Positions 1-64,000 of a DNA stretch of 64,000 nt are shown one piece after another. The number at the start of each line of letters is the position of its first letter. Positions within the stretch are counted from its first letter, which is position 1. This stretch comes from Variovorax paradoxus (GTDB taxonomy: Bacteria > Pseudomonadota > Gammaproteobacteria > Burkholderiales > Burkholderiaceae_C): positions 1,054,001-1,118,000 of the forward strand of contig CP063166.1 in NCBI GenBank assembly GCA_016806145.1. The letters run 5' to 3'. Both the position numbers and the translations under genes were made by a program. Under the pieces are notes generated by a model that saw only the letters and a list, made by a program, of their open reading frames with translations, had not been told where the DNA came from and searched no databases.

Positions 1-1
1 C

Positions 2-88
2 AAGGCGTTCTGCTCGCTCATCGTGCATCCCAAGACGCAGGAGCGGATCATGGGGATGCTGAGCACGGGGAAGCCGGTGCGGAATTGA
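2..88 (+). CDS. 3' end of a CDS, possibly FadN-like 3-hydroxyacyl-CoA dehydrogenase (partial)
   Basis: An open frame enters from the left edge and stops at 86-88. Only about 28 residues are visible, ending in PKTQERIMGMLSTGKPVRN. This tail resembles the extreme C-terminus of long 3-hydroxyacyl-CoA dehydrogenase/enoyl-CoA hydratase proteins (FadN/YusL type), which often lie directly upstream of a thiolase in Burkholderiales. A thiolase does follow at 562, which fits. The assignment rests on a short tail and on context, so the product is tentative. The codon use is the same GC-rich style as the neighbours. Confidence 0.45.
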   Translation, partial: KAFCSLIVHPKTQERIMGMLSTGKPVRN

Positions 89-104
89 TGCGGACCCCTC
101 TTCC

Positions 105-140
105 TCCTTCCCCCTCTGGGGGAAGGCCGGGATGGGGGCA
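105..140 (+). repeat. Left arm of a 36-bp inverted repeat
   Basis: This GC-rich segment contains its own small hairpin (TTCCCCC-TCT-GGGGGAA) followed by GGCCGGGATGGGGGCA. It matches the reverse complement of 506-541 at 35 of 36 positions. The pair brackets the DUF559 gene. A closely related doublet without a gene inside lies at 9811-9924, so this is a dispersed repeat and not a private terminator. Confidence 0.85.
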
Positions 141-148
141 AGCAGCCC

Positions 149-565
149 ATGCAGAACCAATCCTCTCCCAATGCACAGCGGAACGCCCGCGCCCTGAGGC
201 GCGAGATGACCGACTCGGAGCGCAAGCTCTGGAGCGGCCTGCGTGGCGAGCAATTGGGCGTGAAGTTCCGCCGGCAGCATCCGCTCGGCAGCTACATCGC
301 CGACTTCGCATGCCTCGATCCGAAGCTGATCGTCGAACTCGACGGATCGCAGCATCAGGCGCAAGCAGACTACGACGCTCGGCGCGACGCCTTCCTGCGT
401 GCCCAGGGATTCGATGTGCTGCGTTTCGGATCGAACGATCCATTCGTCAATCTTGAAGGGGTGCTGCAGGCGATCGTCAACCGACTTGCCGAGTTGACGG
501 CCGCGTGCCCCCATCCCGACCTTCCCCCAGAGGGGGAAGGAGCCCAATCCAGGAGCCTTCCATGA
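149..565 (+). CDS. DUF559 (Vsr/PD-(D/E)xK-like) endonuclease-domain protein
   Basis: This 138-residue protein matches the DUF559 family. Residues 10-40 carry the RALRREMTDSERKLW helix, followed by LGVKFRRQHPLGSYIADF, then KLIVELDGSQH (the predicted acidic catalytic strand), and GFDVLRF. The fold belongs to the Vsr-like PD-(D/E)xK nucleases; a biochemical role is not established for most members. The last 20 or so residues (from CPHPDLPP) are simply a translation of the right repeat arm. The stop codon overlaps the thiolase start in an ATGA. The usual RFWNN motif near the C-terminus reads RFGSN here. No good Shine-Dalgarno precedes the start at 149, which lies just past the left repeat arm. 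It may be a passenger of the repeat element. Confidence 0.8.
   Translation: MQNQSSPNAQRNARALRREMTDSERKLWSGLRGEQLGVKFRRQHPLGSYIADFACLDPKLIVELDGSQHQAQADYDARRDAFLRAQGFDVLRFGSNDPFVNLEGVLQAIVNRLAELTAACPHPDLPPEGEGAQSRSLP
506..541 (-). repeat. Right arm of the 36-bp inverted repeat
   Basis: Reverse complement of 105-140 with a single mismatch. It lies inside the 3' end of the DUF559 frame and ends 10 bases before the thiolase Shine-Dalgarno (AGGAG at 551-555). Its hairpin could affect transcription entering the thiolase gene. Confidence 0.85.
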
Positions 566-1758
566 AACAAGTCCAAGACGCCTACATCGTCTCCGCCACC
601 CGCACCCCCATTGGCAAGTCCCACCGCGGCTACTTCCGCAACCACCGCCCCGACGACCTGCTCGCGACCACGCTGAAGGCCGCGCTGGCGGCAGTGCCCG
701 GTCTCGATCCGAAGGCCATCGAGGACATCATCTGCGGCTGCGCGATCCCCGAGGCGCAGCAGGGCCTGAACGTCGCGCGCATCGGTGCGGTCCTCGCGGG
801 CCTGCCGACCAGCGTCGGCGGCATCACGGTCAACCGCTTCTGCGCCTCGGGCCTGTCGGCGGTGCAGATGGCGGCCGACCGCATCCGCGTCGGCGAGGCC
901 GACGTGATGATCGCGGCCGGCGTCGAGAGCATGAGCATGGTGCCGATGATGGGCAACTCGCCCTCGCTGTCGCCGTCCATCTTCGAGCGCGATGGCGACG
1001 TGGGCATCGCCTACGGCATGGGCCTGACGGCCGAGAAGGTCGCGCAGCAGTGGAAGGTGAGCCGCCAGGCCCAGGACGAATTCGCGCTGGCCTCGCACCA
1101 GAAGGCGCTGGCCGCTCAGAAGGCCGGCAAGTTCGCGGACGAGATCACGCCGATCGAGGTGACCGACCGCGCGCCCGATCTCGAGAGCGGCGAAGCGATC
1201 GCGACCACGCGCACCGTGAACCTCGACGAAGGCGCGCGCCCCGACACCTCGATCGAAGGCCTCGCCAGGCTGCGCACCGTGTTCGCCGCGCGCGGCACGG
1301 TCACGGCCGGCAACAGCTCGCAGACCTCCGACGGCGCGGGCGCGCTGATCCTGGCGAGCGAGAAGGCGGTCAAGCAGTTCGGCCTGACGCCGCTGGCGCG
1401 CTTCGTGAGCTTCGCGAGCAAGGGCGTGCCGCCGCACATCATGGGCATCGGCCCGATCGAGGCGATCCCCGCGGCGCTGCGCTATGCCGGCCTGAGCCAG
1501 CAGGACATCGACTGGATCGAGCTCAACGAGGCCTTCGCGGCCCAGTCGCTCGCGGTCATCGACACCCTGGGGCTCGACCCGTCGAAGGTCAACCCGATGG
1601 GCGGCGCGATCGCGCTGGGCCATCCGCTGGGTGCCACCGGTGCGATCCGCTCGGCCACGGTGGTGCACGCGCTGCAGCGCGAGAAGCTCAAGTACGGCAT
1701 GGTCACAATGTGCGTGGGCATGGGGCAGGGCGCCGCCGGCATCTTCGAGCGCGTCTGA
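562..1758 (+). CDS. Acetyl-CoA acyltransferase (3-ketoacyl-CoA thiolase)
   Basis: This is a 398-residue thiolase, the normal length. It cleaves 3-ketoacyl-CoA with CoA in beta-oxidation. The acylated nucleophile is Cys94 in NRFCASG. The C-terminal part has GGAIALGHPLGATGA (catalytic His) and CVGMGQGAAG (second catalytic Cys). The ATG at 562 is chosen because AGGAG lies 6 bases upstream and the family N-terminus aligns there; the frame is open further upstream only through the repeat arm. It probably belongs to the same beta-oxidation operon as the truncated gene at the left edge and the genes to 5039. It is FadA/FadI-like, but the exact chain-length preference cannot be read from sequence. 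Confidence 0.93.
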   Translation: MKQVQDAYIVSATRTPIGKSHRGYFRNHRPDDLLATTLKAALAAVPGLDPKAIEDIICGCAIPEAQQGLNVARIGAVLAGLPTSVGGITVNRFCASGLSAVQMAADRIRVGEADVMIAAGVESMSMVPMMGNSPSLSPSIFERDGDVGIAYGMGLTAEKVAQQWKVSRQAQDEFALASHQKALAAQKAGKFADEITPIEVTDRAPDLESGEAIATTRTVNLDEGARPDTSIEGLARLRTVFAARGTVTAGNSSQTSDGAGALILASEKAVKQFGLTPLARFVSFASKGVPPHIMGIGPIEAIPAALRYAGLSQQDIDWIELNEAFAAQSLAVIDTLGLDPSKVNPMGGAIALGHPLGATGAIRSATVVHALQREKLKYGMVTMCVGMGQGAAGIFERV

Positions 1759-1811
1759 TCGATCACGCGCCAGGCCACGCGACGAGGGCCGGCGCCAGAA
1801 GGAGACAAGCC

Positions 1812-2711
1812 ATGCATCAGACGCAGCAGTTGCCGGTCGACGGCGGCGCGCACGAACTGGCGGTGCGCCGCTACGAACCCGCCGGCGCGCCGCGCGCCAG
1901 CATCGTGATCGGCGGCGCGATGGGCGTGCGCCAGTCCTTCTACGAGGCCTTCGCGCGCTGGCTCGCGGGCCAGGGGCTGCGCGTCTGGACCTTCGACTAC
2001 CGCGGCTCGGGCGATTCGCGCGGCGCCGCCTCGCTGCGCGGCTTCGAGGCCGATCTGTTCGACTGGGCGCGCGACTACGAGGCCGTCATCGACGCCGCCC
2101 GGGCCGCGCTGCCCGCGCAGCCGCTCTACCTGCTGGGCCACAGCCTCGGCGCGCAGCTGCCGGGCTTCCTGCAGCGCCCCGAGCAGGTCGACGGCCTGGT
2201 GAGCATCGCGGCCGGCAGCGGCTACTGGCGCGAGAACGCACCGCGGCTCAAGCGCAGCATCCTCTACTTCTGGTTCGTGCTGGTGCCGCTGGTCACGCGG
2301 CTGTGCGGCTACTTCCCGGGCCGCAGGCTCCGAAAGGTGGGCGACCTGCCGCGCGGCGTGATCCTGCAATGGCGGCGCTGGTGCCTGAACCCGCGCTACA
2401 GCGTAGGCGCCGAGGGCGAGCTCGCGCAGAAGAGCTACAGCCGCGTGCGCTTCCCGGTGCTCGCGCTGTCGATGACCGACGACGAGCTGATGACGCTGGC
2501 CGGCACGCACAGCCTGGTGAGCTTCTACGACCAGGCGCCGCGCGCCATCGAACGCATCGCGCCGGCCGACGTGCAGGCGCGGCGCATCGGCCACTTCGGC
2601 TTCTTCCGCGAGCAGTTCAGCCAGAGCCTGTGGCCCGCCACGGTCGACAAGCTGCATCGGCTGGGCGCGCTGACATCGCCGGCCGCGGGCGTCCCGCACA
2701 CGACTGCCTGA
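1812..2711 (+). CDS. Alpha/beta hydrolase (COG4757-like)
   Basis: This 299-residue protein has the alpha/beta hydrolase fold. The strand before FDYRGSGDSRG is followed by the nucleophile elbow GHSLGAQ (Ser), and a His appears near the C-terminus in RIGHFGFFRE. It resembles the predicted hydrolases of the S33/COG4757 group, and the substrate is unknown. The start is supported by AAGGAG about 9 bases upstream. It sits between a thiolase and a thioesterase in the same direction, so an esterase or acyl-CoA-related housekeeping role is plausible but inferred only from context. Confidence 0.8.
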   Translation: MHQTQQLPVDGGAHELAVRRYEPAGAPRASIVIGGAMGVRQSFYEAFARWLAGQGLRVWTFDYRGSGDSRGAASLRGFEADLFDWARDYEAVIDAARAALPAQPLYLLGHSLGAQLPGFLQRPEQVDGLVSIAAGSGYWRENAPRLKRSILYFWFVLVPLVTRLCGYFPGRRLRKVGDLPRGVILQWRRWCLNPRYSVGAEGELAQKSYSRVRFPVLALSMTDDELMTLAGTHSLVSFYDQAPRAIERIAPADVQARRIGHFGFFREQFSQSLWPATVDKLHRLGALTSPAAGVPHTTA

Positions 2712-2738
2712 GGCCGCGCGCCGGAGCACACTGCGGCC

Positions 2739-3578
2739 ATGAGCACGAGCACCTCCCACCCCTTCGACAAGGCCATCGCGCTGGAGCACAGCGACCTGCG
2801 CGCGGGCCATTTCACGGGCACCACCAGCCCCGACTACTGGAACATGGTCGGTCCCTTCGGCGGCACCACCGCGGCGGTCGCGCTGCAGGCGGTGCTGCGG
2901 CATCCGGACCTGCTGGGCACGCCGATCGCGCTGACCGTGAACTACGCGGCCGCGCTCGAGGCCGGTGCCTTCGACGTGCAGGCGACCGCGGTGCGCACCA
3001 ACCGCTCGACCCAGCACTGGACCGTGCAGATCACGCAGCCCGGCGCGAGCGGCGCGCCGAACATGACGACCACGGCCACCGTGGTGACGGCCGCGCGGCG
3101 CGAGACCTGGGGCCGGAGCGACCTCGCCATGCCCGAGGTGCCGAAGCCCGAGGCGGTCGAGCCGATCCGCATCGGCCCGGCCGGCGTGGCCTGGGTGCAG
3201 CAGTACGAGATGCGTCCGTTCAGCGGCGGCATTCCCCCGCAGTGGGACGGGAGCCTGCAACGCAGCGAGACCCGCATCTGGGTGCGCGATGCGCAGCCGC
3301 GGCCGCTCGACCTGCCTTCGCTCGCGGCGATGAGCGACGTGTTCTATCCGCGCATCTGGCTGCGCCGCGCGAAGCACGTGCCGGCCGGTACGGTGTCGAT
3401 CACCACCTACTTCCACGCCGACGCGGCGCAGCTGGCCGAGGTCGGCACCGGCTTCCTGCTCGGGCAGGCGACGGGGCAGCAGTTCTTCAACGGCTTCTTC
3501 GACCAGACCGCGCAGCTGTGGAGCGAGGCCGGCGTGCTGCTCGCGACCTCGAACCAGATCGTCTACTACAAGGAATAG
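2739..3578 (+). CDS. Acyl-CoA thioesterase family protein (double hotdog, TesB-like)
   Basis: A 279-residue protein with the layout of two fused hotdog domains: an N-terminal domain with GPFGGTTAAVALQAVL and a C-terminal domain from about residue 150 containing VFYPRIWLRR and VSITTYFH. This is the pattern of the thioesterase-like superfamily that hydrolyses acyl-CoA to free acid and CoA. It lies 27 bases after the hydrolase and is co-directional with the thiolase, which suggests a role in releasing CoA during acid catabolism. The ribosome-binding site is weak. Substrate length is not predictable. Confidence 0.75.
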   Translation: MSTSTSHPFDKAIALEHSDLRAGHFTGTTSPDYWNMVGPFGGTTAAVALQAVLRHPDLLGTPIALTVNYAAALEAGAFDVQATAVRTNRSTQHWTVQITQPGASGAPNMTTTATVVTAARRETWGRSDLAMPEVPKPEAVEPIRIGPAGVAWVQQYEMRPFSGGIPPQWDGSLQRSETRIWVRDAQPRPLDLPSLAAMSDVFYPRIWLRRAKHVPAGTVSITTYFHADAAQLAEVGTGFLLGQATGQQFFNGFFDQTAQLWSEAGVLLATSNQIVYYKE

Positions 3579-3643
3579 CCTCCGGTTTCGCAAGGCCCGC
3601 GGCCGCCCGGAGAGAATCCAGCCCACCCAGGAGACAACGCCGC

Positions 3644-4237
3644 ATGACGAAGACCGTCGAGTTCTATTTCGATTTCGGCAGCCCCGCCGCCTACCTCGCC
3701 GCGACCCAGCTGCCCCACGTGTGCGCCGACACCGGCGCCGAGCTGGTCTGGAAGCCGATGCTGCTGGGCGGCGTGTTCCAGGCCACGGGCAACCACTCGC
3801 CGGCCGAGATCGCGCCCAAGGGCCCGTACATGACCGTCGACCTGCAGCGCTTCGCCAGGCGCTATGGCGTGCCCTTCGTGCACAACCCGCACTTCCCGAT
3901 CAACACGCTGCTGCTGATGCGCGGTGCCACCGCGATCCAGTTGCAGCAGCCGGCGCGCTTCGATGCCTACGTCGATGCGATCTACCACGCGATGTGGGTC
4001 GAGCCGCGCAACCTCAACGATGCGGCCGAGGTCGGCGCGGTGCTGCAGGCGGCGGGCTTCGATCCCGCGGCGCTGCTCGCGGCCGCGGGCCAGCAGGAGG
4101 TCAAGGACCGCCTGAAGGCCGTCACGCAGGAGGCCGTGGCGCGCGGCGTGTTCGGCGCGCCCACCATGTTCGTGGGCAGCGACATGTTCTGGGGCCAGGA
4201 CCGGCTCGACTTCGTGCGCGAGGCGCTGGCCGCCTGA
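3644..4237 (+). CDS. 2-hydroxychromene-2-carboxylate isomerase / DsbA-family (GST kappa-like)
   Basis: This 197-residue protein starts with VEFYFDFGSPAAYLA, the thioredoxin-fold signature of HCCA isomerases and kappa-class GSTs. The Ser of DFGSP occupies the active-site position. A helical insert follows and the chain ends with GVFGAPTMFVGSDMFWGQDRL, typical of the family. In naphthalene-type pathways the family isomerises 2-hydroxychromene-2-carboxylate with glutathione, but many relatives sit in fatty-acid or aromatic clusters with unknown substrates. Here it lies between a thioesterase and an enoyl-CoA isomerase-like gene. The start ATG follows GGAGA by about 10 bases. Confidence 0.85.
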   Translation: MTKTVEFYFDFGSPAAYLAATQLPHVCADTGAELVWKPMLLGGVFQATGNHSPAEIAPKGPYMTVDLQRFARRYGVPFVHNPHFPINTLLLMRGATAIQLQQPARFDAYVDAIYHAMWVEPRNLNDAAEVGAVLQAAGFDPAALLAAAGQQEVKDRLKAVTQEAVARGVFGAPTMFVGSDMFWGQDRLDFVREALAA

Positions 4238-4274
4238 TCCCCTTTCCCTTTCTTCTTTCCACAGGACACCAGCC

Positions 4275-5039
4275 ATGAGCGACATCCTCGTCCACGCCGA
4301 AGCCGGCGTGATGACCATCACCTTCAACCGCGTCGACAAGAAGAACTCGATCACCAGCGCCATGTACGCAGAGCTGGCCGATGCGCTGGCCAGGGCCGAG
4401 GGCGACGCGGCCGTGCGCTGCGTGCTGATCCAGGGCGACCCGACCATCTTCAGCGCCGGCAACGACATCGGCGACTTCCTCAATGCGCCGCCCGCGGGCA
4501 AGGACTCGCCGGTGTTCCGCTTCCTGCGCGGCATCGCGACCTTCCCGAAGCCGATCGTCGCGGCCGTCTGCGGCCCGGCCGTGGGCATCGGCACCACGAT
4601 GCTGTTCCATTGCGACCTGGTCTACGCGGGCGACAACGCGGCCTTCTCGATGCCCTTCGTCAACCTCGGCCTGTGCCCCGAGGCGGCCTCGAGCCTGCTG
4701 GTGCCGCAGATGCTCGGCTATCACCGTGCGGCCGAGGCGCTGCTGCTGGGCGAACCCTTCATGGCCGAGGCCGCGCTCGAGGTCGGCCTGGTCAACCGCG
4801 TGGTGCCGCCGACCGAGGCCAATGCCATCGCCCAGACCCAGGCGCGCAAGCTCGCGGCCAAGCCGCTGAGCGCGCTGGTCGAGACCAAGCGGCTGCTCAA
4901 GAAGGCGCAGCTGCCCGCGGTCATCGAGCGCATGGACGAGGAGGGCGCGAGCTTCGGCCGCATGCTGCGCGAGCCCGCGGCGCGCGAGGCCTTCGGTGCG
5001 TTCATGGAGAAGCGCAAGCCGGATTTCTCCAAGCTCTGA
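4275..5039 (+). CDS. Enoyl-CoA hydratase/isomerase family protein (ECI-like)
   Basis: This 254-residue crotonase-fold protein carries the oxyanion-hole region FSAGNDIGDF near residue 60 and CGPAVGIGTTM near residue 100. The sequence LGLCPEAASS places Glu136 where ECI2-type delta3,delta2-enoyl-CoA isomerases have their catalytic Glu (PEGCSS). The paired hydratase glutamates are not evident. I therefore favour an isomerase acting on unsaturated acyl-CoAs, with hydratase as the alternative. It is the last gene of the left-hand acyl-CoA cluster and is preceded by a short T/C-rich stretch and a weak binding site. Confidence 0.82.
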   Translation: MSDILVHAEAGVMTITFNRVDKKNSITSAMYAELADALARAEGDAAVRCVLIQGDPTIFSAGNDIGDFLNAPPAGKDSPVFRFLRGIATFPKPIVAAVCGPAVGIGTTMLFHCDLVYAGDNAAFSMPFVNLGLCPEAASSLLVPQMLGYHRAAEALLLGEPFMAEAALEVGLVNRVVPPTEANAIAQTQARKLAAKPLSALVETKRLLKKAQLPAVIERMDEEGASFGRMLREPAAREAFGAFMEKRKPDFSKL

Positions 5040-5135
5040 GCACGGCGCGGGTCCTTACCTACAACCTGCGTTCTACGGGCTTTCCACAGGCCGCCGGGGC
5101 CCTCCAGCCGGGGACGCGCGCGTACACTGGTCCGC

Positions 5136-6389
5136 GTGCCAGTCCTCTCGTCACACACGCCAGCAGCCCGCAGCCAGCGGTCGTTCGGTGCTACTGAAAA
5201 GGTAGCATCCCGGCCGACGCGCAGGCAGGCGCTGGGCCTGCTCGGCGCCACCCTGGCGGCGCCTTCGGTGGTGCTCGCGCGCGTGCGGCCGCTGCGCATC
5301 GGCGTCATCGGTCCCTGGTCGGGTGCCTACGTGGGCGGCGGGCGGCAGTTCGATGCCGGCATGGCGGTCTGGCTGGCCGCGCACAACCAGCAGATCGCGG
5401 GCCGCCCGGTCGAGCTGCTGCGGCGCGACGTGCCCGTGAGCGCGCCCGACATGGCGCGCCGGCTCGCGCTCGACCTGGTGGAGAACGAGCGCGTCGACCT
5501 GCTGACCGGCCTGCACTTCAGCTCCAACGCCTACGCGGTGGCGGCCGTCGCCACGCAGGCCAAGGTGCCCACGGTGGTCATGAACGCCGCCTCGTCGGGC
5601 ATCACCGCGCGCTCGCCCTACACGGTGCGCGTGTCCTTCACCATCGCGCAGGTCACGCTGCCGCTGGCGCGCTGGGCGCTCAAGGAGGGGCTGCGCGAGG
5701 TCTGCACCGTGACCGCCGACTACGCCTCGGGCGTCGATGCCGAGACCGCCTTCGTCTCGGGCATCACGGCCGGCGGCGGCAACGTCGGCGCGATGCTGCG
5801 CGTGCCGCTGGCCACGCAGGACTACACGGCCTACATGCTGCGGCTGCGCGAGCTCAAGCCGCAGGCGGTGTTCTTCTTCCTGCCCTCGGGCCAGATGCCG
5901 GCCGGCTTCCTGCGCGCCTGGCGCGACCGCGGCATGGCCGACACCGGCATCCGGCTGCTGTCGACCGGCGAGGCCACCGACGACCACTACCTGCAGAACA
6001 TTGGCGAGCTGGCCGAAGGGCTGGTCACCAGCCACCACTACTCGTACGCGCACGAGTCGCCCGAGAACCGCCGCTTCGCCGCGGCCTTCGAGACCGAGTA
6101 CGGCTCGCACCTGCGGCCCGGCTATTTCGCGGTGGCCGCGCACGATGCCTTCGCGGCGCTCGACCTCGCGATGGCCTCGCCGCTGATGCGCGGCGGCGGC
6201 AGCCCCGAGAAACTGATCGACGCCTTCCGCGGCCTCAAGCTCGAGAGCCCGCGCGGCCCGATCGAGATCGACGCCTACACGCGCGACATCGTGCAGACGG
6301 TCTACATCCGCCGCACCGAGCGCCGCGACGGGCGCTGGATCAACCGGGAGTTCGAGCGCTTCGAGAAGGTGCGCGATCCGGCGCTGTGA
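5136..6389 (+). CDS. ABC transporter substrate-binding protein, Leu/Ile/Val type, with Tat-like signal
   Basis: This 417-residue periplasmic binding protein belongs to the Peripla_BP_6 (LivK-like) family. After a PTRRQALGLLGATLAAP export signal with twin arginines, the mature chain begins RIGVIGPWSGAY. It continues with the family features GRPVELLRRD, TGLHFSSNA and STGEATDDHYL. It would bind an amino acid, amide or aromatic acid for an ABC importer. No permease or ATPase genes are adjacent, so it is an orphan component here. The start codon is uncertain: GTG at 5136 is the only upstream candidate that keeps the signal, and it has no clear Shine-Dalgarno. Confidence 0.8.
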   Translation: MPVLSSHTPAARSQRSFGATEKVASRPTRRQALGLLGATLAAPSVVLARVRPLRIGVIGPWSGAYVGGGRQFDAGMAVWLAAHNQQIAGRPVELLRRDVPVSAPDMARRLALDLVENERVDLLTGLHFSSNAYAVAAVATQAKVPTVVMNAASSGITARSPYTVRVSFTIAQVTLPLARWALKEGLREVCTVTADYASGVDAETAFVSGITAGGGNVGAMLRVPLATQDYTAYMLRLRELKPQAVFFFLPSGQMPAGFLRAWRDRGMADTGIRLLSTGEATDDHYLQNIGELAEGLVTSHHYSYAHESPENRRFAAAFETEYGSHLRPGYFAVAAHDAFAALDLAMASPLMRGGGSPEKLIDAFRGLKLESPRGPIEIDAYTRDIVQTVYIRRTERRDGRWINREFERFEKVRDPAL

Positions 6390-6399
6390 AAAACCACGA

Positions 6400-6459
6400 C
6401 CGTTCGGGCTGAGCTTGTCGAAGCCTCGCGCGGCGCTTCGACAGGCTCAGCGTGAACGG
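6400..6459. repeat. REP-like palindromic doublet
   Basis: Two inverted arms, one beginning CCGTTCGGGCTGAGCTTGTC and the other ending in its near complement, surround an 8-10-base GC loop. Further copies lie at 38977-39036 and, truncated, at 39074-39115. It sits between two convergent genes. It lacks a T-run, so it is a dispersed repeat and not a canonical terminator. Confidence 0.85.
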
Positions 6460-6487
6460 TTTTCCCTGTGCGAACCGCTGATTCGAC

Positions 6488-6916
6488 TCAAGCCGCCGGC
6501 TGCTCGATCGCCCGCGGCCGCCCGCTGTCGTCGATCGCCACGTAGGTGAAGGTGGCCTGCGTCACCTTGATGTACTCGCCCTGGGCCCGGAAGCGCTCGG
6601 CGAAGACCTCCACGGTCACGGTGATCGAGGTGCGGCCGATGCGCACCAGCTTCGAATAGAAGGACAGGATGTCGCCGATGCGCACCGGCTGCTTGAAGAT
6701 GAATTCGTTGACCGCCACCGTGGCCTGGCGCCCCTTGGCGTAGCGCGCCGGGATCACCGAGCCGGCCAGGTCGCACTGGGCCATGACCCAGCCGCCGAAG
6801 ATGTCGCCGTTGGCATTGCAGTCCGCCGGCATCGGGATCACCTTGAGCACCAGCTCCATGTCGGTGGGCAGGCTCTTCAGGGTGGCGGCGGCGTCGGCAC
6901 TGGGGGAATCGGACAT
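6488..6916 (-). CDS. YciA-like acyl-CoA thioesterase (single hotdog)
   Basis: This is a 142-residue hotdog-fold thioesterase. The motif NANGDIFGGWVMAQCDLAG, with the catalytic Asp on the central helix, and the following VAVNEFIFKQPVRIGD are typical of YciA/BFIT-type enzymes that hydrolyse short to medium acyl-CoAs. The ATG at 6916 is preferred over an in-frame TTG three codons upstream. It is divergent from the ABC exporter at 6958, with only about 40 bases between them, so both promoters must overlap. The substrate range is unknown. Confidence 0.85.
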   Translation of the reverse strand: MSDSPSADAAATLKSLPTDMELVLKVIPMPADCNANGDIFGGWVMAQCDLAGSVIPARYAKGRQATVAVNEFIFKQPVRIGDILSFYSKLVRIGRTSITVTVEVFAERFRAQGEYIKVTQATFTYVAIDDSGRPRAIEQPAA

Positions 6917-6957
6917 GGGCAACAATCAGGGCAGAAAAACGACCACGATTGTCCCTC

Positions 6958-8802
6958 ATGCGCCGCGCCGGCGAAGCCATCCCCACCCCCACCTCCTCCC
7001 CACCGCACGCCGGCGGCCACGCGCCAGCGCGCGCCGACCGCTCCGACTGGGCCACGCTGCGGCGTCTCTTTCCCTACCTCTGGGACTACAAATGGCGCGT
7101 GCTGTTCGCGCTGGGCTTCATGGTGGCGGCCAAGGTGGCCAACGTCGGCGTGCCGCTGCTGCTGAAGAACCTGGTCGACACCATGACGCCCAAGCCCGAC
7201 ATGGCGCAGGCGCTGCTCGTGGTGCCGATCGCGCTGCTGGTGGCCTATGGGCTGCTGCGCTTCAGCACCTCGCTGTTCAACGAGCTGCGCGAGCTGATCT
7301 TCGCCAAGGCCACCGAGGGCGCGGCGCGCCGCATCGCGCTCGAGGTGTTCGGCCACCTGCATTCGCTGAGCCTGCGCTTCCACCTCGAGCGCCAGACCGG
7401 CGGCATGACGCGCGACATCGAGCGCGGCACGCGTGGCGTGCATTCGCTGATCTCGATGTCGCTCTACAGCATCGTGCCGACCATCATCGAGCTGGTGCTG
7501 GTGCTCGCCATCCTCGGCGTGAAGTTCGATGCGCTGTTCGTCTGGATCACGCTGGCGGCGCTGGTGCTCTACATCGGCTTCACGGTCACGGTGACCGAGT
7601 GGCGCACCCAGTTCCGCAAGACCATGAACGAGCTCGACTCGCTGGCGCAGAGCCGCGCGGTCGATTCGCTGCTGAACTACGAGACCGTCAAGTACTTCAA
7701 CAACGAGGCCTTCGAGGCCAAGCGCTACGACGCCAGCCTCGACCGCTACCGCAAGGCCGCGATCACCAGCCAGCGCACGCTGAGCATGCTCAACGCGGGC
7801 CAGCAGGCGCTGATCGCGGTCAGCCTGGTGCTGATGCTGTGGCGCGCCACCTCGGGCGTGGTCGAGGGCCGCATGACCCTGGGCGACCTGGTGATGGTCA
7901 ACGCCTTCATGATCCAGCTCTACATCCCGCTCAACTTCCTGGGCGTGATCTACCGCGAGATCAAGCAGAGCCTGACCGACCTCGACAAGATGTTCGTGCT
8001 GATGGAGAAGGAGCGCGAGGTGCGCGACGCGCCCGATGCCCAGCCGCTGGCCGGTGCCGACGCCACGGTGCGCTTCGAGGACGTGAGCTTCGCCTACGAG
8101 GCCGCGCGGCCGATCCTCAGGCACGTGAGCTTCGAGATCCCCGCGGGCAAGACGGTGGCCGTGGTGGGCCCCTCGGGCTCGGGCAAGTCGACCCTGGCGC
8201 GACTGCTCTATCGCTTCTACGACGTGCAGCAGGGCCGCATCACCATCGGCGGCGAGGACATCCGCGCGGTGCAGCAGGCCAGCGTGCGCCGCGCGATCGG
8301 CATCGTGCCGCAGGACACGGTGCTGTTCAACGACACGGTCGAATACAACATCGCCTACGGCCGCCCGGGCGCCACGCGCGAGGAGGTCGAGGAAGCGGCT
8401 CGCGCGGCGCGCATCCACGACTTCATCGCCGCCACGCCGCAGGGCTATGCCACCACGGTGGGCGAGCGCGGCCTGAAGCTGTCGGGTGGCGAGAAGCAGC
8501 GCGTGGCGATCGCGCGCACGCTGCTGAAGAACCCGCCGATCGTGATCTTCGACGAGGCCACCTCGGCGCTCGACTCGGCCAACGAGCGCGCGATCCAGGC
8601 CGAGCTCAAGAGCGCGGCGCAGGACAAGACCACGCTGGTGATCGCGCACCGCCTGTCGACCGTGGTCGACGCGCACGAGATCCTGGTGCTCGAGGCCGGC
8701 GTGATCGTCGAGCGCGGCACCCATGGCGAGCTGCTCGCGAAGCAGGGCCGCTATGCCCAGATGTGGGCTTTGCAGAAGAGCGAGGCGGCGCCGCTGCTCT
8801 AG
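6958..8802 (+). CDS. ATM1-type ABC exporter (fused membrane and ATPase domains)
   Basis: This 614-residue half-transporter has a Pro/Ala-rich N-terminal tail, six membrane segments between about residues 40 and 330, and a C-terminal ATPase. The ATPase shows Walker [10 protein letters not shown] near residue 404, signature LSGGEKQ near 508, Walker B VIFDEATSALD with Asp532 and Glu533, and the switch His in IAHRLST. The membrane domain (NYETVKYFNNEAFEAKRYD) matches the ATM1/HMT1 group. That group exports glutathione-linked sulfur or metal species in mitochondria and in some proteobacteria. The ATG at 6958 is chosen over an upstream in-frame TTG. No adjacent partner gene indicates the substrate. 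Confidence 0.9.
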   Translation: MRRAGEAIPTPTSSPPHAGGHAPARADRSDWATLRRLFPYLWDYKWRVLFALGFMVAAKVANVGVPLLLKNLVDTMTPKPDMAQALLVVPIALLVAYGLLRFSTSLFNELRELIFAKATEGAARRIALEVFGHLHSLSLRFHLERQTGGMTRDIERGTRGVHSLISMSLYSIVPTIIELVLVLAILGVKFDALFVWITLAALVLYIGFTVTVTEWRTQFRKTMNELDSLAQSRAVDSLLNYETVKYFNNEAFEAKRYDASLDRYRKAAITSQRTLSMLNAGQQALIAVSLVLMLWRATSGVVEGRMTLGDLVMVNAFMIQLYIPLNFLGVIYREIKQSLTDLDKMFVLMEKEREVRDAPDAQPLAGADATVRFEDVSFAYEAARPILRHVSFEIPAGKTVAVVGPSGSGKSTLARLLYRFYDVQQGRITIGGEDIRAVQQASVRRAIGIVPQDTVLFNDTVEYNIAYGRPGATREEVEEAARAARIHDFIAATPQGYATTVGERGLKLSGGEKQRVAIARTLLKNPPIVIFDEATSALDSANERAIQAELKSAAQDKTTLVIAHRLSTVVDAHEILVLEAGVIVERGTHGELLAKQGRYAQMWALQKSEAAPLL

Positions 8803-8850
8803 CCCGATCATTGCTTTTTTGTTTTTTCCGAAGACTCCAGGAGTTCAGAC

Positions 8851-9789
8851 GTGTCGACCAAGATTCCCCTGCTGGTGCTCAACAGCCTCTCGAGCGCCCA
8901 CCAGGCCCAGATTGCCGAGCTCTACGACGTGGCCTATGCGCCGGGCGACGAAGCCCGCGCGGCCGCGATCGCCGCGCGCGGCCATGAATTCCGCGCGGTG
9001 CTGACGATCGGCGTGATCGGCATCACGCCGGCCGAGATCGAGGCCATGCCCAAGGTCGAGCTGATCTGCTGCCTGGGCGCGGGCTTCGAGGGCGTGCCGC
9101 TCGAGGTGACCCGCGCGCGCGGCATCGTCACCGCCAACGGCGCCGGCACCAACGACGACTGCGTGGCCGACCATGCCTTCGGCCTGCTGATCGCCATCGT
9201 GCGCGGCTTCCGCACCCTCGACCGCCAGTGCCGCGAAGGCGTGTGGCGCGAGTCGATCCCGCAGCCGCCGAACGTGTCGGGCAAGAAGCTGGGCATCCTC
9301 GGCCTGGGCACCATCGGCCAGAAGATCGCCAAGCGCGCGGCGGGCTTCGACATGGAGATCGGCTATCACAACCGCTCGCCGCGCGAGGGTTCGCCGCACC
9401 GCTACTTCGGCGACCTGAAGTCGCTGGCCACCTGGGCCGACGTGCTGATGCTGGCCGCGCCCGGCGGCGCCGCCACGCGCCACCTGGTGAATGCCGAGGT
9501 GCTCGACGCGATCGGCCCCCGGGGCTACCTGGTGAACATCGGCCGCGGCAGCGTGGTCGACACCGAGGCGCTGGCCGCGGCGCTGCGCGAGAACCGCATC
9601 GCGGGCGCGGCGCTCGACGTCTACGAGAGCGAGCCGAAGCCGCCGCAACAGCTGATCGGCCTCGACAACGTGCTGCTGACGCCGCACCTGGCGGGCTGGT
9701 CGCCCGAGGCGACGCAGAAGTCGGTGGACCATTTCATCGCGAATGCGCAAGGGCACTTCGCGGGGCGCGGCGTGCTCACGCCGGTCTGA
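8851..9789 (+). CDS. D-isomer 2-hydroxyacid dehydrogenase (glyoxylate/hydroxypyruvate reductase-like)
   Basis: This 312-residue NAD(P)-dependent dehydrogenase begins with GTG at 8851 behind a good AGGAG. The Rossmann motif GLGTIGQKIAKRA lies near residue 150. The catalytic signatures follow: LVNIGRGSVVDTEAL, the Arg/Glu-containing ALDVYESEP and TPHLAGWS with the catalytic His. It would reduce a 2-oxoacid such as glyoxylate or hydroxypyruvate to the D-hydroxyacid. It follows the ABC exporter by 48 bases but need not be functionally linked. The exact substrate is not decided by the sequence. Confidence 0.88.
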   Translation: MSTKIPLLVLNSLSSAHQAQIAELYDVAYAPGDEARAAAIAARGHEFRAVLTIGVIGITPAEIEAMPKVELICCLGAGFEGVPLEVTRARGIVTANGAGTNDDCVADHAFGLLIAIVRGFRTLDRQCREGVWRESIPQPPNVSGKKLGILGLGTIGQKIAKRAAGFDMEIGYHNRSPREGSPHRYFGDLKSLATWADVLMLAAPGGAATRHLVNAEVLDAIGPRGYLVNIGRGSVVDTEALAAALRENRIAGAALDVYESEPKPPQQLIGLDNVLLTPHLAGWSPEATQKSVDHFIANAQGHFAGRGVLTPV

Positions 9790-9810
9790 CCGGCTGTTCC
9801 TCCTTCCCCA

Positions 9811-9924
9811 CTTCCTTCCCCGTCTTGGGGAAGGCCGGGATGGGGGCACCGGGCGGTGGATGAGCCTGTAGCGGTCGATGCGCCGCGTGCCCCCACCCCA
9901 ACCCTCCCCCAGCGGGGGAGGGAG
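9811..9924. repeat. Repeat doublet without internal gene (relative of 105-541)
   Basis: The left arm at 9811-9848 matches the repeat at 105-140 with three differences over 38 positions. The right arm at 9889-9924 is an inverted copy with about five differences. Only 40 bases separate the arms, against 365 bases holding the DUF559 gene in the other copy. It lies between two convergent genes and its right edge touches the amidase stop codon. Confidence 0.8.
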
Positions 9925-11367
9925 TCAGGCCAGTACCGGCGGGCGGCGTGAGCCCCACCCACAGGCCTGGTCGTACGCATGCCCGAGCCGCAGCACCTCG
10001 AGGTCCGCATGGATCGGCCCCGCGAGCTGCAGCCCCATCGGCAGGCCCGCTTCGTTGAAGCCCGCGCGCACGTTGAGCGTGGGCAGCCCCGCCAGCGTGA
10101 ACGGCGTGACGATCTCCATCCAGCGGTGGTAGGTGTCGCTCGGCACGCCGGCCACCTGCGCGGGCCAGTGCAGTTCGGCGTCGAAGGGGAAGACCTGCGC
10201 GGTCGGCGCCAGCACGAAGTCGAAGCGCTCGAACAGCGACAGGAAGGCGCGGTAGACGTTCGAGCGCCACACCGAGGCCTGGAACAGCGAGGCGGCATCG
10301 AGGTGCCGGCTCTGCTCGATCTCCCAGCGCGCCTCGGGCTTGAGCTGCTCGATCAGCGCGGGCGTGTTCATGTAGGCACCGAGCTTGCCGCCCACCAGCA
10401 GCTGGCGCAGCCGCAGCCAGGCGCTCCAGTTGTGGGCGCGCGGCACGTCGAGGGTGCAGGGCTCGACCTCGCAGCCCAGCGCGCGGAAGGTGGCGAGCGC
10501 GCTCTCGCCGAGCGCGAGCACGCCGGGCTCGAGCGGCAGGTCGTTCCAGATGCTGCCGAGCCAGCCGATGCGCAGGCCGCGCACCTCGCCCTCGATCCGC
10601 AAGTCGTCGGGCGCGGGCAGGGCGTGCGGCGAGGACAGCGGCACGCGGCCGTCGAAGCCGGCCTGCACCGAGAGCAGCCGCGCGGTGTCCTCCACCGTGC
10701 GCGCCATCGGGCCTTCGCAACCGAGCTGCTGGAAGAACAGCTCCTCGTCGGGATCGCCGGGCACGCGCCCGCGCGAGGGCCGCATGCCGATCACGTTGTT
10801 GAAGGCCGCCGGGTTGCGCAGCGAACCCATCATGTCGCTGCCGTCGGCCACCGGCAGCATGCCGAGCGCCAGGGCCACGGCCGCGCCGCCGCTGCTGCCG
10901 CCCGCGCTGCGCTCGGGCGCGTAGGCGTTGCGCGTGGTGCCGAACACCGTGTTGTAGGTGTGCGAGCCGAGGCCGAACTCGGGCGTGTTGGTCTTGCCGA
11001 TGACGATCGCGCCGGCCGCGCGCATGCGCGCCACGTGCAGGCTGTCGGTGCGCGCGGGCGTGCGCGGCGGCAAGGGCGAGCCCTTCGAGGTCGGCAGGCC
11101 GGCCGCGTGGCTCAGGTCCTTCACCGCGAGCGGGAAGCCGTGCATCCAGCCGCGGCGCTCGCCGCGCGCCAGCTCGGCGTCGCGCTGGTCGGCCTCGGCC
11201 AGCAGCGCCGCGGGGTCCCGCAGCGAGACGATGGCGTTGAAGCGCGGGTTCAGGGCGTCGATGCGCGCGAGCGTGGCTCGCATGAGCTCGCGGCACGAGA
11301 GGCCGCGATCGGCGATACGACGGGAAAGCTCGGTGGCGCTGAGGTCGAGGAAGTCGTCGGTGGGCAT
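9925..11367 (-). CDS. Amidase (amidase signature family)
   Basis: This 480-residue protein carries the complete amidase signature: the catalytic Lys in AVKDLSHAAG, the Gly/Ser-rich GGSSGGAAVALALGM, and the nucleophile Ser in GSDMMGSLRNPA. It hydrolyses a C-N amide bond; the substrate is unknown. The start at 11367 is chosen because family alignment begins at DFLDLSATELSRRI, although the frame is open upstream into the divergent LysR gene. The neighbouring LysR-type gene, divergently arranged with about 110 bases between, is a candidate regulator. The 3' end abuts a dispersed repeat. Confidence 0.9.
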   Translation of the reverse strand: MPTDDFLDLSATELSRRIADRGLSCRELMRATLARIDALNPRFNAIVSLRDPAALLAEADQRDAELARGERRGWMHGFPLAVKDLSHAAGLPTSKGSPLPPRTPARTDSLHVARMRAAGAIVIGKTNTPEFGLGSHTYNTVFGTTRNAYAPERSAGGSSGGAAVALALGMLPVADGSDMMGSLRNPAAFNNVIGMRPSRGRVPGDPDEELFFQQLGCEGPMARTVEDTARLLSVQAGFDGRVPLSSPHALPAPDDLRIEGEVRGLRIGWLGSIWNDLPLEPGVLALGESALATFRALGCEVEPCTLDVPRAHNWSAWLRLRQLLVGGKLGAYMNTPALIEQLKPEARWEIEQSRHLDAASLFQASVWRSNVYRAFLSLFERFDFVLAPTAQVFPFDAELHWPAQVAGVPSDTYHRWMEIVTPFTLAGLPTLNVRAGFNEAGLPMGLQLAGPIHADLEVLRLGHAYDQACGWGSRRPPVLA

Positions 11368-11476
11368 GGCATGGAGGGAGGGAAGGGCGAGCCGCCAGTA
11401 TGTGGCAGCCGGGCGCGGGTTGTCCCCGAGCGCCGCCGGCCGCGGCTTCGCGCGCGGCGGCACATAATCGCCCGCC

Positions 11477-12463
11477 ATGGAAACCAAGTGGCTCGAAGAC
11501 TTCATCAGCCTGGCCGAGACGCGCAGCTTCAGCCGCTCCGCCCAGTTGCGGCACGTGACCCAGCCGGCGTTCTCGCGGCGCATCCAGGCGCTGGAGGGCT
11601 GGGCCGGCACCGACCTCGTCGATCGCAGCTCCTATCCCACGCGGCTCACGCCCGCGGGCCAGACGCTCTACAGCCAGGCGATCGAGATGCTGCAGGCGCT
11701 GCAGAGCACGCGCGCCATGCTGCGCGGCCATTCGGCCGCCGGGCAGGACGTGATCGAGTTCGCGATCCCGCACACGCTGGCCTTCACCTTCTTCCCCTCG
11801 TGGGTCACCAGCCTGCGCGAGCACTTCGGCCCGATCAAGAGCCGGCTGATCGCGCTCAACGTGCACGACGCCGTGCTGCGGCTGGTCGAGGGCAGCTGCG
11901 ACCTGCTGATCGCCTACCACCACCCCTCGCAGCCGCTGCAGCTCGACGCCAACAAGTACGAGATGGTGAGCCTGGGCGAGGAGACCGTGGCGCCCTGGGT
12001 CAAGGCCGACGCCGAGGGCGCGCCGCGCTACCGGCTGCCGGGCCGTGCCGGCCAGCCGCTGCCCTACCTGGGCTATGCGCCGGGCGCCTACCTGGGGCGC
12101 GTGGTCGACCAGCTGCTCAAGGAATCGGGCACCGCGATCCACCTCGACCGGGTCTACGAGACCGACATGGCCGAGGGCCTGAAGGTGATGGCGCTCGAGG
12201 GCCATGGCATCGCCTTCCTGCCGCAGAGCGCGGTGCGCAAGGAGGTGCGCATGCGCAAGCTGGTGAGCGCGCTGCCGCCCGAGATCGACCGGCTCGAGGC
12301 CACGATGGAGATCCGCGCCTACCGCGAGCGCCCGCAGGCGCCGCTGCAGCCGCGCGCGGGCGGCCGGGCCGCGGCCAAGGCCGCCGGGCTCGAGTCGCTG
12401 CAGCCCAAGAGCTCGGCCGACGCGCTGTGGTCGTACCTCGTCGGCACCCAGCCGCCGCGCTGA
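11477..12463 (+). CDS. LysR-family regulator, HypT/YjiE-like
   Basis: This 328-residue protein has an N-terminal winged helix (KWLEDFISLAETRSFSRSA ... QPAFSRRIQALE) and a LysR effector-binding domain. The N-terminus resembles the HypT/YjiE subgroup, which in E. coli responds to hypochlorite; that function is not shown here. It is divergent from the amidase and lies upstream of aspA in the same direction, so it could control either. The C-terminal tail from about residue 290 is Ala/Arg-rich and longer than usual. Confidence 0.85.
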   Translation: METKWLEDFISLAETRSFSRSAQLRHVTQPAFSRRIQALEGWAGTDLVDRSSYPTRLTPAGQTLYSQAIEMLQALQSTRAMLRGHSAAGQDVIEFAIPHTLAFTFFPSWVTSLREHFGPIKSRLIALNVHDAVLRLVEGSCDLLIAYHHPSQPLQLDANKYEMVSLGEETVAPWVKADAEGAPRYRLPGRAGQPLPYLGYAPGAYLGRVVDQLLKESGTAIHLDRVYETDMAEGLKVMALEGHGIAFLPQSAVRKEVRMRKLVSALPPEIDRLEATMEIRAYRERPQAPLQPRAGGRAAAKAAGLESLQPKSSADALWSYLVGTQPPR

Positions 12464-12532
12464 TTCCGGGGCCTCGTAGGGGGCGCGCCACTGGTCGGGC
12501 CGGTCGTTTGGGTATAGCCTTTGGCGACGGGT

Positions 12533-12547
12533 TTGTGCACTGCACAA
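12533..12547. promoter_or_regulatory. Perfect 15-base palindrome upstream of aspA (candidate operator)
   Basis: TTGTGCACTGCACAA is a perfect 7-1-7 dyad, followed three bases later by TATAAA (12550-12555), a possible -10 element. No good -35 hexamer is found at the right distance, which would fit a promoter that depends on an activator. The shape is compatible with GntR/FCD-type or other dimeric regulators. The cognate protein is unknown. Confidence 0.45.
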
Positions 12548-12587
12548 TCTATAAAAGTCAGGCATAAGTGTTCCCGTAAACAGCATT

Positions 12588-12666
12588 GGCGTCCGTGCCA
12601 TGACGCCCCTACAGTCCGGGCAGTTTTTCGGCCGCGCGTCGAACGACCGCAACTCCATGGCACGCG
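12588..12666 (+). promoter_or_regulatory. aspA leader: hairpin whose loop can pair with the terminator stem
   Basis: The leader contains GGCGTC (12588-12593), an 8-base loop CGTGCCAT (12594-12601) and GACGCC (12602-12607), which together form a hairpin. The loop is perfectly complementary to ATGGCACG at 12657-12664. That segment includes most of the 5' half of the terminator stem just upstream of aspA. The pseudoknot and the terminator are therefore mutually exclusive, an architecture expected of an attenuator or riboswitch-like element. I do not recognise a known RNA class. No ligand is implied by the sequence. Confidence 0.45.
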
Positions 12667-12684
12667 TTCTCGCGTGCTTTTTTT
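12660..12684 (+). terminator. Intrinsic terminator in the aspA leader
   Basis: Stem GCACGCG / CGCGTGC with loop TTCT is followed by seven T residues (12678-12684). It ends 16 bases before the aspA start and 5 bases before its Shine-Dalgarno region. It could end LysR transcription or, more interestingly, regulate read-through into aspA. Confidence 0.8.
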
Positions 12685-12700
12685 CAGCCGAGAGGTGGGT

Positions 12701-14155
12701 ATGGGCTCCAACTTCAGAACCGAACACGACTTTCTCGGCGAGAAGCAGATTCCCGCCGTCGCCTACTGGGGCGTGCACACGGCCCGGGCGGTCGAGAACT
12801 TCGCGATCTCCGGCACCCGCGTGTCGGCCATGCCCGACCTGGTGCGCGCGCTGGCCTTCGTGAAGAAGGCCGCCACGCGCGCCAATGCCGACCTCGGCGC
12901 GATCGACCGCGACCGCGCGGCCGCGATCATCCTGGCCTGCGACGACCTGATCGAGGGCAAGCTGCTCGACGAGTTCGTGGTCGACGTGATCCAGGGCGGC
13001 GCCGGCACCTCGACCAACATGAACGCCAACGAGGTCATCTGCAACCTCGCGCTCGAGAAGCTCGGCCACGAGAAGGGCCGCTACGACGTGCTGCATCCCA
13101 ACGACCACGTCAACGCCTCGCAGAGCACCAACGACGTCTACCCGACCGCCGTGCGGCTGGCGCTGTGGTTCGCGATCGGCAAGCTGCTCGAGGCCATGGC
13201 AGCGCTGCGCCGCAGCTTCGAGGCCAAGGCGCTCGAGTTCAAGGACGTGCTCAAGATCGGCCGCACCCAGCTGCAGGACGCGGTGCCGATGACCCTGGGC
13301 CAGGAGTTCCTGACCTACGCCATCATGATCGGCGAGGACGAGGCCCGCCTCGGCGAGGCCCGCGCGCTGATCGAGGAGATCAACCTCGGCGCCACCGCCA
13401 TCGGCACCGGCATCAACGCGCCGCACGGCTATGCCAACCTGGCCTGCCAGTACCTGGCCGAGCAGACCGGCGTGCCGCTCAAGCAGGCCGCCAACCTGAT
13501 CGAGGCCACGCAGGACACCGGCGCCTTCGTGCAGCTGTCGGGCGTGCTCAAGCGCGTGGCCACCAAGCTCAGCAAGACCTGCAACGACCTGCGGCTGCTC
13601 TCGAGCGGCCCGCAGGCCGGCTTCGGCGAGATCCGGTTGCCCGCGCGGCAGGCCGGCTCGTCGATCATGCCGGGCAAGGTCAACCCGGTGATCCCGGAGG
13701 TGATGAACCAGGTGGCCTTCGAGGTGATCGGCAACGACATCACCGTGACCATGGCGTCCGAAGCCGGCCAGCTGCAGCTCAACGCCTTCGAGCCGATCAT
13801 GGGCTGGAGCCTGTTCAAGAGCATCAAGCACCTGGGCAACGCCTGCAACACCCTGCAGCTCCACTGCGTCGATGGCATCGAGGCCAACCGCGAGTTCCTC
13901 GCCAAGCGGGTGCGCGAATCGGTCACGCTGGTCACCGCGCTCAATCCGCTGATCGGCTACGAGAAGGCCGCGCTGATCGCCAAGACCGCGCTGGCCACGG
14001 GCGGACCGATCGACCTGGTCGCCGAATCGCTGGGCATCATGACGCGCGCCGAGATGGACGCGCTGCTCGTTCCGGAGAACCTGACCCAGCCCGTGCGGCT
14101 GTCCGTGCCGGTGCCGCTGGCCGCGGAACCGTCGGGCACAAAGGCTGCTTTGTGA
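12701..14155 (+). CDS. aspA: Aspartate ammonia-lyase
   Basis: This 484-residue enzyme of the fumarase/aspartase superfamily deaminates L-aspartate to fumarate and ammonia. The N-terminus RTEHDFLGEKQIPAVAYWGVHTARAVENF is the aspartase signature. The flexible catalytic loop GSSIMPGKVNP places the base at Ser320-Ser321. ATG 12701 follows GAGAGGTG by a few bases and matches the family start; the frame is open upstream through the leader but lacks family similarity there. It is followed by a Glu/Asp importer (gltIJKL), so the neighbourhood supports uptake and catabolism of acidic amino acids. The leader holds an attenuator-like structure. Confidence 0.95.
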   Translation: MGSNFRTEHDFLGEKQIPAVAYWGVHTARAVENFAISGTRVSAMPDLVRALAFVKKAATRANADLGAIDRDRAAAIILACDDLIEGKLLDEFVVDVIQGGAGTSTNMNANEVICNLALEKLGHEKGRYDVLHPNDHVNASQSTNDVYPTAVRLALWFAIGKLLEAMAALRRSFEAKALEFKDVLKIGRTQLQDAVPMTLGQEFLTYAIMIGEDEARLGEARALIEEINLGATAIGTGINAPHGYANLACQYLAEQTGVPLKQAANLIEATQDTGAFVQLSGVLKRVATKLSKTCNDLRLLSSGPQAGFGEIRLPARQAGSSIMPGKVNPVIPEVMNQVAFEVIGNDITVTMASEAGQLQLNAFEPIMGWSLFKSIKHLGNACNTLQLHCVDGIEANREFLAKRVRESVTLVTALNPLIGYEKAALIAKTALATGGPIDLVAESLGIMTRAEMDALLVPENLTQPVRLSVPVPLAAEPSGTKAAL

Positions 14156-14323
14156 AAGCCGGACAATGCCAATTCCAGTGTCCGCACCAGCCAGGCGCCT
14201 TATGCGCCCGCCCGGTGCGCGGCTCGGGGAAAATGCACCGGGTTGGTCCGGGTATTCCCCCGAGACATCCTGTCTAGAATTTCGTTGTATCTCTCATTTC
14301 CGTCACCCTCAGGAGTTTTCCGT

Positions 14324-15223
14324 ATGAAAAAGCAAGTACTGGCATTGGCAATCGCGGCGCTGACCGCCGGCGGCGCGATGGCGCAGGCCAATGACACGCT
14401 GGCCAAGATCAAGGCATCGGGCGTCATCACCGAAGGTGTGCGTGAATCCTCGGGTCTGTCGTACACGCTGGGCAACGGCCAATACACCGGCTTCCACTAC
14501 GACGTCTGCGCCAACATCATCAAGGACCTCGAGAAGGCCGCCGGCAAGAAGCTCGAAGTCAAGTACCAGCCCGTGACCTCGCAGAACCGCATCCCGCTGG
14601 TGCAGAACGGCACCGTCGACATCGAGTGCGGCTCCACCACCAACAACGCCACGCGCCAGAAGGACGTGGCCTTCGGCGTGACCACCTACGTCGAGGAAAC
14701 CAAGATCGTCGTGAAGGCGAACTCGGGCATCAACTCGCTGGCCGACCTGAAGGACAAGACCGTCGCCACCACCACCGGCACCACGCCGCTGCAGACCGTG
14801 CGCAAGCAGAAGCGCGCCGAGAACCTGACCTTCAAGGAGGTCTACGGCAAGGACCACTCCGACAGCTTCCTGCTGCTCGAGACCGGCCGTGCCGACGCCT
14901 TCGTGATGGACGGCTCGATCCTGGCCGCGCTGGCCGCCAAGTCGAAGTCGCCGAAGGACTACAAGATCCTGAACGACGTGCTCGCCGTCGAGCCCATCGC
15001 CATCATGATCCGCAAGGACGACCCCGCTTTCAAGAAGGCCGTGGACGACAGCATCAAGGCCCAGGCCAAGTCGGGCGAACTCGCCAAGCTCTACGACAAG
15101 TGGTTCCTGAAGCCGATCCCCCCGGCAAACGTCACCATCAACCTGCCGCTGGGCGAAGCCACCAAGAACGCATGGGCCAACCCGAACGACAAGCCCGCTG
15201 AAGAGTACGTGACCAAGGAATAA
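14324..15223 (+). CDS. gltI: Glutamate/aspartate ABC transporter periplasmic binding protein
   Basis: This 299-residue secreted protein has a signal peptide (MKKQVLALAIAALTAGGAMA). It is followed by a SBP_bac_3 domain with KIKASGVITEGVRESSGLSY, the GltI-type FHYDVCANI, and the ligand-binding CGSTTNNATRQKDVAF. It binds Glu/Asp in the periplasm for GltJKL. The start is supported by AGGAG 8 bases upstream. It begins the gltIJKL set and lies 168 bases after aspA. A terminator follows it, so the binding protein is probably made in excess over the membrane parts. Confidence 0.93.
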   Translation: MKKQVLALAIAALTAGGAMAQANDTLAKIKASGVITEGVRESSGLSYTLGNGQYTGFHYDVCANIIKDLEKAAGKKLEVKYQPVTSQNRIPLVQNGTVDIECGSTTNNATRQKDVAFGVTTYVEETKIVVKANSGINSLADLKDKTVATTTGTTPLQTVRKQKRAENLTFKEVYGKDHSDSFLLLETGRADAFVMDGSILAALAAKSKSPKDYKILNDVLAVEPIAIMIRKDDPAFKKAVDDSIKAQAKSGELAKLYDKWFLKPIPPANVTINLPLGEATKNAWANPNDKPAEEYVTKE

Positions 15224-15246
15224 GCGTCGCGTCGCTGCGTGAATGA

Positions 15247-15277
15247 CGCCCACCTTTCGCGGTGGGCGTTTCTTTTC
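15247..15277 (+). terminator. Terminator-like hairpin between gltI and gltJ
   Basis: CGCCCACC / GGTGGGCG form an 8-base-pair stem with a 6-base loop, followed by TTTCTTTTC. Its location inside an ABC operon is typical of partial terminators that raise the ratio of binding protein to permease. Confidence 0.75.
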
Positions 15278-15316
15278 AGGGACTGATTTTCGGAAGAAGG
15301 CGAAGGAGTAAGAAAA

Positions 15317-16045
15317 ATGGGCAACTGGGATTGGCAGGTCTTCCTGCAGGACCCCGGGGGGGAATATCCGACCTATCTGCAATGGATGCTGTCGGCCTGG
15401 GGCTGGACGGTGTCCGTGGCACTGTTGGCGTTGATCGTCGCGTTGGTATTGGGTTCGCTGGTCGGCATCGTCCGCACCCTGCCCGACAACCCGTGGCTGG
15501 TGCGCCTGGGCAATGCCTGGGTCGAGCTGTTCCGCAACATTCCGCTGCTGGTGCAGATCTTCCTCTGGTACCACGTCATTCCGGCGCTGGTGCCGGTCAT
15601 GAAGGGCGTGCCGAGCTTCATCCTGGTGGTGCTGGCGCTGGGCTTCTTCACTTCCGCGCGTATCGCCGAGCAGGTGCGCTCGGGCATCCAGGCGCTGCCC
15701 AAGGGCCAGCGCTACGCGGGCATGGCGGTGGGCTTCACCACGACGCAGTACTACCGCTACGTGATCCTGCCCATGGCCTATCGCATCATCATCCCGCCGC
15801 TCACGAGCGAGACGATGAACATCTTCAAGAACTCGTCGGTCGCGTTCGCCGTGTCGGTCGCCGAACTCACCATGTTCGCCATGCAGGCGCAGGAAGAAAC
15901 CTCGCGCGGCATCGAGGTCTACCTCGCGGTGACGGCGTGCTACGTGGTGTCGGCCCTGGCGATCAACCGGCTCATGGCCTTCATCGAGAAGAAGACCCGC
16001 GTGCCGGGCTTCATCGTCTCGGCCAGCGGCGGCGGAGGACACTGA
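15317..16045 (+). CDS. gltJ: Glutamate/aspartate ABC transporter permease
   Basis: This 242-residue inner-membrane protein has a HisM-type permease domain. Several hydrophobic segments are visible (WGWTVSVALLALIVALVLGSLVG, FILVVLALGFFTSARIAEQ). The cytoplasmic EAA-type loop, IQALPKGQRYAGMAVGF, contacts the ATPase. It pairs with GltK to form the channel for Glu/Asp. The start at 15317 is preceded by GAAGGAG. One base separates its stop from the gltK start, consistent with translational coupling. Confidence 0.92.
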   Translation: MGNWDWQVFLQDPGGEYPTYLQWMLSAWGWTVSVALLALIVALVLGSLVGIVRTLPDNPWLVRLGNAWVELFRNIPLLVQIFLWYHVIPALVPVMKGVPSFILVVLALGFFTSARIAEQVRSGIQALPKGQRYAGMAVGFTTTQYYRYVILPMAYRIIIPPLTSETMNIFKNSSVAFAVSVAELTMFAMQAQEETSRGIEVYLAVTACYVVSALAINRLMAFIEKKTRVPGFIVSASGGGGH

Positions 16046-16046
16046 C

Positions 16047-16736
16047 ATGATGAATCTCGACCTGTCCTTCTACAACTGGGACGTCATCAGCAACTTCGTC
16101 GTCAAGGGCTTCTACTTCAGCATCATGCTGACGGTGGTGGCCACGATCGGCGGCGTGATCTTCGGCACGATCCTCGCGCTCATGCGCCTGTCGGGCAAGA
16201 AGTGGCTCGATGCGCCCGCGGCGCTCTACGTCAACGGCATGCGCAGCATTCCGCTGGTGATGGTGATCCTGTGGTTCTTCCTGCTGGTGCCGGCGTCGTT
16301 CTATTCGCTGTTCGGCTCGGTGGGTTCCAACTACCGCTCCGAGATCTCGGCCGTGATCACCTTCGTCGCGTTCGAGGCCGCCTACTTCAGCGAGATCATG
16401 CGCGCGGGCATCCAGTCGATCCCGCGCGGCCAGGTGAACGCGGGCCAGGCGGTGGGCATGACCTACGGCCAGAACATGCGTCTCGTGGTGCTGCCGCAGG
16501 CCTTCCGCAACATGCTGCCGGTGCTGCTCACGCAGACCATCATCCTGTTCCAGGACACCTCGCTGGTCTACGCCATCGGCGCCTACGACATGCTCAAGGG
16601 CTTCGAGACCGCGGGCAAGAACTTCGGCCGCCCGATCGAGGCCTACCTGCTCGCCGCGGTCGTGTACTTCGTGATGTGCTATGCGCTGTCGTACCTGGTG
16701 AAGCGCCTGCACAAGAAAATCGCCATCATCCGCTGA
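16047..16736 (+). CDS. gltK: Glutamate/aspartate ABC transporter permease
   Basis: This 229-residue HisM-family permease has an N-terminal FSIMLTVVATIGGVIFGTILAL membrane segment. Its coupling loop, IQSIPRGQVNAGQAVGM, is an EAA motif. It forms the second half of the channel with GltJ. It lies in operon with gltJ (1-base gap) and gltL (26-base gap, good GGAGAG upstream of gltL). Length and topology are normal. Confidence 0.92.
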   Translation: MMNLDLSFYNWDVISNFVVKGFYFSIMLTVVATIGGVIFGTILALMRLSGKKWLDAPAALYVNGMRSIPLVMVILWFFLLVPASFYSLFGSVGSNYRSEISAVITFVAFEAAYFSEIMRAGIQSIPRGQVNAGQAVGMTYGQNMRLVVLPQAFRNMLPVLLTQTIILFQDTSLVYAIGAYDMLKGFETAGKNFGRPIEAYLLAAVVYFVMCYALSYLVKRLHKKIAIIR

Positions 16737-16762
16737 CAGAGCACTGAACCGGAGAGAAAGAA

Positions 16763-17512
<750 letters not shown>

Positions 17513-17537
17513 GCGCTGCGCCTTGCGGCGAACGACG

Positions 17538-17570
17538 AGGGCCATGCCGGCGACGGCGTAGCCCTTTTTT
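17538..17570 (+). terminator. Terminator of the glt operon
   Basis: AGGGC and GCCCT pair across an inner GCCG/CGGC helix with a three-base internal loop, followed by six T residues. It lies 25 bases after the gltL stop. Confidence 0.7.
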
Positions 17571-17650
17571 CATGGCGCCGAACTCCTGGCCGTCGGGGCT
17601 TTCATGCGACCATCTCTCGCTGTTGCCGTATTCGCACGGAGGTGAAAAGA

Positions 17651-18070
17651 ATGGGCGTCCATCCATCCAGATACCGCGCCGCGGCGCTCTGCACGGCGGC
17701 TGCTTTGATGACGCTGATGCCGGCGCATGCCGCCGAGAACTGGACCGAGATCGCGTCCACCCCGCGCAAGAAGGTGCTGCTGCAACGCGATTCGATCCGT
17801 CCGCATGGCGATGCCGTCGAGGCCTGGACGCTTTACCGCTACGACGAACTGCAGACCGATGTCGGCAAGACACCGTTCCGCACCTCGCGCTACCTCTACG
17901 ACTACGACTGCAAGGGCGCGCGCGAGAAGATGCGCCGCGTCGTGAGCCACAACGGGCCACTGGAAGCGCACGACATCGACTTGAGCCGGCGCAGCGAATG
18001 GAAGGCGGTGGGTGGGCCGACGACGGTGAGCGGGATCGTGTTCGAGAACGTGTGTGCCAAGCGGCGTTGA
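17651..18070 (+). CDS. Small exported protein, surface-adhesin-E-like
   Basis: This 139-residue protein has a signal peptide of about 30 residues ending AHA. The mature domain has the pattern of the Adhesin_E family: W-x-x-I near the start, a KVLLQRDSIR strand, WTLYRY, then YDYDCKG and a second Cys near the C-terminus (ENVCAKR). The two cysteines could form a disulfide in the periplasm. Proteins of this type are common in Burkholderiales and their function is mostly unknown. The ATG at 17651 follows GGAGG by 8 bases. It stands alone between the glt operon and a convergent GST gene. Confidence 0.7.
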   Translation: MGVHPSRYRAAALCTAAALMTLMPAHAAENWTEIASTPRKKVLLQRDSIRPHGDAVEAWTLYRYDELQTDVGKTPFRTSRYLYDYDCKGAREKMRRVVSHNGPLEAHDIDLSRRSEWKAVGGPTTVSGIVFENVCAKRR

Positions 18071-18102
18071 CCGGTGCGTGACGACGCCACGATGGCGCCG
18101 TC

Positions 18103-18735
18103 CTACCTGAGCCCTTCGGCATCGAGCGCCTTGCGAACCGCGGGCCGCGCCCGCACGCGTCGATACCAGTCCCGCAGGTTGTCCAGCCCATCGAAATGGA
18201 TGTCGGCCCTGTAGACGGACGCCAGCCACGCGGCCTGGCCCCATTGGGTCAGCGCATAGAGGTACGCGTCGGCGGCCGTGAAAGTGTCGCCCATCAGGTA
18301 GTCGCGGCCGGCAAGCTGCGCGTCGATCCAGGCATAGCGCTGCTCGAGCTTGGGCTTCGCGGTCTCGACGCCGTACTTTCCGGCGAGCACGGCATAGAGC
18401 AGGGGAATGAAGCCCTTGTGGATTTCCGAGGTCAGGAAGCTCAACCACTCCTGCAGGCGATAGCGCTCGAGGCTGCCGTTCTCCGGCGCGAGGCGCGATG
18501 CCGGCTTCAGGTCGGCCAGGTACTGGACGATGGCGGGGCCTTCGCGCAGCAACGTGCCGTCGTCGAGCTCGAGCAGCGGGACATAGCCGAAGGGACTGAG
18601 TTCGCGGAAGTCGCGGCCGTCCTGCGTCCTGTGCGTCTTGTGGTCGACCTTGACGAGGTCGAAGTCGAGGCCGAGTTCGTTCAGCACGATGTGGGGCGAG
18701 AGCGAGCACGCGCCGGGGATGTAGTAGAGCTTCAT
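18103..18735 (-). CDS. Glutathione S-transferase (beta class, GstA-like)
   Basis: This 210-residue two-domain GST has an N-terminal thioredoxin fold, YYIPGACSLSPHIVLNELGL, with the beta-class Cys10. The cis-Pro motif YVPLLELDDG and the glutathione-binding LREGPAIVQYLAD follow. The C-terminal helical domain runs from about residue 90 and includes the structural motif GDTFTAADAYLY. It conjugates or reduces electrophiles with glutathione in the cytoplasm. It is divergent from an HxlR-type regulator with about 140 bases between them, so that regulator probably controls it. Confidence 0.93.
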   Translation of the reverse strand: MKLYYIPGACSLSPHIVLNELGLDFDLVKVDHKTHRTQDGRDFRELSPFGYVPLLELDDGTLLREGPAIVQYLADLKPASRLAPENGSLERYRLQEWLSFLTSEIHKGFIPLLYAVLAGKYGVETAKPKLEQRYAWIDAQLAGRDYLMGDTFTAADAYLYALTQWGQAAWLASVYRADIHFDGLDNLRDWYRRVRARPAVRKALDAEGLR

Positions 18736-18830
18736 GGGTTCTTCGATGGGCGGGAGGCATGGCGCTGGGGAGCACCTCGGGCCATGTTAGGAACCGGGCG
18801 TGGATTTGGAAGAAGGCACATAAACTGCCT

Positions 18831-18853
18831 CTAGGTTAAAAAAATATACCTGT
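18831..18853. promoter_or_regulatory. AT-rich imperfect dyad between gst and hxlR-type gene
   Basis: An AT-rich patch with AGGT (18833-18836) and ACCT (18848-18851) as outer half-sites stands out in otherwise GC-rich sequence. It lies in the shared promoter region and is the best candidate binding site for the HxlR-type regulator. The call rests on position and composition only. Confidence 0.3.
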
Positions 18854-18876
18854 GGCCCTCTTCTCACTCGCGTGCT

Positions 18877-19200
18877 ATGAAATCGAACGTCTCGGGTTGT
18901 TCCGTCGAGGAAGCCATGCGCCTCCTGGGCGGCCGCTGGCGACTGCTTCTGGTGTCCTATCTGGTCGACGGACCCAAGCGATTCAACGAATTGCGCCGCG
19001 ACGTGCCCGGCATTTCTCAGCGTTCGCTGACCCTGGACCTGCGCGCGCTGGAGGAGGCCGGGCTCGTGCAGCGAACCGTTCATGCCACGGTGCCGGTCAA
19101 GGTCGTGTACCAGCTCACGCCGGACGGCGAGCGCCTGAAGCCCGTCGTCAGCGTGATGATGGAATTCGGGCTGTGGCTGAAGGCCAGGGCCGCGGTCTGA
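18877..19200 (+). CDS. HxlR-family transcriptional regulator
   Basis: This 107-residue winged-helix protein has the HxlR/MarR-like pattern CSVEEAMRLLGGRWRLLLVSYL. DGPKRFNELRRDVPGISQRSLTLDLRALEEAGLV follows as the recognition helix and wing region. A Cys at position 8 sits where several HxlR regulators have their redox- or electrophile-sensing Cys. It is divergently paired with a glutathione S-transferase, which fits control of detoxification. Length and domain are normal. Confidence 0.9.
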   Translation: MKSNVSGCSVEEAMRLLGGRWRLLLVSYLVDGPKRFNELRRDVPGISQRSLTLDLRALEEAGLVQRTVHATVPVKVVYQLTPDGERLKPVVSVMMEFGLWLKARAAV

Positions 19201-19230
19201 GCCGCGCGTTCGAGCGCTGACCCGGCCCTC

Positions 19231-20208
19231 TCAAGGCAAGCGCGCGATCCCCCGCGTCAGCAAATCGAAGAACCCCTGCGCATCCCCGTCCGCGATCCAG
19301 CGCACGTTCGCCGGCTTCTTCAGCCCCCCATACCAGTCCACCACCGTCTGCCCGAACCCCAGCCCTTCGCGGCTGTCGATCGCCACGTTGACCCAGCGGC
19401 CGTCGAACAGCGAGGGCTGTAGCAGGTAGCCGATCACGGTCGCGTCGTGCACCGGCCCGCCGGGCAGGCCGTAGTACTGCATGTCGTGCCGCACATAGGC
19501 ATCGAGGATGTCGGCCACGATCCGGCCGGCCTCGTTACCGAGGCCGCGCAGCCGCGCGATGCGCTCGGGGGTGGCCAGCACCTTGTGCGTGAGGTCCAGC
19601 GGCAGCATGGTGATCGGTACGCCGCTGCCAAGCACGATCTCGGCCGCATGCGGATCGGCGAAGACGTTGAACTCGGCCGTCGGCGTGATGTTGCCGCCGT
19701 TGAAATGCGCGCCGGCCATGAGCACCAGCTCGCGCAGGCCGCGCACGATGTCGGGCGCCTGCGCGAGCGCCAGCGCGAGGTTGGTCTGCGGGCCGAGCAT
19801 CGCGAGCGTCACGCTTTGCGCGGGCGCGGCGCGCAGGGTGTCGATCAGGTAGTCGACCGCATGCCCTTCGGCCAGCGGCTGCGCGGGCTCGTGCACCTGC
19901 ACGCCGGTGATGCCCTCGCTGCCGTGGATGTCGGCCGCGTAGATCGGTGCGCGCAGCAGCGGTCGCTGCGCGCCGCCGTAGATAGGAACGTCGGGCCGCT
20001 GCCCCCACTCGCGCGCCAGCCGCGCGTTGCGCGAGGTCTTGGCGAGCGGCACGTTGCCGGCCACTGTCGTCAGCGCCCGGATCTTCAGGCGCTCGGGCGA
20101 GGCCATGGCGAGCAGCAGCGCGATCACGTCGTCGGCACCGGGGTCGGTGTCGATGATCAGCGTGTGGACGGTGGTGTCGTCGGAAAGCGGGGGCGTGTTC
20201 GTCGGCAT
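19231..20208 (-). CDS. Inosine/uridine-preferring nucleoside hydrolase family protein
   Basis: This 325-residue hydrolase carries the calcium-binding DTDPGADD motif at residues 20-27, plus VAGNVPLAKTSRNA, GPQTNLALAL and EFNVFADPHAA, all hallmarks of the IunH family. It cleaves the N-glycosidic bond of ribonucleosides for purine/pyrimidine salvage. The start at 20208 has GGAG 6 bases upstream. The frame remains open further upstream but only as an antisense shadow of the next gene. It is co-directional with the hydrolase at 20268 and separated from it by 59 bases. Confidence 0.92.
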   Translation of the reverse strand: MPTNTPPLSDDTTVHTLIIDTDPGADDVIALLLAMASPERLKIRALTTVAGNVPLAKTSRNARLAREWGQRPDVPIYGGAQRPLLRAPIYAADIHGSEGITGVQVHEPAQPLAEGHAVDYLIDTLRAAPAQSVTLAMLGPQTNLALALAQAPDIVRGLRELVLMAGAHFNGGNITPTAEFNVFADPHAAEIVLGSGVPITMLPLDLTHKVLATPERIARLRGLGNEAGRIVADILDAYVRHDMQYYGLPGGPVHDATVIGYLLQPSLFDGRWVNVAIDSREGLGFGQTVVDWYGGLKKPANVRWIADGDAQGFFDLLTRGIARLP

Positions 20209-20267
20209 GCGGGCTCCATGCAGGCGCGACGGAGCGCGCGCCTGCGGGCAGCCAGTCTGCCAGAGCT

Positions 20268-21098
20268 TCAGCCCAGGAGCCGCCTGGCGAAGAAGGCCAG
20301 GATCTCGTTGCGCGCGGCGATGGTCGGCTGCCCGGCCTCGTCGATCAGGTGCGCGGTGACCACGCTGTGCGGGCTCGCGACCATTTGGGCGAAGAAGGGC
20401 GGCGTGTCGGGATTGGCCGCGCTGTCGGGCAGCACGCGCGCCACGAAGCGGTCGCCCAGCGCCTGCGAGAACGCAGCGAAGCGCTCGGCCTTGCAGAACC
20501 TGTCGCCGTCGAAGCGGTAGGCCATCACCGTCAGGTCCTCGCGCTCCAGGCGCTCGCGCACGGCGGCCAGCTCGTCGGCGGCCACGTTGGTACCGGCCGC
20601 GTCGTCGAGCGGCAGCGAGGGCTGGCACACCACGGGCGCGAGCACGGCGCGCTCGAGCATCATCGACAGCGCGAAGTTGCCGGTGAAGCACATGCCGATC
20701 GCGCCCACGCCGGCGCCGCCGCATTCGGCGTGCGCGAGCCGCGCGAGCGCGCGCAGCCATTGCGTGACGGGGCTCGAGGCGTTCGATGCGAAGGCGCGGA
20801 ACTCGGCGCTCACGCAAGCGCGCTTGAACACCGCCGCGCCTTCCTCGGCCTGCGGCACGGCCCCGTCGCGGCCGAACAGCGAGGGCATGTAGACGGTGAA
20901 GCCCGCATCGCGCACCCAGCGCGCGAAGCGCGCCACCTGCGGGCTGATGCCGGGCATCTCGGTCATCACGATCACGGCGGGGCCGTGGCCCATCAGGTAG
21001 ACCTTCTTGGCGACGCCGTCGAGTTCGATCTCGCGCGAGGAGAAGTCGTCGAGCGGGTCGTCGCGGTCGAGCGCTCGGGTGGCGGGTGCGTGGGTCAT
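20268..21098 (-). CDS. Dienelactone hydrolase family protein
   Basis: This 276-residue alpha/beta hydrolase has its nucleophile in GMCFTGNFAL. The nucleophile is Cys137, as in true dienelactone hydrolases, not Ser. Upstream, the strand VIVMTEMPGISP and the turn PSLFGRDG also match the family. A role in aromatic ring-cleavage product hydrolysis is known for DLH, but no ring-cleavage genes are adjacent here. The protein is divergent from a GlxA-type regulator with about 117 bases between, which is the likely controller. C-terminal HLIDEAGQPT provides a candidate His. Confidence 0.82.
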   Translation of the reverse strand: MTHAPATRALDRDDPLDDFSSREIELDGVAKKVYLMGHGPAVIVMTEMPGISPQVARFARWVRDAGFTVYMPSLFGRDGAVPQAEEGAAVFKRACVSAEFRAFASNASSPVTQWLRALARLAHAECGGAGVGAIGMCFTGNFALSMMLERAVLAPVVCQPSLPLDDAAGTNVAADELAAVRERLEREDLTVMAYRFDGDRFCKAERFAAFSQALGDRFVARVLPDSAANPDTPPFFAQMVASPHSVVTAHLIDEAGQPTIAARNEILAFFARRLLG

Positions 21099-21215
21099 GG
21101 CGTGGGCGGTGGGTTGGTCAGCGGGGTGGATGAAGCTTGTATTGGGCCCACCGGCCGTTCAGAATGGCAGTGTCCTGTTTGACTGTTTCAGGGCCAAATC
21201 GGACAAAGCTTCACC

Positions 21216-22181
21216 ATGCACGACTTCACGATCCTGGTGCTGCCCGGCGCCTTCGCCTCCAGCGTGGCCGCCACGGCCGACATCCTCGGCGCCGCGCGCT
21301 CGGTGGCCGCGCGCGCCGGCGTGGCGCCGCCGCGCTGGCGGCTGTGCTCGCCGGCAGGCGGCATGGTTGCGCTGCGCTCGGGCATGCACATCGACACCGT
21401 GCGCCTGCCGACTCGCGCGCGCGACGACCGCTCGACCTGGGTGGTGCCGGGGCTCGGCCTCGACACGCCCGAGCAGATCCGCCACTGCCTCGAGAGCGAG
21501 GACGCCGCGCGCGCCATCGACGGGCTCGCGCGCCATGCGCGCGCCGGTGGCCAGGTCGCGGCCTCGTGCTCGGCGGTGTTCCTGCTCAATGCGGCGGGCC
21601 TGCTGCAGGGCCGCCGCGCGACCACCTCGTGGTGGTATGCCGCGCTGCTCAAGCGCATGGCGCCCGATTGCACCGTCGACGTCGACCGCATGGTCTGCGC
21701 CGACGGCCCGGTGGTCACGGCCGGCGCGGCCTTCGCGCAGACCGACCTGATGCTGCACCTGCTGCGCGAACGCTGCGGCAGCGCGCTCACCGACCTGGTG
21801 TCGCGGCTGCTGCTGATCGACGGGCGCCAGGCGCAGGCGCCGTTCATCGTTCCCGAGCTGCTGGCCAACGGCAACGACCTGGTGGCGCGGCTCGCGGCGC
21901 GTGTGGAAGCGGCGCTGCCCGCGCCCCCCTCGGTGAGCGAGCTGGCGCGCGAGTTCTGCATGTCGGAGCGCACGCTCGCGCGCCACGTGATGAAGGCCAC
22001 CGGCAAGAGCACGCAGGCGCTGTTGCAGGGGGTGCGGCTGCGGCGCGCGCGGGCGCTGCTCGAGTCCAGCCGGATGACGGTCGACCAGGTGGCCGGCGCC
22101 GTCGGGTATCAGGACGCCACCGCGCTGCGGCGCCTGATGAAGAAGGTGGCGGGCGCGAACCCCAGCCGCTATCGCAACTGA
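21216..22181 (+). CDS. GlxA-type transcriptional regulator (DJ-1/PfpI-like plus AraC HTH)
   Basis: This 321-residue regulator has an N-terminal DJ-1/PfpI amidotransferase-like domain (FTILVLPGAFASSVAATADIL ... ASCSAVFLLNAAGLL, with Cys at the elbow). A C-terminal AraC-type double HTH follows from about residue 225, with VSELAREFCMSERTLARH and MTVDQVAGAVGYQDATALRRLMKK. It probably activates the divergent dienelactone-hydrolase-like gene. The intergenic region contains an imperfect inverted repeat around AAGCTTGTATTGGGCC (21135 onward) and GGGCCAAATCGGACAAAGCT (21191 onward). Confidence 0.88.
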   Translation: MHDFTILVLPGAFASSVAATADILGAARSVAARAGVAPPRWRLCSPAGGMVALRSGMHIDTVRLPTRARDDRSTWVVPGLGLDTPEQIRHCLESEDAARAIDGLARHARAGGQVAASCSAVFLLNAAGLLQGRRATTSWWYAALLKRMAPDCTVDVDRMVCADGPVVTAGAAFAQTDLMLHLLRERCGSALTDLVSRLLLIDGRQAQAPFIVPELLANGNDLVARLAARVEAALPAPPSVSELAREFCMSERTLARHVMKATGKSTQALLQGVRLRRARALLESSRMTVDQVAGAVGYQDATALRRLMKKVAGANPSRYRN

Positions 22182-22210
22182 GGCGCGCTGGCCCGCGCGG
22201 CGCTTGGCCC

Positions 22211-23245
22211 TTACTTCTTGCGCGCCGCGATCGCCTTCTCGGCGCGCGTCACGAGGTCGGCACCCACCGTCGGCTTCCACTTCTCGTACACCGGACGCGT
22301 GGCCTTCACGAAGGCGTCGCGTTCAGCGGGCGTGAGGCTGGTGACCGTCACGCCCATGGCCGCGATGTCCTTGAGCACGGGCTTGTCGGCTTCCACCAGG
22401 CCCTTGCGCGCGATGACGATTTCTTCCTTGCCGGCGTCGATCGCGGCCTGGCGCACGATCGCCTGGTCGGCCGGCGTCCACGAGGCCCAGATCTCCTTGT
22501 TGACCACGAACACCAGCGGGTCGGCCACATAGCCCCAGGTGGTCACGAACTTCTGGCCCACGGTGTGCATCTTGAGCACGGTGAACAGGAACAGCGGGTT
22601 CTCCTGGCCGTCGACGGCGCCGCTGGCGAGCGCGGGCTGCGCATCGGCCCAGCTCATCTGCGTGGGATTGGCACCCAGCGCGGTCAGCATGTCGGAGTAG
22701 ATCGGCGAGCCGACGACGCGGATCTTCATGCCCTTGACGTCGGCCGGCGTCTTGATCGGCCGCTTCGAGTTGGTGATCTCGCGGAAGCCGTTCTCGCCCC
22801 AGGCCAGCGGTACCACGCCCGCCTTGTCGAGGGTCTTGAAGATCTCCTGGCCGACCTCGCCCTGCGTGAGGGCGTCGATGGCCGCGTAGTCGGGCATCAG
22901 GAAGGGCATCGAGAACAGGTTGAGCTGCTTGACCTGCGGCGACCAGTTGATGGTCGAGCCCACGGCCATGTCGATCACGCCCTGGCGCAGCGCGCTGAAC
23001 TCGCGCGTCTGGTCGCCTTGAATGAGCGACACGCCCGGGTACAGCTTGATGTTGATGCGGCCCTGGGTGCGCTCCTTCACGAGGTCGGCCCAGATCTTTC
23101 CGGCCTGGCCCCAGGGCGTGGGCGGGCCCAGCACCAGCGACATCTTGTACTCGGCCTTGTAGGCGGCCTGCGCCATGGCGCCGGTCGTGAATGCTAGAGC
23201 GGTGGCGGCCATCGCGAGGCCCAGCAGAGTGCGGCGGAATTTCAT
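22211..23245 (-). CDS. dctP: TRAP transporter solute-binding protein
   Basis: This 344-residue periplasmic protein has a signal peptide (MKFRRTLLGLAMAATALAF...AMAQA). The DctP-fold features include the conserved Arg region of MKIRVVGSPIYSDM, which binds the ligand carboxylate, and NSKRPIKTPADVKG. It captures an organic acid for the DctQM membrane unit encoded upstream in the same operon. The start at 23245 is supported by GAGGAG 8 bases upstream. It is the last gene of dctQ-dctM-dctP and is separated from dctM by a large inverted repeat. The substrate cannot be specified. Confidence 0.9.
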   Translation of the reverse strand: MKFRRTLLGLAMAATALAFTTGAMAQAAYKAEYKMSLVLGPPTPWGQAGKIWADLVKERTQGRINIKLYPGVSLIQGDQTREFSALRQGVIDMAVGSTINWSPQVKQLNLFSMPFLMPDYAAIDALTQGEVGQEIFKTLDKAGVVPLAWGENGFREITNSKRPIKTPADVKGMKIRVVGSPIYSDMLTALGANPTQMSWADAQPALASGAVDGQENPLFLFTVLKMHTVGQKFVTTWGYVADPLVFVVNKEIWASWTPADQAIVRQAAIDAGKEEIVIARKGLVEADKPVLKDIAAMGVTVTSLTPAERDAFVKATRPVYEKWKPTVGADLVTRAEKAIAARKK

Positions 23246-23280
23246 CTGATCTATCTCCTCGTTGAAAAAATCGGGCAGCC

Positions 23281-23372
23281 GGACGCGAAGAACGCGAAGG
23301 TTTCGCGAAGGACGCGAAAGGAACATCCTTTTTCTTTTTTGCGTCCTTCGCGAAACCTTCGCGTCCTCTGCG
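23281..23372. repeat. Inverted repeat between dctM and dctP
   Basis: Positions 23293-23315 and 23341-23363 are perfect reverse complements (23 bp), extended imperfectly outward, around a short A/T-rich loop. The arms consist of GCGAAGG/TTCGCG-type units repeated in tandem. The sequence looks like a dispersed intergenic element. It could also stabilise or attenuate the TRAP mRNA between the permease and binding-protein genes. Confidence 0.8.
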
Positions 23373-23387
23373 TTCGGCTGTCCGCGT

Positions 23388-24686
23388 TCAATACCCCAGC
23401 TTCCTGGGCAGCCACAGCGCGAGTTCGGGGAAGGCGATCACCAGCACCATCACCACGAACATCGAGAACAGCATCCAGCCGACCCAGCGCACGGTCTCCT
23501 CCATGCGCACCTTGGCGATGCGGCACGACACCATCAGGTTGACGGCCAGCGGCGGCGTGAACTGGCCGAGCGCGACCTTGAGCGTGAGGATCACGCCGAA
23601 CCAGACCGGGTCCCACTTGTAGTACTGAACGATCGGCAGCAAGAGCGGCACGAAGATCAGGAAGATCGAGACACCGTCGAGGAACATGCCGACCGTGATG
23701 AGCAGCAGGATCAGCAGCGCGAGCACGCCGTATTCGCCCAGGCCCGAGTTGACGATGGCGCGCGTCACCGGATCGATCACGCCGAGCGTCGACAGCGAGT
23801 AGGCGAAGATGCCCGCGAGCGAGACCACCAGCAGGATCACCGCCGACAGTTCGCCCGATTCGCGCAGGATGACGAACAGGTCGCGGACCTTGATGGTGCG
23901 GTGGATGCACATGCCGACGAAGAGGCCGTAGAACACGGCGACCACGGCCGCCTCGGTGGGCGTGAACCAGCCCGCGCGCATGCCGCCGAGGATCAGCACC
24001 GGCGCCGCCAGGCCCCAGGTGGCTTCGCGGAAGCTCTTCCAGAACGGCGGGCGCGGCAGGGTGGATTCGAGCGCGCCCATCTTGTGCTTGCGCGCCAGCC
24101 ACACGGCCGGAATCATCAGCGCCAGGCCGGCCAGCACGCCGGGCACCATGCCGGCGGCGAACAGCGCCGGCACCGAGGCGCCGGGCACCAGCACCGAGTA
24201 GACGATGAAGGCCACCGAGGGCGGGATCAGGATGTCGGTGGCCGCGGCGGCGCCGACCACGCTGGCCGAGTAGGCGGCCGGATAGCCGGCGCGCGACATC
24301 GCGGCGATCATCACCGCGCCCACCGCGGCGGCATTGGCCGGGCCCGAGCCCGAGATGCCGCCGAGGAACATCGCGACCGCGATCGCCACCAGCGGCAGCA
24401 TGCCCGAGCCGCGGCCCACGATGGCGATGGCGAAGTTCACCAGCCGCAGCGCGACGCCCGAGCGGTCGAAGATCGAGCCGACCAGCACGAACATCGGAAT
24501 GGCGAGCAGCGGGTACTTGCCGAGGCCGGCGTAGAAGTTCTGCGGCACCGCGAGCAGGCCGAACCACTGGGCGTCGGTGTTGGCGAGCGCGATGCAGGCC
24601 GCGCCGGCGAGGCCGAGCGCCGCGCCGATGGGCACGCCCACCAGCATCATCAGCAGGAAGGCGACGAACAGGAGCGTGGCGATCAT
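23388..24686 (-). CDS. dctM: TRAP transporter large permease
   Basis: This 432-residue integral membrane protein is hydrophobic throughout, starting MIATLLFVAFLLMMLVGVPIG. It carries the DctM family motifs around LAIPMFVLVGSIFDRSG and GSGPANAAAVGAVMIAAMSR. It is the sodium- or proton-coupled transport subunit. The start at 24686 overlaps the dctQ stop by 4 bases (ATGA), which indicates translational coupling. Length is normal for the family. Confidence 0.92.
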   Translation of the reverse strand: MIATLLFVAFLLMMLVGVPIGAALGLAGAACIALANTDAQWFGLLAVPQNFYAGLGKYPLLAIPMFVLVGSIFDRSGVALRLVNFAIAIVGRGSGMLPLVAIAVAMFLGGISGSGPANAAAVGAVMIAAMSRAGYPAAYSASVVGAAAATDILIPPSVAFIVYSVLVPGASVPALFAAGMVPGVLAGLALMIPAVWLARKHKMGALESTLPRPPFWKSFREATWGLAAPVLILGGMRAGWFTPTEAAVVAVFYGLFVGMCIHRTIKVRDLFVILRESGELSAVILLVVSLAGIFAYSLSTLGVIDPVTRAIVNSGLGEYGVLALLILLLITVGMFLDGVSIFLIFVPLLLPIVQYYKWDPVWFGVILTLKVALGQFTPPLAVNLMVSCRIAKVRMEETVRWVGWMLFSMFVVMVLVIAFPELALWLPRKLGY

Positions 24687-25252
24687 TCGGCGGCGTCCTG
24701 CTGGTCGTTGTTCTTGTGCTTGCGGCCGCGCCGCACGAACAGCCCGATGGCGCGCAGCGCGATGGCCAGCGACACGATCGGCAGCCAGATCGAATACCAC
24801 CAGGCCGGCACCCCGATGCCCGGCGAGGTCTCCTCGAAGCGGTAGTCGTCCCAGACCATGCGCACGCTGAGCGCGGCGATCAGGCCGAACAGCGCGGCGA
24901 TCATCAGCGCGCCGAACTGCGCCAGCCGGCGGCGCCGGGCCATCGAGCCGCTCTCGGCGAAGTACTCGATGCGGATGTGGCGGTCGCGCGCGACCGCGGC
25001 CGAGCCGGCGACCAGCGCCAGCATGATCATCAGGAACACGGAGAACTCCTCGGTCCAGGCGAAGGAGGAGTCGGTGAAGTAGCGCACCAGGACGTTGGCG
25101 AAGGTGATGAGCGCGAGCGCGCCCATGATGAGCACGGTGAGCCAGTCCTCGATGCCCAGGGGCACCTTGGTGGGCTCGTCGGCGGCTTCGATGTCGGGGG
25201 GGAGGGGGCTGGCGGCGTCCAGCGTGGGGCCGGACTCAGGAGGAGTGGTCAT
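24683..25252 (-). CDS. dctQ: TRAP transporter small permease
   Basis: This 189-residue membrane protein has four predicted helices after a 35-residue hydrophilic N-terminus. The DctQ signature FAWTEEFSVFLMIMLALVAGSAAVARDRHIRIEYF spans helices two and three. It partners with DctM. It is the first gene of the operon, so the promoter must lie in 25253-25470. The C-terminal tail is Lys/Asn/Gln-rich. Confidence 0.88.
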   Translation of the reverse strand: MTTPPESGPTLDAASPLPPDIEAADEPTKVPLGIEDWLTVLIMGALALITFANVLVRYFTDSSFAWTEEFSVFLMIMLALVAGSAAVARDRHIRIEYFAESGSMARRRRLAQFGALMIAALFGLIAALSVRMVWDDYRFEETSPGIGVPAWWYSIWLPIVSLAIALRAIGLFVRRGRKHKNNDQQDAAE

Positions 25253-25730
25253 CGGAGAAAACGGGCAGCTGGGGCAGGCGCCATGTCACCGGGCGGTCGC
25301 CGGGACGCGATCCGTACACCTCGACAGGGAAGCAGCCGTCGATTCTGGGGCGTCAATGTCCACTGATATATCGGGGGTTTCCTTAGCTGTTGCCTGGGCT
25401 TTGGGGGCGCTGGAAGGGGTAGGTTTTCTGCGTTTTGGCGGCTATGGGCGGTTGCCTGGGGCGTCCGGGGCGTGCACAGGACACCGGGTGCTTCCCTCCG
25501 CGAATGTCCCCCGGCCTTCGGCCTCCTCCTTGATTTCGCTGCGGGAAGCACCCGGTGCCCTGTGCATGGTGAGTGCGGGGGTGAGATTGGGATAACTGCT
25601 GCGGCGAATTGCAGTTAGAGATGCGTGGGCGCGTTCATGTCAAACGCGGTTATTGCTATCGCTAGGAATGGTCGAGGGAACGCCTCACGTGAACGTTGGT
25701 CACGTACCATTTCCAGCAGGAGAGAAGACT
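25253..25730. other. Intergenic region between dctQ and the defence-like island
   Basis: No gene is supported in this 478-base stretch. It must carry the dctQMP promoter on the minus strand and the promoter of the OLD/UvrD pair on the plus strand. GC content falls visibly from about 25350 onward. A large hairpin repeat occupies 25473-25566. The Shine-Dalgarno AGGAG of the OLD gene lies at 25718-25722. Confidence 0.7.
25473..25566 (+). repeat. Dispersed repeat with 24-bp inverted arms, copy 1 (left of island)
   Basis: Arms 25473-25496 and 25543-25566 are inverted complements with one mismatch. They enclose a core (25496-25543) beginning CTCCGCGAATGTCCCCCGG. This 48-base core recurs in the opposite orientation at 30752-30799 with a single mismatch. 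The two copies bracket the OLD/UvrD island. Confidence 0.88.
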
Positions 25731-28040
25731 ATGCACATAGAGACCATCTGGATTCGCAACTTTCGGCGCATCAAGGACACTCGCATCGATCTTGCACCCG
25801 ACATATCGCTCTTTGTCGGCGCCAACAACAGTGGAAAGACTTCTGCCGCGCACGCCCTGCAGCTGTTCACCTCCGCGTCTAGAGATAGGTTCTCGCTTCA
25901 CGACTTCAGCTCGGAATGCTGGGACGCCATCAATGCCTACGGTGAGGGCGCCGAGGGCAGCGAGCTTCCGACCATCTCCATCGATATCTGGTTCACCGTG
26001 AATCCGGCGGACCTGCACCGCGTAGTGGATCTCCTGCCCAGCCTCGCTTGGCAGGGCAACCAAGTAGGGATCCGTGTCGAGCTAGCCCCGACGGATCCGG
26101 TAGCGTTGAGGTCCGCGTTCCAGGAGGCTCGCACGAGGGCCCGGCGCGCACGCGTGCAGCAAGAGGCACCGGACGGCCAAGTTGCTCAGGTCGTGGCCGG
26201 ATATGACCCGCAGCCGCGCACGCTCAGTGATTACCTAGCGGATGTCGCTGGCGACCGCGTCCGGCGGGACTTCGAGCTGCGCTACTACGTCCTCGACCGC
26301 GCTAAGTTCGACGATGTCCTGCAACCGGTCGAGGGGTATACCCCCCTGCGCTTGATGCCCGACAAGGGCCGCAGTGGCAAGGATGTTCTGACGAGCCTCG
26401 TTAAGGTGGACTTCCTCCATGCGCAGCGTCATCTGTCAGATGCCAATGGTGGAGCCCGGTCTGAGGACCTATCGCGCTGCCTAAGTCGCTTCTACGAGAG
26501 AAACCTCGAGAAACACGAAGAGGACCACGACGCCAGGCATGCGCTCGCACAGTCGGAGTCCTTGCTGAACGAGCATCTTGAGCGCGTCTTCGGCCCGACG
26601 CTCGAACGTTTGGCGCACCTCGGCTACCCAGGTGTCAACAATCCGCGCCTCCTGATCAAGACGGCCCTTAACCCGGCCACGATCCTCAGCAGCCATGAAG
26701 GTGCGCGTGTCCACTACGCGGTGGGAGCTGTGGGCGCGGAGTTGTCTGCGACCCTGCCGGACCGTTATAACGGCCTTGGCTTCAAGAACCTCATCTACAT
26801 GGTCGTTGAGCTGCTGGATGTACACGCCAGATGGCTTGACATCGAGGAGAACCGACCGCCGTTGCATCTCATCTTCATCGAGGAGCCGGAAGCGCACTTG
26901 CATGCCCAGTTGCAGCAGGTGTTCATCCGCAAGGTCTTGGACATCTTGACGGTCCCCGATGGGGACGCGCCGTACTGCACTAGCCAACTCGTCGTTTCGA
27001 CGCATTCGCCGCATGTACTGTTTGAACGCGGATTCCGGCCCATTCGTTATTTCCGTCGCACGGCGGACAGGGGCGTGCAGCGTTCCCAAGTGCTCAGCAT
27101 GGCCAAGTTCTACGAGACGGCCAACGATCCGGCGGATCCCGCCGACCGCACCAGGGATTTTCTGGAGCGGTACTTGAGGCTCACGCACTGCGACATCTTC
27201 TTCGCCGACGCCGCCATCCTAGTGGAGGGGAACGTCGAGCGGCTGCTGATGCCGCAGATGATCGCCAAGGTTGCGCCGCGCTTGCAGTCCAATTACGTCA
27301 GCATTTTGGAGATCGGCGGGGCGTTCGGGCATCGCTTCAAGGGACTGATTGAGTTCCTCGGCTTAACTTCCCTGATCGTGACGGACATTGACAGTGTTTT
27401 GCCACCAGTCGCCGATGTGGCTGGTGACGAAGCGGTGCTGCACGACGAGGACGACGCCGACGCGGATCCGGATGCCGACGAAGATGCCGAGGAGGCGGCT
27501 GCGGCGCGGCGCGGGCGTCAGGCTTGCATGGTCCACGAGAACGGGGCACTCACGTCGAACCAGACGCTGGTCAAGTGGCTTCCCGCATGCAGCACCATTG
27601 CCGAGTTGCTGGCGGCCACACCAGAACAACGCACCCAAGCACGAGCAGCGCCGGGCGGCGCGCATGTGCGGGTTTCGTACCAGACGCAGGTGGACGTGAG
27701 TTGGCGCGGCATGACGGAGGTCAGAGTAGGTCGAACTCTGGAGGAGGCGTTCGCGCTGCAGAACCTCGCTTGGTGCCAGGATGTCGATCGCAAGGATCTT
27801 GGTCTACGCATCAAGGGCTGCAACAAGCTGGGCGTCGGGGAACTGGCCGAGAGCCTGTACCGCAAGGTCAAGAAGGCGAGCTTTCACAAGACCGACTTTG
27901 CGTTGGCGCTACTGGCACAGGATCCGGCAGCGTGGACGGTACCGCACTACATCCAAGACGGACTGCGCTGGCTTGAGGAACAGGTCGCTCCACCTCCGCC
28001 GGCCGCGGCACTCGTACAACTCCCGGACGTTGCAGTATGA
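25731..28040 (+). CDS. OLD-family ATPase with TOPRIM nuclease domain (GajA-like, Gabija/class 2 OLD)
   Basis: This 769-residue protein starts at the ATG behind AGGAG (25718-25722). The N-terminal ABC-type ATPase has Walker A GANNSGKTS at residues 30-38. An EEPEAHLHAQ block follows with Glu384-Glu385, then the H-loop STHSPHV around 423-429. The C-terminal TOPRIM domain has LVEGNVERL with Glu499 and the metal-binding Asp552-x-Asp554 in VTDIDSV. Later come the family motif GRTLEEAFALQN and a Lys in KTDFALALL. An acidic stretch (about 567-590) interrupts the TOPRIM region. Class 2 OLD nucleases are defined by an adjacent UvrD-like gene, present here with a 4-base overlap, and this pair is the anti-phage system Gabija. 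The protein is longer than B. cereus GajA (578 residues). Codon use is visibly less GC-rich than in the neighbours. Confidence 0.85.
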   Translation: MHIETIWIRNFRRIKDTRIDLAPDISLFVGANNSGKTSAAHALQLFTSASRDRFSLHDFSSECWDAINAYGEGAEGSELPTISIDIWFTVNPADLHRVVDLLPSLAWQGNQVGIRVELAPTDPVALRSAFQEARTRARRARVQQEAPDGQVAQVVAGYDPQPRTLSDYLADVAGDRVRRDFELRYYVLDRAKFDDVLQPVEGYTPLRLMPDKGRSGKDVLTSLVKVDFLHAQRHLSDANGGARSEDLSRCLSRFYERNLEKHEEDHDARHALAQSESLLNEHLERVFGPTLERLAHLGYPGVNNPRLLIKTALNPATILSSHEGARVHYAVGAVGAELSATLPDRYNGLGFKNLIYMVVELLDVHARWLDIEENRPPLHLIFIEEPEAHLHAQLQQVFIRKVLDILTVPDGDAPYCTSQLVVSTHSPHVLFERGFRPIRYFRRTADRGVQRSQVLSMAKFYETANDPADPADRTRDFLERYLRLTHCDIFFADAAILVEGNVERLLMPQMIAKVAPRLQSNYVSILEIGGAFGHRFKGLIEFLGLTSLIVTDIDSVLPPVADVAGDEAVLHDEDDADADPDADEDAEEAAAARRGRQACMVHENGALTSNQTLVKWLPACSTIAELLAATPEQRTQARAAPGGAHVRVSYQTQVDVSWRGMTEVRVGRTLEEAFALQNLAWCQDVDRKDLGLRIKGCNKLGVGELAESLYRKVKKASFHKTDFALALLAQDPAAWTVPHYIQDGLRWLEEQVAPPPPAAALVQLPDVAV

Positions 28041-29938
28041 CGCGTCGCGTTGGACAACCAGATACTCAGGCAGACTTGGAACTGCGCGCGTGCCTCGATG
28101 AGCGGCCCCAGAGAAGCTTTGTCATGGTCGCTGGCGCGGGTTCTGGCAAGACGACTTCGCTGGTGAAGGCGCTGGCGCACATTGCGCAGACGCGGCGACG
28201 GGATCTTCACACTCGCGGACAGCGCATTGCTTGCATCACATACACCGAGATAGCGGTCAATGAGATCTGGGGTGATGTGGGGAACGATCCGCTGTTCCAT
28301 GTTTCGACGATTCACAGCTTCCTGTGGACGGTAGTGCGTCCGTTCCAGATTAATCTGAAAGCCTGGGTGATCGCCCGGGTCCAGGAAAAGATTAACGAGG
28401 CTCAGGCGCACCATGACAGGCCGAGAACTCGCCAGGCAACACGCGAGCGTTTGGTGGCCGATATCGCCCGGTATCACCAGCAGCTCTTGGATCTAGAACA
28501 GCGGGCCCATTTCAGCTATGGAGCGGGCAGTGACTTGGGCAGGGGTGTCCTTGGTCATTCCGACGTCATCACCGCAGCGGTGGACCTGATCGACCAAAGT
28601 CAGTTGCTTCGCGATGTCGTCGCGAGCCGGTATCCGGTGGTGTTTATCGACGAAAGCCAAGACACCCGACCCGAGATCGTCGCGGCGTTCCGCAGCATCG
28701 CCGAGACCACGCCCGTGCAGTTTTGCCTGGGATTCTTCGGGGACCCGATGCAAAAAATCTACACGGATGGCGCCGGCGCTATCGAGGTGCCGGAGGGTTG
28801 GAGGCTCATCGCCAAGCCGGAGAACTTCAGGTGTCCGCAGCGGGTCCTGCGCGTCGTGAATGCGGTCCGCCATCCGGGGGATGGCTTGGTTCAGACGCGC
28901 GGTCGGATGGCTTGGGCCGACGACGTGCTGGTTCCGGTTGAAGGCTCGGCCAGAGTTTTCCTGCTTGCGGCCGACCAACTCCGGTCGGCAAAGCTCGGTA
29001 AGGTTCGTGAGTGGCTTAGACGCACCAACCAGGATGATCATTGGGTGAGTGAGGATCGCGCGGCCGATGTCCGGGTCTTGGTGGTTGTGCACCGCATGGC
29101 GGCAACACGGCTGGGTTTCCCGAACTTGTACTCAGCCTTGAACGACAACGCTCCTTCCAGTATCAAGGAGGGCCTCAAGGACGGAAGCTCTTGGCCGCTT
29201 CGGGTATTCCTGACGTACTTGGTTCCCTTGGCTATGGCAGTGGATGAGGACCGCGCGTTCGACGTAATGAGCCTGCTGCGTGGCCAGTGTCCGCTGTTGG
29301 CACCCGCACGACTGGGAGGCGAAGGCGCCAACGTGACTCTAGCCACGCTGCAGGCTTCCACCAACGAGCTCGCACGGCGCATGCGTTCAAACGATACATC
29401 GCTTCGGGACATACTCCTTTTCGCGGCCGAAGCTGAGATGCTGCAACTCGACGAAGCGTGGTCCAGGCATCTCGCGGCCGAAGGAGGAGAGGCTATAGAC
29501 GGCGAAGATCCAGAGGCTGTGTCCGTGTCTGCGTTCCTGGACTGCCGCGTTGCCGAGTTGAAGGGCTACCGTCATTACCTGGAAGATCTATCCCCGTTCG
29601 CGACCCAGCAGGGTGTGAAAGGCGCTGAGTTCGAGCGCGTGGTGGTCCTGATTGACGACGAGGAGGGGCAAAATCAGCGGCAGTTTTCCTACGGAAAGTA
29701 TTTCGGTATGGCTCCGTTGTCGGAAACGGACCAAGAGAACATCGCAGCTGGCGAAGACAACGTCATAGACCGCACCCGGCGCCTGTTCTATGTGTGCTGC
29801 TCACGCGCAACGCGCGATCTTGCAGTTGTCATGTTCGTGCCCGACGTTGCCGCCGCCCGTGCGCGGGTCGAGGCGGCCGGCATCTTTCCGCCAGAGGACA
29901 TCATCGATGAGGGGACTCTGGAAGCGATGCTCGCATGA
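28037..29938 (+). CDS. UvrD/PcrA-like superfamily 1 helicase (GajB-like)
   Basis: This 633-residue helicase overlaps the OLD gene by ATGA. Motif I is AGAGSGKTT at 32-40, and motif Ia is CITYTEIAVNEI. Motif II is DESQD at 205-209, motif III is GFFGDPMQKIY, and motif IV is NFRCPQRVLRVVN. Motif V is QGVKGAEFERVVVL and motif VI is RRLFYVCCSRATRDL. All are intact, so it should be an active DNA translocase. In Gabija the helicase partner GajB acts with the OLD nuclease GajA in sensing and degrading phage or cellular DNA. It is larger than the B. cereus GajB (494 residues). The same lower-GC composition as the OLD gene supports transfer as a unit. Confidence 0.85.
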   Translation: MTRRVGQPDTQADLELRACLDERPQRSFVMVAGAGSGKTTSLVKALAHIAQTRRRDLHTRGQRIACITYTEIAVNEIWGDVGNDPLFHVSTIHSFLWTVVRPFQINLKAWVIARVQEKINEAQAHHDRPRTRQATRERLVADIARYHQQLLDLEQRAHFSYGAGSDLGRGVLGHSDVITAAVDLIDQSQLLRDVVASRYPVVFIDESQDTRPEIVAAFRSIAETTPVQFCLGFFGDPMQKIYTDGAGAIEVPEGWRLIAKPENFRCPQRVLRVVNAVRHPGDGLVQTRGRMAWADDVLVPVEGSARVFLLAADQLRSAKLGKVREWLRRTNQDDHWVSEDRAADVRVLVVVHRMAATRLGFPNLYSALNDNAPSSIKEGLKDGSSWPLRVFLTYLVPLAMAVDEDRAFDVMSLLRGQCPLLAPARLGGEGANVTLATLQASTNELARRMRSNDTSLRDILLFAAEAEMLQLDEAWSRHLAAEGGEAIDGEDPEAVSVSAFLDCRVAELKGYRHYLEDLSPFATQQGVKGAEFERVVVLIDDEEGQNQRQFSYGKYFGMAPLSETDQENIAAGEDNVIDRTRRLFYVCCSRATRDLAVVMFVPDVAAARARVEAAGIFPPEDIIDEGTLEAMLA

Positions 29939-30104
29939 GGTAGGTTGAGCCGCCGGAGTGCCTAGAGAGGCTTGGGGCCATTTTCGTTCTACCCCGCAAA
30001 CCTCAACCGAACCGAATTCCCTCATCTCGAAGGCTTTAGCCATCGTTCCCCAAAGGGCCTGTCCCTCAAGCGGGCCGCGAACCCCGCAGCCCGCAGACCA
30101 GCCC

Positions 30105-30374
30105 CTACCCGCCAGCCTCAAGCCCCCCATATCGCGTCATCTCGCTCATCTGATACAACTCCCCCGCCTCGCGCGCGAGTCCAGCCGCAAGCCAGAGCAG
30201 GTTGTCCAGTTGTCGAGGTCCGTCGCCGCTGCACCAATCGATGTCTTTCCCGTGGCAGACCCACAGAAGCGCTTCGAGCTGGGAGAGGGTGTTTTCGAGG
30301 AGATCCGCCGGGCCTTGGGCGTTGTCTCCGGAAGCTACCGGCGTGCGACGCCGGGCTATAGTCTTGGTAGCCAT
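30105..30374 (-). CDS. Hypothetical 89-residue protein beside the defence pair
   Basis: A short open frame on the opposite strand has a good Shine-Dalgarno (AAAGGA, about 10 bases before the ATG at 30374). The protein begins with a basic stretch (ATKTIARRRTP) and then is mostly helical. It contains LLENTLSQLEALLWVCHGKDIDWC, then LDNLLWLAAGLAREAGELY, and two cysteines. I do not recognise the family; its size and composition resemble small phage- or plasmid-associated proteins. It is convergent with the helicase. It might be an accessory or unrelated cargo gene of the island. Confidence 0.5.
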   Translation of the reverse strand: MATKTIARRRTPVASGDNAQGPADLLENTLSQLEALLWVCHGKDIDWCSGDGPRQLDNLLWLAAGLAREAGELYQMSEMTRYGGLEAGG

Positions 30375-30850
30375 TTTTGTGCGTCCTTTCGAGGGTTGTG
30401 CACGAACTTGGTTAGACGGCTGGGGTGCTCGCTACATCCTGGCCGTCGCCTTTTGATACCTCGCATCTGCATCGCTGCTTTCGCACCGACAACCTGCCGC
30501 GAGGCAAGCAGCCTTCGAACATCTCAATACTGATTGGGTGTGTCGCGCCTTTCTTCTCCCCTAGTTGGGGTATCGAGTGAGAGGGGCATTCACTCTAGAG
30601 AAGAAGCCGGCAGGTTGCCGTGCCGTTCGGCACGAAGTCGAGGCAATCGCGACTAAATGCAGCTTCCGCGATGCGCTGCGCGCGAGCCGCTCGGGACCTG
30701 TGTCGTGTCGGCCCGCAGCGGCTCCAACGATCACGTCGATGGGGTGCCTTGCGCAGCGAAATCAAGGAGGAGGCCGCAGGCCGGGGGACATTCGCGGAGC
30801 AAGGTGCCCCGTCGGCGTGATCGCCCCCGGACGCGAACGAACAAAAAGAC
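30375..30850. other. Intergenic region right of the island
   Basis: No supported gene. It has mixed composition, lower in GC than the core genome. It contains two short hairpins (CCCC-TAGTT-GGGG near 30558-30571, and GAGTGA/TCACTC at 30575-30595). The second copy of the 48-base repeat lies at 30741-30810. The 89-residue gene's promoter should be within 30375-30500. Confidence 0.6.
30741..30810 (-). repeat. Dispersed repeat, copy 2 (right of island, inverted)
   Basis: The core 30752-30799 is the reverse complement of 25496-25543 with one mismatch (AGGCCGCAGGCC against AGGCCGAAGGCC). Short flanking arms (GGGGTGCC/GGTGCCCC type) pair less perfectly than in copy 1. It lies 41 bases beyond the 3' end of the nitronate monooxygenase gene. 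Confidence 0.88.
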
Positions 30851-33533
<2,683 letters not shown>

Positions 33534-33563
33534 GGCTGGTCCTTCAATGAAAACGGAGGGGGT

Positions 33564-34574
33564 TCACTCGAGCTTCGCGCCCGACTGCTTGATGAGGCGC
33601 TCCCAGATCGGCCGCTCGGCCTTCCAGGCGGCGGCGAAGTGTTCGGGCGAGCTGTCCTTGAGCTCGAAGCCCATGGCCGCGATGCGCTCGCGCACGTCGG
33701 GCTGCTGCGAGGCCTTGCGCACTTCCTCGGCGATGCGGTCCACGATGGGCTTGGGCGTCTTGGCGGGCACGGCGAAGGCAAGCCAGCCGGTCACGCGGTA
33801 GGCCTCGTCCTTCAAGCCCTGCTCGGCCATCGTCGGCACGGTGGGCAGCGCGGCCATGCGGCGTTCGCCGCTCACGCCGATGGCCCGCACCTTGCCCGCG
33901 TCGATGTGCGGCTTGGCGACCAGCGCGCTCGCATAGGCCATCTGGATCTGGCCGCCGATCAGGTCCTGCATCATCGGCGCCTCGCCCTTGTAGGCGACGT
34001 GGTTCATGTCGGCCTGCTGCGTGAGGCTCATGTGCGCGCCCGCCAGGTGCGGGTAGGCGCCCACGCCGTACGAGCCATAGGCGACCTTGCCCTTGTTCGC
34101 GGCCACGTACTTCAGCAGTTCGGGCGCGGTCTTGGCCGGCACGCTGGGATGCACCACCAGCACCAGCGGCCCCATCGCCACCTGGTAGACCAGCGTGAGG
34201 TCGCGCTGCGTGTCGTAGGGCAGCTTCTCGTAGAGGAACTCGTTGGTCAGGAGCGAATTGCTCAGCGAGAAGACGATGGTGTAGCCATCGGGCGCTGCCT
34301 TGGCGACCATGTCGGTGCCGATGATGCCGGCCGCGCCGGGCTTGTTGTCGATCACCACGGGCTGGCCGAGGCCGGCCGCCATCTTCTGGCCCAGCACGCG
34401 CGCGAGCACGTCGGTGGCGCCGCCGGCCTGGAAGGGCACGACCATGCGGATCGGCTTGTTCGGATAAGGCGCCTGGGCCTGGGCCGGCGCATGAGCCAGC
34501 GCGAGCAGCGCGGCGGCGCCTGCGGTGGTGGCGCGCAGCAGCGCGCGACGGGTCGGGTGTCGGGTGATGGTCAT
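33564..34574 (-). CDS. Bug-family tripartite tricarboxylate transporter receptor (1 of 4)
   Basis: This 336-residue periplasmic receptor has a twin-arginine-containing signal (TRRALLRATTAGAAALLALAHAPAQA). It is followed by the Bug core YPNKPIRMVVPFQAGGATDVLAR, PVVIDNKPGAAGIIGTDMVA and PDGYT. Bug proteins bind dicarboxylates or related acids. No TctA/TctB membrane genes are adjacent, as is usual for the expanded Bug families of Burkholderiales. It lies between an acyl-CoA synthetase and etfBA. A role in scavenging the acid used by this operon is likely but inferred. Confidence 0.92.
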   Translation of the reverse strand: MTITRHPTRRALLRATTAGAAALLALAHAPAQAQAPYPNKPIRMVVPFQAGGATDVLARVLGQKMAAGLGQPVVIDNKPGAAGIIGTDMVAKAAPDGYTIVFSLSNSLLTNEFLYEKLPYDTQRDLTLVYQVAMGPLVLVVHPSVPAKTAPELLKYVAANKGKVAYGSYGVGAYPHLAGAHMSLTQQADMNHVAYKGEAPMMQDLIGGQIQMAYASALVAKPHIDAGKVRAIGVSGERRMAALPTVPTMAEQGLKDEAYRVTGWLAFAVPAKTPKPIVDRIAEEVRKASQQPDVRERIAAMGFELKDSSPEHFAAAWKAERPIWERLIKQSGAKLE

Positions 34575-34650
34575 GGTGTCCCTGATGGTTCTTGGGGTCG
34601 GAGAAACGAAAGGCGGCGGGCCGTGCGCTGCGGCCCGCCGTGCGGCGGCT

Positions 34651-36612
34651 TCAGGCCGTCGCCACGCGGGTCTTGAAAGGCAGCGGCTCGAGCGCCTTGC
34701 GCAGCCGCTCGGCGAGCGCCGCGGCCTGCGCGCCGGCGGCGGCGGGGTCGATCGTCACGCGCACCAGGCTCTCGCCCTCGTGCGTCACGCTCGGGCGCGC
34801 GGCCTCGGGCAGGCGGAGTTCGGCACACAGCTCGGCCACGGTGGCGGCCACCACGCGGCTCGCGGCCATGGCGCGCAGCTCGGGCTTGTAGATCTTGCCG
34901 ACGTTGGTCATCGGCAGCGCATCGACCAGCGCCACCCACTTGGGCTTGGCGGGAGCCTCGTCGACGCGCGCGGCGGTGAAGGCCAGCAGCTCGTCTTCGG
35001 TGGCGGCGCCGCCGGGCACCAGCGTCGCGAACACCACGGGCAGTTCGCCCGCGTAGGCATCGGGCGCGCCGACCGCGGCGCAGACCTGCACCGCCGGGTG
35101 GGCGCTCAGTGCGTCCTCGATCACCTTGGGATCGATGTTGTGGCCGCTTCGGATGATCAGGTCCTTCGAGCGGCCCGTGAGGTTGAGCCGCTCCTCGCTG
35201 TCGATCCAGCCCAGGTCGCCGGTCGCGAGCCAGCCGTCGCCCGTGAAGGCCTTGGCGTTGTCGGCCGGATCGACGAAGCCCGAGAACACGTTGGGCGACT
35301 TGAACAGCACCATGCCGGTCTCGCCGCGCGCCACTTCGCGATCGCTCGCGTTGCCGTGCTCGTCGAGCGCCACCACGCGCATCTGCATGTAGGGCAGCCG
35401 AAAGCCGACGCAGCCCGCGGGGCCGTCGACGCCGGGCGGCGTGATGGTCGAGATGCCGGCCATCTCGGTCATGCCCAGGCTCTCGTGCACGTGCAGGCCG
35501 AACAGGCGCTCGAAGCGCGCGGCGAGTTCGGGCGAGAGCACGGCCGCGCCGGTGCGGCAGTAGGTGATCGAGGAGATGTCGGCGCCGTCGAGCGGCACGT
35601 TGGCCAGCGCGGCCAGCACCGTGGGCACGGCCGACAGCGAGGTCGGGCGGTACTTCGCGACCAGCTTCCAGTAGTTGGCCAGCACCTGCTTGTTGCGCAG
35701 CAGCGAGGGCGTGGGAATCACCACCTCCACGCCGGCCGAGAGCGAGGCCAGCGAGGCCGGCAGCACGCCCGCGACGTGGAACAGCGGATAGCCGTTGATC
35801 GAGATGCCGTGCTCGTTCATGCCCGCGACCTGCACGCTGGCCCAGGCGGTGAACACCTGCGCGCCATGGCTGTGGCGCGCGAGCTTGGGCGCGCCGGTGG
35901 TGCCGCCGGTGTGAAAGTAGGCGGCGATGTCGCTCGAGGCGATGTCGCGGCCGCTCACGAGGCGGTCATCGGGTTGCGCGGTGCGCAGCGCTTCGAAGTC
36001 GGCCACGCCCTCGGGCAGCGCGCCGGCCGCGCCCGGTGCCTCGTCGTGCGGCGCCACGCGCAGCAGGGTGGTCAGGCCCGGCACCTGGCCGCGCAGCCGC
36101 AGCGCCTTCGACCACATGCCCGACTCGGCGTCCGAGCCGTAGGCGATCAGCACCTTGGCGCGGGCCGCGGTCATCAGCGCGACCAGCTTCTCGTCGGTGA
36201 GCAGCGGATTGAGCGGCTGCACGATGCCGGCCGCCTCGCCGCCCCAGAGCGCGAGGTGGTATTCGAGGCAGCCCGGCAGCAGCACCGCCACCGCGTCGTT
36301 CGGGCCCACGCCCAGGCCATGCAGCAGGTTCGCGGTCTGGTGGATGCGCGCGAGCAGCTCGGCATACGACCAGCGGATCGGCGCATCGTCCGGGTTGCCG
36401 GTGCGCAGGAAGGTCAGCGCCGTCTTGTCGCCGAAGGCATGGCCCGCGTTGCGGAAGATCTCGTAGGTGCTGCGCACCGTGAGCGCCTGCGCCAGCGGGG
36501 TCTGCTCGAGCGCGTGGATGTCGGCGAGGCTGCGCACGGGGCGCGCGGGCCGGAACGGCGCGCCCACGGGCGTCGCGTAGTCGTTGTCGTGCCGTACGTT
36601 CCTGTCGGTCAT
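34651..36612 (-). CDS. AMP-dependent acyl-CoA synthetase
   Basis: This 653-residue ANL-superfamily ligase activates a carboxylic acid to its CoA thioester with ATP. Motifs in order: the phosphate loop YFHTGGTTGAPK, the adenine motif GMTEMAGIST, the ribose-binding TGDLGWID, the hinge GRSKDLIIRSGHNIDPKVIED, and the catalytic Lys in NVGKIYKPELR. The start at 36612 is preceded by AAGGAG; the frame open further upstream is antisense shadow. It occupies the place that the pimeloyl-CoA ligase has in pim operons, so a dicarboxylate substrate is plausible but unproved. Confidence 0.92.
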   Translation of the reverse strand: MTDRNVRHDNDYATPVGAPFRPARPVRSLADIHALEQTPLAQALTVRSTYEIFRNAGHAFGDKTALTFLRTGNPDDAPIRWSYAELLARIHQTANLLHGLGVGPNDAVAVLLPGCLEYHLALWGGEAAGIVQPLNPLLTDEKLVALMTAARAKVLIAYGSDAESGMWSKALRLRGQVPGLTTLLRVAPHDEAPGAAGALPEGVADFEALRTAQPDDRLVSGRDIASSDIAAYFHTGGTTGAPKLARHSHGAQVFTAWASVQVAGMNEHGISINGYPLFHVAGVLPASLASLSAGVEVVIPTPSLLRNKQVLANYWKLVAKYRPTSLSAVPTVLAALANVPLDGADISSITYCRTGAAVLSPELAARFERLFGLHVHESLGMTEMAGISTITPPGVDGPAGCVGFRLPYMQMRVVALDEHGNASDREVARGETGMVLFKSPNVFSGFVDPADNAKAFTGDGWLATGDLGWIDSEERLNLTGRSKDLIIRSGHNIDPKVIEDALSAHPAVQVCAAVGAPDAYAGELPVVFATLVPGGAATEDELLAFTAARVDEAPAKPKWVALVDALPMTNVGKIYKPELRAMAASRVVAATVAELCAELRLPEAARPSVTHEGESLVRVTIDPAAAGAQAAALAERLRKALEPLPFKTRVATA

Positions 36613-36662
36613 GGCCTGTCTCCTTGTTCCCTTGAAATCGTCGCCGTGTCGGCCCGGCTGTT

Positions 36663-37661
36663 TTACTGGTTCGTGATGTGGTTGTCGCGGATGACCTTGC
36701 CCCAGCGCTCGAAGTCCTGGCGCATGCGCTCGGCGGTCTGGTCGGCGGTGCGGTAGGCGGCGAACGAGCCCACGCCCTGCAGCTTCTCCTGCACTTCCTT
36801 GTCGGCCAGCGCCTTCTTGAGTTCGGCGCTCATGCGCTCGACCACGTCCTTGGGCGTGCCGGCCGGTGCCAGCAGGCCGCCCCACGAGGTGGCGTCGAAG
36901 CCCGGGAAGCCCTGCTCGGCCACCGTCTTCACGTCGGGCAAGAGGCTCACGCGCTGGCCCGAGCCGACCGCGATGGCGCGCAGCTTGCCCGCGCGGATGT
37001 GCGGGATCACGGCCACCAGGTCCGAGAACATCGCGGGCACCTGGCCGCCGATCAGGTCGGTCACGGCCGGCGCGCTGCCGCGGTAGGGCACGTGCTGCAT
37101 CTCGAACTTGCCGATGTTCTTGAGCTGCTCGGTCGTCAGGTGGCCGAAGCTGCCGGCACCCGCGGTCGTGTAGTTGAGCTTGCCGTTCTCGGCCTTGGCC
37201 TTGGCGATCAGGCCCTGCAGGCCGGTCACCTCGGGCAGCGCCTTGGGATTGACCACCAGCACGATCGGCAGGTCGTAGACGCTGCCCACGGGCGTGAAGT
37301 TCTTGAAGATGTCGTAGCCGGTCGGGCCGTAGAGGTGCGAGGCCAGCAGCGTGGGCGTGGCCAGCATCACGAAGGTGTAGCCGTCGGCCGGCGCGCGCGC
37401 GGCGGCGGCCGCGCCCACGGTGCCCGAGGCGCCGCTGCGGTTGTCGATCACGATGTTCTGGCCGAGCGCGGCCGACATCTTCTGCGCCACGATGCGTGAG
37501 GCCACGTCGGTGGGGCCGCCGGGCGGGAAGGGCACGATCAGCGTGATCGGCTTGGCCGGCCAGGCCTGCGCGAAGGCGGCACCGGCGGCGAGGGGAAGGG
37601 CGAGCGCGAGGAGTGCACGGCGAAGAGGACTGCGGAGGGTACGGAGAGAGAGGGAGGCCAT
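36663..37661 (-). CDS. Bug-family tripartite tricarboxylate transporter receptor (2 of 4)
   Basis: This 332-residue secreted protein has signal peptide RRALLALALPLAAGAAFAQA. The Bug domain is WPAKPITLIVPFPPGGPTDVASRIV ... NIVIDNRSGASGTVG ... PADGYTF. It is predicted to bind an organic acid in the periplasm. It is sandwiched between the CoA-transferase and acyl-CoA synthetase genes in the same direction, so it is probably co-expressed with the degradation enzymes. No cognate membrane subunits are nearby. Confidence 0.92.
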   Translation of the reverse strand: MASLSLRTLRSPLRRALLALALPLAAGAAFAQAWPAKPITLIVPFPPGGPTDVASRIVAQKMSAALGQNIVIDNRSGASGTVGAAAAARAPADGYTFVMLATPTLLASHLYGPTGYDIFKNFTPVGSVYDLPIVLVVNPKALPEVTGLQGLIAKAKAENGKLNYTTAGAGSFGHLTTEQLKNIGKFEMQHVPYRGSAPAVTDLIGGQVPAMFSDLVAVIPHIRAGKLRAIAVGSGQRVSLLPDVKTVAEQGFPGFDATSWGGLLAPAGTPKDVVERMSAELKKALADKEVQEKLQGVGSFAAYRTADQTAERMRQDFERWGKVIRDNHITNQ

Positions 37662-37693
37662 GACTTCTGCTTCAGGGGAACAAGGAGGCGCCG

Positions 37694-38902
37694 TCAGACG
37701 ACGCCGCTGCTTTTCAGCGCTGCCAGCTTTTCATCCGACAGGCCGAGCAAGGACTGGAGCACGTCGTGCGTGCCTTCGCCCAGGGTGGGCGGCGCGCTGC
37801 GCACCGGCAGGCGCTCGCCATCGAAACGGTAGGGGGGAGCGAGCACGTCGACCGTGCCCGCGACCGGATGCGGCTGGCGCGTGACCAGGCCGGCGTCGGT
37901 GGCGCGCTTCGATTGCAGCGCCTCGAGCAGGCCCAGCACCTCGCCGCAGGGGATGCCGGCGGCGCTCAGTTTGTCGAGCAGCGCGGCGCGCGGGCGCTTC
38001 GCGAGTTCGGCATGCAGTTGCGGCAACAGCACCGCGCGGTTGGCCGAGCGCAGGATGTTGGTCTTGAAGCGCTCGTCGGCCGCGAGGTCGGGCCGCTCGA
38101 TCACCTCGGAGCAGAAGCGCGCGAACTGCGCGTTGTTGCCCACGGTGATGACCAGCGGGCCGTCGGCCGCATCGAACACGCCGTAGGGCACGATCGAGGG
38201 ATGCGAGTTGCCGTAGCGCGGCGGGTCCTCGCCCAGCAGCAGCGCCTCGAGGCCGTAGTAGGCGGTGATCATCAGGCCGCAGTCGAAGAGGGCCATCTCC
38301 ACGTGCCGGCCGCGGCCGGTCTTCTCGCGCTGGTAGAGCGCGGCGAGGATGGCCTGCGCCGAGTACATGCCGGTGAACAGGTCGACGGCCGCCACGCCGA
38401 ACTTCAGCGGCGGCTGGCTGGCCTCGCCGTTGAGCGCCATCAGGCCGGCCTCGCCCTGCACCACGAGGTCGTAGCCGGGGCGCGCGGCCTCGGGGCCGGT
38501 GCGGTCGTAGCCCGAGATCGAGCAGTAGATGAGGCCAGGGTGTTCCTGGCTCAGCTGCTCGTAGCCCAGGCCCAGCTTGTCGATGCCGCCGAACTTGAAG
38601 TTCTGGATCAGCACGTCGCACTGCTTCGCGAGATCGCGCGCGAGCTGCTGGCCCTCGGGCGTCTGCAGGTCGAGCGTGACCGAGCGCTTGTTGCGATTGA
38701 CGCTGTTGAAGTAGGCGGTCTCGGTCTTGCCGACGCGCAGGCCCCAGTCGCGCGTGTCGTCGCCGCGGCCCGGGTGCTCGACCTTGATGACCTCGGCGCC
38801 CATGTCGGCCAGCACCATGCCGCACCAGGGGCCGGCGAGGATGCGGGAGAGGTCGAGGACGCGCACGCCGGCGAGCGGCAGCGAGGAATTCAGCGAGGGC
38901 AT
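37694..38902 (-). CDS. CaiB/BaiF family (class III) CoA-transferase
   Basis: This 402-residue enzyme moves CoA between acyl-CoA and a free acid. The N-terminal GVRVLDLSRILAGPWCGMVLADMGAEVIKVEHP is the family signature. The catalytic Asp lies in GYDLVVQGEAG. The region NRNKRSVTLDLQ is also conserved. The start at 38902 is preceded by GGAG. Together with the acyl-CoA synthetase it offers a second way to activate the acid substrate of this operon. A REP-like cluster lies just upstream, which may mark the junction with the next transcription unit. Confidence 0.92.
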   Translation of the reverse strand: MPSLNSSLPLAGVRVLDLSRILAGPWCGMVLADMGAEVIKVEHPGRGDDTRDWGLRVGKTETAYFNSVNRNKRSVTLDLQTPEGQQLARDLAKQCDVLIQNFKFGGIDKLGLGYEQLSQEHPGLIYCSISGYDRTGPEAARPGYDLVVQGEAGLMALNGEASQPPLKFGVAAVDLFTGMYSAQAILAALYQREKTGRGRHVEMALFDCGLMITAYYGLEALLLGEDPPRYGNSHPSIVPYGVFDAADGPLVITVGNNAQFARFCSEVIERPDLAADERFKTNILRSANRAVLLPQLHAELAKRPRAALLDKLSAAGIPCGEVLGLLEALQSKRATDAGLVTRQPHPVAGTVDVLAPPYRFDGERLPVRSAPPTLGEGTHDVLQSLLGLSDEKLAALKSSGVV

Positions 38903-38976
38903 GGTGGCTCCAGGAAGACGTGGCACCGGATGGGTTCCGGGGAAGGGGACCTAGACAGATTCAGGTAGATCCAGAT

Positions 38977-39036
38977 CCGTTCACGCTGAGCTTGTCGAAG
39001 CGCTGTGCAAGGCTTCGACAGGCTCAGCCCGAACGG
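38977..39036. repeat. REP-like palindromic doublet, second copy
   Basis: Same two-arm palindrome as 6400-6459 (CCGTTC...TTGTCGAAGC arms inverted around a short loop). It lies between the CoA-transferase and enoyl-CoA hydratase genes, which run in the same direction. Confidence 0.85.
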
Positions 39037-39073
39037 TTTGGGGTTTGACTCGGTTACGCGGTTGGACCCGGAG

Positions 39074-39115
39074 CCGTTCACGCTGAGCTTGTCGAAGCGC
39101 CGCGCGAGGCTTCGA
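39074..39115. repeat. Truncated REP-like copy
   Basis: The left arm is complete and the right arm breaks off after AGGCTTCGA, five bases before the stop codon of the enoyl-CoA hydratase. It is in tandem with the intact copy 38 bases away. Confidence 0.8.
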
Positions 39116-39119
39116 TCCT

Positions 39120-39929
39120 TCAGGACTTGTCCTGCCGCCGCAGCGCGGCGAAGTCGGCCTTGCGCTTGCCGAGGAAGGCTCCGATGCCTTCGGCGGCCTC
39201 GGCATCGGCCTGCGACTCCACCATGTAGACGGCCTCGGCCTCGAGTTGTTCCTCGAGCGTGGCGCGGTGCGCCTGGCGGCACAGCGACTTGATGCGCGCG
39301 CTCGCGCGCTGCGGGCCGTTCGCGACCTTGGCCGCGAGCGCGATCGCCTCGGCCAGTGCCGCGCCCTTGTCGGTCAGGCGGTTGACCGCGCCCAGCGCAT
39401 GCAGGCGCTCGGCCGGCAGGCGGTCGCCGGTCAGGCACAGCTCGGTCAGCAGCTGGCGCGAGACGAACTCGGACAGGAAGGCGGTGGCGCCGCCATCGGG
39501 CGTGAGGCCGACCTTGACGTAGGCCACGGTGTAGAAGGCATCGCGCGCCGACACGAGCATGTCGCAGGCCAGCGCCATCGACAGGCCCGCGCCCGCGGCC
39601 CCGCCCTCGACGGCCGCGATCACGGGCTTGCCGCAGTCGCGCAGCGCGCGGATCAGGTTGTGCAGGCCCTCGAGCTTCTCGCGGCGTTCCGAGGCGGGCA
39701 GCTCGCGGCGCTTGGCCAGCAGGTTGAGGTCGCCGCCCGAGCAGAAGAAATCGCCGGCGCCGGTGAAGACGATGGCGCCGACCTCGGGGTCGTCCTGCGC
39801 ATCGGCCAGCGCGGCCGCGAGCTCGGCATACAGCGTGGGCGTGATCGCGTTGCGCGCGCCGGGGTTGCTGTTGGTGAGGATGCGCACGGCACCCTCCTGC
39901 GAGATCAGCACGGTCTTGTCGCTGCTCAT
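39120..39929 (-). CDS. Enoyl-CoA hydratase/isomerase family protein
   Basis: This 269-residue crotonase-fold protein has the oxyanion-hole segment FFCSGGDLNLLA near residue 65 and VEGGAAGAGLSMALACD near residue 110. The segment VKVGLTPDGGATAFLSEF lacks the canonical hydratase Glu pair, so the exact reaction (hydration or isomerisation) is uncertain. It overlaps the acyl-CoA dehydrogenase upstream gene by 4 bases (ATGA) and holds the pimE position in a pim-like operon. The start at 39929 matches the family N-terminus. Confidence 0.85.
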   Translation of the reverse strand: MSSDKTVLISQEGAVRILTNSNPGARNAITPTLYAELAAALADAQDDPEVGAIVFTGAGDFFCSGGDLNLLAKRRELPASERREKLEGLHNLIRALRDCGKPVIAAVEGGAAGAGLSMALACDMLVSARDAFYTVAYVKVGLTPDGGATAFLSEFVSRQLLTELCLTGDRLPAERLHALGAVNRLTDKGAALAEAIALAAKVANGPQRASARIKSLCRQAHRATLEEQLEAEAVYMVESQADAEAAEGIGAFLGKRKADFAALRRQDKS

Positions 39930-41068
39930 GCCGCCACCTCCTTGCCGAGCGAGATGTAGCGCTGCAGGTGATGGTCCTCGTCGCCGAGCTGGTGGTCGAT
40001 CATCACGAGGCGCTTGGCGTAGTGGGGCAGCGGCAGCTCCCAGGTCATGCCGATGCCGCCGTGCATCTGGATGCTTTCCTCCGCCACCAGCGCGCCGATG
40101 CGGCCGATGCTGAACTTGGCGGCCGACAGCGCGCGCTCGCGCGCGAGGCGGTCGCCGCCGTCGATGGCGGCCGCGGCATTGATGACGGCCGAGCGCGCCT
40201 GTTCGATCTCGAGCAGCAGGTCGGCCATGCGGTGCTGCAGCGCCTGGAAGCTGCCGATCAGCGTGCCGAACTGCTTGCGCGTGCGCAGGTAGTCGAGCGT
40301 GGCGGTCTTGGCCGCTTCCATCGCGCCCACGGCCTCGGCGCACAGCGCGAGCACGCCGCGGCCGATGGCACGCTCGAGCGTCGCGGCGCCCTGGCCCTCG
40401 GCGCCCAGCAGTGCGTCGGCGCTCAGCTTCAGGCCGTCGAACGAGAGTTCGGCGACACGGCCGCCGTCGATCGACGGGCAGCCGCGCACCGTGAGGCCTG
40501 CCGTCTTGGCGGGCACGAGGAACAGCGAGATGCCGGCTTCGTCGTCCACGTTGCCCGAGGTGCGGGCCGAGACCAGGAACAGGTCGGCCTGCTCGCCTTG
40601 CGGCACCACCGCCTTGGCGCCGTTGAGCACCCAGCCGTCGCCGCTGCGCTCGGCCTTGGTCTGCACACGCGTGCGTTCGTAATGCGTGTCGGCCTCGTCG
40701 TGCGCGAAGGCCGCGACGGTCACGCCGTTGATGATGTCGACCAGCTTCTCCTTCTGCGCATCCGTGCCGGCCGCGCCGAGCGCCTCGCCGACCATCACCG
40801 CGCCCAGCAGCGGCTCGACCACGAGGCCGCGGCCCAGGGCCTCGAAGACCACGGCGATGTCGAAGCCGCCGCCGCCGAAGCCGCCATCGGCCTCGCTGAA
40901 CAGCGCGCCGATCACGCCGAGCTCGGCGAACTGCTGGAAGATCTCCTTGCTGAAGCCGTGCGCCGACTTCGCGATGCGGTCGCGCGCATCGAAGGCGTAC
41001 TGCTCGCTGATGAAGCGGTTCAGGCTGTCGGCGAGCATGCGCCGGTCTTCGCTGTGTTCGAAGTTCAT
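39926..41068 (-). CDS. pimD: Acyl-CoA dehydrogenase, pimeloyl-CoA dehydrogenase small-subunit type
   Basis: This 380-residue flavoprotein starts with FEHSEDRRMLADSLNRFISEQY, characteristic of the small subunit of heteromeric pimeloyl-CoA dehydrogenase. It continues with WVLNGAKAVVPQGEQADLF. The C-terminal helical domain contains RTRKQFGTLIGSFQALQHRMADL and ESIQMHGGIGMTWELPL. It would oxidise the acyl-CoA at C2-C3 together with the large subunit encoded 11 bases upstream, passing electrons to ETF. The pim assignment is by operon structure and N-terminal similarity; another dicarboxyl or branched acyl-CoA is possible. Confidence 0.75.
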   Translation of the reverse strand: MNFEHSEDRRMLADSLNRFISEQYAFDARDRIAKSAHGFSKEIFQQFAELGVIGALFSEADGGFGGGGFDIAVVFEALGRGLVVEPLLGAVMVGEALGAAGTDAQKEKLVDIINGVTVAAFAHDEADTHYERTRVQTKAERSGDGWVLNGAKAVVPQGEQADLFLVSARTSGNVDDEAGISLFLVPAKTAGLTVRGCPSIDGGRVAELSFDGLKLSADALLGAEGQGAATLERAIGRGVLALCAEAVGAMEAAKTATLDYLRTRKQFGTLIGSFQALQHRMADLLLEIEQARSAVINAAAAIDGGDRLARERALSAAKFSIGRIGALVAEESIQMHGGIGMTWELPLPHYAKRLVMIDHQLGDEDHHLQRYISLGKEVAA

Positions 41069-41079
41069 TGCATCTCTCC

Positions 41080-42288
41080 TTACAGGCCCAGGATCATCTT
41101 GCTGATGATGTTCTTCTGGATCTCGTTCGAGCCGCCGAAGATCGACAGCTTGCGGTTGTTGAAGTAGCGCGAGGCGGCGGCCGAGGCGTAGGCCGGGCCG
41201 AAGGTCTCGCCGGTGAAGCCGTCCTTCAGCGCCTCGGCGATGAAGGGGCGGCCATGCACGCCCATCGCGCGGCGCGCCAGCGACGAGATCTCCTGGCGAA
41301 TCTCGGTGCCGCGGATCTTGAGCATCGAGCTCTCGGCGCCCGGCACCCCGCCGCCGGCCACCGCCGCGATCACGCGCAGGTTGGTGGTCTTCATGTTCTC
41401 GAGGTCGATCTCCACGCGCGCCATGCGCGCCGCGAAGGCCGGGTCTTCCGACAGCGGCTTGCCGTTCTTCGTCTGCGTGGCGGCGATGCCCTTGAGCTGC
41501 TCGAGCGCGGCCACCGAGAAGCCCACGCCCGCGATGTTGGTGCGCTCGTAGGTCAGCAGGTATTTGGCGCAGGTCCAGCCCTTGTTCTCCTCGCCCACGA
41601 GGTTCTCGGCCGGCACGCGCACGTCGGCGAAGAACACCTCGTTGACCTCGTGCTCGCCGTCGAGCGTGATGATCGGGCGCACTTCGACGCCCGGCGACTT
41701 CATGTCGATCAGCAGGAAGCTGATGCCTTCCTGCTTCTTCGCCTCGCGGTTGGTGCGCACCAGGCAGAAGATCATGTTGGCGTGCTGGCCCAGCGTGGTC
41801 CAGGTCTTCTGGCCGTTCACGATGTAGTGGTCGCCCTGGGCGTCGATGCCGCGCACGGCCGAGGTCTTCACGGCCGCGAGGTCGGAGCCCGCGCCGGGTT
41901 CCGAATAGCCCTGGCACCACCAGTCGGCGCCGTTGAGGATGCGCGGCAGCCAGTGACGCTTCTGCGTCTCGTTGCCGTACTTGATCAGCACCGGCCCGAG
42001 CATGTTCACGCCGAAGGGCACGATGCGCGGCGCGAAGGCCAGGGCGCATTCGTTCTCGAAGATGAACTTCTCCACCGCCGTCCAGCCCGGGCCGCCGTAT
42101 TGCTCGGGCCAGTGGTTGGCGAGCCAGCCGCGCGCATCGAGGATGGCATGCCATTCCTCCATGTCGGCCTTCTCGAGGATCTTGCCGCCGCGCACCTTGT
42201 CCGACAGCCGCGCGGGCAGCTTGTCGGCCAGGAAGGCGCGCACCTCGCCGCGGAAGGCTTCTTCTTCGGGGGTGAAGTTCAGGTCCAT
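41080..42288 (-). CDS. pimC: Acyl-CoA dehydrogenase, pimeloyl-CoA dehydrogenase large-subunit type
   Basis: This 402-residue acyl-CoA dehydrogenase contains CQGYSEPGAGSDLAAVKT (FAD/substrate site), QKTWTTLGQHANMIF, VRVPAENLVGEENKGW, and a C-terminal KLSIFGGSNEIQKNIISKMILGL-type end. Where medium-chain enzymes have Tyr-Glu-Gly-Thr with the catalytic Glu, this has Phe-Gly-Gly-Ser, so the base must lie elsewhere or in the partner. It pairs with the small subunit directly downstream. The length and both termini match PimC-like proteins. Confidence 0.75.
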   Translation of the reverse strand: MDLNFTPEEEAFRGEVRAFLADKLPARLSDKVRGGKILEKADMEEWHAILDARGWLANHWPEQYGGPGWTAVEKFIFENECALAFAPRIVPFGVNMLGPVLIKYGNETQKRHWLPRILNGADWWCQGYSEPGAGSDLAAVKTSAVRGIDAQGDHYIVNGQKTWTTLGQHANMIFCLVRTNREAKKQEGISFLLIDMKSPGVEVRPIITLDGEHEVNEVFFADVRVPAENLVGEENKGWTCAKYLLTYERTNIAGVGFSVAALEQLKGIAATQTKNGKPLSEDPAFAARMARVEIDLENMKTTNLRVIAAVAGGGVPGAESSMLKIRGTEIRQEISSLARRAMGVHGRPFIAEALKDGFTGETFGPAYASAAASRYFNNRKLSIFGGSNEIQKNIISKMILGL

Positions 42289-42298
42289 CGCGCGCTCC

Positions 42299-43489
42299 TC
42301 AATAAATTTCGAACAGGCCGGCGGCGCCCATGCCGCCGGCGATGCACATCGTGACCACGGCGTACTTCGCGCCGCGGCGCTTGCCTTCGATCAGCACATG
42401 GCCCGCGAGGCGCGCGCCGGTCATGCCGAAGGGATGGCCGATCGAGATCGCGCCGCCGTTGACGTTGAGGCGTTCCGAGGGAATGCCCAGCCGGTCCTGG
42501 CAGTAGATCGACTGCGAGGCGAAGGCTTCGTTGAGTTCCCACAGGTCGATGTCCTCGACCTTGAGGCCGTGGCGCGCGAGCAGCTTGGGCACGGCGAACA
42601 CCGGGCCGATGCCCATCTCGTCGGGCTCGCAGCCCGCGACCGCGAGCCCGCGGAAGGCGCCCAGGGGTTTGATGTTGGCGCGTTCGGCGTCCTTGGCTTC
42701 CATCAGCACGCAGGCCGAGGCGCCATCGGAGAGCTGCGAGGCATTGCCCGCGGTGATGAACTTGTCGTCGCCCATCACGGGCTTGAGCTTGGCCAGCGCC
42801 TCGTAGGTGGTGCCGCGGCGGTTGCAGTTGTCCTCGGTGGCCGTGACCTCGCGGTGCGTGACCTCCTTGGTCTCCTTGTCGGTCACCGCCATGGTGGTGG
42901 TGCAGGCGACGATCTCGTCCTTGTAGCGGCCGGCGAGCTGCGCTTCCTCGGTGCGGCGCTGGCTCTCGGCCGAGAAGCGGTCCTGCGCCTCGCGGCTGAT
43001 GTTGTAGCGCTGGGCCACGATGTCGGCGGTCTCGATCATGGCCATGTAGAGCGCGGGCTTGTGCTCGACGATCCAGGGGTCCATGCCGTTGTCGCCGCTG
43101 TCGGTGGCGCTGCGGCTGCGGATCTGCGAGATGCTTTCCACGCCGCCCGCGATCATGGCCGGCGCGCCGTCCACCACGATGCGGCCCGCGGCCATCGCGA
43201 TCGCCTGCAGGCCCGAGGCGCAGAAGCGGTTGACGGTGGTGCCGGCGATCGAGATCGGCAGGCCCGCGCGCACGATGGCCTGGCGCGCGATGTTGCGGCC
43301 CGTGGTGCCCTCGGGATAGCCGCAGCCGAGGATGGCGTCCTCGATCAGCGCCGGGTCGAGGCCCGAGCGCTCGACCGCGGCCTTGACCGCGAAGGCCGCC
43401 AGCGTGGGGCCGGGGGTGATGTTGAATTCGCCGCGGTGCGCCTTGGTGAGCGGGGTGCGGGCGGTGGAAACGATGACGGCTTCACGCAT
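42299..43489 (-). CDS. Acetyl-CoA acyltransferase (thiolase), pimB-like
   Basis: This 396-residue thiolase has nucleophile Cys90 in NRFCASG, the conserved [25 protein letters not shown] with catalytic His, and [13 protein letters not shown] with the second Cys. It cleaves the 3-ketoacyl-CoA made by the fusion enzyme encoded 30 bases upstream. Together with the dehydrogenases it completes one beta-oxidation spiral. In Rhodopseudomonas palustris the equivalent pim operon degrades odd-chain dicarboxylates; the homology of layout is inferred here. Confidence 0.93.
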
Positions 43490-43519
43490 GGGAATGTCTC
43501 CTGGAGGCTGGCTCTGTGA

Positions 43520-45655
43520 TTACTCGGATTGGTTGAGGCTCGCGAAGTCGGCGCCGCGCTCGACCAGCTGCACCAGCAGCGGCGACGGCTTCCAGAAGAT
43601 CGGGTCTTCCTTCGCGAACTCCTGGATGTCGGCCAGCACCTTGGGCAGGCCCACCATGTCGGCGTACTTCATCGGGCCGCCGCGGTGGCGCGGGAAGCCG
43701 TAGCCGTAGAGGAAGGTCACGTCGACGTCGAGCGGGCGCAGCGCGATGCGCTGCAGCACGACGTTGGCGCCCTCGTTGATCATCGCGGCCATATAGCGGC
43801 GCATGATTTCCTCCTCGGTGAAGGCGCGTGGCTTGACGCCCGCACGTTCGCGCTCGGCGTCGATGATCGTCAGCACCTCGGGGTCGGGCTGGCCGGTGCG
43901 CGCGCCTTCGGGATAGAGGTAGTAGCCGCGCTGCGTCTTCTGGCCGAACCAGCCGCGCTCGCAGATGCGGTCGGCCACCTGCACGTAGCGCGCCTGCGGG
44001 TCGCGCGTGGCGGCCTTGCGCTTGCGCGTGGCCCAGCCGATGTCGCCGCCCGCGAGGTCCGAGACCTGGAACGGGCCCATCGGGTAGCCGAAGTTGCGCA
44101 CGGCGGCGTCGATCTCGTAGGGCGAGGCGCCGTCCTCCATCATGTGGTCGGCGGCCTGGCGGTACACGGCCAGGATGCGGTTGCCGATGAAGCCGTCGCA
44201 CACGCCCGCGCGCACCGGCACCTTCTTGAGCTTCTTCGCGAGCTCGAAGCCGGTGGCGACCACGTCGGCGCGCACCTTGGCGGGCACCACGATCTCGAGC
44301 AGCTTCATGATGTTGGCCGGCGAGAAGAAGTGCAGGCCCACCACGTCCTGCGGCCGCGAGATGCTGGCGGCGATCTCGTCGATGTCGAGGTACGAGGTGT
44401 TGGTGGCCAGCACCGCGCCCTGCTTGCAGACGCGGTCGAGCTCGGCGAACACGGCCTTCTTCACGCCCATGTCCTCGAACACGGCCTCGACCACGATGTC
44501 AACGTCGGCGAGCGCGTCGTACGAGGTGGAGCCCGAGAAGCGCGCCATCACGGCGGCCTTGGCCTCGGGCGTGATGCGGCCCTTGGCGATCAGGCCGTCG
44601 TAGACCTTCTCGACGTTGGCGCGGCCGCGCGCGAGCTGGGTGTCGTCGCGCTCGATCATGGTCACGGGCAGGCCGGCGTCGAGCATCGCCACCGCGATGC
44701 CCGCGCCCATGGTGCCGCCGCCGACGATGCCGGCCGACGCCAGCGGCCGCGGGCTGGCGGAGCGGGTCTCGGGCGCCTTCAGCACTTCGCGCTCGGCGAA
44801 GAAGGCGTGGATCAGGCCCGCGCGCTGCGGGCTGTCGATGCACTGCAGGAACAGCTTGCGCTCGAGCGCCATGCCTTCGTCGAAGGGCAGTGTGAGGGCG
44901 CCCTCGATCGCCTCGACGATCTTCATCGGCGAGAACAGGCCGCGGCTCTTCTTGGCGGTGTCGGCGCGCGCGGCCTCGAGGGCGGCGCGGCTGGCTTCCT
45001 GGTCGGCCAGCGCGCCGGCCTCGCGCGTGCGGCGCACCGGGGCGTTGGCGGCGATCAGTTCCCTGGCATAGGCCAGGCCTTCGGCGCGCGCGTCGGCGTC
45101 GCTGCCGAGGCGGTCGACCAGGCCCAGCGACAGCGCTTCCTTCGCGAGCGCGTGGCGGCCGCTGAGCATCAGCTCGATCGCGGGCTTCACGCCGATCAGG
45201 CGCGGCGTGCGCTGCGTGCCGCCCGAGCCGGGCAGCAGGCCCAGCGCGACTTCGGGCAGGCCCAGCTTGGCGGTGGGCGAGGCCAGGCGGTAGTGGGCCG
45301 ACAGCGCCACCTCGAGGCCGCCGCCGAGCGCGGCGCCATGGATGGCGGCGATCACGGGCTTGCTGCAGTTCTCGATCTTCAGGCAGGCCTCGGGCAGCGA
45401 GGGCGGCTGCGGCGCCTTGCCGAACTCGCGGATGTCGGCGCCGGCGATGAAGTTGCGGCCCGCGCCCACGATGAGCACGGCCTTGGCCGCGGCGTCGGCC
45501 TCGGCCGCGTCGATGGCGGCCACGAGGCCGCGGCGCACGTCCACGCCCAGGGCGTTGACGGGCGGGTTGTCGATGGTCACGACGAAGACGTCGCCCTGGC
45601 GCTCGAAGGCGACGGGACCGGAGGACGTGGAGGGGCTGGAGGTCGGGGTGGCCAT
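43520..45655 (-). CDS. Enoyl-CoA hydratase / 3-hydroxyacyl-CoA dehydrogenase fusion (FadB/PimF-like)
   Basis: This 711-residue bifunctional enzyme has a crotonase domain at about 15-200 (GAGRNFIAGADIREF, HGAALGGGLEVAL, LPEVALGLLPGSGGTQR). The NAD-binding domain begins at about 300 (GIVGGGTMGAGIAVAMLDAG). The 3-hydroxyacyl-CoA dehydrogenase C-terminal domains carry VGLHFFSPANIMKLLEIV, NRILAVYRQAA and LYGYGFPRHRGGPM. It performs hydration and dehydrogenation in beta-oxidation. It is the first gene of the minus-strand operon and is divergent from a LysR gene. The promoter is therefore in 45656-45797, where TTGACA-type repeats lie. Confidence 0.94.
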   Translation of the reverse strand: MATPTSSPSTSSGPVAFERQGDVFVVTIDNPPVNALGVDVRRGLVAAIDAAEADAAAKAVLIVGAGRNFIAGADIREFGKAPQPPSLPEACLKIENCSKPVIAAIHGAALGGGLEVALSAHYRLASPTAKLGLPEVALGLLPGSGGTQRTPRLIGVKPAIELMLSGRHALAKEALSLGLVDRLGSDADARAEGLAYARELIAANAPVRRTREAGALADQEASRAALEAARADTAKKSRGLFSPMKIVEAIEGALTLPFDEGMALERKLFLQCIDSPQRAGLIHAFFAEREVLKAPETRSASPRPLASAGIVGGGTMGAGIAVAMLDAGLPVTMIERDDTQLARGRANVEKVYDGLIAKGRITPEAKAAVMARFSGSTSYDALADVDIVVEAVFEDMGVKKAVFAELDRVCKQGAVLATNTSYLDIDEIAASISRPQDVVGLHFFSPANIMKLLEIVVPAKVRADVVATGFELAKKLKKVPVRAGVCDGFIGNRILAVYRQAADHMMEDGASPYEIDAAVRNFGYPMGPFQVSDLAGGDIGWATRKRKAATRDPQARYVQVADRICERGWFGQKTQRGYYLYPEGARTGQPDPEVLTIIDAERERAGVKPRAFTEEEIMRRYMAAMINEGANVVLQRIALRPLDVDVTFLYGYGFPRHRGGPMKYADMVGLPKVLADIQEFAKEDPIFWKPSPLLVQLVERGADFASLNQSE

Positions 45656-45758
45656 GTGCGTGTCGCTTGTCTCGGTGACGCGCCGGAGCGGCGCGAGGCT
45701 CTGGGGGTGAACCCCGCATTCTTTGCACCGCTGCCGGTTTTGACAATTGCATAGCCGG

Positions 45759-45773
45759 TTGACAGACTGTCAA
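45759..45773. promoter_or_regulatory. LysR-type operator candidate between fadB-like gene and lysR
   Basis: TTGACAGACTGTCAA is a perfect 7-1-7 palindrome. Additional TTGACA half-sites occur at 45740-45745 and 45781-45786 on the same strand. An array of half-sites in a divergent LysR promoter is typical of autoregulation plus control of the divergent operon. The half-sites also resemble -35 hexamers. Confidence 0.55.
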
Positions 45774-45797
45774 AGGATTTTTGACAAAATCCCGGCC

Positions 45798-46700
45798 ATG
45801 GACCTCCAATCGCTGACCCTGCTGGTCGAAATCATCGATGCCGGCAACCTGAGCGCGGCCGCGCGCCGGCTCAAGATGACCCGGGCCAACGTCAGCTACC
45901 ACCTGAACCAGCTCGAGCGCTCGGTCGGCGCGCAGCTGGTGCGGCGCACCACCCGGCGCGCCGAGCCGACCGAGATCGGTCTGCGCCTGTACCAGCACGG
46001 CGTCGCGATCCAGGGCGAGCTGCGTGCGGCGCGCGAATCGGTCACCACGCTGGGCGAGGGGCTGCAGGGCCAGGTGCGGCTGAGCGTGCCCAGCGGCTAC
46101 GGGCAGCTGGTCATGGCCGACTGGCTGATCGACTTCAAGCGCCGCTACCCGGGCATCGTGCTCGACGTGGTGTTCGAGAACCGCATCGAGGACCTGCTGC
46201 GCGACGAGGTCGACATCGCGATCCGCGTGATCCCCGAGCCGCCGCAGAACCTGGTGGCGCGCGCGATGGGCCCGGTGCGCTACGTGGCCTGCGCCTCGCG
46301 CGACTACGCGGCGCGGCATCCGCTGCCCGAGCAGCTCGACGGGCTGCATGGCGCGCCGGTGGTCACGGCGGCGGTCATCGGGCGGCAGCTGCGGGTGTCG
46401 GCCTACCAGGGCGAGATCCGGCGCGAGGTGGTGCTCGAGCCGACCCTGATCTCGGAGAACTTCCTGTTCCTGCGCCAGGCCATCCTCGCGGGCCTGGGCA
46501 TCGGCCTGGTGCCCGACTACGTGGTGGCCGAGGACGTGCGCCGCGGCGAGGTGCTGACCACGCTCGACGACTGGCGGCTGTCGATCTTCGGCACCCAGAT
46601 GTTCATGCTCTACATGCCGAACCGCCAGCACACGCGCGCGATCCGCACCTTCATCGACTACACGCTGGAGCGCGTGCGCGAGGTCAGCCCCGGATCGTGA
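45798..46700 (+). CDS. LysR-family transcriptional regulator
   Basis: This 300-residue regulator has an N-terminal winged helix (LQSLTLLVEIIDAGNLSAAARRLKMTRANVSYHLNQLERSVG) and the effector-binding domain with VRLSVPSGYGQLVMADWLIDF. It is divergent from the pim-like operon and most likely regulates it in response to a pathway acid or CoA ester. The start at 45798 is chosen because the frame upstream crosses the operator region and lacks similarity. Its 3' end overlaps the convergent GntR gene by 17 bases. Confidence 0.9.
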   Translation: MDLQSLTLLVEIIDAGNLSAAARRLKMTRANVSYHLNQLERSVGAQLVRRTTRRAEPTEIGLRLYQHGVAIQGELRAARESVTTLGEGLQGQVRLSVPSGYGQLVMADWLIDFKRRYPGIVLDVVFENRIEDLLRDEVDIAIRVIPEPPQNLVARAMGPVRYVACASRDYAARHPLPEQLDGLHGAPVVTAAVIGRQLRVSAYQGEIRREVVLEPTLISENFLFLRQAILAGLGIGLVPDYVVAEDVRRGEVLTTLDDWRLSIFGTQMFMLYMPNRQHTRAIRTFIDYTLERVREVSPGS

Positions 46701-47412
46701 CGTGCGAGTGGAAGCGGTCCGACGGACCGCGCAGGCGCTGGAACTCGAAGGGCCGGTCGGCCTCGTCGTGGCCGATGCGCAGCACGTCGACCAGCGCCGA
46801 GGCCATCGGCACGCCGAGCAGCGCGGCCAGCGGCGCGTCGGCCAGCGTGGCGCGCGTGAGCATCTCGATGCGGCCGTAGCGGATGCCCTGGCCCTGCAGC
46901 AGCTCGGTCAGCGACAGCCGCGAGAAATCGGCCCGCACGAAGCGCCGGCCCACGTCCTCGATGAGGTGGACGATGCTGTGCAGGATCGGCAGCCGCCCGG
47001 TGCTGCGCAGCCGCACCACCTGGAGCACCGGCGTGCCTTCCTCGAGCCGCAGCGCGGTGGCCACGTCGGCGGGCGCGGGCACGAAGCCGAACTCCTTGAC
47101 CGACGGCTTGCTGCGCGAGCGGCGCTCGGCCATGGTCGCGAGGAACGACTCCATCGGCATCGGCAGCGGCGCCGAGCGCAACGGCGCCGACACGTAGGTG
47201 CCGCGGCCGCGCTGGCGCTTGAGCAGGCCGCGCTCCTCCAGCGACTGCAGCGCGCGCCGCACCGTGACGCGCGAGACGCCGTACTTCTCGCGCAGCTCCT
47301 CCTCGGTGGGGAGCTGGTCGCCGTCGCGCAGCCGCCCGCTGGCGACCATGTCCTCGATCAGGGTCGAGATCTGGTGATGCAGTGCCACGCCGGGCTGCCT
47401 GTTGAGGTCCAT
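46684..47412 (-). CDS. GntR-family regulator, HutC/UTRA type
   Basis: This 242-residue regulator has an N-terminal winged helix (DGDQLPTEEELREKYGVSRVTVRRALQSLEERGLLKRQRGRGTYV) and a C-terminal UTRA ligand-binding domain. It is divergent from the LeuCD-like operon, with a clean palindrome between them (47463-47478), so it probably represses that operon until a substrate or CoA ester binds. ATG 47412 is preferred over an in-frame TTG two codons earlier. It overlaps the LysR gene tail to tail. Confidence 0.9.
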   Translation of the reverse strand: MDLNRQPGVALHHQISTLIEDMVASGRLRDGDQLPTEEELREKYGVSRVTVRRALQSLEERGLLKRQRGRGTYVSAPLRSAPLPMPMESFLATMAERRSRSKPSVKEFGFVPAPADVATALRLEEGTPVLQVVRLRSTGRLPILHSIVHLIEDVGRRFVRADFSRLSLTELLQGQGIRYGRIEMLTRATLADAPLAALLGVPMASALVDVLRIGHDEADRPFEFQRLRGPSDRFHSHVTIRG

Positions 47413-47462
47413 GGGCAAATCTTAGCGGTCGATGACGGGGCGGACCGGGGTGTTGGCTAAAA

Positions 47463-47478
47463 GTATTGATGTCAATAC
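47463..47478. promoter_or_regulatory. GntR-type operator candidate
   Basis: GTATTGATGTCAATAC is a perfect palindrome with GT and AC ends, as expected for GntR-superfamily sites. It lies in the 113-base divergent promoter between the GntR gene and the aconitase-like gene, in an AT-rich island. Confidence 0.6.
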
Positions 47479-47525
47479 AATAAGACCAACAACGCTCCAC
47501 GACGGCTCACGCCGACAGACCCCGC

Positions 47526-48932
47526 ATGCCCGGCCGCACGCTCTTCGAGAAGATATGGGACGCCCACGTGGTGTCCGACCTGGGCGGCGGCTTCTCGCTG
47601 CTGCACGTCGACCGCCACCTGGTCAGCGATCCCGGCAGCAAGGCGCTCGCGGCGCTGCGCCGGCGCGGGCTGCCGGTGCGCCATCCCGAGCTGACCTTCG
47701 CGATGCCCGACCACACGGTGTCGACCGCGCCGGGCCGCGAGGGCCACACGTCCAACGCCATCCGCTACCTGGCCGACCTGCGCCACGAGACGCGGCTGCA
47801 GGGCATCCGCCTGTTCGACGTCGGCCAGCCGGGGCAGGGCATCGTGCACGTGGTCGGGCCCGAGCTCGGGCTCACGCTGCCGGGCGCCTCGGTGGTCTGC
47901 AGCGACAGCCACACCTGCACCCACGGCGCGCTCGGCGCGCTGGCCTTCGGCATCGGCGCCACCGAGTTCCAGCACGTGGCCGCGACCCAGACCATCGTGC
48001 TGCAGCGCCCGCGCCAGATGCGCATCCGCTTCGAGGGCACGCTGCCCGCGGGCACCAGCGCGAAGGACCTGATCCTGCATGCCATCGGCCGGCTCGGCGC
48101 CACCGGGGCCTCGGGCTGCGCGGTCGAGTACGCGGGTGCGGCCATCGACGCGCTCGACATCGAGGCGCGCATGACGGTGTGCAACCTGTCGGTGGAGATG
48201 GGCGGGCGCTTCGGCATCGTCGCGCCCGACGCGCGCACGCTGGCCTACGTGCGCGGCCGGCCGTTCGCGCCCGGCGGCGCGCAGTGGGACCTGGCCGCGG
48301 CGCAATGGGCCACCTTGCGCAGCGACGACGACGCGGTGTTCGACCGCGAGGTGCGCATCGACGTCTCGCAGGTCGTGCCGCAGGTCACCTGGGGCACGAG
48401 CCCGCAGGACACCATCGGCATCGACGCGCGCATCCCCGATCCGGCCGCGGCCAGCGATCCGGCGCAGCGCGCCGCGCGGCAGGCCGCGCTCGACTACATG
48501 GGCCTGCGCGCCGGCGATGCGATCGCGGGCACGCCGGTGGACTGGGTGTTCATCGGCTCGTGCACCAATGCGCGCATCTCCGACCTGCGGCTCGCGGCCG
48601 AGACCGTGCGCGGCCGGCGCGTGGCGCGCGGCGTGCGCGCCTGGATCGTGCCGGGCTCGGAGCTGGTCAAGCGCGAGGCCGAGGCCGAAGGGCTGGCGCA
48701 GGTGTTCCTCGACGCCGGCTTCGAATGGCGCGAGTCGGGCTGCTCGCTGTGCGTGGCGGCCAACGGCGAGGCCGTGCCGCCGGGCCTGCGCGTGGTGTCG
48801 ACCTCGAACCGCAACTTCGTCGGCCGCCAGGGGCCGGGCGCGCGCACCCATCTCGCGAGCCCGCAGCTCGCGGCCGCTTCGGCCATCGCGGGCTGCCTGG
48901 TCGATCCGCGTGAAATGAAGGCCCGGCCATGA
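47526..48932 (+). CDS. Aconitase-family hydro-lyase large subunit (LeuC-like)
   Basis: This 468-residue protein is of the 3-isopropylmalate dehydratase large-subunit family. The Fe-S ligands are Cys346 (GSCTN), Cys406 and Cys409 (SGCSLC). Other family segments are VVCSDSHTCTHGALGALAFGIGATE and SNRNFVGRQGPGARTHLASP. It interconverts hydroxy-acid isomers by dehydration and rehydration together with the small subunit that follows with a 4-base overlap. The neighbours are receptors and LigJ/LigK rather than leucine genes, so a tricarboxylate or citramalate-type substrate is more likely than isopropylmalate. It is probably controlled by the divergent GntR protein. Confidence 0.88.
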   Translation: MPGRTLFEKIWDAHVVSDLGGGFSLLHVDRHLVSDPGSKALAALRRRGLPVRHPELTFAMPDHTVSTAPGREGHTSNAIRYLADLRHETRLQGIRLFDVGQPGQGIVHVVGPELGLTLPGASVVCSDSHTCTHGALGALAFGIGATEFQHVAATQTIVLQRPRQMRIRFEGTLPAGTSAKDLILHAIGRLGATGASGCAVEYAGAAIDALDIEARMTVCNLSVEMGGRFGIVAPDARTLAYVRGRPFAPGGAQWDLAAAQWATLRSDDDAVFDREVRIDVSQVVPQVTWGTSPQDTIGIDARIPDPAAASDPAQRAARQAALDYMGLRAGDAIAGTPVDWVFIGSCTNARISDLRLAAETVRGRRVARGVRAWIVPGSELVKREAEAEGLAQVFLDAGFEWRESGCSLCVAANGEAVPPGLRVVSTSNRNFVGRQGPGARTHLASPQLAAASAIAGCLVDPREMKARP

Positions 48933-49606
48933 CCCCGTTCGGCGTGCTCACCGCCACCGCCGCGCCGCTCGTGCGCGACAACATCGACACCGACCTGATC
49001 GTGCGCGTCGAGCCGCTGTTCGGCGGCGTGCCGCGCGAGGAGCTCGGCCCCCATGCGCTGGCCGCGCTGCGCTTTCGCGCCGACGGCAGCGAGGACCCGG
49101 CCTGCGTGCTGAACCAGCCGCGCTACCGCGGCGCGGGCATCCTGCTGGCGGGCGACAACTTCGGCTGCGGCAGCTCGCGCGAAGGCGCGGTGTGGGCGCT
49201 GATGGCGCTGGGCATCCGCTGCATCGTCGCGCCGAGCTTCGGCGACATCTTCCAGGGCAACTGCTTCCAGAACGGCCTGCTGCCGGTGCGCCTGCCGCGC
49301 GCGCAGGTGGAGGGGCTCGCGCGCGCCGTGGCCGAGGGCGCCGATGCCGTGCTCACGGTCGACCTGCAGGCCTGCACCGTGCGGCGCGCGGGCCTGCCGA
49401 CGCTGCCCTTCGCCCTGCCGCCGCGGCGCCGCGAGGGGCTGCTGCGCGGCCTCGACGACCTCGAGCTCACGCTCGCGCGCAGCGCCGAGATCGACGCCTT
49501 CCAGCGCCGCGACCGGGCGCTGCATCCCTGGCTGCACCTCGACGGCGCGCGGCGCCCGAGCCTCGCCACCGACCTCGCCCCCCATACCCATAAGGAGACA
49601 CCGTGA
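48929..49606 (+). CDS. Aconitase-family hydro-lyase small subunit (LeuD-like)
   Basis: This 225-residue swivel-domain subunit contains VRDNIDTDLIVRVEPLFGG and the substrate-contacting GDNFGCGSSREGAVWAL. It also has APSFGDIFQGNCFQNGLLPVRL, the LeuD hallmarks. It pairs with the LeuC-like subunit (ATGA overlap) and is itself overlapped by the next gene through GTGA, so the three are translationally coupled. Length is within the LeuD range. The specific hydro-lyase reaction is not known. Confidence 0.88.
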   Translation: MTPFGVLTATAAPLVRDNIDTDLIVRVEPLFGGVPREELGPHALAALRFRADGSEDPACVLNQPRYRGAGILLAGDNFGCGSSREGAVWALMALGIRCIVAPSFGDIFQGNCFQNGLLPVRLPRAQVEGLARAVAEGADAVLTVDLQACTVRRAGLPTLPFALPPRRREGLLRGLDDLELTLARSAEIDAFQRRDRALHPWLHLDGARRPSLATDLAPHTHKETP

Positions 49607-50631
49607 CGTCCGAACAACCCCCGCGCCTGCCGCCCGTGGCCGCTCGTGCCACCCGCCGCGGCCTGCTGCGCGCCGGCGCCGCCCTCGCCGCGAGCGGCGC
49701 ATTGCCGCTGCGCGCGCTGGCGCAGGAGCCCGCTTCCGCCTTCCCCTCGCATCCCGTGCGGATGGTGATCCCGCTGCCGCCGGGCGGCGCCACCGACGTC
49801 ATCGGCCGCCTGCTCGGGCAGAAGCTCGGCGAGCTCTGGCGCCAGAGCGTGATCGTCGACAACAAGCCCGGCGCCGGCACCATCGTCGGCACCCAGGCCA
49901 TCGCGCGGGCGCCGGCCGACGGCTACACCTTCGGCATCGTCATCAGCGCCTTCACCATCAATCCCTCGCTGCGCAACGACCTGCCGTACGACGCCACCAA
50001 GGACTTCACGCCGCTGAGCCTGCTGGGCTTCCCGGTGATCGCGCTGGTCGCCATTCCCTCGTTCCCCGCCAACGACGTGGCCGGGCTGATCGCGAAGGCG
50101 CGCGCCAAGCCCGGATCGGTCAGCTATGCCTCGCTGGGCATCGGCACCGCCACCCACCTGGCGGGCGAGATGATGAACGTGCGCGCCGAGACCGGCATGG
50201 TCCACATCCCCTACAACGGCAGCGCGCCCGCGTACAACGACCTGCTCAGCGGCCGCGTGCAGGTGGGCTTCGTGCTGCTCGACTCGGCGCTGCCGCACGT
50301 GAAGGCCGGCAAGCTCAAGGTGCTGGCCGTGACCAATGCGAAGCGCAGCCGCATCTATCCCGACTACCCGACCGTTGGCGAGACCATTCCCGGCTATTCG
50401 CTCGAGAGCCTGTTCGGCTTCGTCGCGCCGCGCGGCCTCCCCGCGCCGATCGCGGCCAGGCTCTCGGGCGACATCGTCAAGGTGATCCAGCTGCCCGAGG
50501 TGCGCCAGCGCCTGGCCGAGCTCAGCGTCGAGCCCGTGGGGTCGAGCGCGTCCGAGTTCGAGGCGACGATCCGCAGCGAGATCGTGAAGTGGGCGCCGGT
50601 GGTGAAGGCCGCGGGCGTGAAGGCAGACTAG
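49603..50631 (+). CDS. Bug-family tripartite tricarboxylate transporter receptor (3 of 4)
   Basis: This 342-residue receptor begins with GTG at 49603, coupled to the LeuD-like gene and preceded by AAGGAG. The signal ATRRGLLRAGAALAASGALPLRALA has twin arginines. The Bug core is SHPVRMVIPLPPGGATDVIGR ... VIVDNKPGAGTIVG ... PADGYTF. Coupling to the hydro-lyase suggests that it binds the hydro-lyase's substrate in the periplasm. Its stop codon is immediately followed by the stop of the convergent IclR gene. Confidence 0.92.
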   Translation: MTSEQPPRLPPVAARATRRGLLRAGAALAASGALPLRALAQEPASAFPSHPVRMVIPLPPGGATDVIGRLLGQKLGELWRQSVIVDNKPGAGTIVGTQAIARAPADGYTFGIVISAFTINPSLRNDLPYDATKDFTPLSLLGFPVIALVAIPSFPANDVAGLIAKARAKPGSVSYASLGIGTATHLAGEMMNVRAETGMVHIPYNGSAPAYNDLLSGRVQVGFVLLDSALPHVKAGKLKVLAVTNAKRSRIYPDYPTVGETIPGYSLESLFGFVAPRGLPAPIAARLSGDIVKVIQLPEVRQRLAELSVEPVGSSASEFEATIRSEIVKWAPVVKAAGVKAD

Positions 50632-51417
50632 CTAAGGATGCCACTGGCTGCGCGCGCGGCCTTCGAGCGGCTCGTAGCGTGTGGCCGCGAGCGCATCCGA
50701 CAGCCTGCGCGCGGCTTCCATCAGCGTGGCCGCATGGCGCGCGAGTTCGCCGGCCGCGGCCGCATCGGCCGGCACCGCCACGCTGAGCGCGCCCAGCACC
50801 GTGCCGCGCGCGGCGAACACCGGCGCGGCCACGCTCGCGGCGGCCGCGTCGGCCTCGCCCACGGTCAGGTGATGGCCGCGCCGGCGGATGGCGTCGAGCG
50901 CGGCGCCCGGCGCGCCCGAGAACGCGAGGATCACCTGGCCGGCCGCGCCGCGCTCGAGCGGCAGCGGCTCGCCGACACGGCTCGGGCTCACGAAGCCGTC
51001 GGCGCCGCGCACGCGCAGGAGGCGCACGCGCTGGCCTTCCTCGAGCGCGAAGAAGGAGGCGCTGTGGCCGGTCCGTTCGGCCAGTTGCTGCAGGGCCGGC
51101 TCGATCACGTTGCGCAGGTCGAAGGCGCGCTGGTAGCGCGCGCCCAGTCGCGCGGCCGCCGGGCCCAGGCGCCAGGCACCGCCCTCGAGCGCCACCAGGT
51201 AGCCGGCCGCGGCCAGCGTGCGCGCGAGCCGCAGCGCGGTGGGCTTGGCGAGCGCGGTGCGGCGCGCGATCTCGGCCAGCGCGAGCTGCGCGTCGGCGGT
51301 GCCGAAGGCATCGAGGATGGCGAGCGAACGCGCCACCGCGGTCACGCCGTCGGCACGCGGCTGGGGCTTGCCGGCGCGCGGAGCGGTGCGGGTGGGAGCG
51401 CGTGCGGAGGAGGCCAT
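50632..51417 (-). CDS. IclR-family transcriptional regulator
   Basis: This 261-residue regulator has a winged helix (VTAVARSLAILDAFGTADAQLALAEIARRTALAKPTALRLARTLAAAGYL) and the IclR effector domain (GHSASFFALEEGQRVRLLRVRG ... VAAPVFAARGTVLGALSVAVP). IclR proteins commonly sense aromatic-pathway metabolites, fitting the divergent Bug-ligJ-ligK genes, which it probably controls. The start at 51417 is preferred over the longer frame because the N-terminal extension (to 51519) would run through the divergent promoter. The ribosome-binding site is weak. Confidence 0.88.
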   Translation of the reverse strand: MASSARAPTRTAPRAGKPQPRADGVTAVARSLAILDAFGTADAQLALAEIARRTALAKPTALRLARTLAAAGYLVALEGGAWRLGPAAARLGARYQRAFDLRNVIEPALQQLAERTGHSASFFALEEGQRVRLLRVRGADGFVSPSRVGEPLPLERGAAGQVILAFSGAPGAALDAIRRRGHHLTVGEADAAAASVAAPVFAARGTVLGALSVAVPADAAAAGELARHAATLMEAARRLSDALAATRYEPLEGRARSQWHP

Positions 51418-51536
51418 CGTTTCGCGGAGTGGAACGGCATTGTGCGACCGCGATGCGAATCCTAGGCTCGCGGCTTTCCCGGGGCGCTGGGCCCCTTGCT
51501 TCCACGTCGCTTCGAACATCCGCAGGAGACTCGCTC

Positions 51537-52520
51537 ATGACATCCACCGCCCCGCTGCGCCGCCGCCTTGGCGCGCTCTTCCTCGCCTGCCTCGCCGCGC
51601 CCTCGCTGGCGCTCGCGCAGGCGCCGTATCCGAGCAAGCCGATCCGGCTGGTCGTGCCCTTCGCGGCCGGCGGCGCGGTCGACACCGTGGGCCGCGTGGT
51701 CGGCGAGCGGCTGTCGACGCAGATGGGCCAGCCGGTGATCGTCGACAACCGGCCCGGCGCCAATGCCAACATCGGCACCGAGAACGTCGCGCGCTCGGCG
51801 CCCGACGGCTACTCGCTGCTGGTGGCGGCCAACGGCGTGGTGACCAACAACACGCTCTATCCCAAGCTGTCGTTCAACGGCCTGCGCGACTTCGTTGCCG
51901 TGGCGCGCCTCGGCTATGCGCCGCTGGTGCTGGTGGTGCCGGCCAGCGCGCCCTACAAGAGCGTGCCCGAGCTGCTCGCGGCCGCGCGCGCCAAGCCCGG
52001 CGACATGAGCTACGGCTCGGCCGGCAACGGCAGCTCGGGCCACCTGGCCGGCGCGCTGCTGGCCTCGGTCGGCAAGTTCGATGCGCTGCACGTGGCCTAC
52101 AAGGGCGGCTCGCCCGCGCTGGTCGACCTGATCGCCGGGCGCACCTCGTTCATGCTGCTGAACCCGCTCGAGGTGCTGCCGCACATCCAGTCGGGCCGGC
52201 TGCGCGCGCTGGCGGTCAGCGGCGCCCAGCGCGCGCCGATGCTGCCGAACGTGCCCACCATGGCCGAGGCCGGCCTGCCGAATTTCGACGCCAGCGTCTG
52301 GTGGACGCTGCTCGCGCCGGCCGGCACCGCGCCCGAGGTGGTCGCCAAGCTCAATGCCGAGACGCGCAAGGCGCTGGCCGATGCCGGCACGCGCGAGAAG
52401 CTGGGCGCGCTCGGCGCGGTCATCACGCCCTCGAGCCCGCAGGAGGCCGCGGCCTTCCTCAAGAGCGAATCGGCCAAGTGGGAGCAGGTGATCCGCGCGG
52501 CCGACATCAAGGCCGACTGA
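51537..52520 (+). CDS. Bug-family tripartite tricarboxylate transporter receptor (4 of 4)
   Basis: This 327-residue receptor has a signal peptide (RRRLGALFLACLAAPSLALAQA) and the Bug core YPSKPIRLVVPFAAGGAVDTVGR ... PVIVDNRPGANANIGTENVA ... PDGYS. The start follows AGGAG at 51523-51527. It is the first gene of a unit with ligJ and ligK (16-base gap to ligJ) and so probably captures the acid that feeds those enzymes. Divergent from IclR. Confidence 0.92.
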   Translation: MTSTAPLRRRLGALFLACLAAPSLALAQAPYPSKPIRLVVPFAAGGAVDTVGRVVGERLSTQMGQPVIVDNRPGANANIGTENVARSAPDGYSLLVAANGVVTNNTLYPKLSFNGLRDFVAVARLGYAPLVLVVPASAPYKSVPELLAAARAKPGDMSYGSAGNGSSGHLAGALLASVGKFDALHVAYKGGSPALVDLIAGRTSFMLLNPLEVLPHIQSGRLRALAVSGAQRAPMLPNVPTMAEAGLPNFDASVWWTLLAPAGTAPEVVAKLNAETRKALADAGTREKLGALGAVITPSSPQEAAAFLKSESAKWEQVIRAADIKAD

Positions 52521-52536
52521 GCACGGCGTCGACTTC

Positions 52537-53607
52537 ATGATCATCGACTGCCACGGTCACTACACCACCGCGCCGGCCGCGCTCGAGGCCTGGCGCCGGC
52601 GCCAGGTCGAGGCCTTCGGCGCGGGGCGGCCCGCGCCGGCCGCGTCCGAGCTGCGCATCGGCGACGACGAGCTGCGCGAATCCATCGAGGGCAACCAGCT
52701 GCGGCTGATGGACGAGCGCGGCATCGACCTCACCGTCTTCAGCCCGCGCGCGAGCTTCATGGCGCATCACGTCGGCGACTTCGCCGTGTCCTCGACCTGG
52801 GCCGCGATCTGCAACGAGCTGTGCCACCGCGTGAGCGCGATGTTCCCCGAGCGCTTCGCGGGCGCGGCCATGCTGCCGCAGTCGCCGGGCGTGCCGGTCG
52901 CCTCGTGCATCGCCGAGCTCGAGCGGTGCGTGCGCGACTACGGTTTCGTCGGCGTCAACCTCAACCCCGACCCCTCGGGCGGTTTCTGGAACAGCCCGCC
53001 GCTGACCGACCGCCACTGGTATCCGCTCTACGAGAAGATGGTCGAGCTCGACGTGCCGGCCATGATCCATGTGAGCACCAGCTGCAACGCCTGCTTCCAC
53101 ACCACGGGCGCGCACTACCTCAATGCCGACACCACGGCCGTGATGCAGTGCATCCAGGGCGACCTGTTCGCCGACTTCCCCACCCTGCGCTTCGTGATCC
53201 CGCACGGCGGCGGCGCGGCGCCCTACCACTGGGGGCGCTTTCGCGGCCTGGCGCAGGAGATGAAGAAGCCGCCGCTCGCGCAGCACTTGCTGAAGAACCT
53301 GTTCTTCGACACCTGCGTCTACCACCAGCCGGGCATCGACCTGCTCGCGCGGGTGATCCCGGTCGAGAACATCCTGTTCGCCTCCGAGATGATCGGCGCC
53401 GTGCGCGGCATCGATCCCGAGACCGGCCACTTCTACGACGACACGCGGCGCTACATCGAAGCGGCCGCGCTCAGCGCCGACCAGCGCGCGCAGGTCTACG
53501 AAGGCAATGCGCGCCGCGTCTTTCCGCGGCTCGATGCGCAACTGAACGCGCGCGGCCAGCGGTTCGATCCTCCATCACATGCCACCCAAGGAGCCCGCCA
53601 TGCATGA
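52537..53607 (+). CDS. ligJ: 4-oxalomesaconate hydratase (LigJ-type amidohydrolase-fold)
   Basis: This 356-residue metal-dependent enzyme starts [20 protein letters not shown], with the HxH metal site at His6 and His8. Further features are [48 protein letters not shown], and the acidic active-site segment [11 protein letters not shown]. This matches LigJ of the protocatechuate 4,5-cleavage pathway, which hydrates 4-oxalomesaconate to 4-carboxy-4-hydroxy-2-oxoadipate. It is slightly longer than SYK-6 LigJ (341), the extra being C-terminal. ligK follows with a small overlap (53600-53607). Confidence 0.88.
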
Positions 53608-54283
53608 ACTCGGCGTCGTCCATCGCCACATCGAACGCGCCGACGCGCAGGTCGTCGACGCCCTCGCGGCACTGGGCTCGGCCACGGTGCACGAGGCCAT
53701 GGGCCGGGTCGGCCTGCTCGCGTCGTACATGCGGCCGATCTACCCGGGCGCGCAGGTCAGCGGCAGCGCCGTCACCGTGCTGCTGCATCCGGGCGACAAC
53801 TGGATGCTGCACGTCGCGGCCGAGCAGATCCGCCCCGGCGACATCGTGGTGGCGGCCGTCACCGCGCCGAGCAGCGACGGCTTCTTCGGCGACCTGCTGG
53901 CCACCAGCTTCCAGGCCCGCGGCGCGCGCGCGCTGGTGATCGACGGCGGCGTGCGCGACGTGCGCACGCTGCAGCAGATGGGCTTTGCGGTCTGGAGCAA
54001 GGCCATCAGCAGCAAGGGCTGCGTGAAGGCCACGCTGGGCTCGGTCAACATCCCCGTGGTGTGCGCCGGCATGTCGGTGCAGCCCGGCGACGCGATCGTG
54101 GCCGACGACGACGGCGTGGTCTGCGTGCCGCGCGCGATGGCCGCGGCCACGCTCGAGAAGGCGCGCCAGCGCGAGGCGCTGGAGACGTCGAAGCGCGAGA
54201 AGCTCGCGAGCGGCGTGCTCGGGCTCGACATGTACGACATGCGGCCGGCGCTGGCGGCGGCGGGGCTGCGCTACATCGACTGA
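53600..54283 (+). CDS. ligK: 4-carboxy-4-hydroxy-2-oxoadipate (CHA) aldolase
   Basis: This 227-residue protein of the RraA-like HMG/CHA aldolase family cleaves CHA to pyruvate and oxaloacetate. Visible features are [16 protein letters not shown], the metal/substrate loop [19 protein letters not shown] with the conserved Arg-Asp, and [10 protein letters not shown]. The start at 53600 has AAGGAG upstream; an in-frame ATG 21 bases earlier has no binding site. Together with LigJ it completes the lower part of the meta-cleavage route for protocatechuate or gallate. It ends the unit. Confidence 0.9.
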
Positions 54284-54355
54284 AAGGGCGCGGCGGGCAA
54301 TGCCCGACCCGCGCGCATGGCCGCAGGGCCATCGGGGCGACGGGACGGTTAACAT

Positions 54356-54371
54356 CTGTATAAACATACAG
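54356..54371. promoter_or_regulatory. LexA-type SOS box upstream of the rSAM/UdgX genes
   Basis: CTGTATAAACATACAG matches the CTGT-N8-ACAG LexA consensus exactly, with an AT-rich centre. It lies 17 bases before the start of the radical-SAM gene and overlaps TATAAA, a likely -10 element. This predicts induction by DNA damage. Confidence 0.8.
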
Positions 54372-54388
54372 TGTTCTTCGCCCGCCCC

Positions 54389-55642
54389 ATGGACCTCCAG
54401 CACAAGCTCGCCATCCTGGCCGATGCCGCCAAGTACGACGCCTCGTGCGCGTCGAGCGGCTCGCAGCCGCGCGACTCGGTGGGCGGGCGCGGCATCGGCT
54501 CGACCGAGGGCATGGGCATCTGCCACAGCTATGCGCCCGACGGCCGCTGCATCTCGCTGCTCAAGGTGCTGCTGACCAACCACTGCCAGTACGACTGCCT
54601 CTACTGCGTGAACCGTGCCTCGAGCAACGTGCCGCGCGCGCGTTTCCGTGCCGACGAGGTGGTGCAGCTCACGCTCGACTTCTACCGCCGCAACTGCATC
54701 GAGGGGCTGTTCCTGTCGAGCGGCATCATCAAGTCGCCTGACCACACGATGGAGCAGGTGGTCGAGGTCGCGCGCTCGCTGCGCGAGGACCACGACTTCC
54801 GCGGCTACATCCATCTCAAGACCATTCCCGATGCCAGCGACGAGTTGATCGCGCGCGCCGGCCGCTATGCCGACCGGCTCAGCATCAACGTCGAGATGCC
54901 GACCACCGAGGGCCTGCAGGCCCTCGCACCCGAGAAGGACGAGAGCGCGATCCGCCGCTCGATGGCGCGACTGCGTTTGCAGATCGACGACACGCGCGAG
55001 GAGGCGCGCCGCGTGGTGCCGATCCGCGCGCTGCCGGGCGCGGCGCCCGTGGCCGCGAAGCCGCCGCCGTTCGCGCCCGCGGGCCAGAGCACGCAGATGA
55101 TCGTGGGCGCCGACGCCACCGACGACCGCGCCATCCTCGCGACCAGCGCCACGCTCTATGGCGCCTACCGGCTGCGCCGCGTCTACTACTCGGCCTTCAG
55201 CCCGATCCCCGACGCGGCGCGCGCGCTGCCGCTGGTCGCGCCGCCGCTGATGCGCGAGCACCGGCTCTACCAGGCCGACTGGCTGATGCGCTTCTACGGC
55301 TTCGAGCACGGCGAGATCGTGGCCGAGCGCGACGGCCTGCTGCGGCTCGACGTCGATCCCAAGATGGCCTGGGCGCTCGCGCATTCGGAGCGCTTCCCGG
55401 TCGACCTCAACCATGCGCCGCGCGAGCTGCTGCTGCGCGTGCCGGGCCTGGGCGTGAAGGCGGTCGATCGGCTGCTGCAGGCGCGGCGCGTGCGCCGCGT
55501 GCGCGCCGACGACCTGCGGCGGCTGCATGTGCCCGCGCGCAAGGTGCTGCCCTTCGTGGTGGCCGACGGGCACCGGCCCGCGGCCGGGGCGATGGCGGCT
55601 TCGGCGCGCGTCGAGCCGGCGCGGCAGGCCTCGCTGTTCTGA
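54389..55642 (+). CDS. Radical SAM protein, putative DNA modification/repair (TIGR03916 type)
   Basis: This 417-residue radical-SAM enzyme has its 4Fe-4S motif in NHCQYDCLYC (CX3CX2C) near residue 70. The TIM-barrel features are GLFLSSGI and the NVEMPT segment. The C-terminal helix-hairpin-helix DNA-binding element is around VDLNHAPRELLLRVPGLGVKAVDRLL. This family is found next to a protein fused to a UDG-like domain, exactly as here. It is thought to act in DNA repair or modification, but the reaction is not known. The LexA box directly upstream supports a damage response. The start at 54389 is chosen over an in-frame GTG inside the LexA box. Confidence 0.9.
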   Translation: MDLQHKLAILADAAKYDASCASSGSQPRDSVGGRGIGSTEGMGICHSYAPDGRCISLLKVLLTNHCQYDCLYCVNRASSNVPRARFRADEVVQLTLDFYRRNCIEGLFLSSGIIKSPDHTMEQVVEVARSLREDHDFRGYIHLKTIPDASDELIARAGRYADRLSINVEMPTTEGLQALAPEKDESAIRRSMARLRLQIDDTREEARRVVPIRALPGAAPVAAKPPPFAPAGQSTQMIVGADATDDRAILATSATLYGAYRLRRVYYSAFSPIPDAARALPLVAPPLMREHRLYQADWLMRFYGFEHGEIVAERDGLLRLDVDPKMAWALAHSERFPVDLNHAPRELLLRVPGLGVKAVDRLLQARRVRRVRADDLRRLHVPARKVLPFVVADGHRPAAGAMAASARVEPARQASLF

Positions 55643-55651
55643 GCCATCGCC

Positions 55652-57096
55652 ATGCAGGTGCGGCTCGACGACGCGGTCGACCTCGACGGTTTCCGGCGCC
55701 GCGCGCGGCAGCTGCTGGCCGATGGCGTGCCGCCCGAGCGGGTCGAGTGGGGCGTGGCACAGCCCGAGGGCGGGGAAGGCCTGTTCGGCGATGCACCCGA
55801 GCAGGCCATCGCACCGTCGACCGTGGCGCTGCAGCCCGTGCCCGCGGCCTTCGTCGCGCTGTGCACCGACGTGATCCTGCACCGCGATCCCCAGCGCTTC
55901 GCGCTGCTCTACCGCCTGCTCTGGCGCCTCGCGCACGAACCCGCGCTGCGCCACGATCCGCTCGACGCCGACATGATGCGGGCGCAGCGCATGGCAAAGG
56001 CGGTGCACCGCGACATTCACAAGATGCGCGCCTTCGTGCGCTTCACGCAGGTCACGGACGAGGACGGGCTCGAGCGCCATGTCGCGTGGTTCGAGCCCGA
56101 GCACCGCATCGTCGAGGCCAATGCCGACTTCTTCGCGCGCCGCTTCGCGCAGATGCGCTGGGCCATCCTCACGCCCGAGCGCTGCGTCGAATGGGATGGC
56201 CATGCGCTGTCGTTCCGCGCGGGCGCCGACCGCCGCGAGAAGCCGCCGCCCGATGCGGGCGAGCAGCTCTGGCTCACCTACTACGCCCACATCTTCAATC
56301 CGGCGCGGCTCAAGTTCGCGACCATGCAGCGCGAGATGCCGCGCCGCTACTGGCACAACCTGCCCGAGGCCGCGCTGATCCAGCCGCTGGCCGACGCGGC
56401 CGACGCGCGCAGCCAGTCGATGATCGAGGCGCCGGCCACGCCCGCGCGGCGCATCCGCGCGCCGATGGCGCTGCACCCGCTTCCGGCCGAGGGCGCGATG
56501 CATGCCGGCCGACCTCGGCGAACTGCGCGCGGCCGCCCATGCCTGCCGCGCCTGCCCGATCGGCGCGCACGCCACCCAGGCCGTGCGGCGAGGGGCCGCT
56601 CGCGCCGCGCCACATGCTGGTCGGCGAGCAGCCCGGCGACCAGGAGGACCTCGCGGGCCGGCCCTTCGTCGGCCCGGCCGGCCAGTTGCTCGAGCGCGCG
56701 ATGGCGCAGCTCGGCTGGGCGCGCGAGGGCGTCTACCTCGCCAATGCGGTGAAGCACTTCAAGTACGAGCTGCGCGGCAAGCGGCGCATCCACAAGACGC
56801 CGGGGCAGCGCGAGGCCGAGGCCTGCGCCCATTGGCTCGATGCCGAGATCGCGCTGGTGCGGCCGCAGTCGCTGGTCGCGCTCGGCGCCACGGCGGCGCG
56901 CGCGCTGCTGGGCCGGCCGGTGGCGGTGCAGGCCGAGCGCGGCGCCTGGCTGCACGAACGCGCGGATGGACGGCCGGTGTTCGTCACGCTGCATCCGTCG
57001 GCGCTGCTGCGGCTGCCCGACGAGGAGCGCGAGGCGGCCCATGCGCGCTGGCGCGAGGACCTGGCCCGCGCGCGCGACACGGCGCCCGTGGCCTGA
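55652..57096 (+). pseudogene. DUF4130 (TIGR03915)-UdgX fusion, frame broken twice
   Basis: The N-terminal domain (55652 to about 56490) has FVALCTDVILHRDPQRFALLYRLLWRL and MRWAILTPERCVEWDG, typical of the DNA-metabolism protein paired with the rSAM enzyme. The reading frame then shifts near 56495-56505 to give LGELRAAAHACRACPIGAHATQAV (Fe-S Cys region of family 4 UDG). It shifts again near 56586 to give GEGPLAP, MLVGEQPGDQEDLAGRPF, and the UdgX signature GKRRIHKTP with its uracil-linking His. All three frames carry family sequence, so one ancestral protein of about 480 residues is interrupted by two small indels. Either the gene is a recent pseudogene or the indels are sequencing errors in GC runs. 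Confidence 0.82.
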
Positions 57097-57102
57097 ACAG
57101 GT

Positions 57103-58989
57103 TCAGGTGCCGGGACCTTCCGCGCGGCGTTCGGCCGGCACCAGCTCGGCCATGGCCTGCATCAGCATGGCCGCGGTCACCGGCTTGAACAGCACCGGCA
57201 CGCCCGAGGCGCGCACGCGCTGCAGCCGCTCGGGCGCGGTCTCGCCGGTGATCAGCAGCATCGGCGCGTCGAGCCGGAAGCGCTCGCGCAGGCGCAGGCC
57301 GAGCTCGAGCCCGTCGACGCCGCTCGACAGCCGGTAGTCGCACAGCAGCAGCGCGACCGGCGGGGCCTGCGCGCCGGGCCCGGTCAGCAGCGCCACCGCC
57401 TCGGCCTCGTCGGCCACCGCCGCGACCTCGATGCCGTAGGCGCTCATGAGCTCGGTCATGGCCTTGCGGATCTCCTCCTCGTCGTCGATCAGCAGCACGC
57501 GGCCGCGCAGCGCCGGCACCTCGAAGCGCTGGCGCACCGGCAGCTCGAGGTCGAGCGGACTGAAGGCGCCCGCCGAGGCCTCGGACGCTTCGGCCAGCGG
57601 CAGCACCACCCGAAAGCGCGTGCCGCGCCCGATGTGGGAGCGCAGCTCGATGCGGTGGCCGAGCAGGCGCGAGAGCCGCTGCACGATCGACAGGCCGATG
57701 CCCAGGCCGCGCGAGCGGTCGCGCCCGAGGTTGTCGACCTGGTAGAACTCCTCGAAGATGCGGTCGCGCTGCTCGGGCGCGATGCCGATGCCGGTGTCGC
57801 GCACCTCGATCCAGGCCTGGCCGCCGCGCGGGCGCGCGATCACCGTGACGCCGCCCTGCGTCGTGTACTTGAGCGCGTTGTCGACCAGGTTCGACAGCAT
57901 GCGGTAGAGCAGCTGCGGATCGCTGTGGATCCACAGGCCGCTGGCGCGCACGCGCAGCTGCAGCCGCTTGCGCTCGGCCTGGGCCGAGAAGGTGTGGTGC
58001 AGCGGGATCAGCAGGGCATCGAGCGACAGCGCGCGCGGCGCCGCCTGGACCACGCCCGCGTCGAGGCGCGAGATGTCGAGCATGGTGTCGAGCGAGGCGC
58101 CCAGCGCGTCGACCGCGCGCATCAGCCGCTCCACGTTCTGGATCTCGGGCCGACGGCGCAGCGTGCTGCCCAGCGCCGCGCCGAACAGCGCGATCGCATG
58201 CATGGGCTGGCGCAGGTCGTGGCTGGCGGCGGCCAGGAAGCGGGTCTTCTCGGCGCTCGCGCGCTCGGTGGCCGCGACCTGCTCGCGCAGCTGGGCGGCC
58301 AGCGCCTCGTTCTCGAAGCGCAGCATCAGCGAGGCCGTCAGGCGCTCGTTCTGCTTCACGCCTTCGCGCAGCGTGAGCACCAGGTTGAGCAGCGCGAAGC
58401 CGGCCAGGAACCAGTTCAGCATGTGGCCGTACCAGACCAGCGCGGCGATCAGCCCGCTCATCATCGGGATGCCGTAGCCGAACATCGCGCCCTTGAGCGG
58501 CCAGCGCGCCTGCACCGCGCGGGTCCAGCTGCCCATGATCACGACCGTCACGAAGGTGGTCATCGCGGGGCTCTGCAGCGCCACAAGGAACAGGCTGAAC
58601 GGCGCGGTCATCGCGCTGACCAGCGTGACGTGGACGGTGTAGCGGCGGGCCCAGCGCGGGCTGTCGGCCAGCGGCACCGCGGGCGTCCAGCGCTTCGACA
58701 GCAACACGTACAGGTCCATCAGCACGATGGTCGCGACGATGCCCAGCACCAGCGCGCGGTGCCCGGGCGCCACGTTGAAGTAGCCGAACACGCCGATCGC
58801 GAGCGCGAAGACGCCATGCGCCGCAATCGCCGTCGTGTGGCCGGCGTAGACCGAGGCCAGGTGCTCGCGCAGCACGCGCAGCGCGAGCGTGCCGTCCTGC
58901 GCCAGCGGCCCCGGCGTGGTGTCGTTCATCGGCCTGTGTCTCCCCGCGAGGTGGTTCCCCGTCCCGGTTTCGCGCACCGGGCGGTTCAT
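57103..58989 (-). CDS. Hybrid sensor histidine kinase with C-terminal receiver
   Basis: This 628-residue protein has an N-terminal membrane region of several helices (about 45-220) and a short coiled coil. The histidine kinase core follows: H-box AASHDLRQPMHAI with His257, N-box NLVDNALKY, G1 DTGIGIAPEQ, and G2 GLGIGLSIV. A receiver domain with phospho-Asp in LLLCDYRLSSG forms the C-terminus. No output regulator is adjacent. An alternative start at 58929 (with GGGGAG upstream) would remove 20 residues. It is convergent with the UdgX gene, with a 6-base gap. The signal sensed is unknown. Confidence 0.9.
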   Translation of the reverse strand: MNRPVRETGTGNHLAGRHRPMNDTTPGPLAQDGTLALRVLREHLASVYAGHTTAIAAHGVFALAIGVFGYFNVAPGHRALVLGIVATIVLMDLYVLLSKRWTPAVPLADSPRWARRYTVHVTLVSAMTAPFSLFLVALQSPAMTTFVTVVIMGSWTRAVQARWPLKGAMFGYGIPMMSGLIAALVWYGHMLNWFLAGFALLNLVLTLREGVKQNERLTASLMLRFENEALAAQLREQVAATERASAEKTRFLAAASHDLRQPMHAIALFGAALGSTLRRRPEIQNVERLMRAVDALGASLDTMLDISRLDAGVVQAAPRALSLDALLIPLHHTFSAQAERKRLQLRVRASGLWIHSDPQLLYRMLSNLVDNALKYTTQGGVTVIARPRGGQAWIEVRDTGIGIAPEQRDRIFEEFYQVDNLGRDRSRGLGIGLSIVQRLSRLLGHRIELRSHIGRGTRFRVVLPLAEASEASAGAFSPLDLELPVRQRFEVPALRGRVLLIDDEEEIRKAMTELMSAYGIEVAAVADEAEAVALLTGPGAQAPPVALLLCDYRLSSGVDGLELGLRLRERFRLDAPMLLITGETAPERLQRVRASGVPVLFKPVTAAMLMQAMAELVPAERRAEGPGT

Positions 58990-59093
58990 CGCCGCATCCT
59001 AGGCGGCAGCCCCGCGTCGCCGTAAGTGCCCAAAGTCATGCCCGGCGGGGGCCGCGCGGCCGGTGAGAGGGCGGGTGCGACAATCGCCGCGCC

Positions 59094-60125
59094 ATGACTG
59101 ACACCCTCACGATCACCCGCCCCGACGACTGGCACCTGCACGTGCGCGATGGCGCCGCCCTCGAAGCCGTCGTGCCCCACAGCGCGCGCCAGTTCGGCCG
59201 CGCGCTGATCATGCCGAACCTGCGTCCCCCCGTGACCACCGCCGCCCAGGCCGTGGCCTACCGCGACCGCATCCGCGCCGCCGTACCCGCGGGCAGCGCC
59301 TTCGAGCCCGTGATGTCGCTCTACCTGACCGACAAGCTGCCGCCCGAGGAGATCGCGCTGGCGGCCGAGGCCGGCGTGCGCGCGCTCAAGCTCTACCCGG
59401 CCGGCGCCACCACCAACAGCGATGCCGGCGTGACCGACATCCGCAAGACCTACAAGACGCTCGAGGCCATGCAGAAGCACGGCCTCCTGCTGCTGGTGCA
59501 CGGCGAAGTCACCGATCCCGCGATCGACCAGTTCGACCGCGAGGCCGTGTTCGTCGACCGCGTGATGATCCCGCTGCGCCGCGACTTCCCCGAGCTCAAG
59601 GTGGTGTTCGAGCACCTGACCACGAAGGAGGGCGCCGACTACGTGCGCGACGCCGACCGCTTCACGGCCGCCACCATCACCGCGCACCACCTGCTGTACA
59701 ACCGCAACGCCATCTTCACCGGCGGCATCCGCCCGCACTACTACTGCCTGCCGGTGCTCAAGCGCGAGACCCATCGCGTGGCGCTGGTCGAGGCCGCCAC
59801 CAGCGGCAGCGACCGCTTCTTCCTCGGCACCGACAGCGCGCCGCACCCCGCGCACCTGAAGGAACACGCCCTGGGCTGCGCCGGCTGCTACACCGCGCTG
59901 ACCGCCATCGAGCTCTATGCCGAGGCCTTCGACAACGCCGGTGCGCTCGACAAGCTCGAAGGCTTCGCGAGCTTCCACGGCCCCGACTTCTACGGCCTGC
60001 CGCGCCATGCCGACACCGTCACGCTCAAGCGCGAGAGCTGGACCGTGCCCGAGACCGTGCCTTACGGCGATGCCACGCTCAAGCCGCTGCGCGGCGGCGA
60101 AACCCTGAACTGGAAACTTTCATGA
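59094..60125 (+). CDS. pyrC: Dihydroorotase
   Basis: This 343-residue class II dihydroorotase converts carbamoyl-aspartate to dihydroorotate in pyrimidine synthesis. The metal site is DWHLHVRD, and the carbamylated Lys is in [14 protein letters not shown]. The metal His residues are in VHGEV and FEHLT, and the catalytic Asp is in GTDSAPH. Residue content and length match E. coli PyrC. A short dispersed repeat separates it from the NYN gene. Confidence 0.96.
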
Positions 60126-60162
60126 GAGCTCCATCACTCGATCGGTTGGCGCGATCCAGTCC

Positions 60163-60255
60163 AGAAACACCACGGAACCGGCTTTGCCGGGCCGTTGGTG
60201 TTGCCCCCGGTGAGGGGGGTGGCGAAGCGACACGAAGTGCGCGTAGCCTGGGGGA
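60163..60255. repeat. Dispersed repeat with hairpin between pyrC and the NYN gene
   Basis: An imperfect hairpin (ACACCA...TGGTGT with an inner CCGGC/GCCGG) is followed by GCCCCCGGTGAGGGGGG and GGCGAAGCGACACGAAGTGC. The second part resembles a repeat I know as frequent in Comamonadaceae genomes. The last GGGGGAG of this element serves as the Shine-Dalgarno of the next gene. Confidence 0.65.
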
Positions 60256-60261
60256 GAGCCA

Positions 60262-61112
60262 ATGCGTCGCGTGATGCTGCTGATCGACGCCGACAACGTC
60301 TCGGCCGATGTGATCGAGCAGGCCGTGCAGCGCACGATGGACGAGTACGGCGCCATCCACGTGCGCCGCGCCTACTGCAATGCCGAGATGGCCGTGAACC
60401 GGCAGGCGCTGTTCAAGCGGCTGTCGGTGCGGCCGATGGTCAACCTCTCGGCCGGCAAGAACAGCACCGACATCGCGCTGTCGGTCGACGCGATCGACCT
60501 CGCGATCGCCGAGCGGCCCGACGTGGTGGTGCTGGTGTCCTCCGATTCCGACTTCGCGCCGCTGGTGATCCGGCTGCGCGAGAAGGGCTGCCGCGTCTGC
60601 GGGATCGGCCAGCAGGGCAAGACGGGCGAGGAGACGGTCGGCATCTACGACAGCTTCATGGACCTCGCGCACCACGGCGTGGCGCCGGCCGCGCGCACCG
60701 TGCCCGCGAAGAAGACGGCGGCGAAGAAGGCCGCCGCGAAGACGGCGCCGGCCAAGAAGGCGCCGGCGAAGAAGGCCGCGGCCAAGACCGCGAGGAAGAC
60801 CGCGGCCAAGAAGGTGGCGAAGGCCGCGGCGCCCGCGGTCGCGGCCGCCGTGCCGGTGGCTCCCCGCCGCCCGCGCCCGCGCCGGCGCGCGCGCCCGAGA
60901 TCTCCGAGGCCGCCGAATTCGTGCTGCGGGCCGCGCCCGCGCTGCGCGCCGGCACCGACGTGCCGCTCAACGAGGTGGCGAAGGCGCTGCGCGCGGCGGG
61001 CCTGCTCGGCAAGAACGGCAGCTCGCTCAAGCTGTTCGACAAGCTCACGGCCGAGTTCAAGTTCACGCAGCATCCCGACCGCATCCGCTGGACGGGCGCG
61101 GACGCCGCCTGA
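60262..61112 (+). pseudogene. NYN-domain protein with basic linker and LOTUS/OST-HTH domain, one frame break
   Basis: The N-terminal NYN (PIN-like nuclease) domain has LIDADNVSAD with Asp9 and Asp11, NSTDIALSVDAIDLA and SSDSDFAPL, which supply the acidic metal site. A long Lys/Ala-rich linker follows. The C-terminal EISEAAEFVLRAAP ... LNEVAKALRAAGLLGKNGSSLKLFDKL is a LOTUS/OST-HTH RNA-binding domain. That domain lies in a different frame from the NYN part. Adding one C to the C-run at 60862-60865 would join them as [21 protein letters not shown]. So the gene is probably a single NYN-LOTUS protein of about 283 residues with a one-base deletion or sequencing error. This family is implicated in RNA metabolism. 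Confidence 0.8.
60705..60831 (+). repeat. Lys/Ala-rich histone-H1-like coding repeat
   Basis: Short degenerate units encoding AKKAAAK, APAKKAP and TARKTAAKK are repeated in tandem between the NYN and LOTUS domains. Such stretches bind nucleic acid non-specifically and are prone to slippage. Confidence 0.75.
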
Positions 61113-61123
61113 TCCTGCCGGCG

Positions 61124-61876
61124 ATGGCGGGCACGGCCGCGATCGACTGGACCCGTCCCTGGCTCGCGCCCTACCGCGCGCAGGGCGAGGCGGCGGCCAG
61201 CGCCATGGCGCAAGGCCTGCCGGTGGCGCAGGCGCTGCAGGGCGCGGGGCCGCCGACCTTCGTGCCGCAGCACGCGCTGCCCGCGGGCCGGGCCTACGAG
61301 GCCCACGTCTTCGAGACCGGCACCGTGCCCACGCGCGACAACCTGCACGACTTCTTCAACGGCCTCGTGTGGCGCGCCTTTCCGCAGGCCAAGCGCCGCC
61401 TCAACGAACTGCAGGCGACCGAGATCGAGCGCGCCGGCGTCGGCGCCACGCGCGGGCCGCTGCGCGACGCGCTCACGCTGTTCGACGAGAACGGCGCGCT
61501 GCTCGAGGCGCCGCCCGCGTTGTGGCGCGCGCTGGTCGCACGCGACTGGCCGGCGCTGTTCGGCGCGCGGCGCGGGCTGTGGGCGCAGGCGCGGCTGCGC
61601 GTGTTCGGCCATGCGCTGCTCGAGAAGCTGGTGGCGCCGCGCAAGGCCGCCACGGCGCACGTGCTGCTGACCCAAGGTGTCGATGGACTGGACGACGAGG
61701 CGCTCGCGCGTCGCCTCGACCCCGCCTGGCTCGCCACCAAGCCCTTCGTGCCGCTGCCGGTGCTCGGCGTACCGGGCTGGTGGGCCGGCAACGAGGCGCC
61801 CGATTTCTATGCCGACGCCCAGGTCTTCCGCCCCGCGAGGGCCGCCGCCGAATCCCCCGCAGCGGGGCCCGGATAG
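61124..61876 (+). CDS. DUF3025 domain-containing protein
   Basis: This 250-residue protein carries the DUF3025 core: YEAHVFETGTVPTRDNLHDFFNGLVWRAFPQAKRRLNELQ, then GPLRDALTLFDENGALLEAP, and a C-terminal KPFVPLPVLGVPGWW. The family is widespread in proteobacteria and has no assigned function. It begins 11 bases after the NYN-LOTUS gene in the same direction, so the two may be co-transcribed. No clear Shine-Dalgarno precedes the ATG. The last 15 residues are low complexity. Confidence 0.85.
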   Translation: MAGTAAIDWTRPWLAPYRAQGEAAASAMAQGLPVAQALQGAGPPTFVPQHALPAGRAYEAHVFETGTVPTRDNLHDFFNGLVWRAFPQAKRRLNELQATEIERAGVGATRGPLRDALTLFDENGALLEAPPALWRALVARDWPALFGARRGLWAQARLRVFGHALLEKLVAPRKAATAHVLLTQGVDGLDDEALARRLDPAWLATKPFVPLPVLGVPGWWAGNEAPDFYADAQVFRPARAAAESPAAGPG

Positions 61877-62058
61877 CGGGTGGCTAGAACTTTTGCTCCT
61901 ATCATCTGTCTACCCGCCTGCCGCCGCACGGCCGCGCGCGACGCCTTCTTCCAGAACCAACAACAACCCAGGCAGGGAGGCGGACGCGGCGGCAACGGCT
62001 TGAAGCGGGCCGCAAGGCCCTCATCTGGTCGGCAGCGTTCCCCCACGGAGAATTCAAC

Positions 62059-62931
62059 TTGAAACGTATCCTTCTGTTCGTTTTGACCAATGTGATGGTC
62101 GTCGCGGTGCTCGGCGTGGTCGCCAGCCTGCTCGGCGTCAATCGCTTCCTCACGGCCAACGGGCTGAACCTCACGGCGCTGCTCGGCTTCGCGCTGATCA
62201 TGGGCTTCGGCGGCGCGATCATCTCGCTGCTCATCAGCAAGCCCATGGCCAAGTGGACCGCCGGCCTGCAGATGATCGACAACCCCCAGACGCCCGACGA
62301 GGCCTGGATCGTCGGCACGGTGCGCAAGTTCGCCGACAAGGCCGGCATCGGCATGCCCGAGGTCGGCATCTTCGAGGGCGAGCCCAATGCCTTCGCGACC
62401 GGCGCGTTCAAGAACTCCTCGCTGGTGGCGGTGTCCACCGGCCTGCTGCAGAACATGACGCGCGAGGAGGTCGAGGCCGTGATCGGCCACGAGGTGGCCC
62501 ACATCGCCAACGGCGACATGGTCACGATGACGCTGATCCAGGGCGTGATGAACACCTTCGTCGTGTTCCTCTCGCGCGTGATCGGCTACGCGGTCGACAG
62601 CTTCCTGCGCCGCGGCGACGACCGTTCCTCGGGCCCCGGCATCGGCTACTACGTGAGCACCATCGTGCTCGACATCGTGCTGGGCTTCGCCGCCGCGATC
62701 GTGGTGGCCTGGTTCTCGCGCCAGCGCGAGTTCCGCGCCGACGCCGGCGCCGCCGCGCTGATGGGCAACCGCCAGCCGATGGTCAACGCGCTCGCGCGCC
62801 TGGGCGGCCTGCCGGCCGGCGAACTGCCGAAGGCGGTCGAGGCCATGGGCATCACCGGCGCCATGGGCAAGCTGTTCGCCACCCATCCGCCGATCGAGGA
62901 GCGCATCGCCGCGCTGCAGAACGCGCGCTGA
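62059..62931 (+). CDS. htpX: Membrane zinc metalloprotease HtpX (TTG start)
   Basis: This 290-residue protein degrades misfolded membrane proteins. It starts with TTG at 62059, preceded by GGAG 8 bases upstream, and the encoded [12 protein letters not shown] matches the family start exactly. Two N-terminal helices, the zinc site [10 protein letters not shown] and two later helices follow. The third ligand Glu is in [10 protein letters not shown], and the C-terminus is the typical [13 protein letters not shown]. HtpX genes are often under envelope or heat stress control; none is visible here. A strong terminator follows. Confidence 0.95.
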
Positions 62932-62953
62932 GCACGGTCTCATCCGGACATCG

Positions 62954-62984
62954 AGCCGCCACCTTCGGGTGGCGGCTTTTTTTT
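62954..62984 (+). terminator. Intrinsic terminator after htpX
   Basis: A 10-base-pair stem AGCCGCCACC / GGTGGCGGCT with a TTCG tetraloop is followed by seven further T residues. It lies between convergent htpX and proQ-family genes and may serve both. Confidence 0.92.
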
Positions 62985-63016
62985 GGGCCCGGGACTTCCG
63001 CGCCCAGGCCGGGCGC

Positions 63017-64000
63017 TCAGTCCGCCGACGGCGCGACTTCGGACGCGGGCGCCGCCGCCTCGGGCGTGGCTTCAGGTGCTGCCACGGTTTCGGCTTCCGC
63101 CGCGACCACCGGTGCCGGCGCCGCCACGGGCGCCTCGCGCTCCTTGCGCGCGCGCTGCAGCGTGCGCGTCACCTCGCCGGGCTTCATGCCGTACATGTCG
63201 GCGAACTCCTGCTCGCCGCGGCCGCTGGCCTCGAAGGCGCGCAGCAGGGCCTCGCGCTTGGCGGCCTGCGCCGCCAGTTCGGCGAGCGCCTCGTCGACCA
63301 CGGCATTGGCCTTCTCGTCGCGCGAACGCACGAGCACAGCATAGGCCTCGCGTTCCAGGCCCGAGCTCTCGATCGCGCGCGCGATGCGCGTGACCAGCTG
63401 CGGGCGCAGGTCGTCCTCGGTGCGCTGCGAGCGGCGGCGGTGCAGCTCGAGGATGGCGTGGTGCACATGCTCGGGCGCGACCGGGTCGAGCGCGTTGCCG
63501 TCGAGGTCGTGGCGCGGATGGCCGGCGGCCACGCTCTCGAGGTAGCGCGTGGAGCGCGCATGCTGGCCCATCGCGACCTTGAGGTCCTCGGTCTTGAAGT
63601 CCTCGGGATGGCGCGCGAGCAGGTCCTCGTAGACGCCGAGCTTCAGCGGCACGAAGCGCGCGCCGAACAGCTGCGGGTAGAGCTCGAACAGGCGCTCGAG
63701 CACCGGGCTGGCCTTGCGCGGCGGGCGCGCCGGTTGCTGCTGCTGGGCCTGCGGCTGGCCTTGCGGCGCGGCGCCCTGCGGGCCGCGCGGGCCCTGGCCG
63801 CGCTGCGGCCGCTGGGGCTTGCGGCGCGGGTTGTTGTCGCGCTGCGCCTGGCCCTCGGGGCGGGCACCGGCCGCGGGCGCGGCTTCGGCGCCGGGCTCCT
63901 GCGCGGCGTCGGCACCGCCGCGCAGTTGCTGCAGCTGGGAAGCCAGGTCCGGGCGGGGGCCGCGCGGCTTGTTGCGCGAATTCGTCTTCGGGGCGGTGGT
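63017..64000 (-). CDS. ProQ/FinO-family RNA-binding protein (5' end beyond window)
   Basis: The frame runs from the right edge to a stop at 63017, giving at least 327 residues. From about 63703 downward the ProQ/FinO domain begins (LERLFELYPQLFGARFVPLKLGVYEDLLARHP ... LKVAMGQHARSTRYLESV). Upstream is a long disordered N-terminal region rich in Pro, Gln, Arg and Gly (PQAQQQQPARPPRK). Downstream are a helical segment and an Ala/Pro/Glu-rich tail. ProQ proteins bind structured RNAs and act as sRNA chaperones. The true start is not visible. An apparent GTG at 63701-63703 is an internal Val. Confidence 0.88.
   Translation of the reverse strand, partial: TTAPKTNSRNKPRGPRPDLASQLQQLRGGADAAQEPGAEAAPAAGARPEGQAQRDNNPRRKPQRPQRGQGPRGPQGAAPQGQPQAQQQQPARPPRKASPVLERLFELYPQLFGARFVPLKLGVYEDLLARHPEDFKTEDLKVAMGQHARSTRYLESVAAGHPRHDLDGNALDPVAPEHVHHAILELHRRRSQRTEDDLRPQLVTRIARAIESSGLEREAYAVLVRSRDEKANAVVDEALAELAAQAAKREALLRAFEASGRGEQEFADMYGMKPGEVTRTLQRARKEREAPVAAPAPVVAAEAETVAAPEATPEAAAPASEVAPSAD

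What the first reader, a model, noticed from the sequence alone, without database searches (positions are those of the whole stretch)
25731..29938. Gabija-like anti-phage pair, longer than the type system
An OLD ATPase-TOPRIM protein (769 residues) and a UvrD-like helicase (633 residues) overlap by ATGA. All key motifs are intact: Walker A, EEPEAH, STHSPH, LVEGN, DID, and helicase I to VI. This is the class 2 OLD/Gabija arrangement, but both proteins are markedly longer than B. cereus GajA/GajB. It may be a divergent subtype with additional domains.
Basis: partly seen in the sequence, partly recalled or inferred. Interest (0 to 1): 0.72.

Follow-up and report, generated by a model that had tools for sequence, protein, structure and literature searches.

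The report
Gabija defence pair in hairpin cassette
The two genes are an ordinary, probably working member of the known Gabija anti-phage system, and they sit between two DNA hairpins at a spot where some related bacteria carry other defence genes instead.

Summary
In detail: 25731-28040 and 28037-29938 encode an intact OLD ATPase-TOPRIM protein (769 aa) and a UvrD-like helicase (633 aa), matching PADLOC GajA (E 1.1e-271) and GajB (6.8e-239) over nearly full length. The size is not special: those models are 752 and 632 positions long, long relatives are widespread, and the pair falls in a large, well-supported clade. An acidic loop after the catalytic DxD marks the pair's closer relatives.

The surprise is around the genes. 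The genome is Variovorax-like. gajA-gajB and an 89-aa gene lie between the two halves of a 200-250-bp paired-hairpin repeat, of which 28 close, cargo-free pairs lie elsewhere on the chromosome. Of 19 congeners with the same flanking genes, five have neither hairpins nor cargo, and four carry PD-Lambda-5, Lamassu plus DRT8, a caspase system or a lone OLD gene instead. The 89-aa gene is multicopy in the genus (32 of 101 genomes); OLD-TOPRIM genes lie within 5 kb of a copy in 8 of 21 cases (0.15 expected under uniform placement). The Gabija is a new member; its carrier may be a new kind of swappable defence cassette.

The parts
25731..28040 (+). gajA, OLD-family ABC ATPase + TOPRIM nuclease, 769 aa
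   Evidence: PADLOC GajA E 1.1e-271; Pfam AAA_15 and OLD-like_TOPRIM
28037..29938 (+). gajB, UvrD-like SF1 helicase, 633 aa, ATGA overlap with gajA
   Evidence: PADLOC GajB E 6.8e-239; UvrD-helicase Pfam
25718..25724 (+). AGGAGAG, probable ribosome binding site of gajA
   Evidence: sequence printed; assignment is inference
25818..25841 (+). GajA Walker A (residues 30-37)
27225..27227 (+). GajA Glu499, aligned with the EG motif of B. cereus GajA
   Evidence: the paper names E379 there (passage)
27384..27392 (+). GajA D552-I-D554, TOPRIM DxD
27399..27551 (+). acidic loop after DxD (residues 557-607; 16 D/E, 3 K/R)
28649..28654 (+). GajB Asp205-Glu206, helicase motif II
25467..25570 (.). left hairpin of a paired-hairpin repeat
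   Evidence: folds at -36.2 kcal/mol, z -6.4; repeated on the chromosome
29989..30832 (.). right module shared by many cargo-bearing loci of congeners; holds the 89-aa gene and the right hairpin
30105..30374 (-). 89-aa gene, multicopy in the genus, no Pfam match
30728..30832 (.). right hairpin, inverted with respect to the left one
   Evidence: folds at -33.8 kcal/mol, z -4.4; inverted repeat I1
24683..25252 (-). left flank gene dctQ (TRAP transporter)
   Evidence: Pfam DctQ; match in 53 of 61 genus genomes
30851..31822 (-). right flank gene, nitronate monooxygenase (NMO)
   Evidence: Pfam NMO

Best explanation
A complete Gabija anti-phage operon of the long-GajA clade, acquired horizontally by a Variovorax-like bacterium and carried as cargo between two hairpins at an exchange site between dctQ and a nitronate monooxygenase gene. 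By homology, GajA assembles through its OLD ATPase region and cuts DNA with its TOPRIM site (E499, D552, D554); GajB, an SF1 helicase, docks on it. The complex would attack linear phage DNA whose ends are not handled by host RecBCD and so block circularisation or replication. Shown here: gene integrity, conserved catalytic motifs, selection, family and clade, cargo exchange at the site, hairpin brackets. Inferred from published Gabija work: assembly, DNA cleavage, trigger and protection. Unknown: what moves the cargo and what the 89-aa gene does.
For: PADLOC and Pfam. Motifs and alignment to solved GajA and GajB. A GajB-like match beside GajA in 34 of 35 related loci; the one without (L018) runs off its contig. 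GajA tree: 38-row clade with the window against a 15-row clade with the B. cereus-type row, support 100/99; the GajB tree keeps the long-clade rows together, 100/98. Purifying selection. Exchange site. Hairpin pairs.
Against: No phage test and no structure model. In 3 of the 35 loci GajB is broken (457, 317 and 85 aa) and in two GajA is short (462 and 385 aa). In 8 of 13 sites with 2-10 kb between dctQ and NMO the ORFs scanned gave no PADLOC match, so the site is not only for defence; two of these (G540, G538) and G591 show no backbone to speak of. The association test uses a uniform null.
Confidence: 0.85

Rival explanations
1. A new, divergent Gabija subtype with added domains and a different activity.
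For: Only weak single-sequence matches to solved B. cereus GajA (E about 1e-7, 578-residue chain), about 190 residues shorter than this protein; a long acidic loop in 31 of 51 aligned rows.
Against: Nearly full-length match to existing GajA models of 752 and 736 positions; thousands of relatives; no extra Pfam domain; tree.
Confidence: 0.1
2. A housekeeping or class 1 OLD nuclease with a chance helicase neighbour, not a defence system.
For: Some OLD-family proteins act alone or have other roles (abstract beginnings in the listing).
Against: GajB-like partner in 34 of 35 relatives; patchy presence, 6 of 101 genus genomes at E <= 1e-40 including this one; foreign composition; other defence systems at the same site.
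Confidence: 0.04
3. The hairpins and the 89-aa gene are bystanders: the site is an ordinary defence hotspot and cargo changes by homologous recombination between flanking core genes.
For: No transposase in the unit; the only Y1 transposase hit of the genome is more than 140 kb from the nearest listed hairpin; core flanks are conserved; of 12 congeners with 2-10 kb at the site, 7 have both cargo boundaries in place and 5 do not; of 20 other copies of the 89-aa gene, 9 show no left hairpin module beyond the cargo in the stretch fetched.
Against: In those 7 the cargo starts and ends at nearly the same two points (25578-25631 and 29989-30082); the same backbone occurs at other sites with other flanks; OLD or RT genes near the 89-aa gene lie on its 3' side in 13 of 14 cases.
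Confidence: 0.45

Closest known systems
Gabija of Bacillus cereus VD045 (GajA/GajB)
   Same: Two-gene make-up, ATPase and TOPRIM motifs, helicase motifs
   Different: Longer proteins, above all between Walker A and EEPE; other side of a deep split, judged by the B. cereus-type row L134
Gabija of Pseudomonas aeruginosa PA14 (preprint PMC12407980; abstract, outline, sections 5, 16, 35 and passages seen)
   Same: Two-gene system in a proteobacterium, on an acquired element
   Different: Its protein lengths and clade were not established here. A 738-aa P. aeruginosa relative at 63% identity exists
BpOLD and XccOLD class 2 TOPRIM domains
   Same: Class 2 OLD (match of the A1 profile)
   Different: Much closer to a 593-aa GajA of the other clade (E 1e-87 and 1e-102)
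Core defence hotspots cDHS1/cDHS2 of P. aeruginosa (PMC10250203; abstract and outline seen)
   Same: Variable defence cargo at a fixed place among core genes
   Different: Here a shared backbone of paired hairpins and an 89-aa gene recurs at several sites of the genus
REPIN / paired REP hairpins (recalled)
   Same: Two inverted hairpins a short way apart, in many copies, stems covarying
   Different: No Y1 transposase nearby; one pair holds a 5.2-kb cargo

Membership tests
Gabija (class 2 OLD) | GajA with OLD-type ABC ATPase and C-terminal TOPRIM | tested here: met
Gabija (class 2 OLD) | Complete TOPRIM site: Glu, DxD, conserved Gly | tested here: met
   E499, D552, D554 and G530 invariant in 51 rows; EG and DxD aligned to B. 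cereus GajA
[quoted passage not shown]
Gabija (class 2 OLD) | Groups with helicase-partnered GajAs in a tree | tested here: met
   the only outgroup row, L119, is a very long branch, so the root is unsure
Gabija (class 2 OLD) | Helical insert in the TOPRIM domain; 4:4 assembly | not testable with these tools
Gabija (class 2 OLD) | Phage protection needing both genes | not testable with these tools
   bench test
Defence hotspot | Same core flanks; different defence systems or nothing in relatives | tested here: met
REPIN/RAYT element | Paired inverted hairpins in many copies | tested here: met
REPIN/RAYT element | A RAYT (Y1) gene beside the repeats | tested here: not met
   one Y1_Tnp hit in the genome, at C1:1513505, far from the listed hairpins
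Autonomous transposon or integrative element | Own transposase or integrase in the unit | tested here: not met
   only gajA, gajB and the 89-aa gene are coding-like ORFs of 80 aa or more between the flanking genes; the last has no Pfam match

The most novel reading that the evidence does not exclude
The paired hairpins are the ends of a new family of transposase-less, multi-site defence cassettes in Variovorax: an empty 200-250-bp pair, or a loaded form with a fixed cargo slot next to an 89-aa gene that takes part in moving or keeping the cargo. Gabija is one of many interchangeable loads. On the protein side, the acidic loop after DxD would act as a DNA mimic that holds the nuclease off until DNA ends arrive.
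Probability: 0.3. Interest if true: 0.75.

Novelty: new variant of a known kind. Interest (0 to 1): 0.5.

Why it matters
As a Gabija the pair adds little: a member of a clade for which the PDB searches showed no close full-length structure. The carrier matters more. If a hairpin pair and an 89-aa marker gene define where Variovorax keeps swappable immunity, they give a direct way to list its defence genes and find new ones (some cargo matches only candidate families; other cargo ORFs match nothing in PADLOC), and they pose a testable question: how defence cargo moves without an enzyme of its own.

Tried and rejected
Rejected: 'longer means new subtype'. Not supported: a RAYT as the mover of the hairpins. 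Gabija relatives do occur on plasmids (355 records, all below 60% identity) and in 5 phage records (below 60%), none in the viral collection. The 89-aa gene had no match in the plasmid and phage collections; hairpin-like stretches occur on three Variovorax records of the plasmid collection; no exact hairpin 19-mer in viral contigs; no Rfam match in 25200-31000. No target-site duplication could be read at the empty site; flanks are too diverged. Whether PA14 Gabija is of the long clade could not be settled.

Literature: searches. No listed title or abstract start was about a Variovorax defence hotspot or hairpin-bounded defence cassettes, but only 10 of 99 papers, 12 of 14, 10 of 142, 10 of 17 and 10 of 124 were listed. 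PMC10568477, PMC8565338 and PMC12629846 were seen as passages only.

Weak points. The idea that the 89-aa gene marks defence cargo came from noticing copies near GajA/OLD hits in G615, G527 and the own C2; without these, the window and G550, the OLD count is 3 of 16, still above the 0.15 expected for all 21. The co-localisation test assumes uniform placement, while accessory regions cluster, so its probabilities are too small; it used 150 copies from a list that cut. The 20 copies fetched were chosen, not random (five, L150, L154, L157, L163, L164, were known to lie near OLD or RT hits). Of 126 ORFs predicted there, 39 were scanned, leaving out the GajA/OLD ORFs of L154, L157 and L163; that scan tells families, not which ORF, except for the first member. 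Hairpin counts are of matches listed.

Full report
1. What is there. Two ORFs without stops at 25731-28040 and 28037-29938 encode 769 and 633 residues. Pfam gives AAA_15 plus OLD-like TOPRIM for the first and UvrD helicase for the second. PADLOC gives GajA PDLC00095 at E 1.1e-271 (residues 1-755 on 1-736 of 752) and GajB PDLC00143 at E 6.8e-239 (1-624 on 1-629 of 632).

2. Family membership. The profile of 51 GajA rows finds B. cereus GajA as its best solved match and aligns its EG and DxD with E499 and D552/D554; the residues E379, D432, D434 and G409 are named in PMC10781630 (passages). The profile of 43 GajB rows finds UvrD/Rep/PcrA helicases and B. cereus GajB. In genome contigs 35 relatives were confirmed: GajA of over 690 aa in 32 of 35; a GajB-like match in 34 of 35, complete (over 580 aa) in 30 of 35. 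In 397 Pseudomonadota genomes, 29 including this one have a GajA match at E <= 1e-20; of 29 loci fetched from the other 28, 25 have a GajB-like match. The protein search scored 7518 relatives and listed 120: this protein and 119 others, 60-82% identical and 708-851 aa long.

3. Is it a new subtype? The tree of 53 rows has one deep, well-supported split (100/99): 38 rows with the window, 15 with the B. cereus-type and Xcc/Bp-type proteins (the links of L134 to BcGajA and of L067 to the Xcc/Bp domains are). The lone OLD row L119 (573 aa) falls among the 38 on a very long branch, its place unsure. Without it lengths are 647-783 aa on the long side and 585-738 on the other, so length alone does not separate them. 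Motif spacing: Walker A to EEPE is 353 residues in the window, 251-283 in 11 of the 15 short-side rows, 316-322 in three, not measured in one. DxD to the end is 219 in the window, 140-159 in six short-side rows, about 194-236 in others (two readings there are misplaced patterns). E to DxD is 55 in the window and in the B. cereus-type row. The stretch from DxD to N610 is 38-72 residues, mostly acidic, in 31 of 51 rows of A1 (the window, its 27 database relatives, L007, L008, L009) and 20-33 in the other 20. So it is a known long form with a loop typical of its closer relatives. In the GajB tree the long-clade rows stay together (100/98), while forks among the few short-side rows are partly weak.

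4. How it likely works. Inferred from published Gabija: a 4:4 GajA-GajB complex that degrades phage DNA (PMC10781630, passages) and, in PA14, a non-abortive system that targets DNA not acted on by RecBCD and blocks circularisation (PMC12407980, abstract and sections). Nothing in the sequence speaks against this: active sites intact, dN far below dS.

5. Surroundings. The pair has low third-position GC. On one side lies dctQ-dctM-dctP, on the other a nitronate monooxygenase (NMO) and ETF genes. The best named relative of that NMO (95%) and most named rows are Variovorax, others Polaromonas or Ramlibacter, so the genus is taken as Variovorax. The genome has 9.44 Mb in 3 contigs.

6. An exchange site. 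Among 61 genus genomes the window's and 19 others have dctQ and the close NMO on one contig within 11 kb. The space between them is at most 316 bp in 6 (G122, G587, G555, G537, G553, G577), about 1 kb in 1 (G551), and 2.1-10.3 kb in 12 plus the window. All 19 were fetched, plus G581, which has dctQ only. BLAST of the window against them: of the 12, 7 (G593, G566, G583, G550, G571, G580, G527) share the left flank up to 25578-25631 and the right one from 29989-30082 with unrelated DNA between; G572 has only the right, G578 only the left module; G591, G540 and G538 have little or nothing of either. Cargo with PADLOC matches: PD-Lambda-5 A and B (2e-164, 1.6e-117; G593), Lamassu LmuA/LmuB and DRT8 (1.2e-80, 1.6e-161, 1.5e-148; G572), a caspase protein matching PDC-S65 (3.1e-44) beside a STAND-like one (G583), a lone OLD protein (2.7e-26; G550). 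With the window that is 5 of 13 sites; in the other 8 (G591, G566, G578, G571, G580, G540, G538, G527) the ORFs scanned gave no PADLOC match, and Pfam gave, among others, transposase, regulator, hydrolase, MFS or monooxygenase genes. Not every ORF was scanned.

7. The brackets. Two inverted hairpins flank the cargo (25467-25570 and 30728-30832). The same sequences are scattered over contig C1: 45 hits of a 19-mer, all on C1. Of 64 hairpin segments (63 listed plus the window's right one), 56 form 28 close pairs of 202-254 bp, the window's two lie apart (19-mers 5.28 kb apart) and 6 are solitary. All 10 close pairs fetched consist of a left-type and a right-type hairpin about 42-51 bp apart. Among 22 aligned hairpins, 12 of 30 predicted pairs show compensatory changes. 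So gajAB and the 89-aa gene occupy the middle of such a pair. Of the six narrow sites five show no hairpin; G122 has one.

8. The 89-aa gene (30105-30374, minus). It is found in 9 of the 19 dctQ-NMO loci (the G571 copy has a stop inside), has dN/dS of about 0.18-0.34 against six of them and no Pfam match. In 101 genus genomes, 32 have a match at E <= 1e-10, up to 10 each. OLD-TOPRIM places in copy-bearing genomes: 8 of 21 within 5 kb of a copy, 0.15 expected under uniform placement, 7 of 8 on its 3' side; reverse transcriptase places: 6 of 46, 0.31 expected, 6 of 6 on the 3' side. Leaving out the window, G550 and G572, known before, leaves 6 of 19 and 5 of 45; leaving out also the three that gave the idea leaves 3 of 16 OLD places. 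Around 20 chosen copies, at least 600 bp of the right module match in 19 and 165 bp in L157; a left module lies beyond the cargo in 11 of 20. By outer flank these 20 fall into the dctQ-NMO site (6), two further recurrent sites (5 and 4) and five single ones. The two other close copies in this genome, on C2, show no hairpins. PADLOC on 39 of the 126 ORFs there matched, among others, type I restriction (L166), Septu PtuA and PtuB, PrrC, RT_VI and candidate families PDC-M49A, S46, S05, S18.

9. Judgement. As a Gabija: a new member of a known kind. As a locus: a defence hotspot of a form that I did not see in the partial listings. The brackets and the marker gene are facts of sequence; that they move the cargo is a hypothesis.

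Noticed in passing
own genome C2:1866586 (L150:249-2288): A second OLD-like TOPRIM gene (680-aa ORF) with a 407-aa ORF behind it, 3.2 kb from another copy of the 89-aa gene, on its 5' side and without hairpins.
   Followed up: partly
window 30105-30374: The 89-aa gene is a multicopy, conserved gene of unknown function in part of Variovorax.
   Followed up: partly
L114, L117: A DUF1993 protein is encoded in both loci at the dctQ-NMO site; ORFs of 191 aa lie also in L116, L120, L121 and L150, not checked by Pfam.
   Followed up: no
L138 (Pseudomonas phage PfAC02b): A filamentous phage record carries an annotated GajA/GajB pair of a more distant branch.
   Followed up: no
window 23272-23384: A 48-bp inverted repeat, 88% complementary, between dctP and dctM.
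   Followed up: no
L029, L030, L040: GajB is broken beside GajA in these three relatives; GajA itself is short in L040.
   Followed up: no
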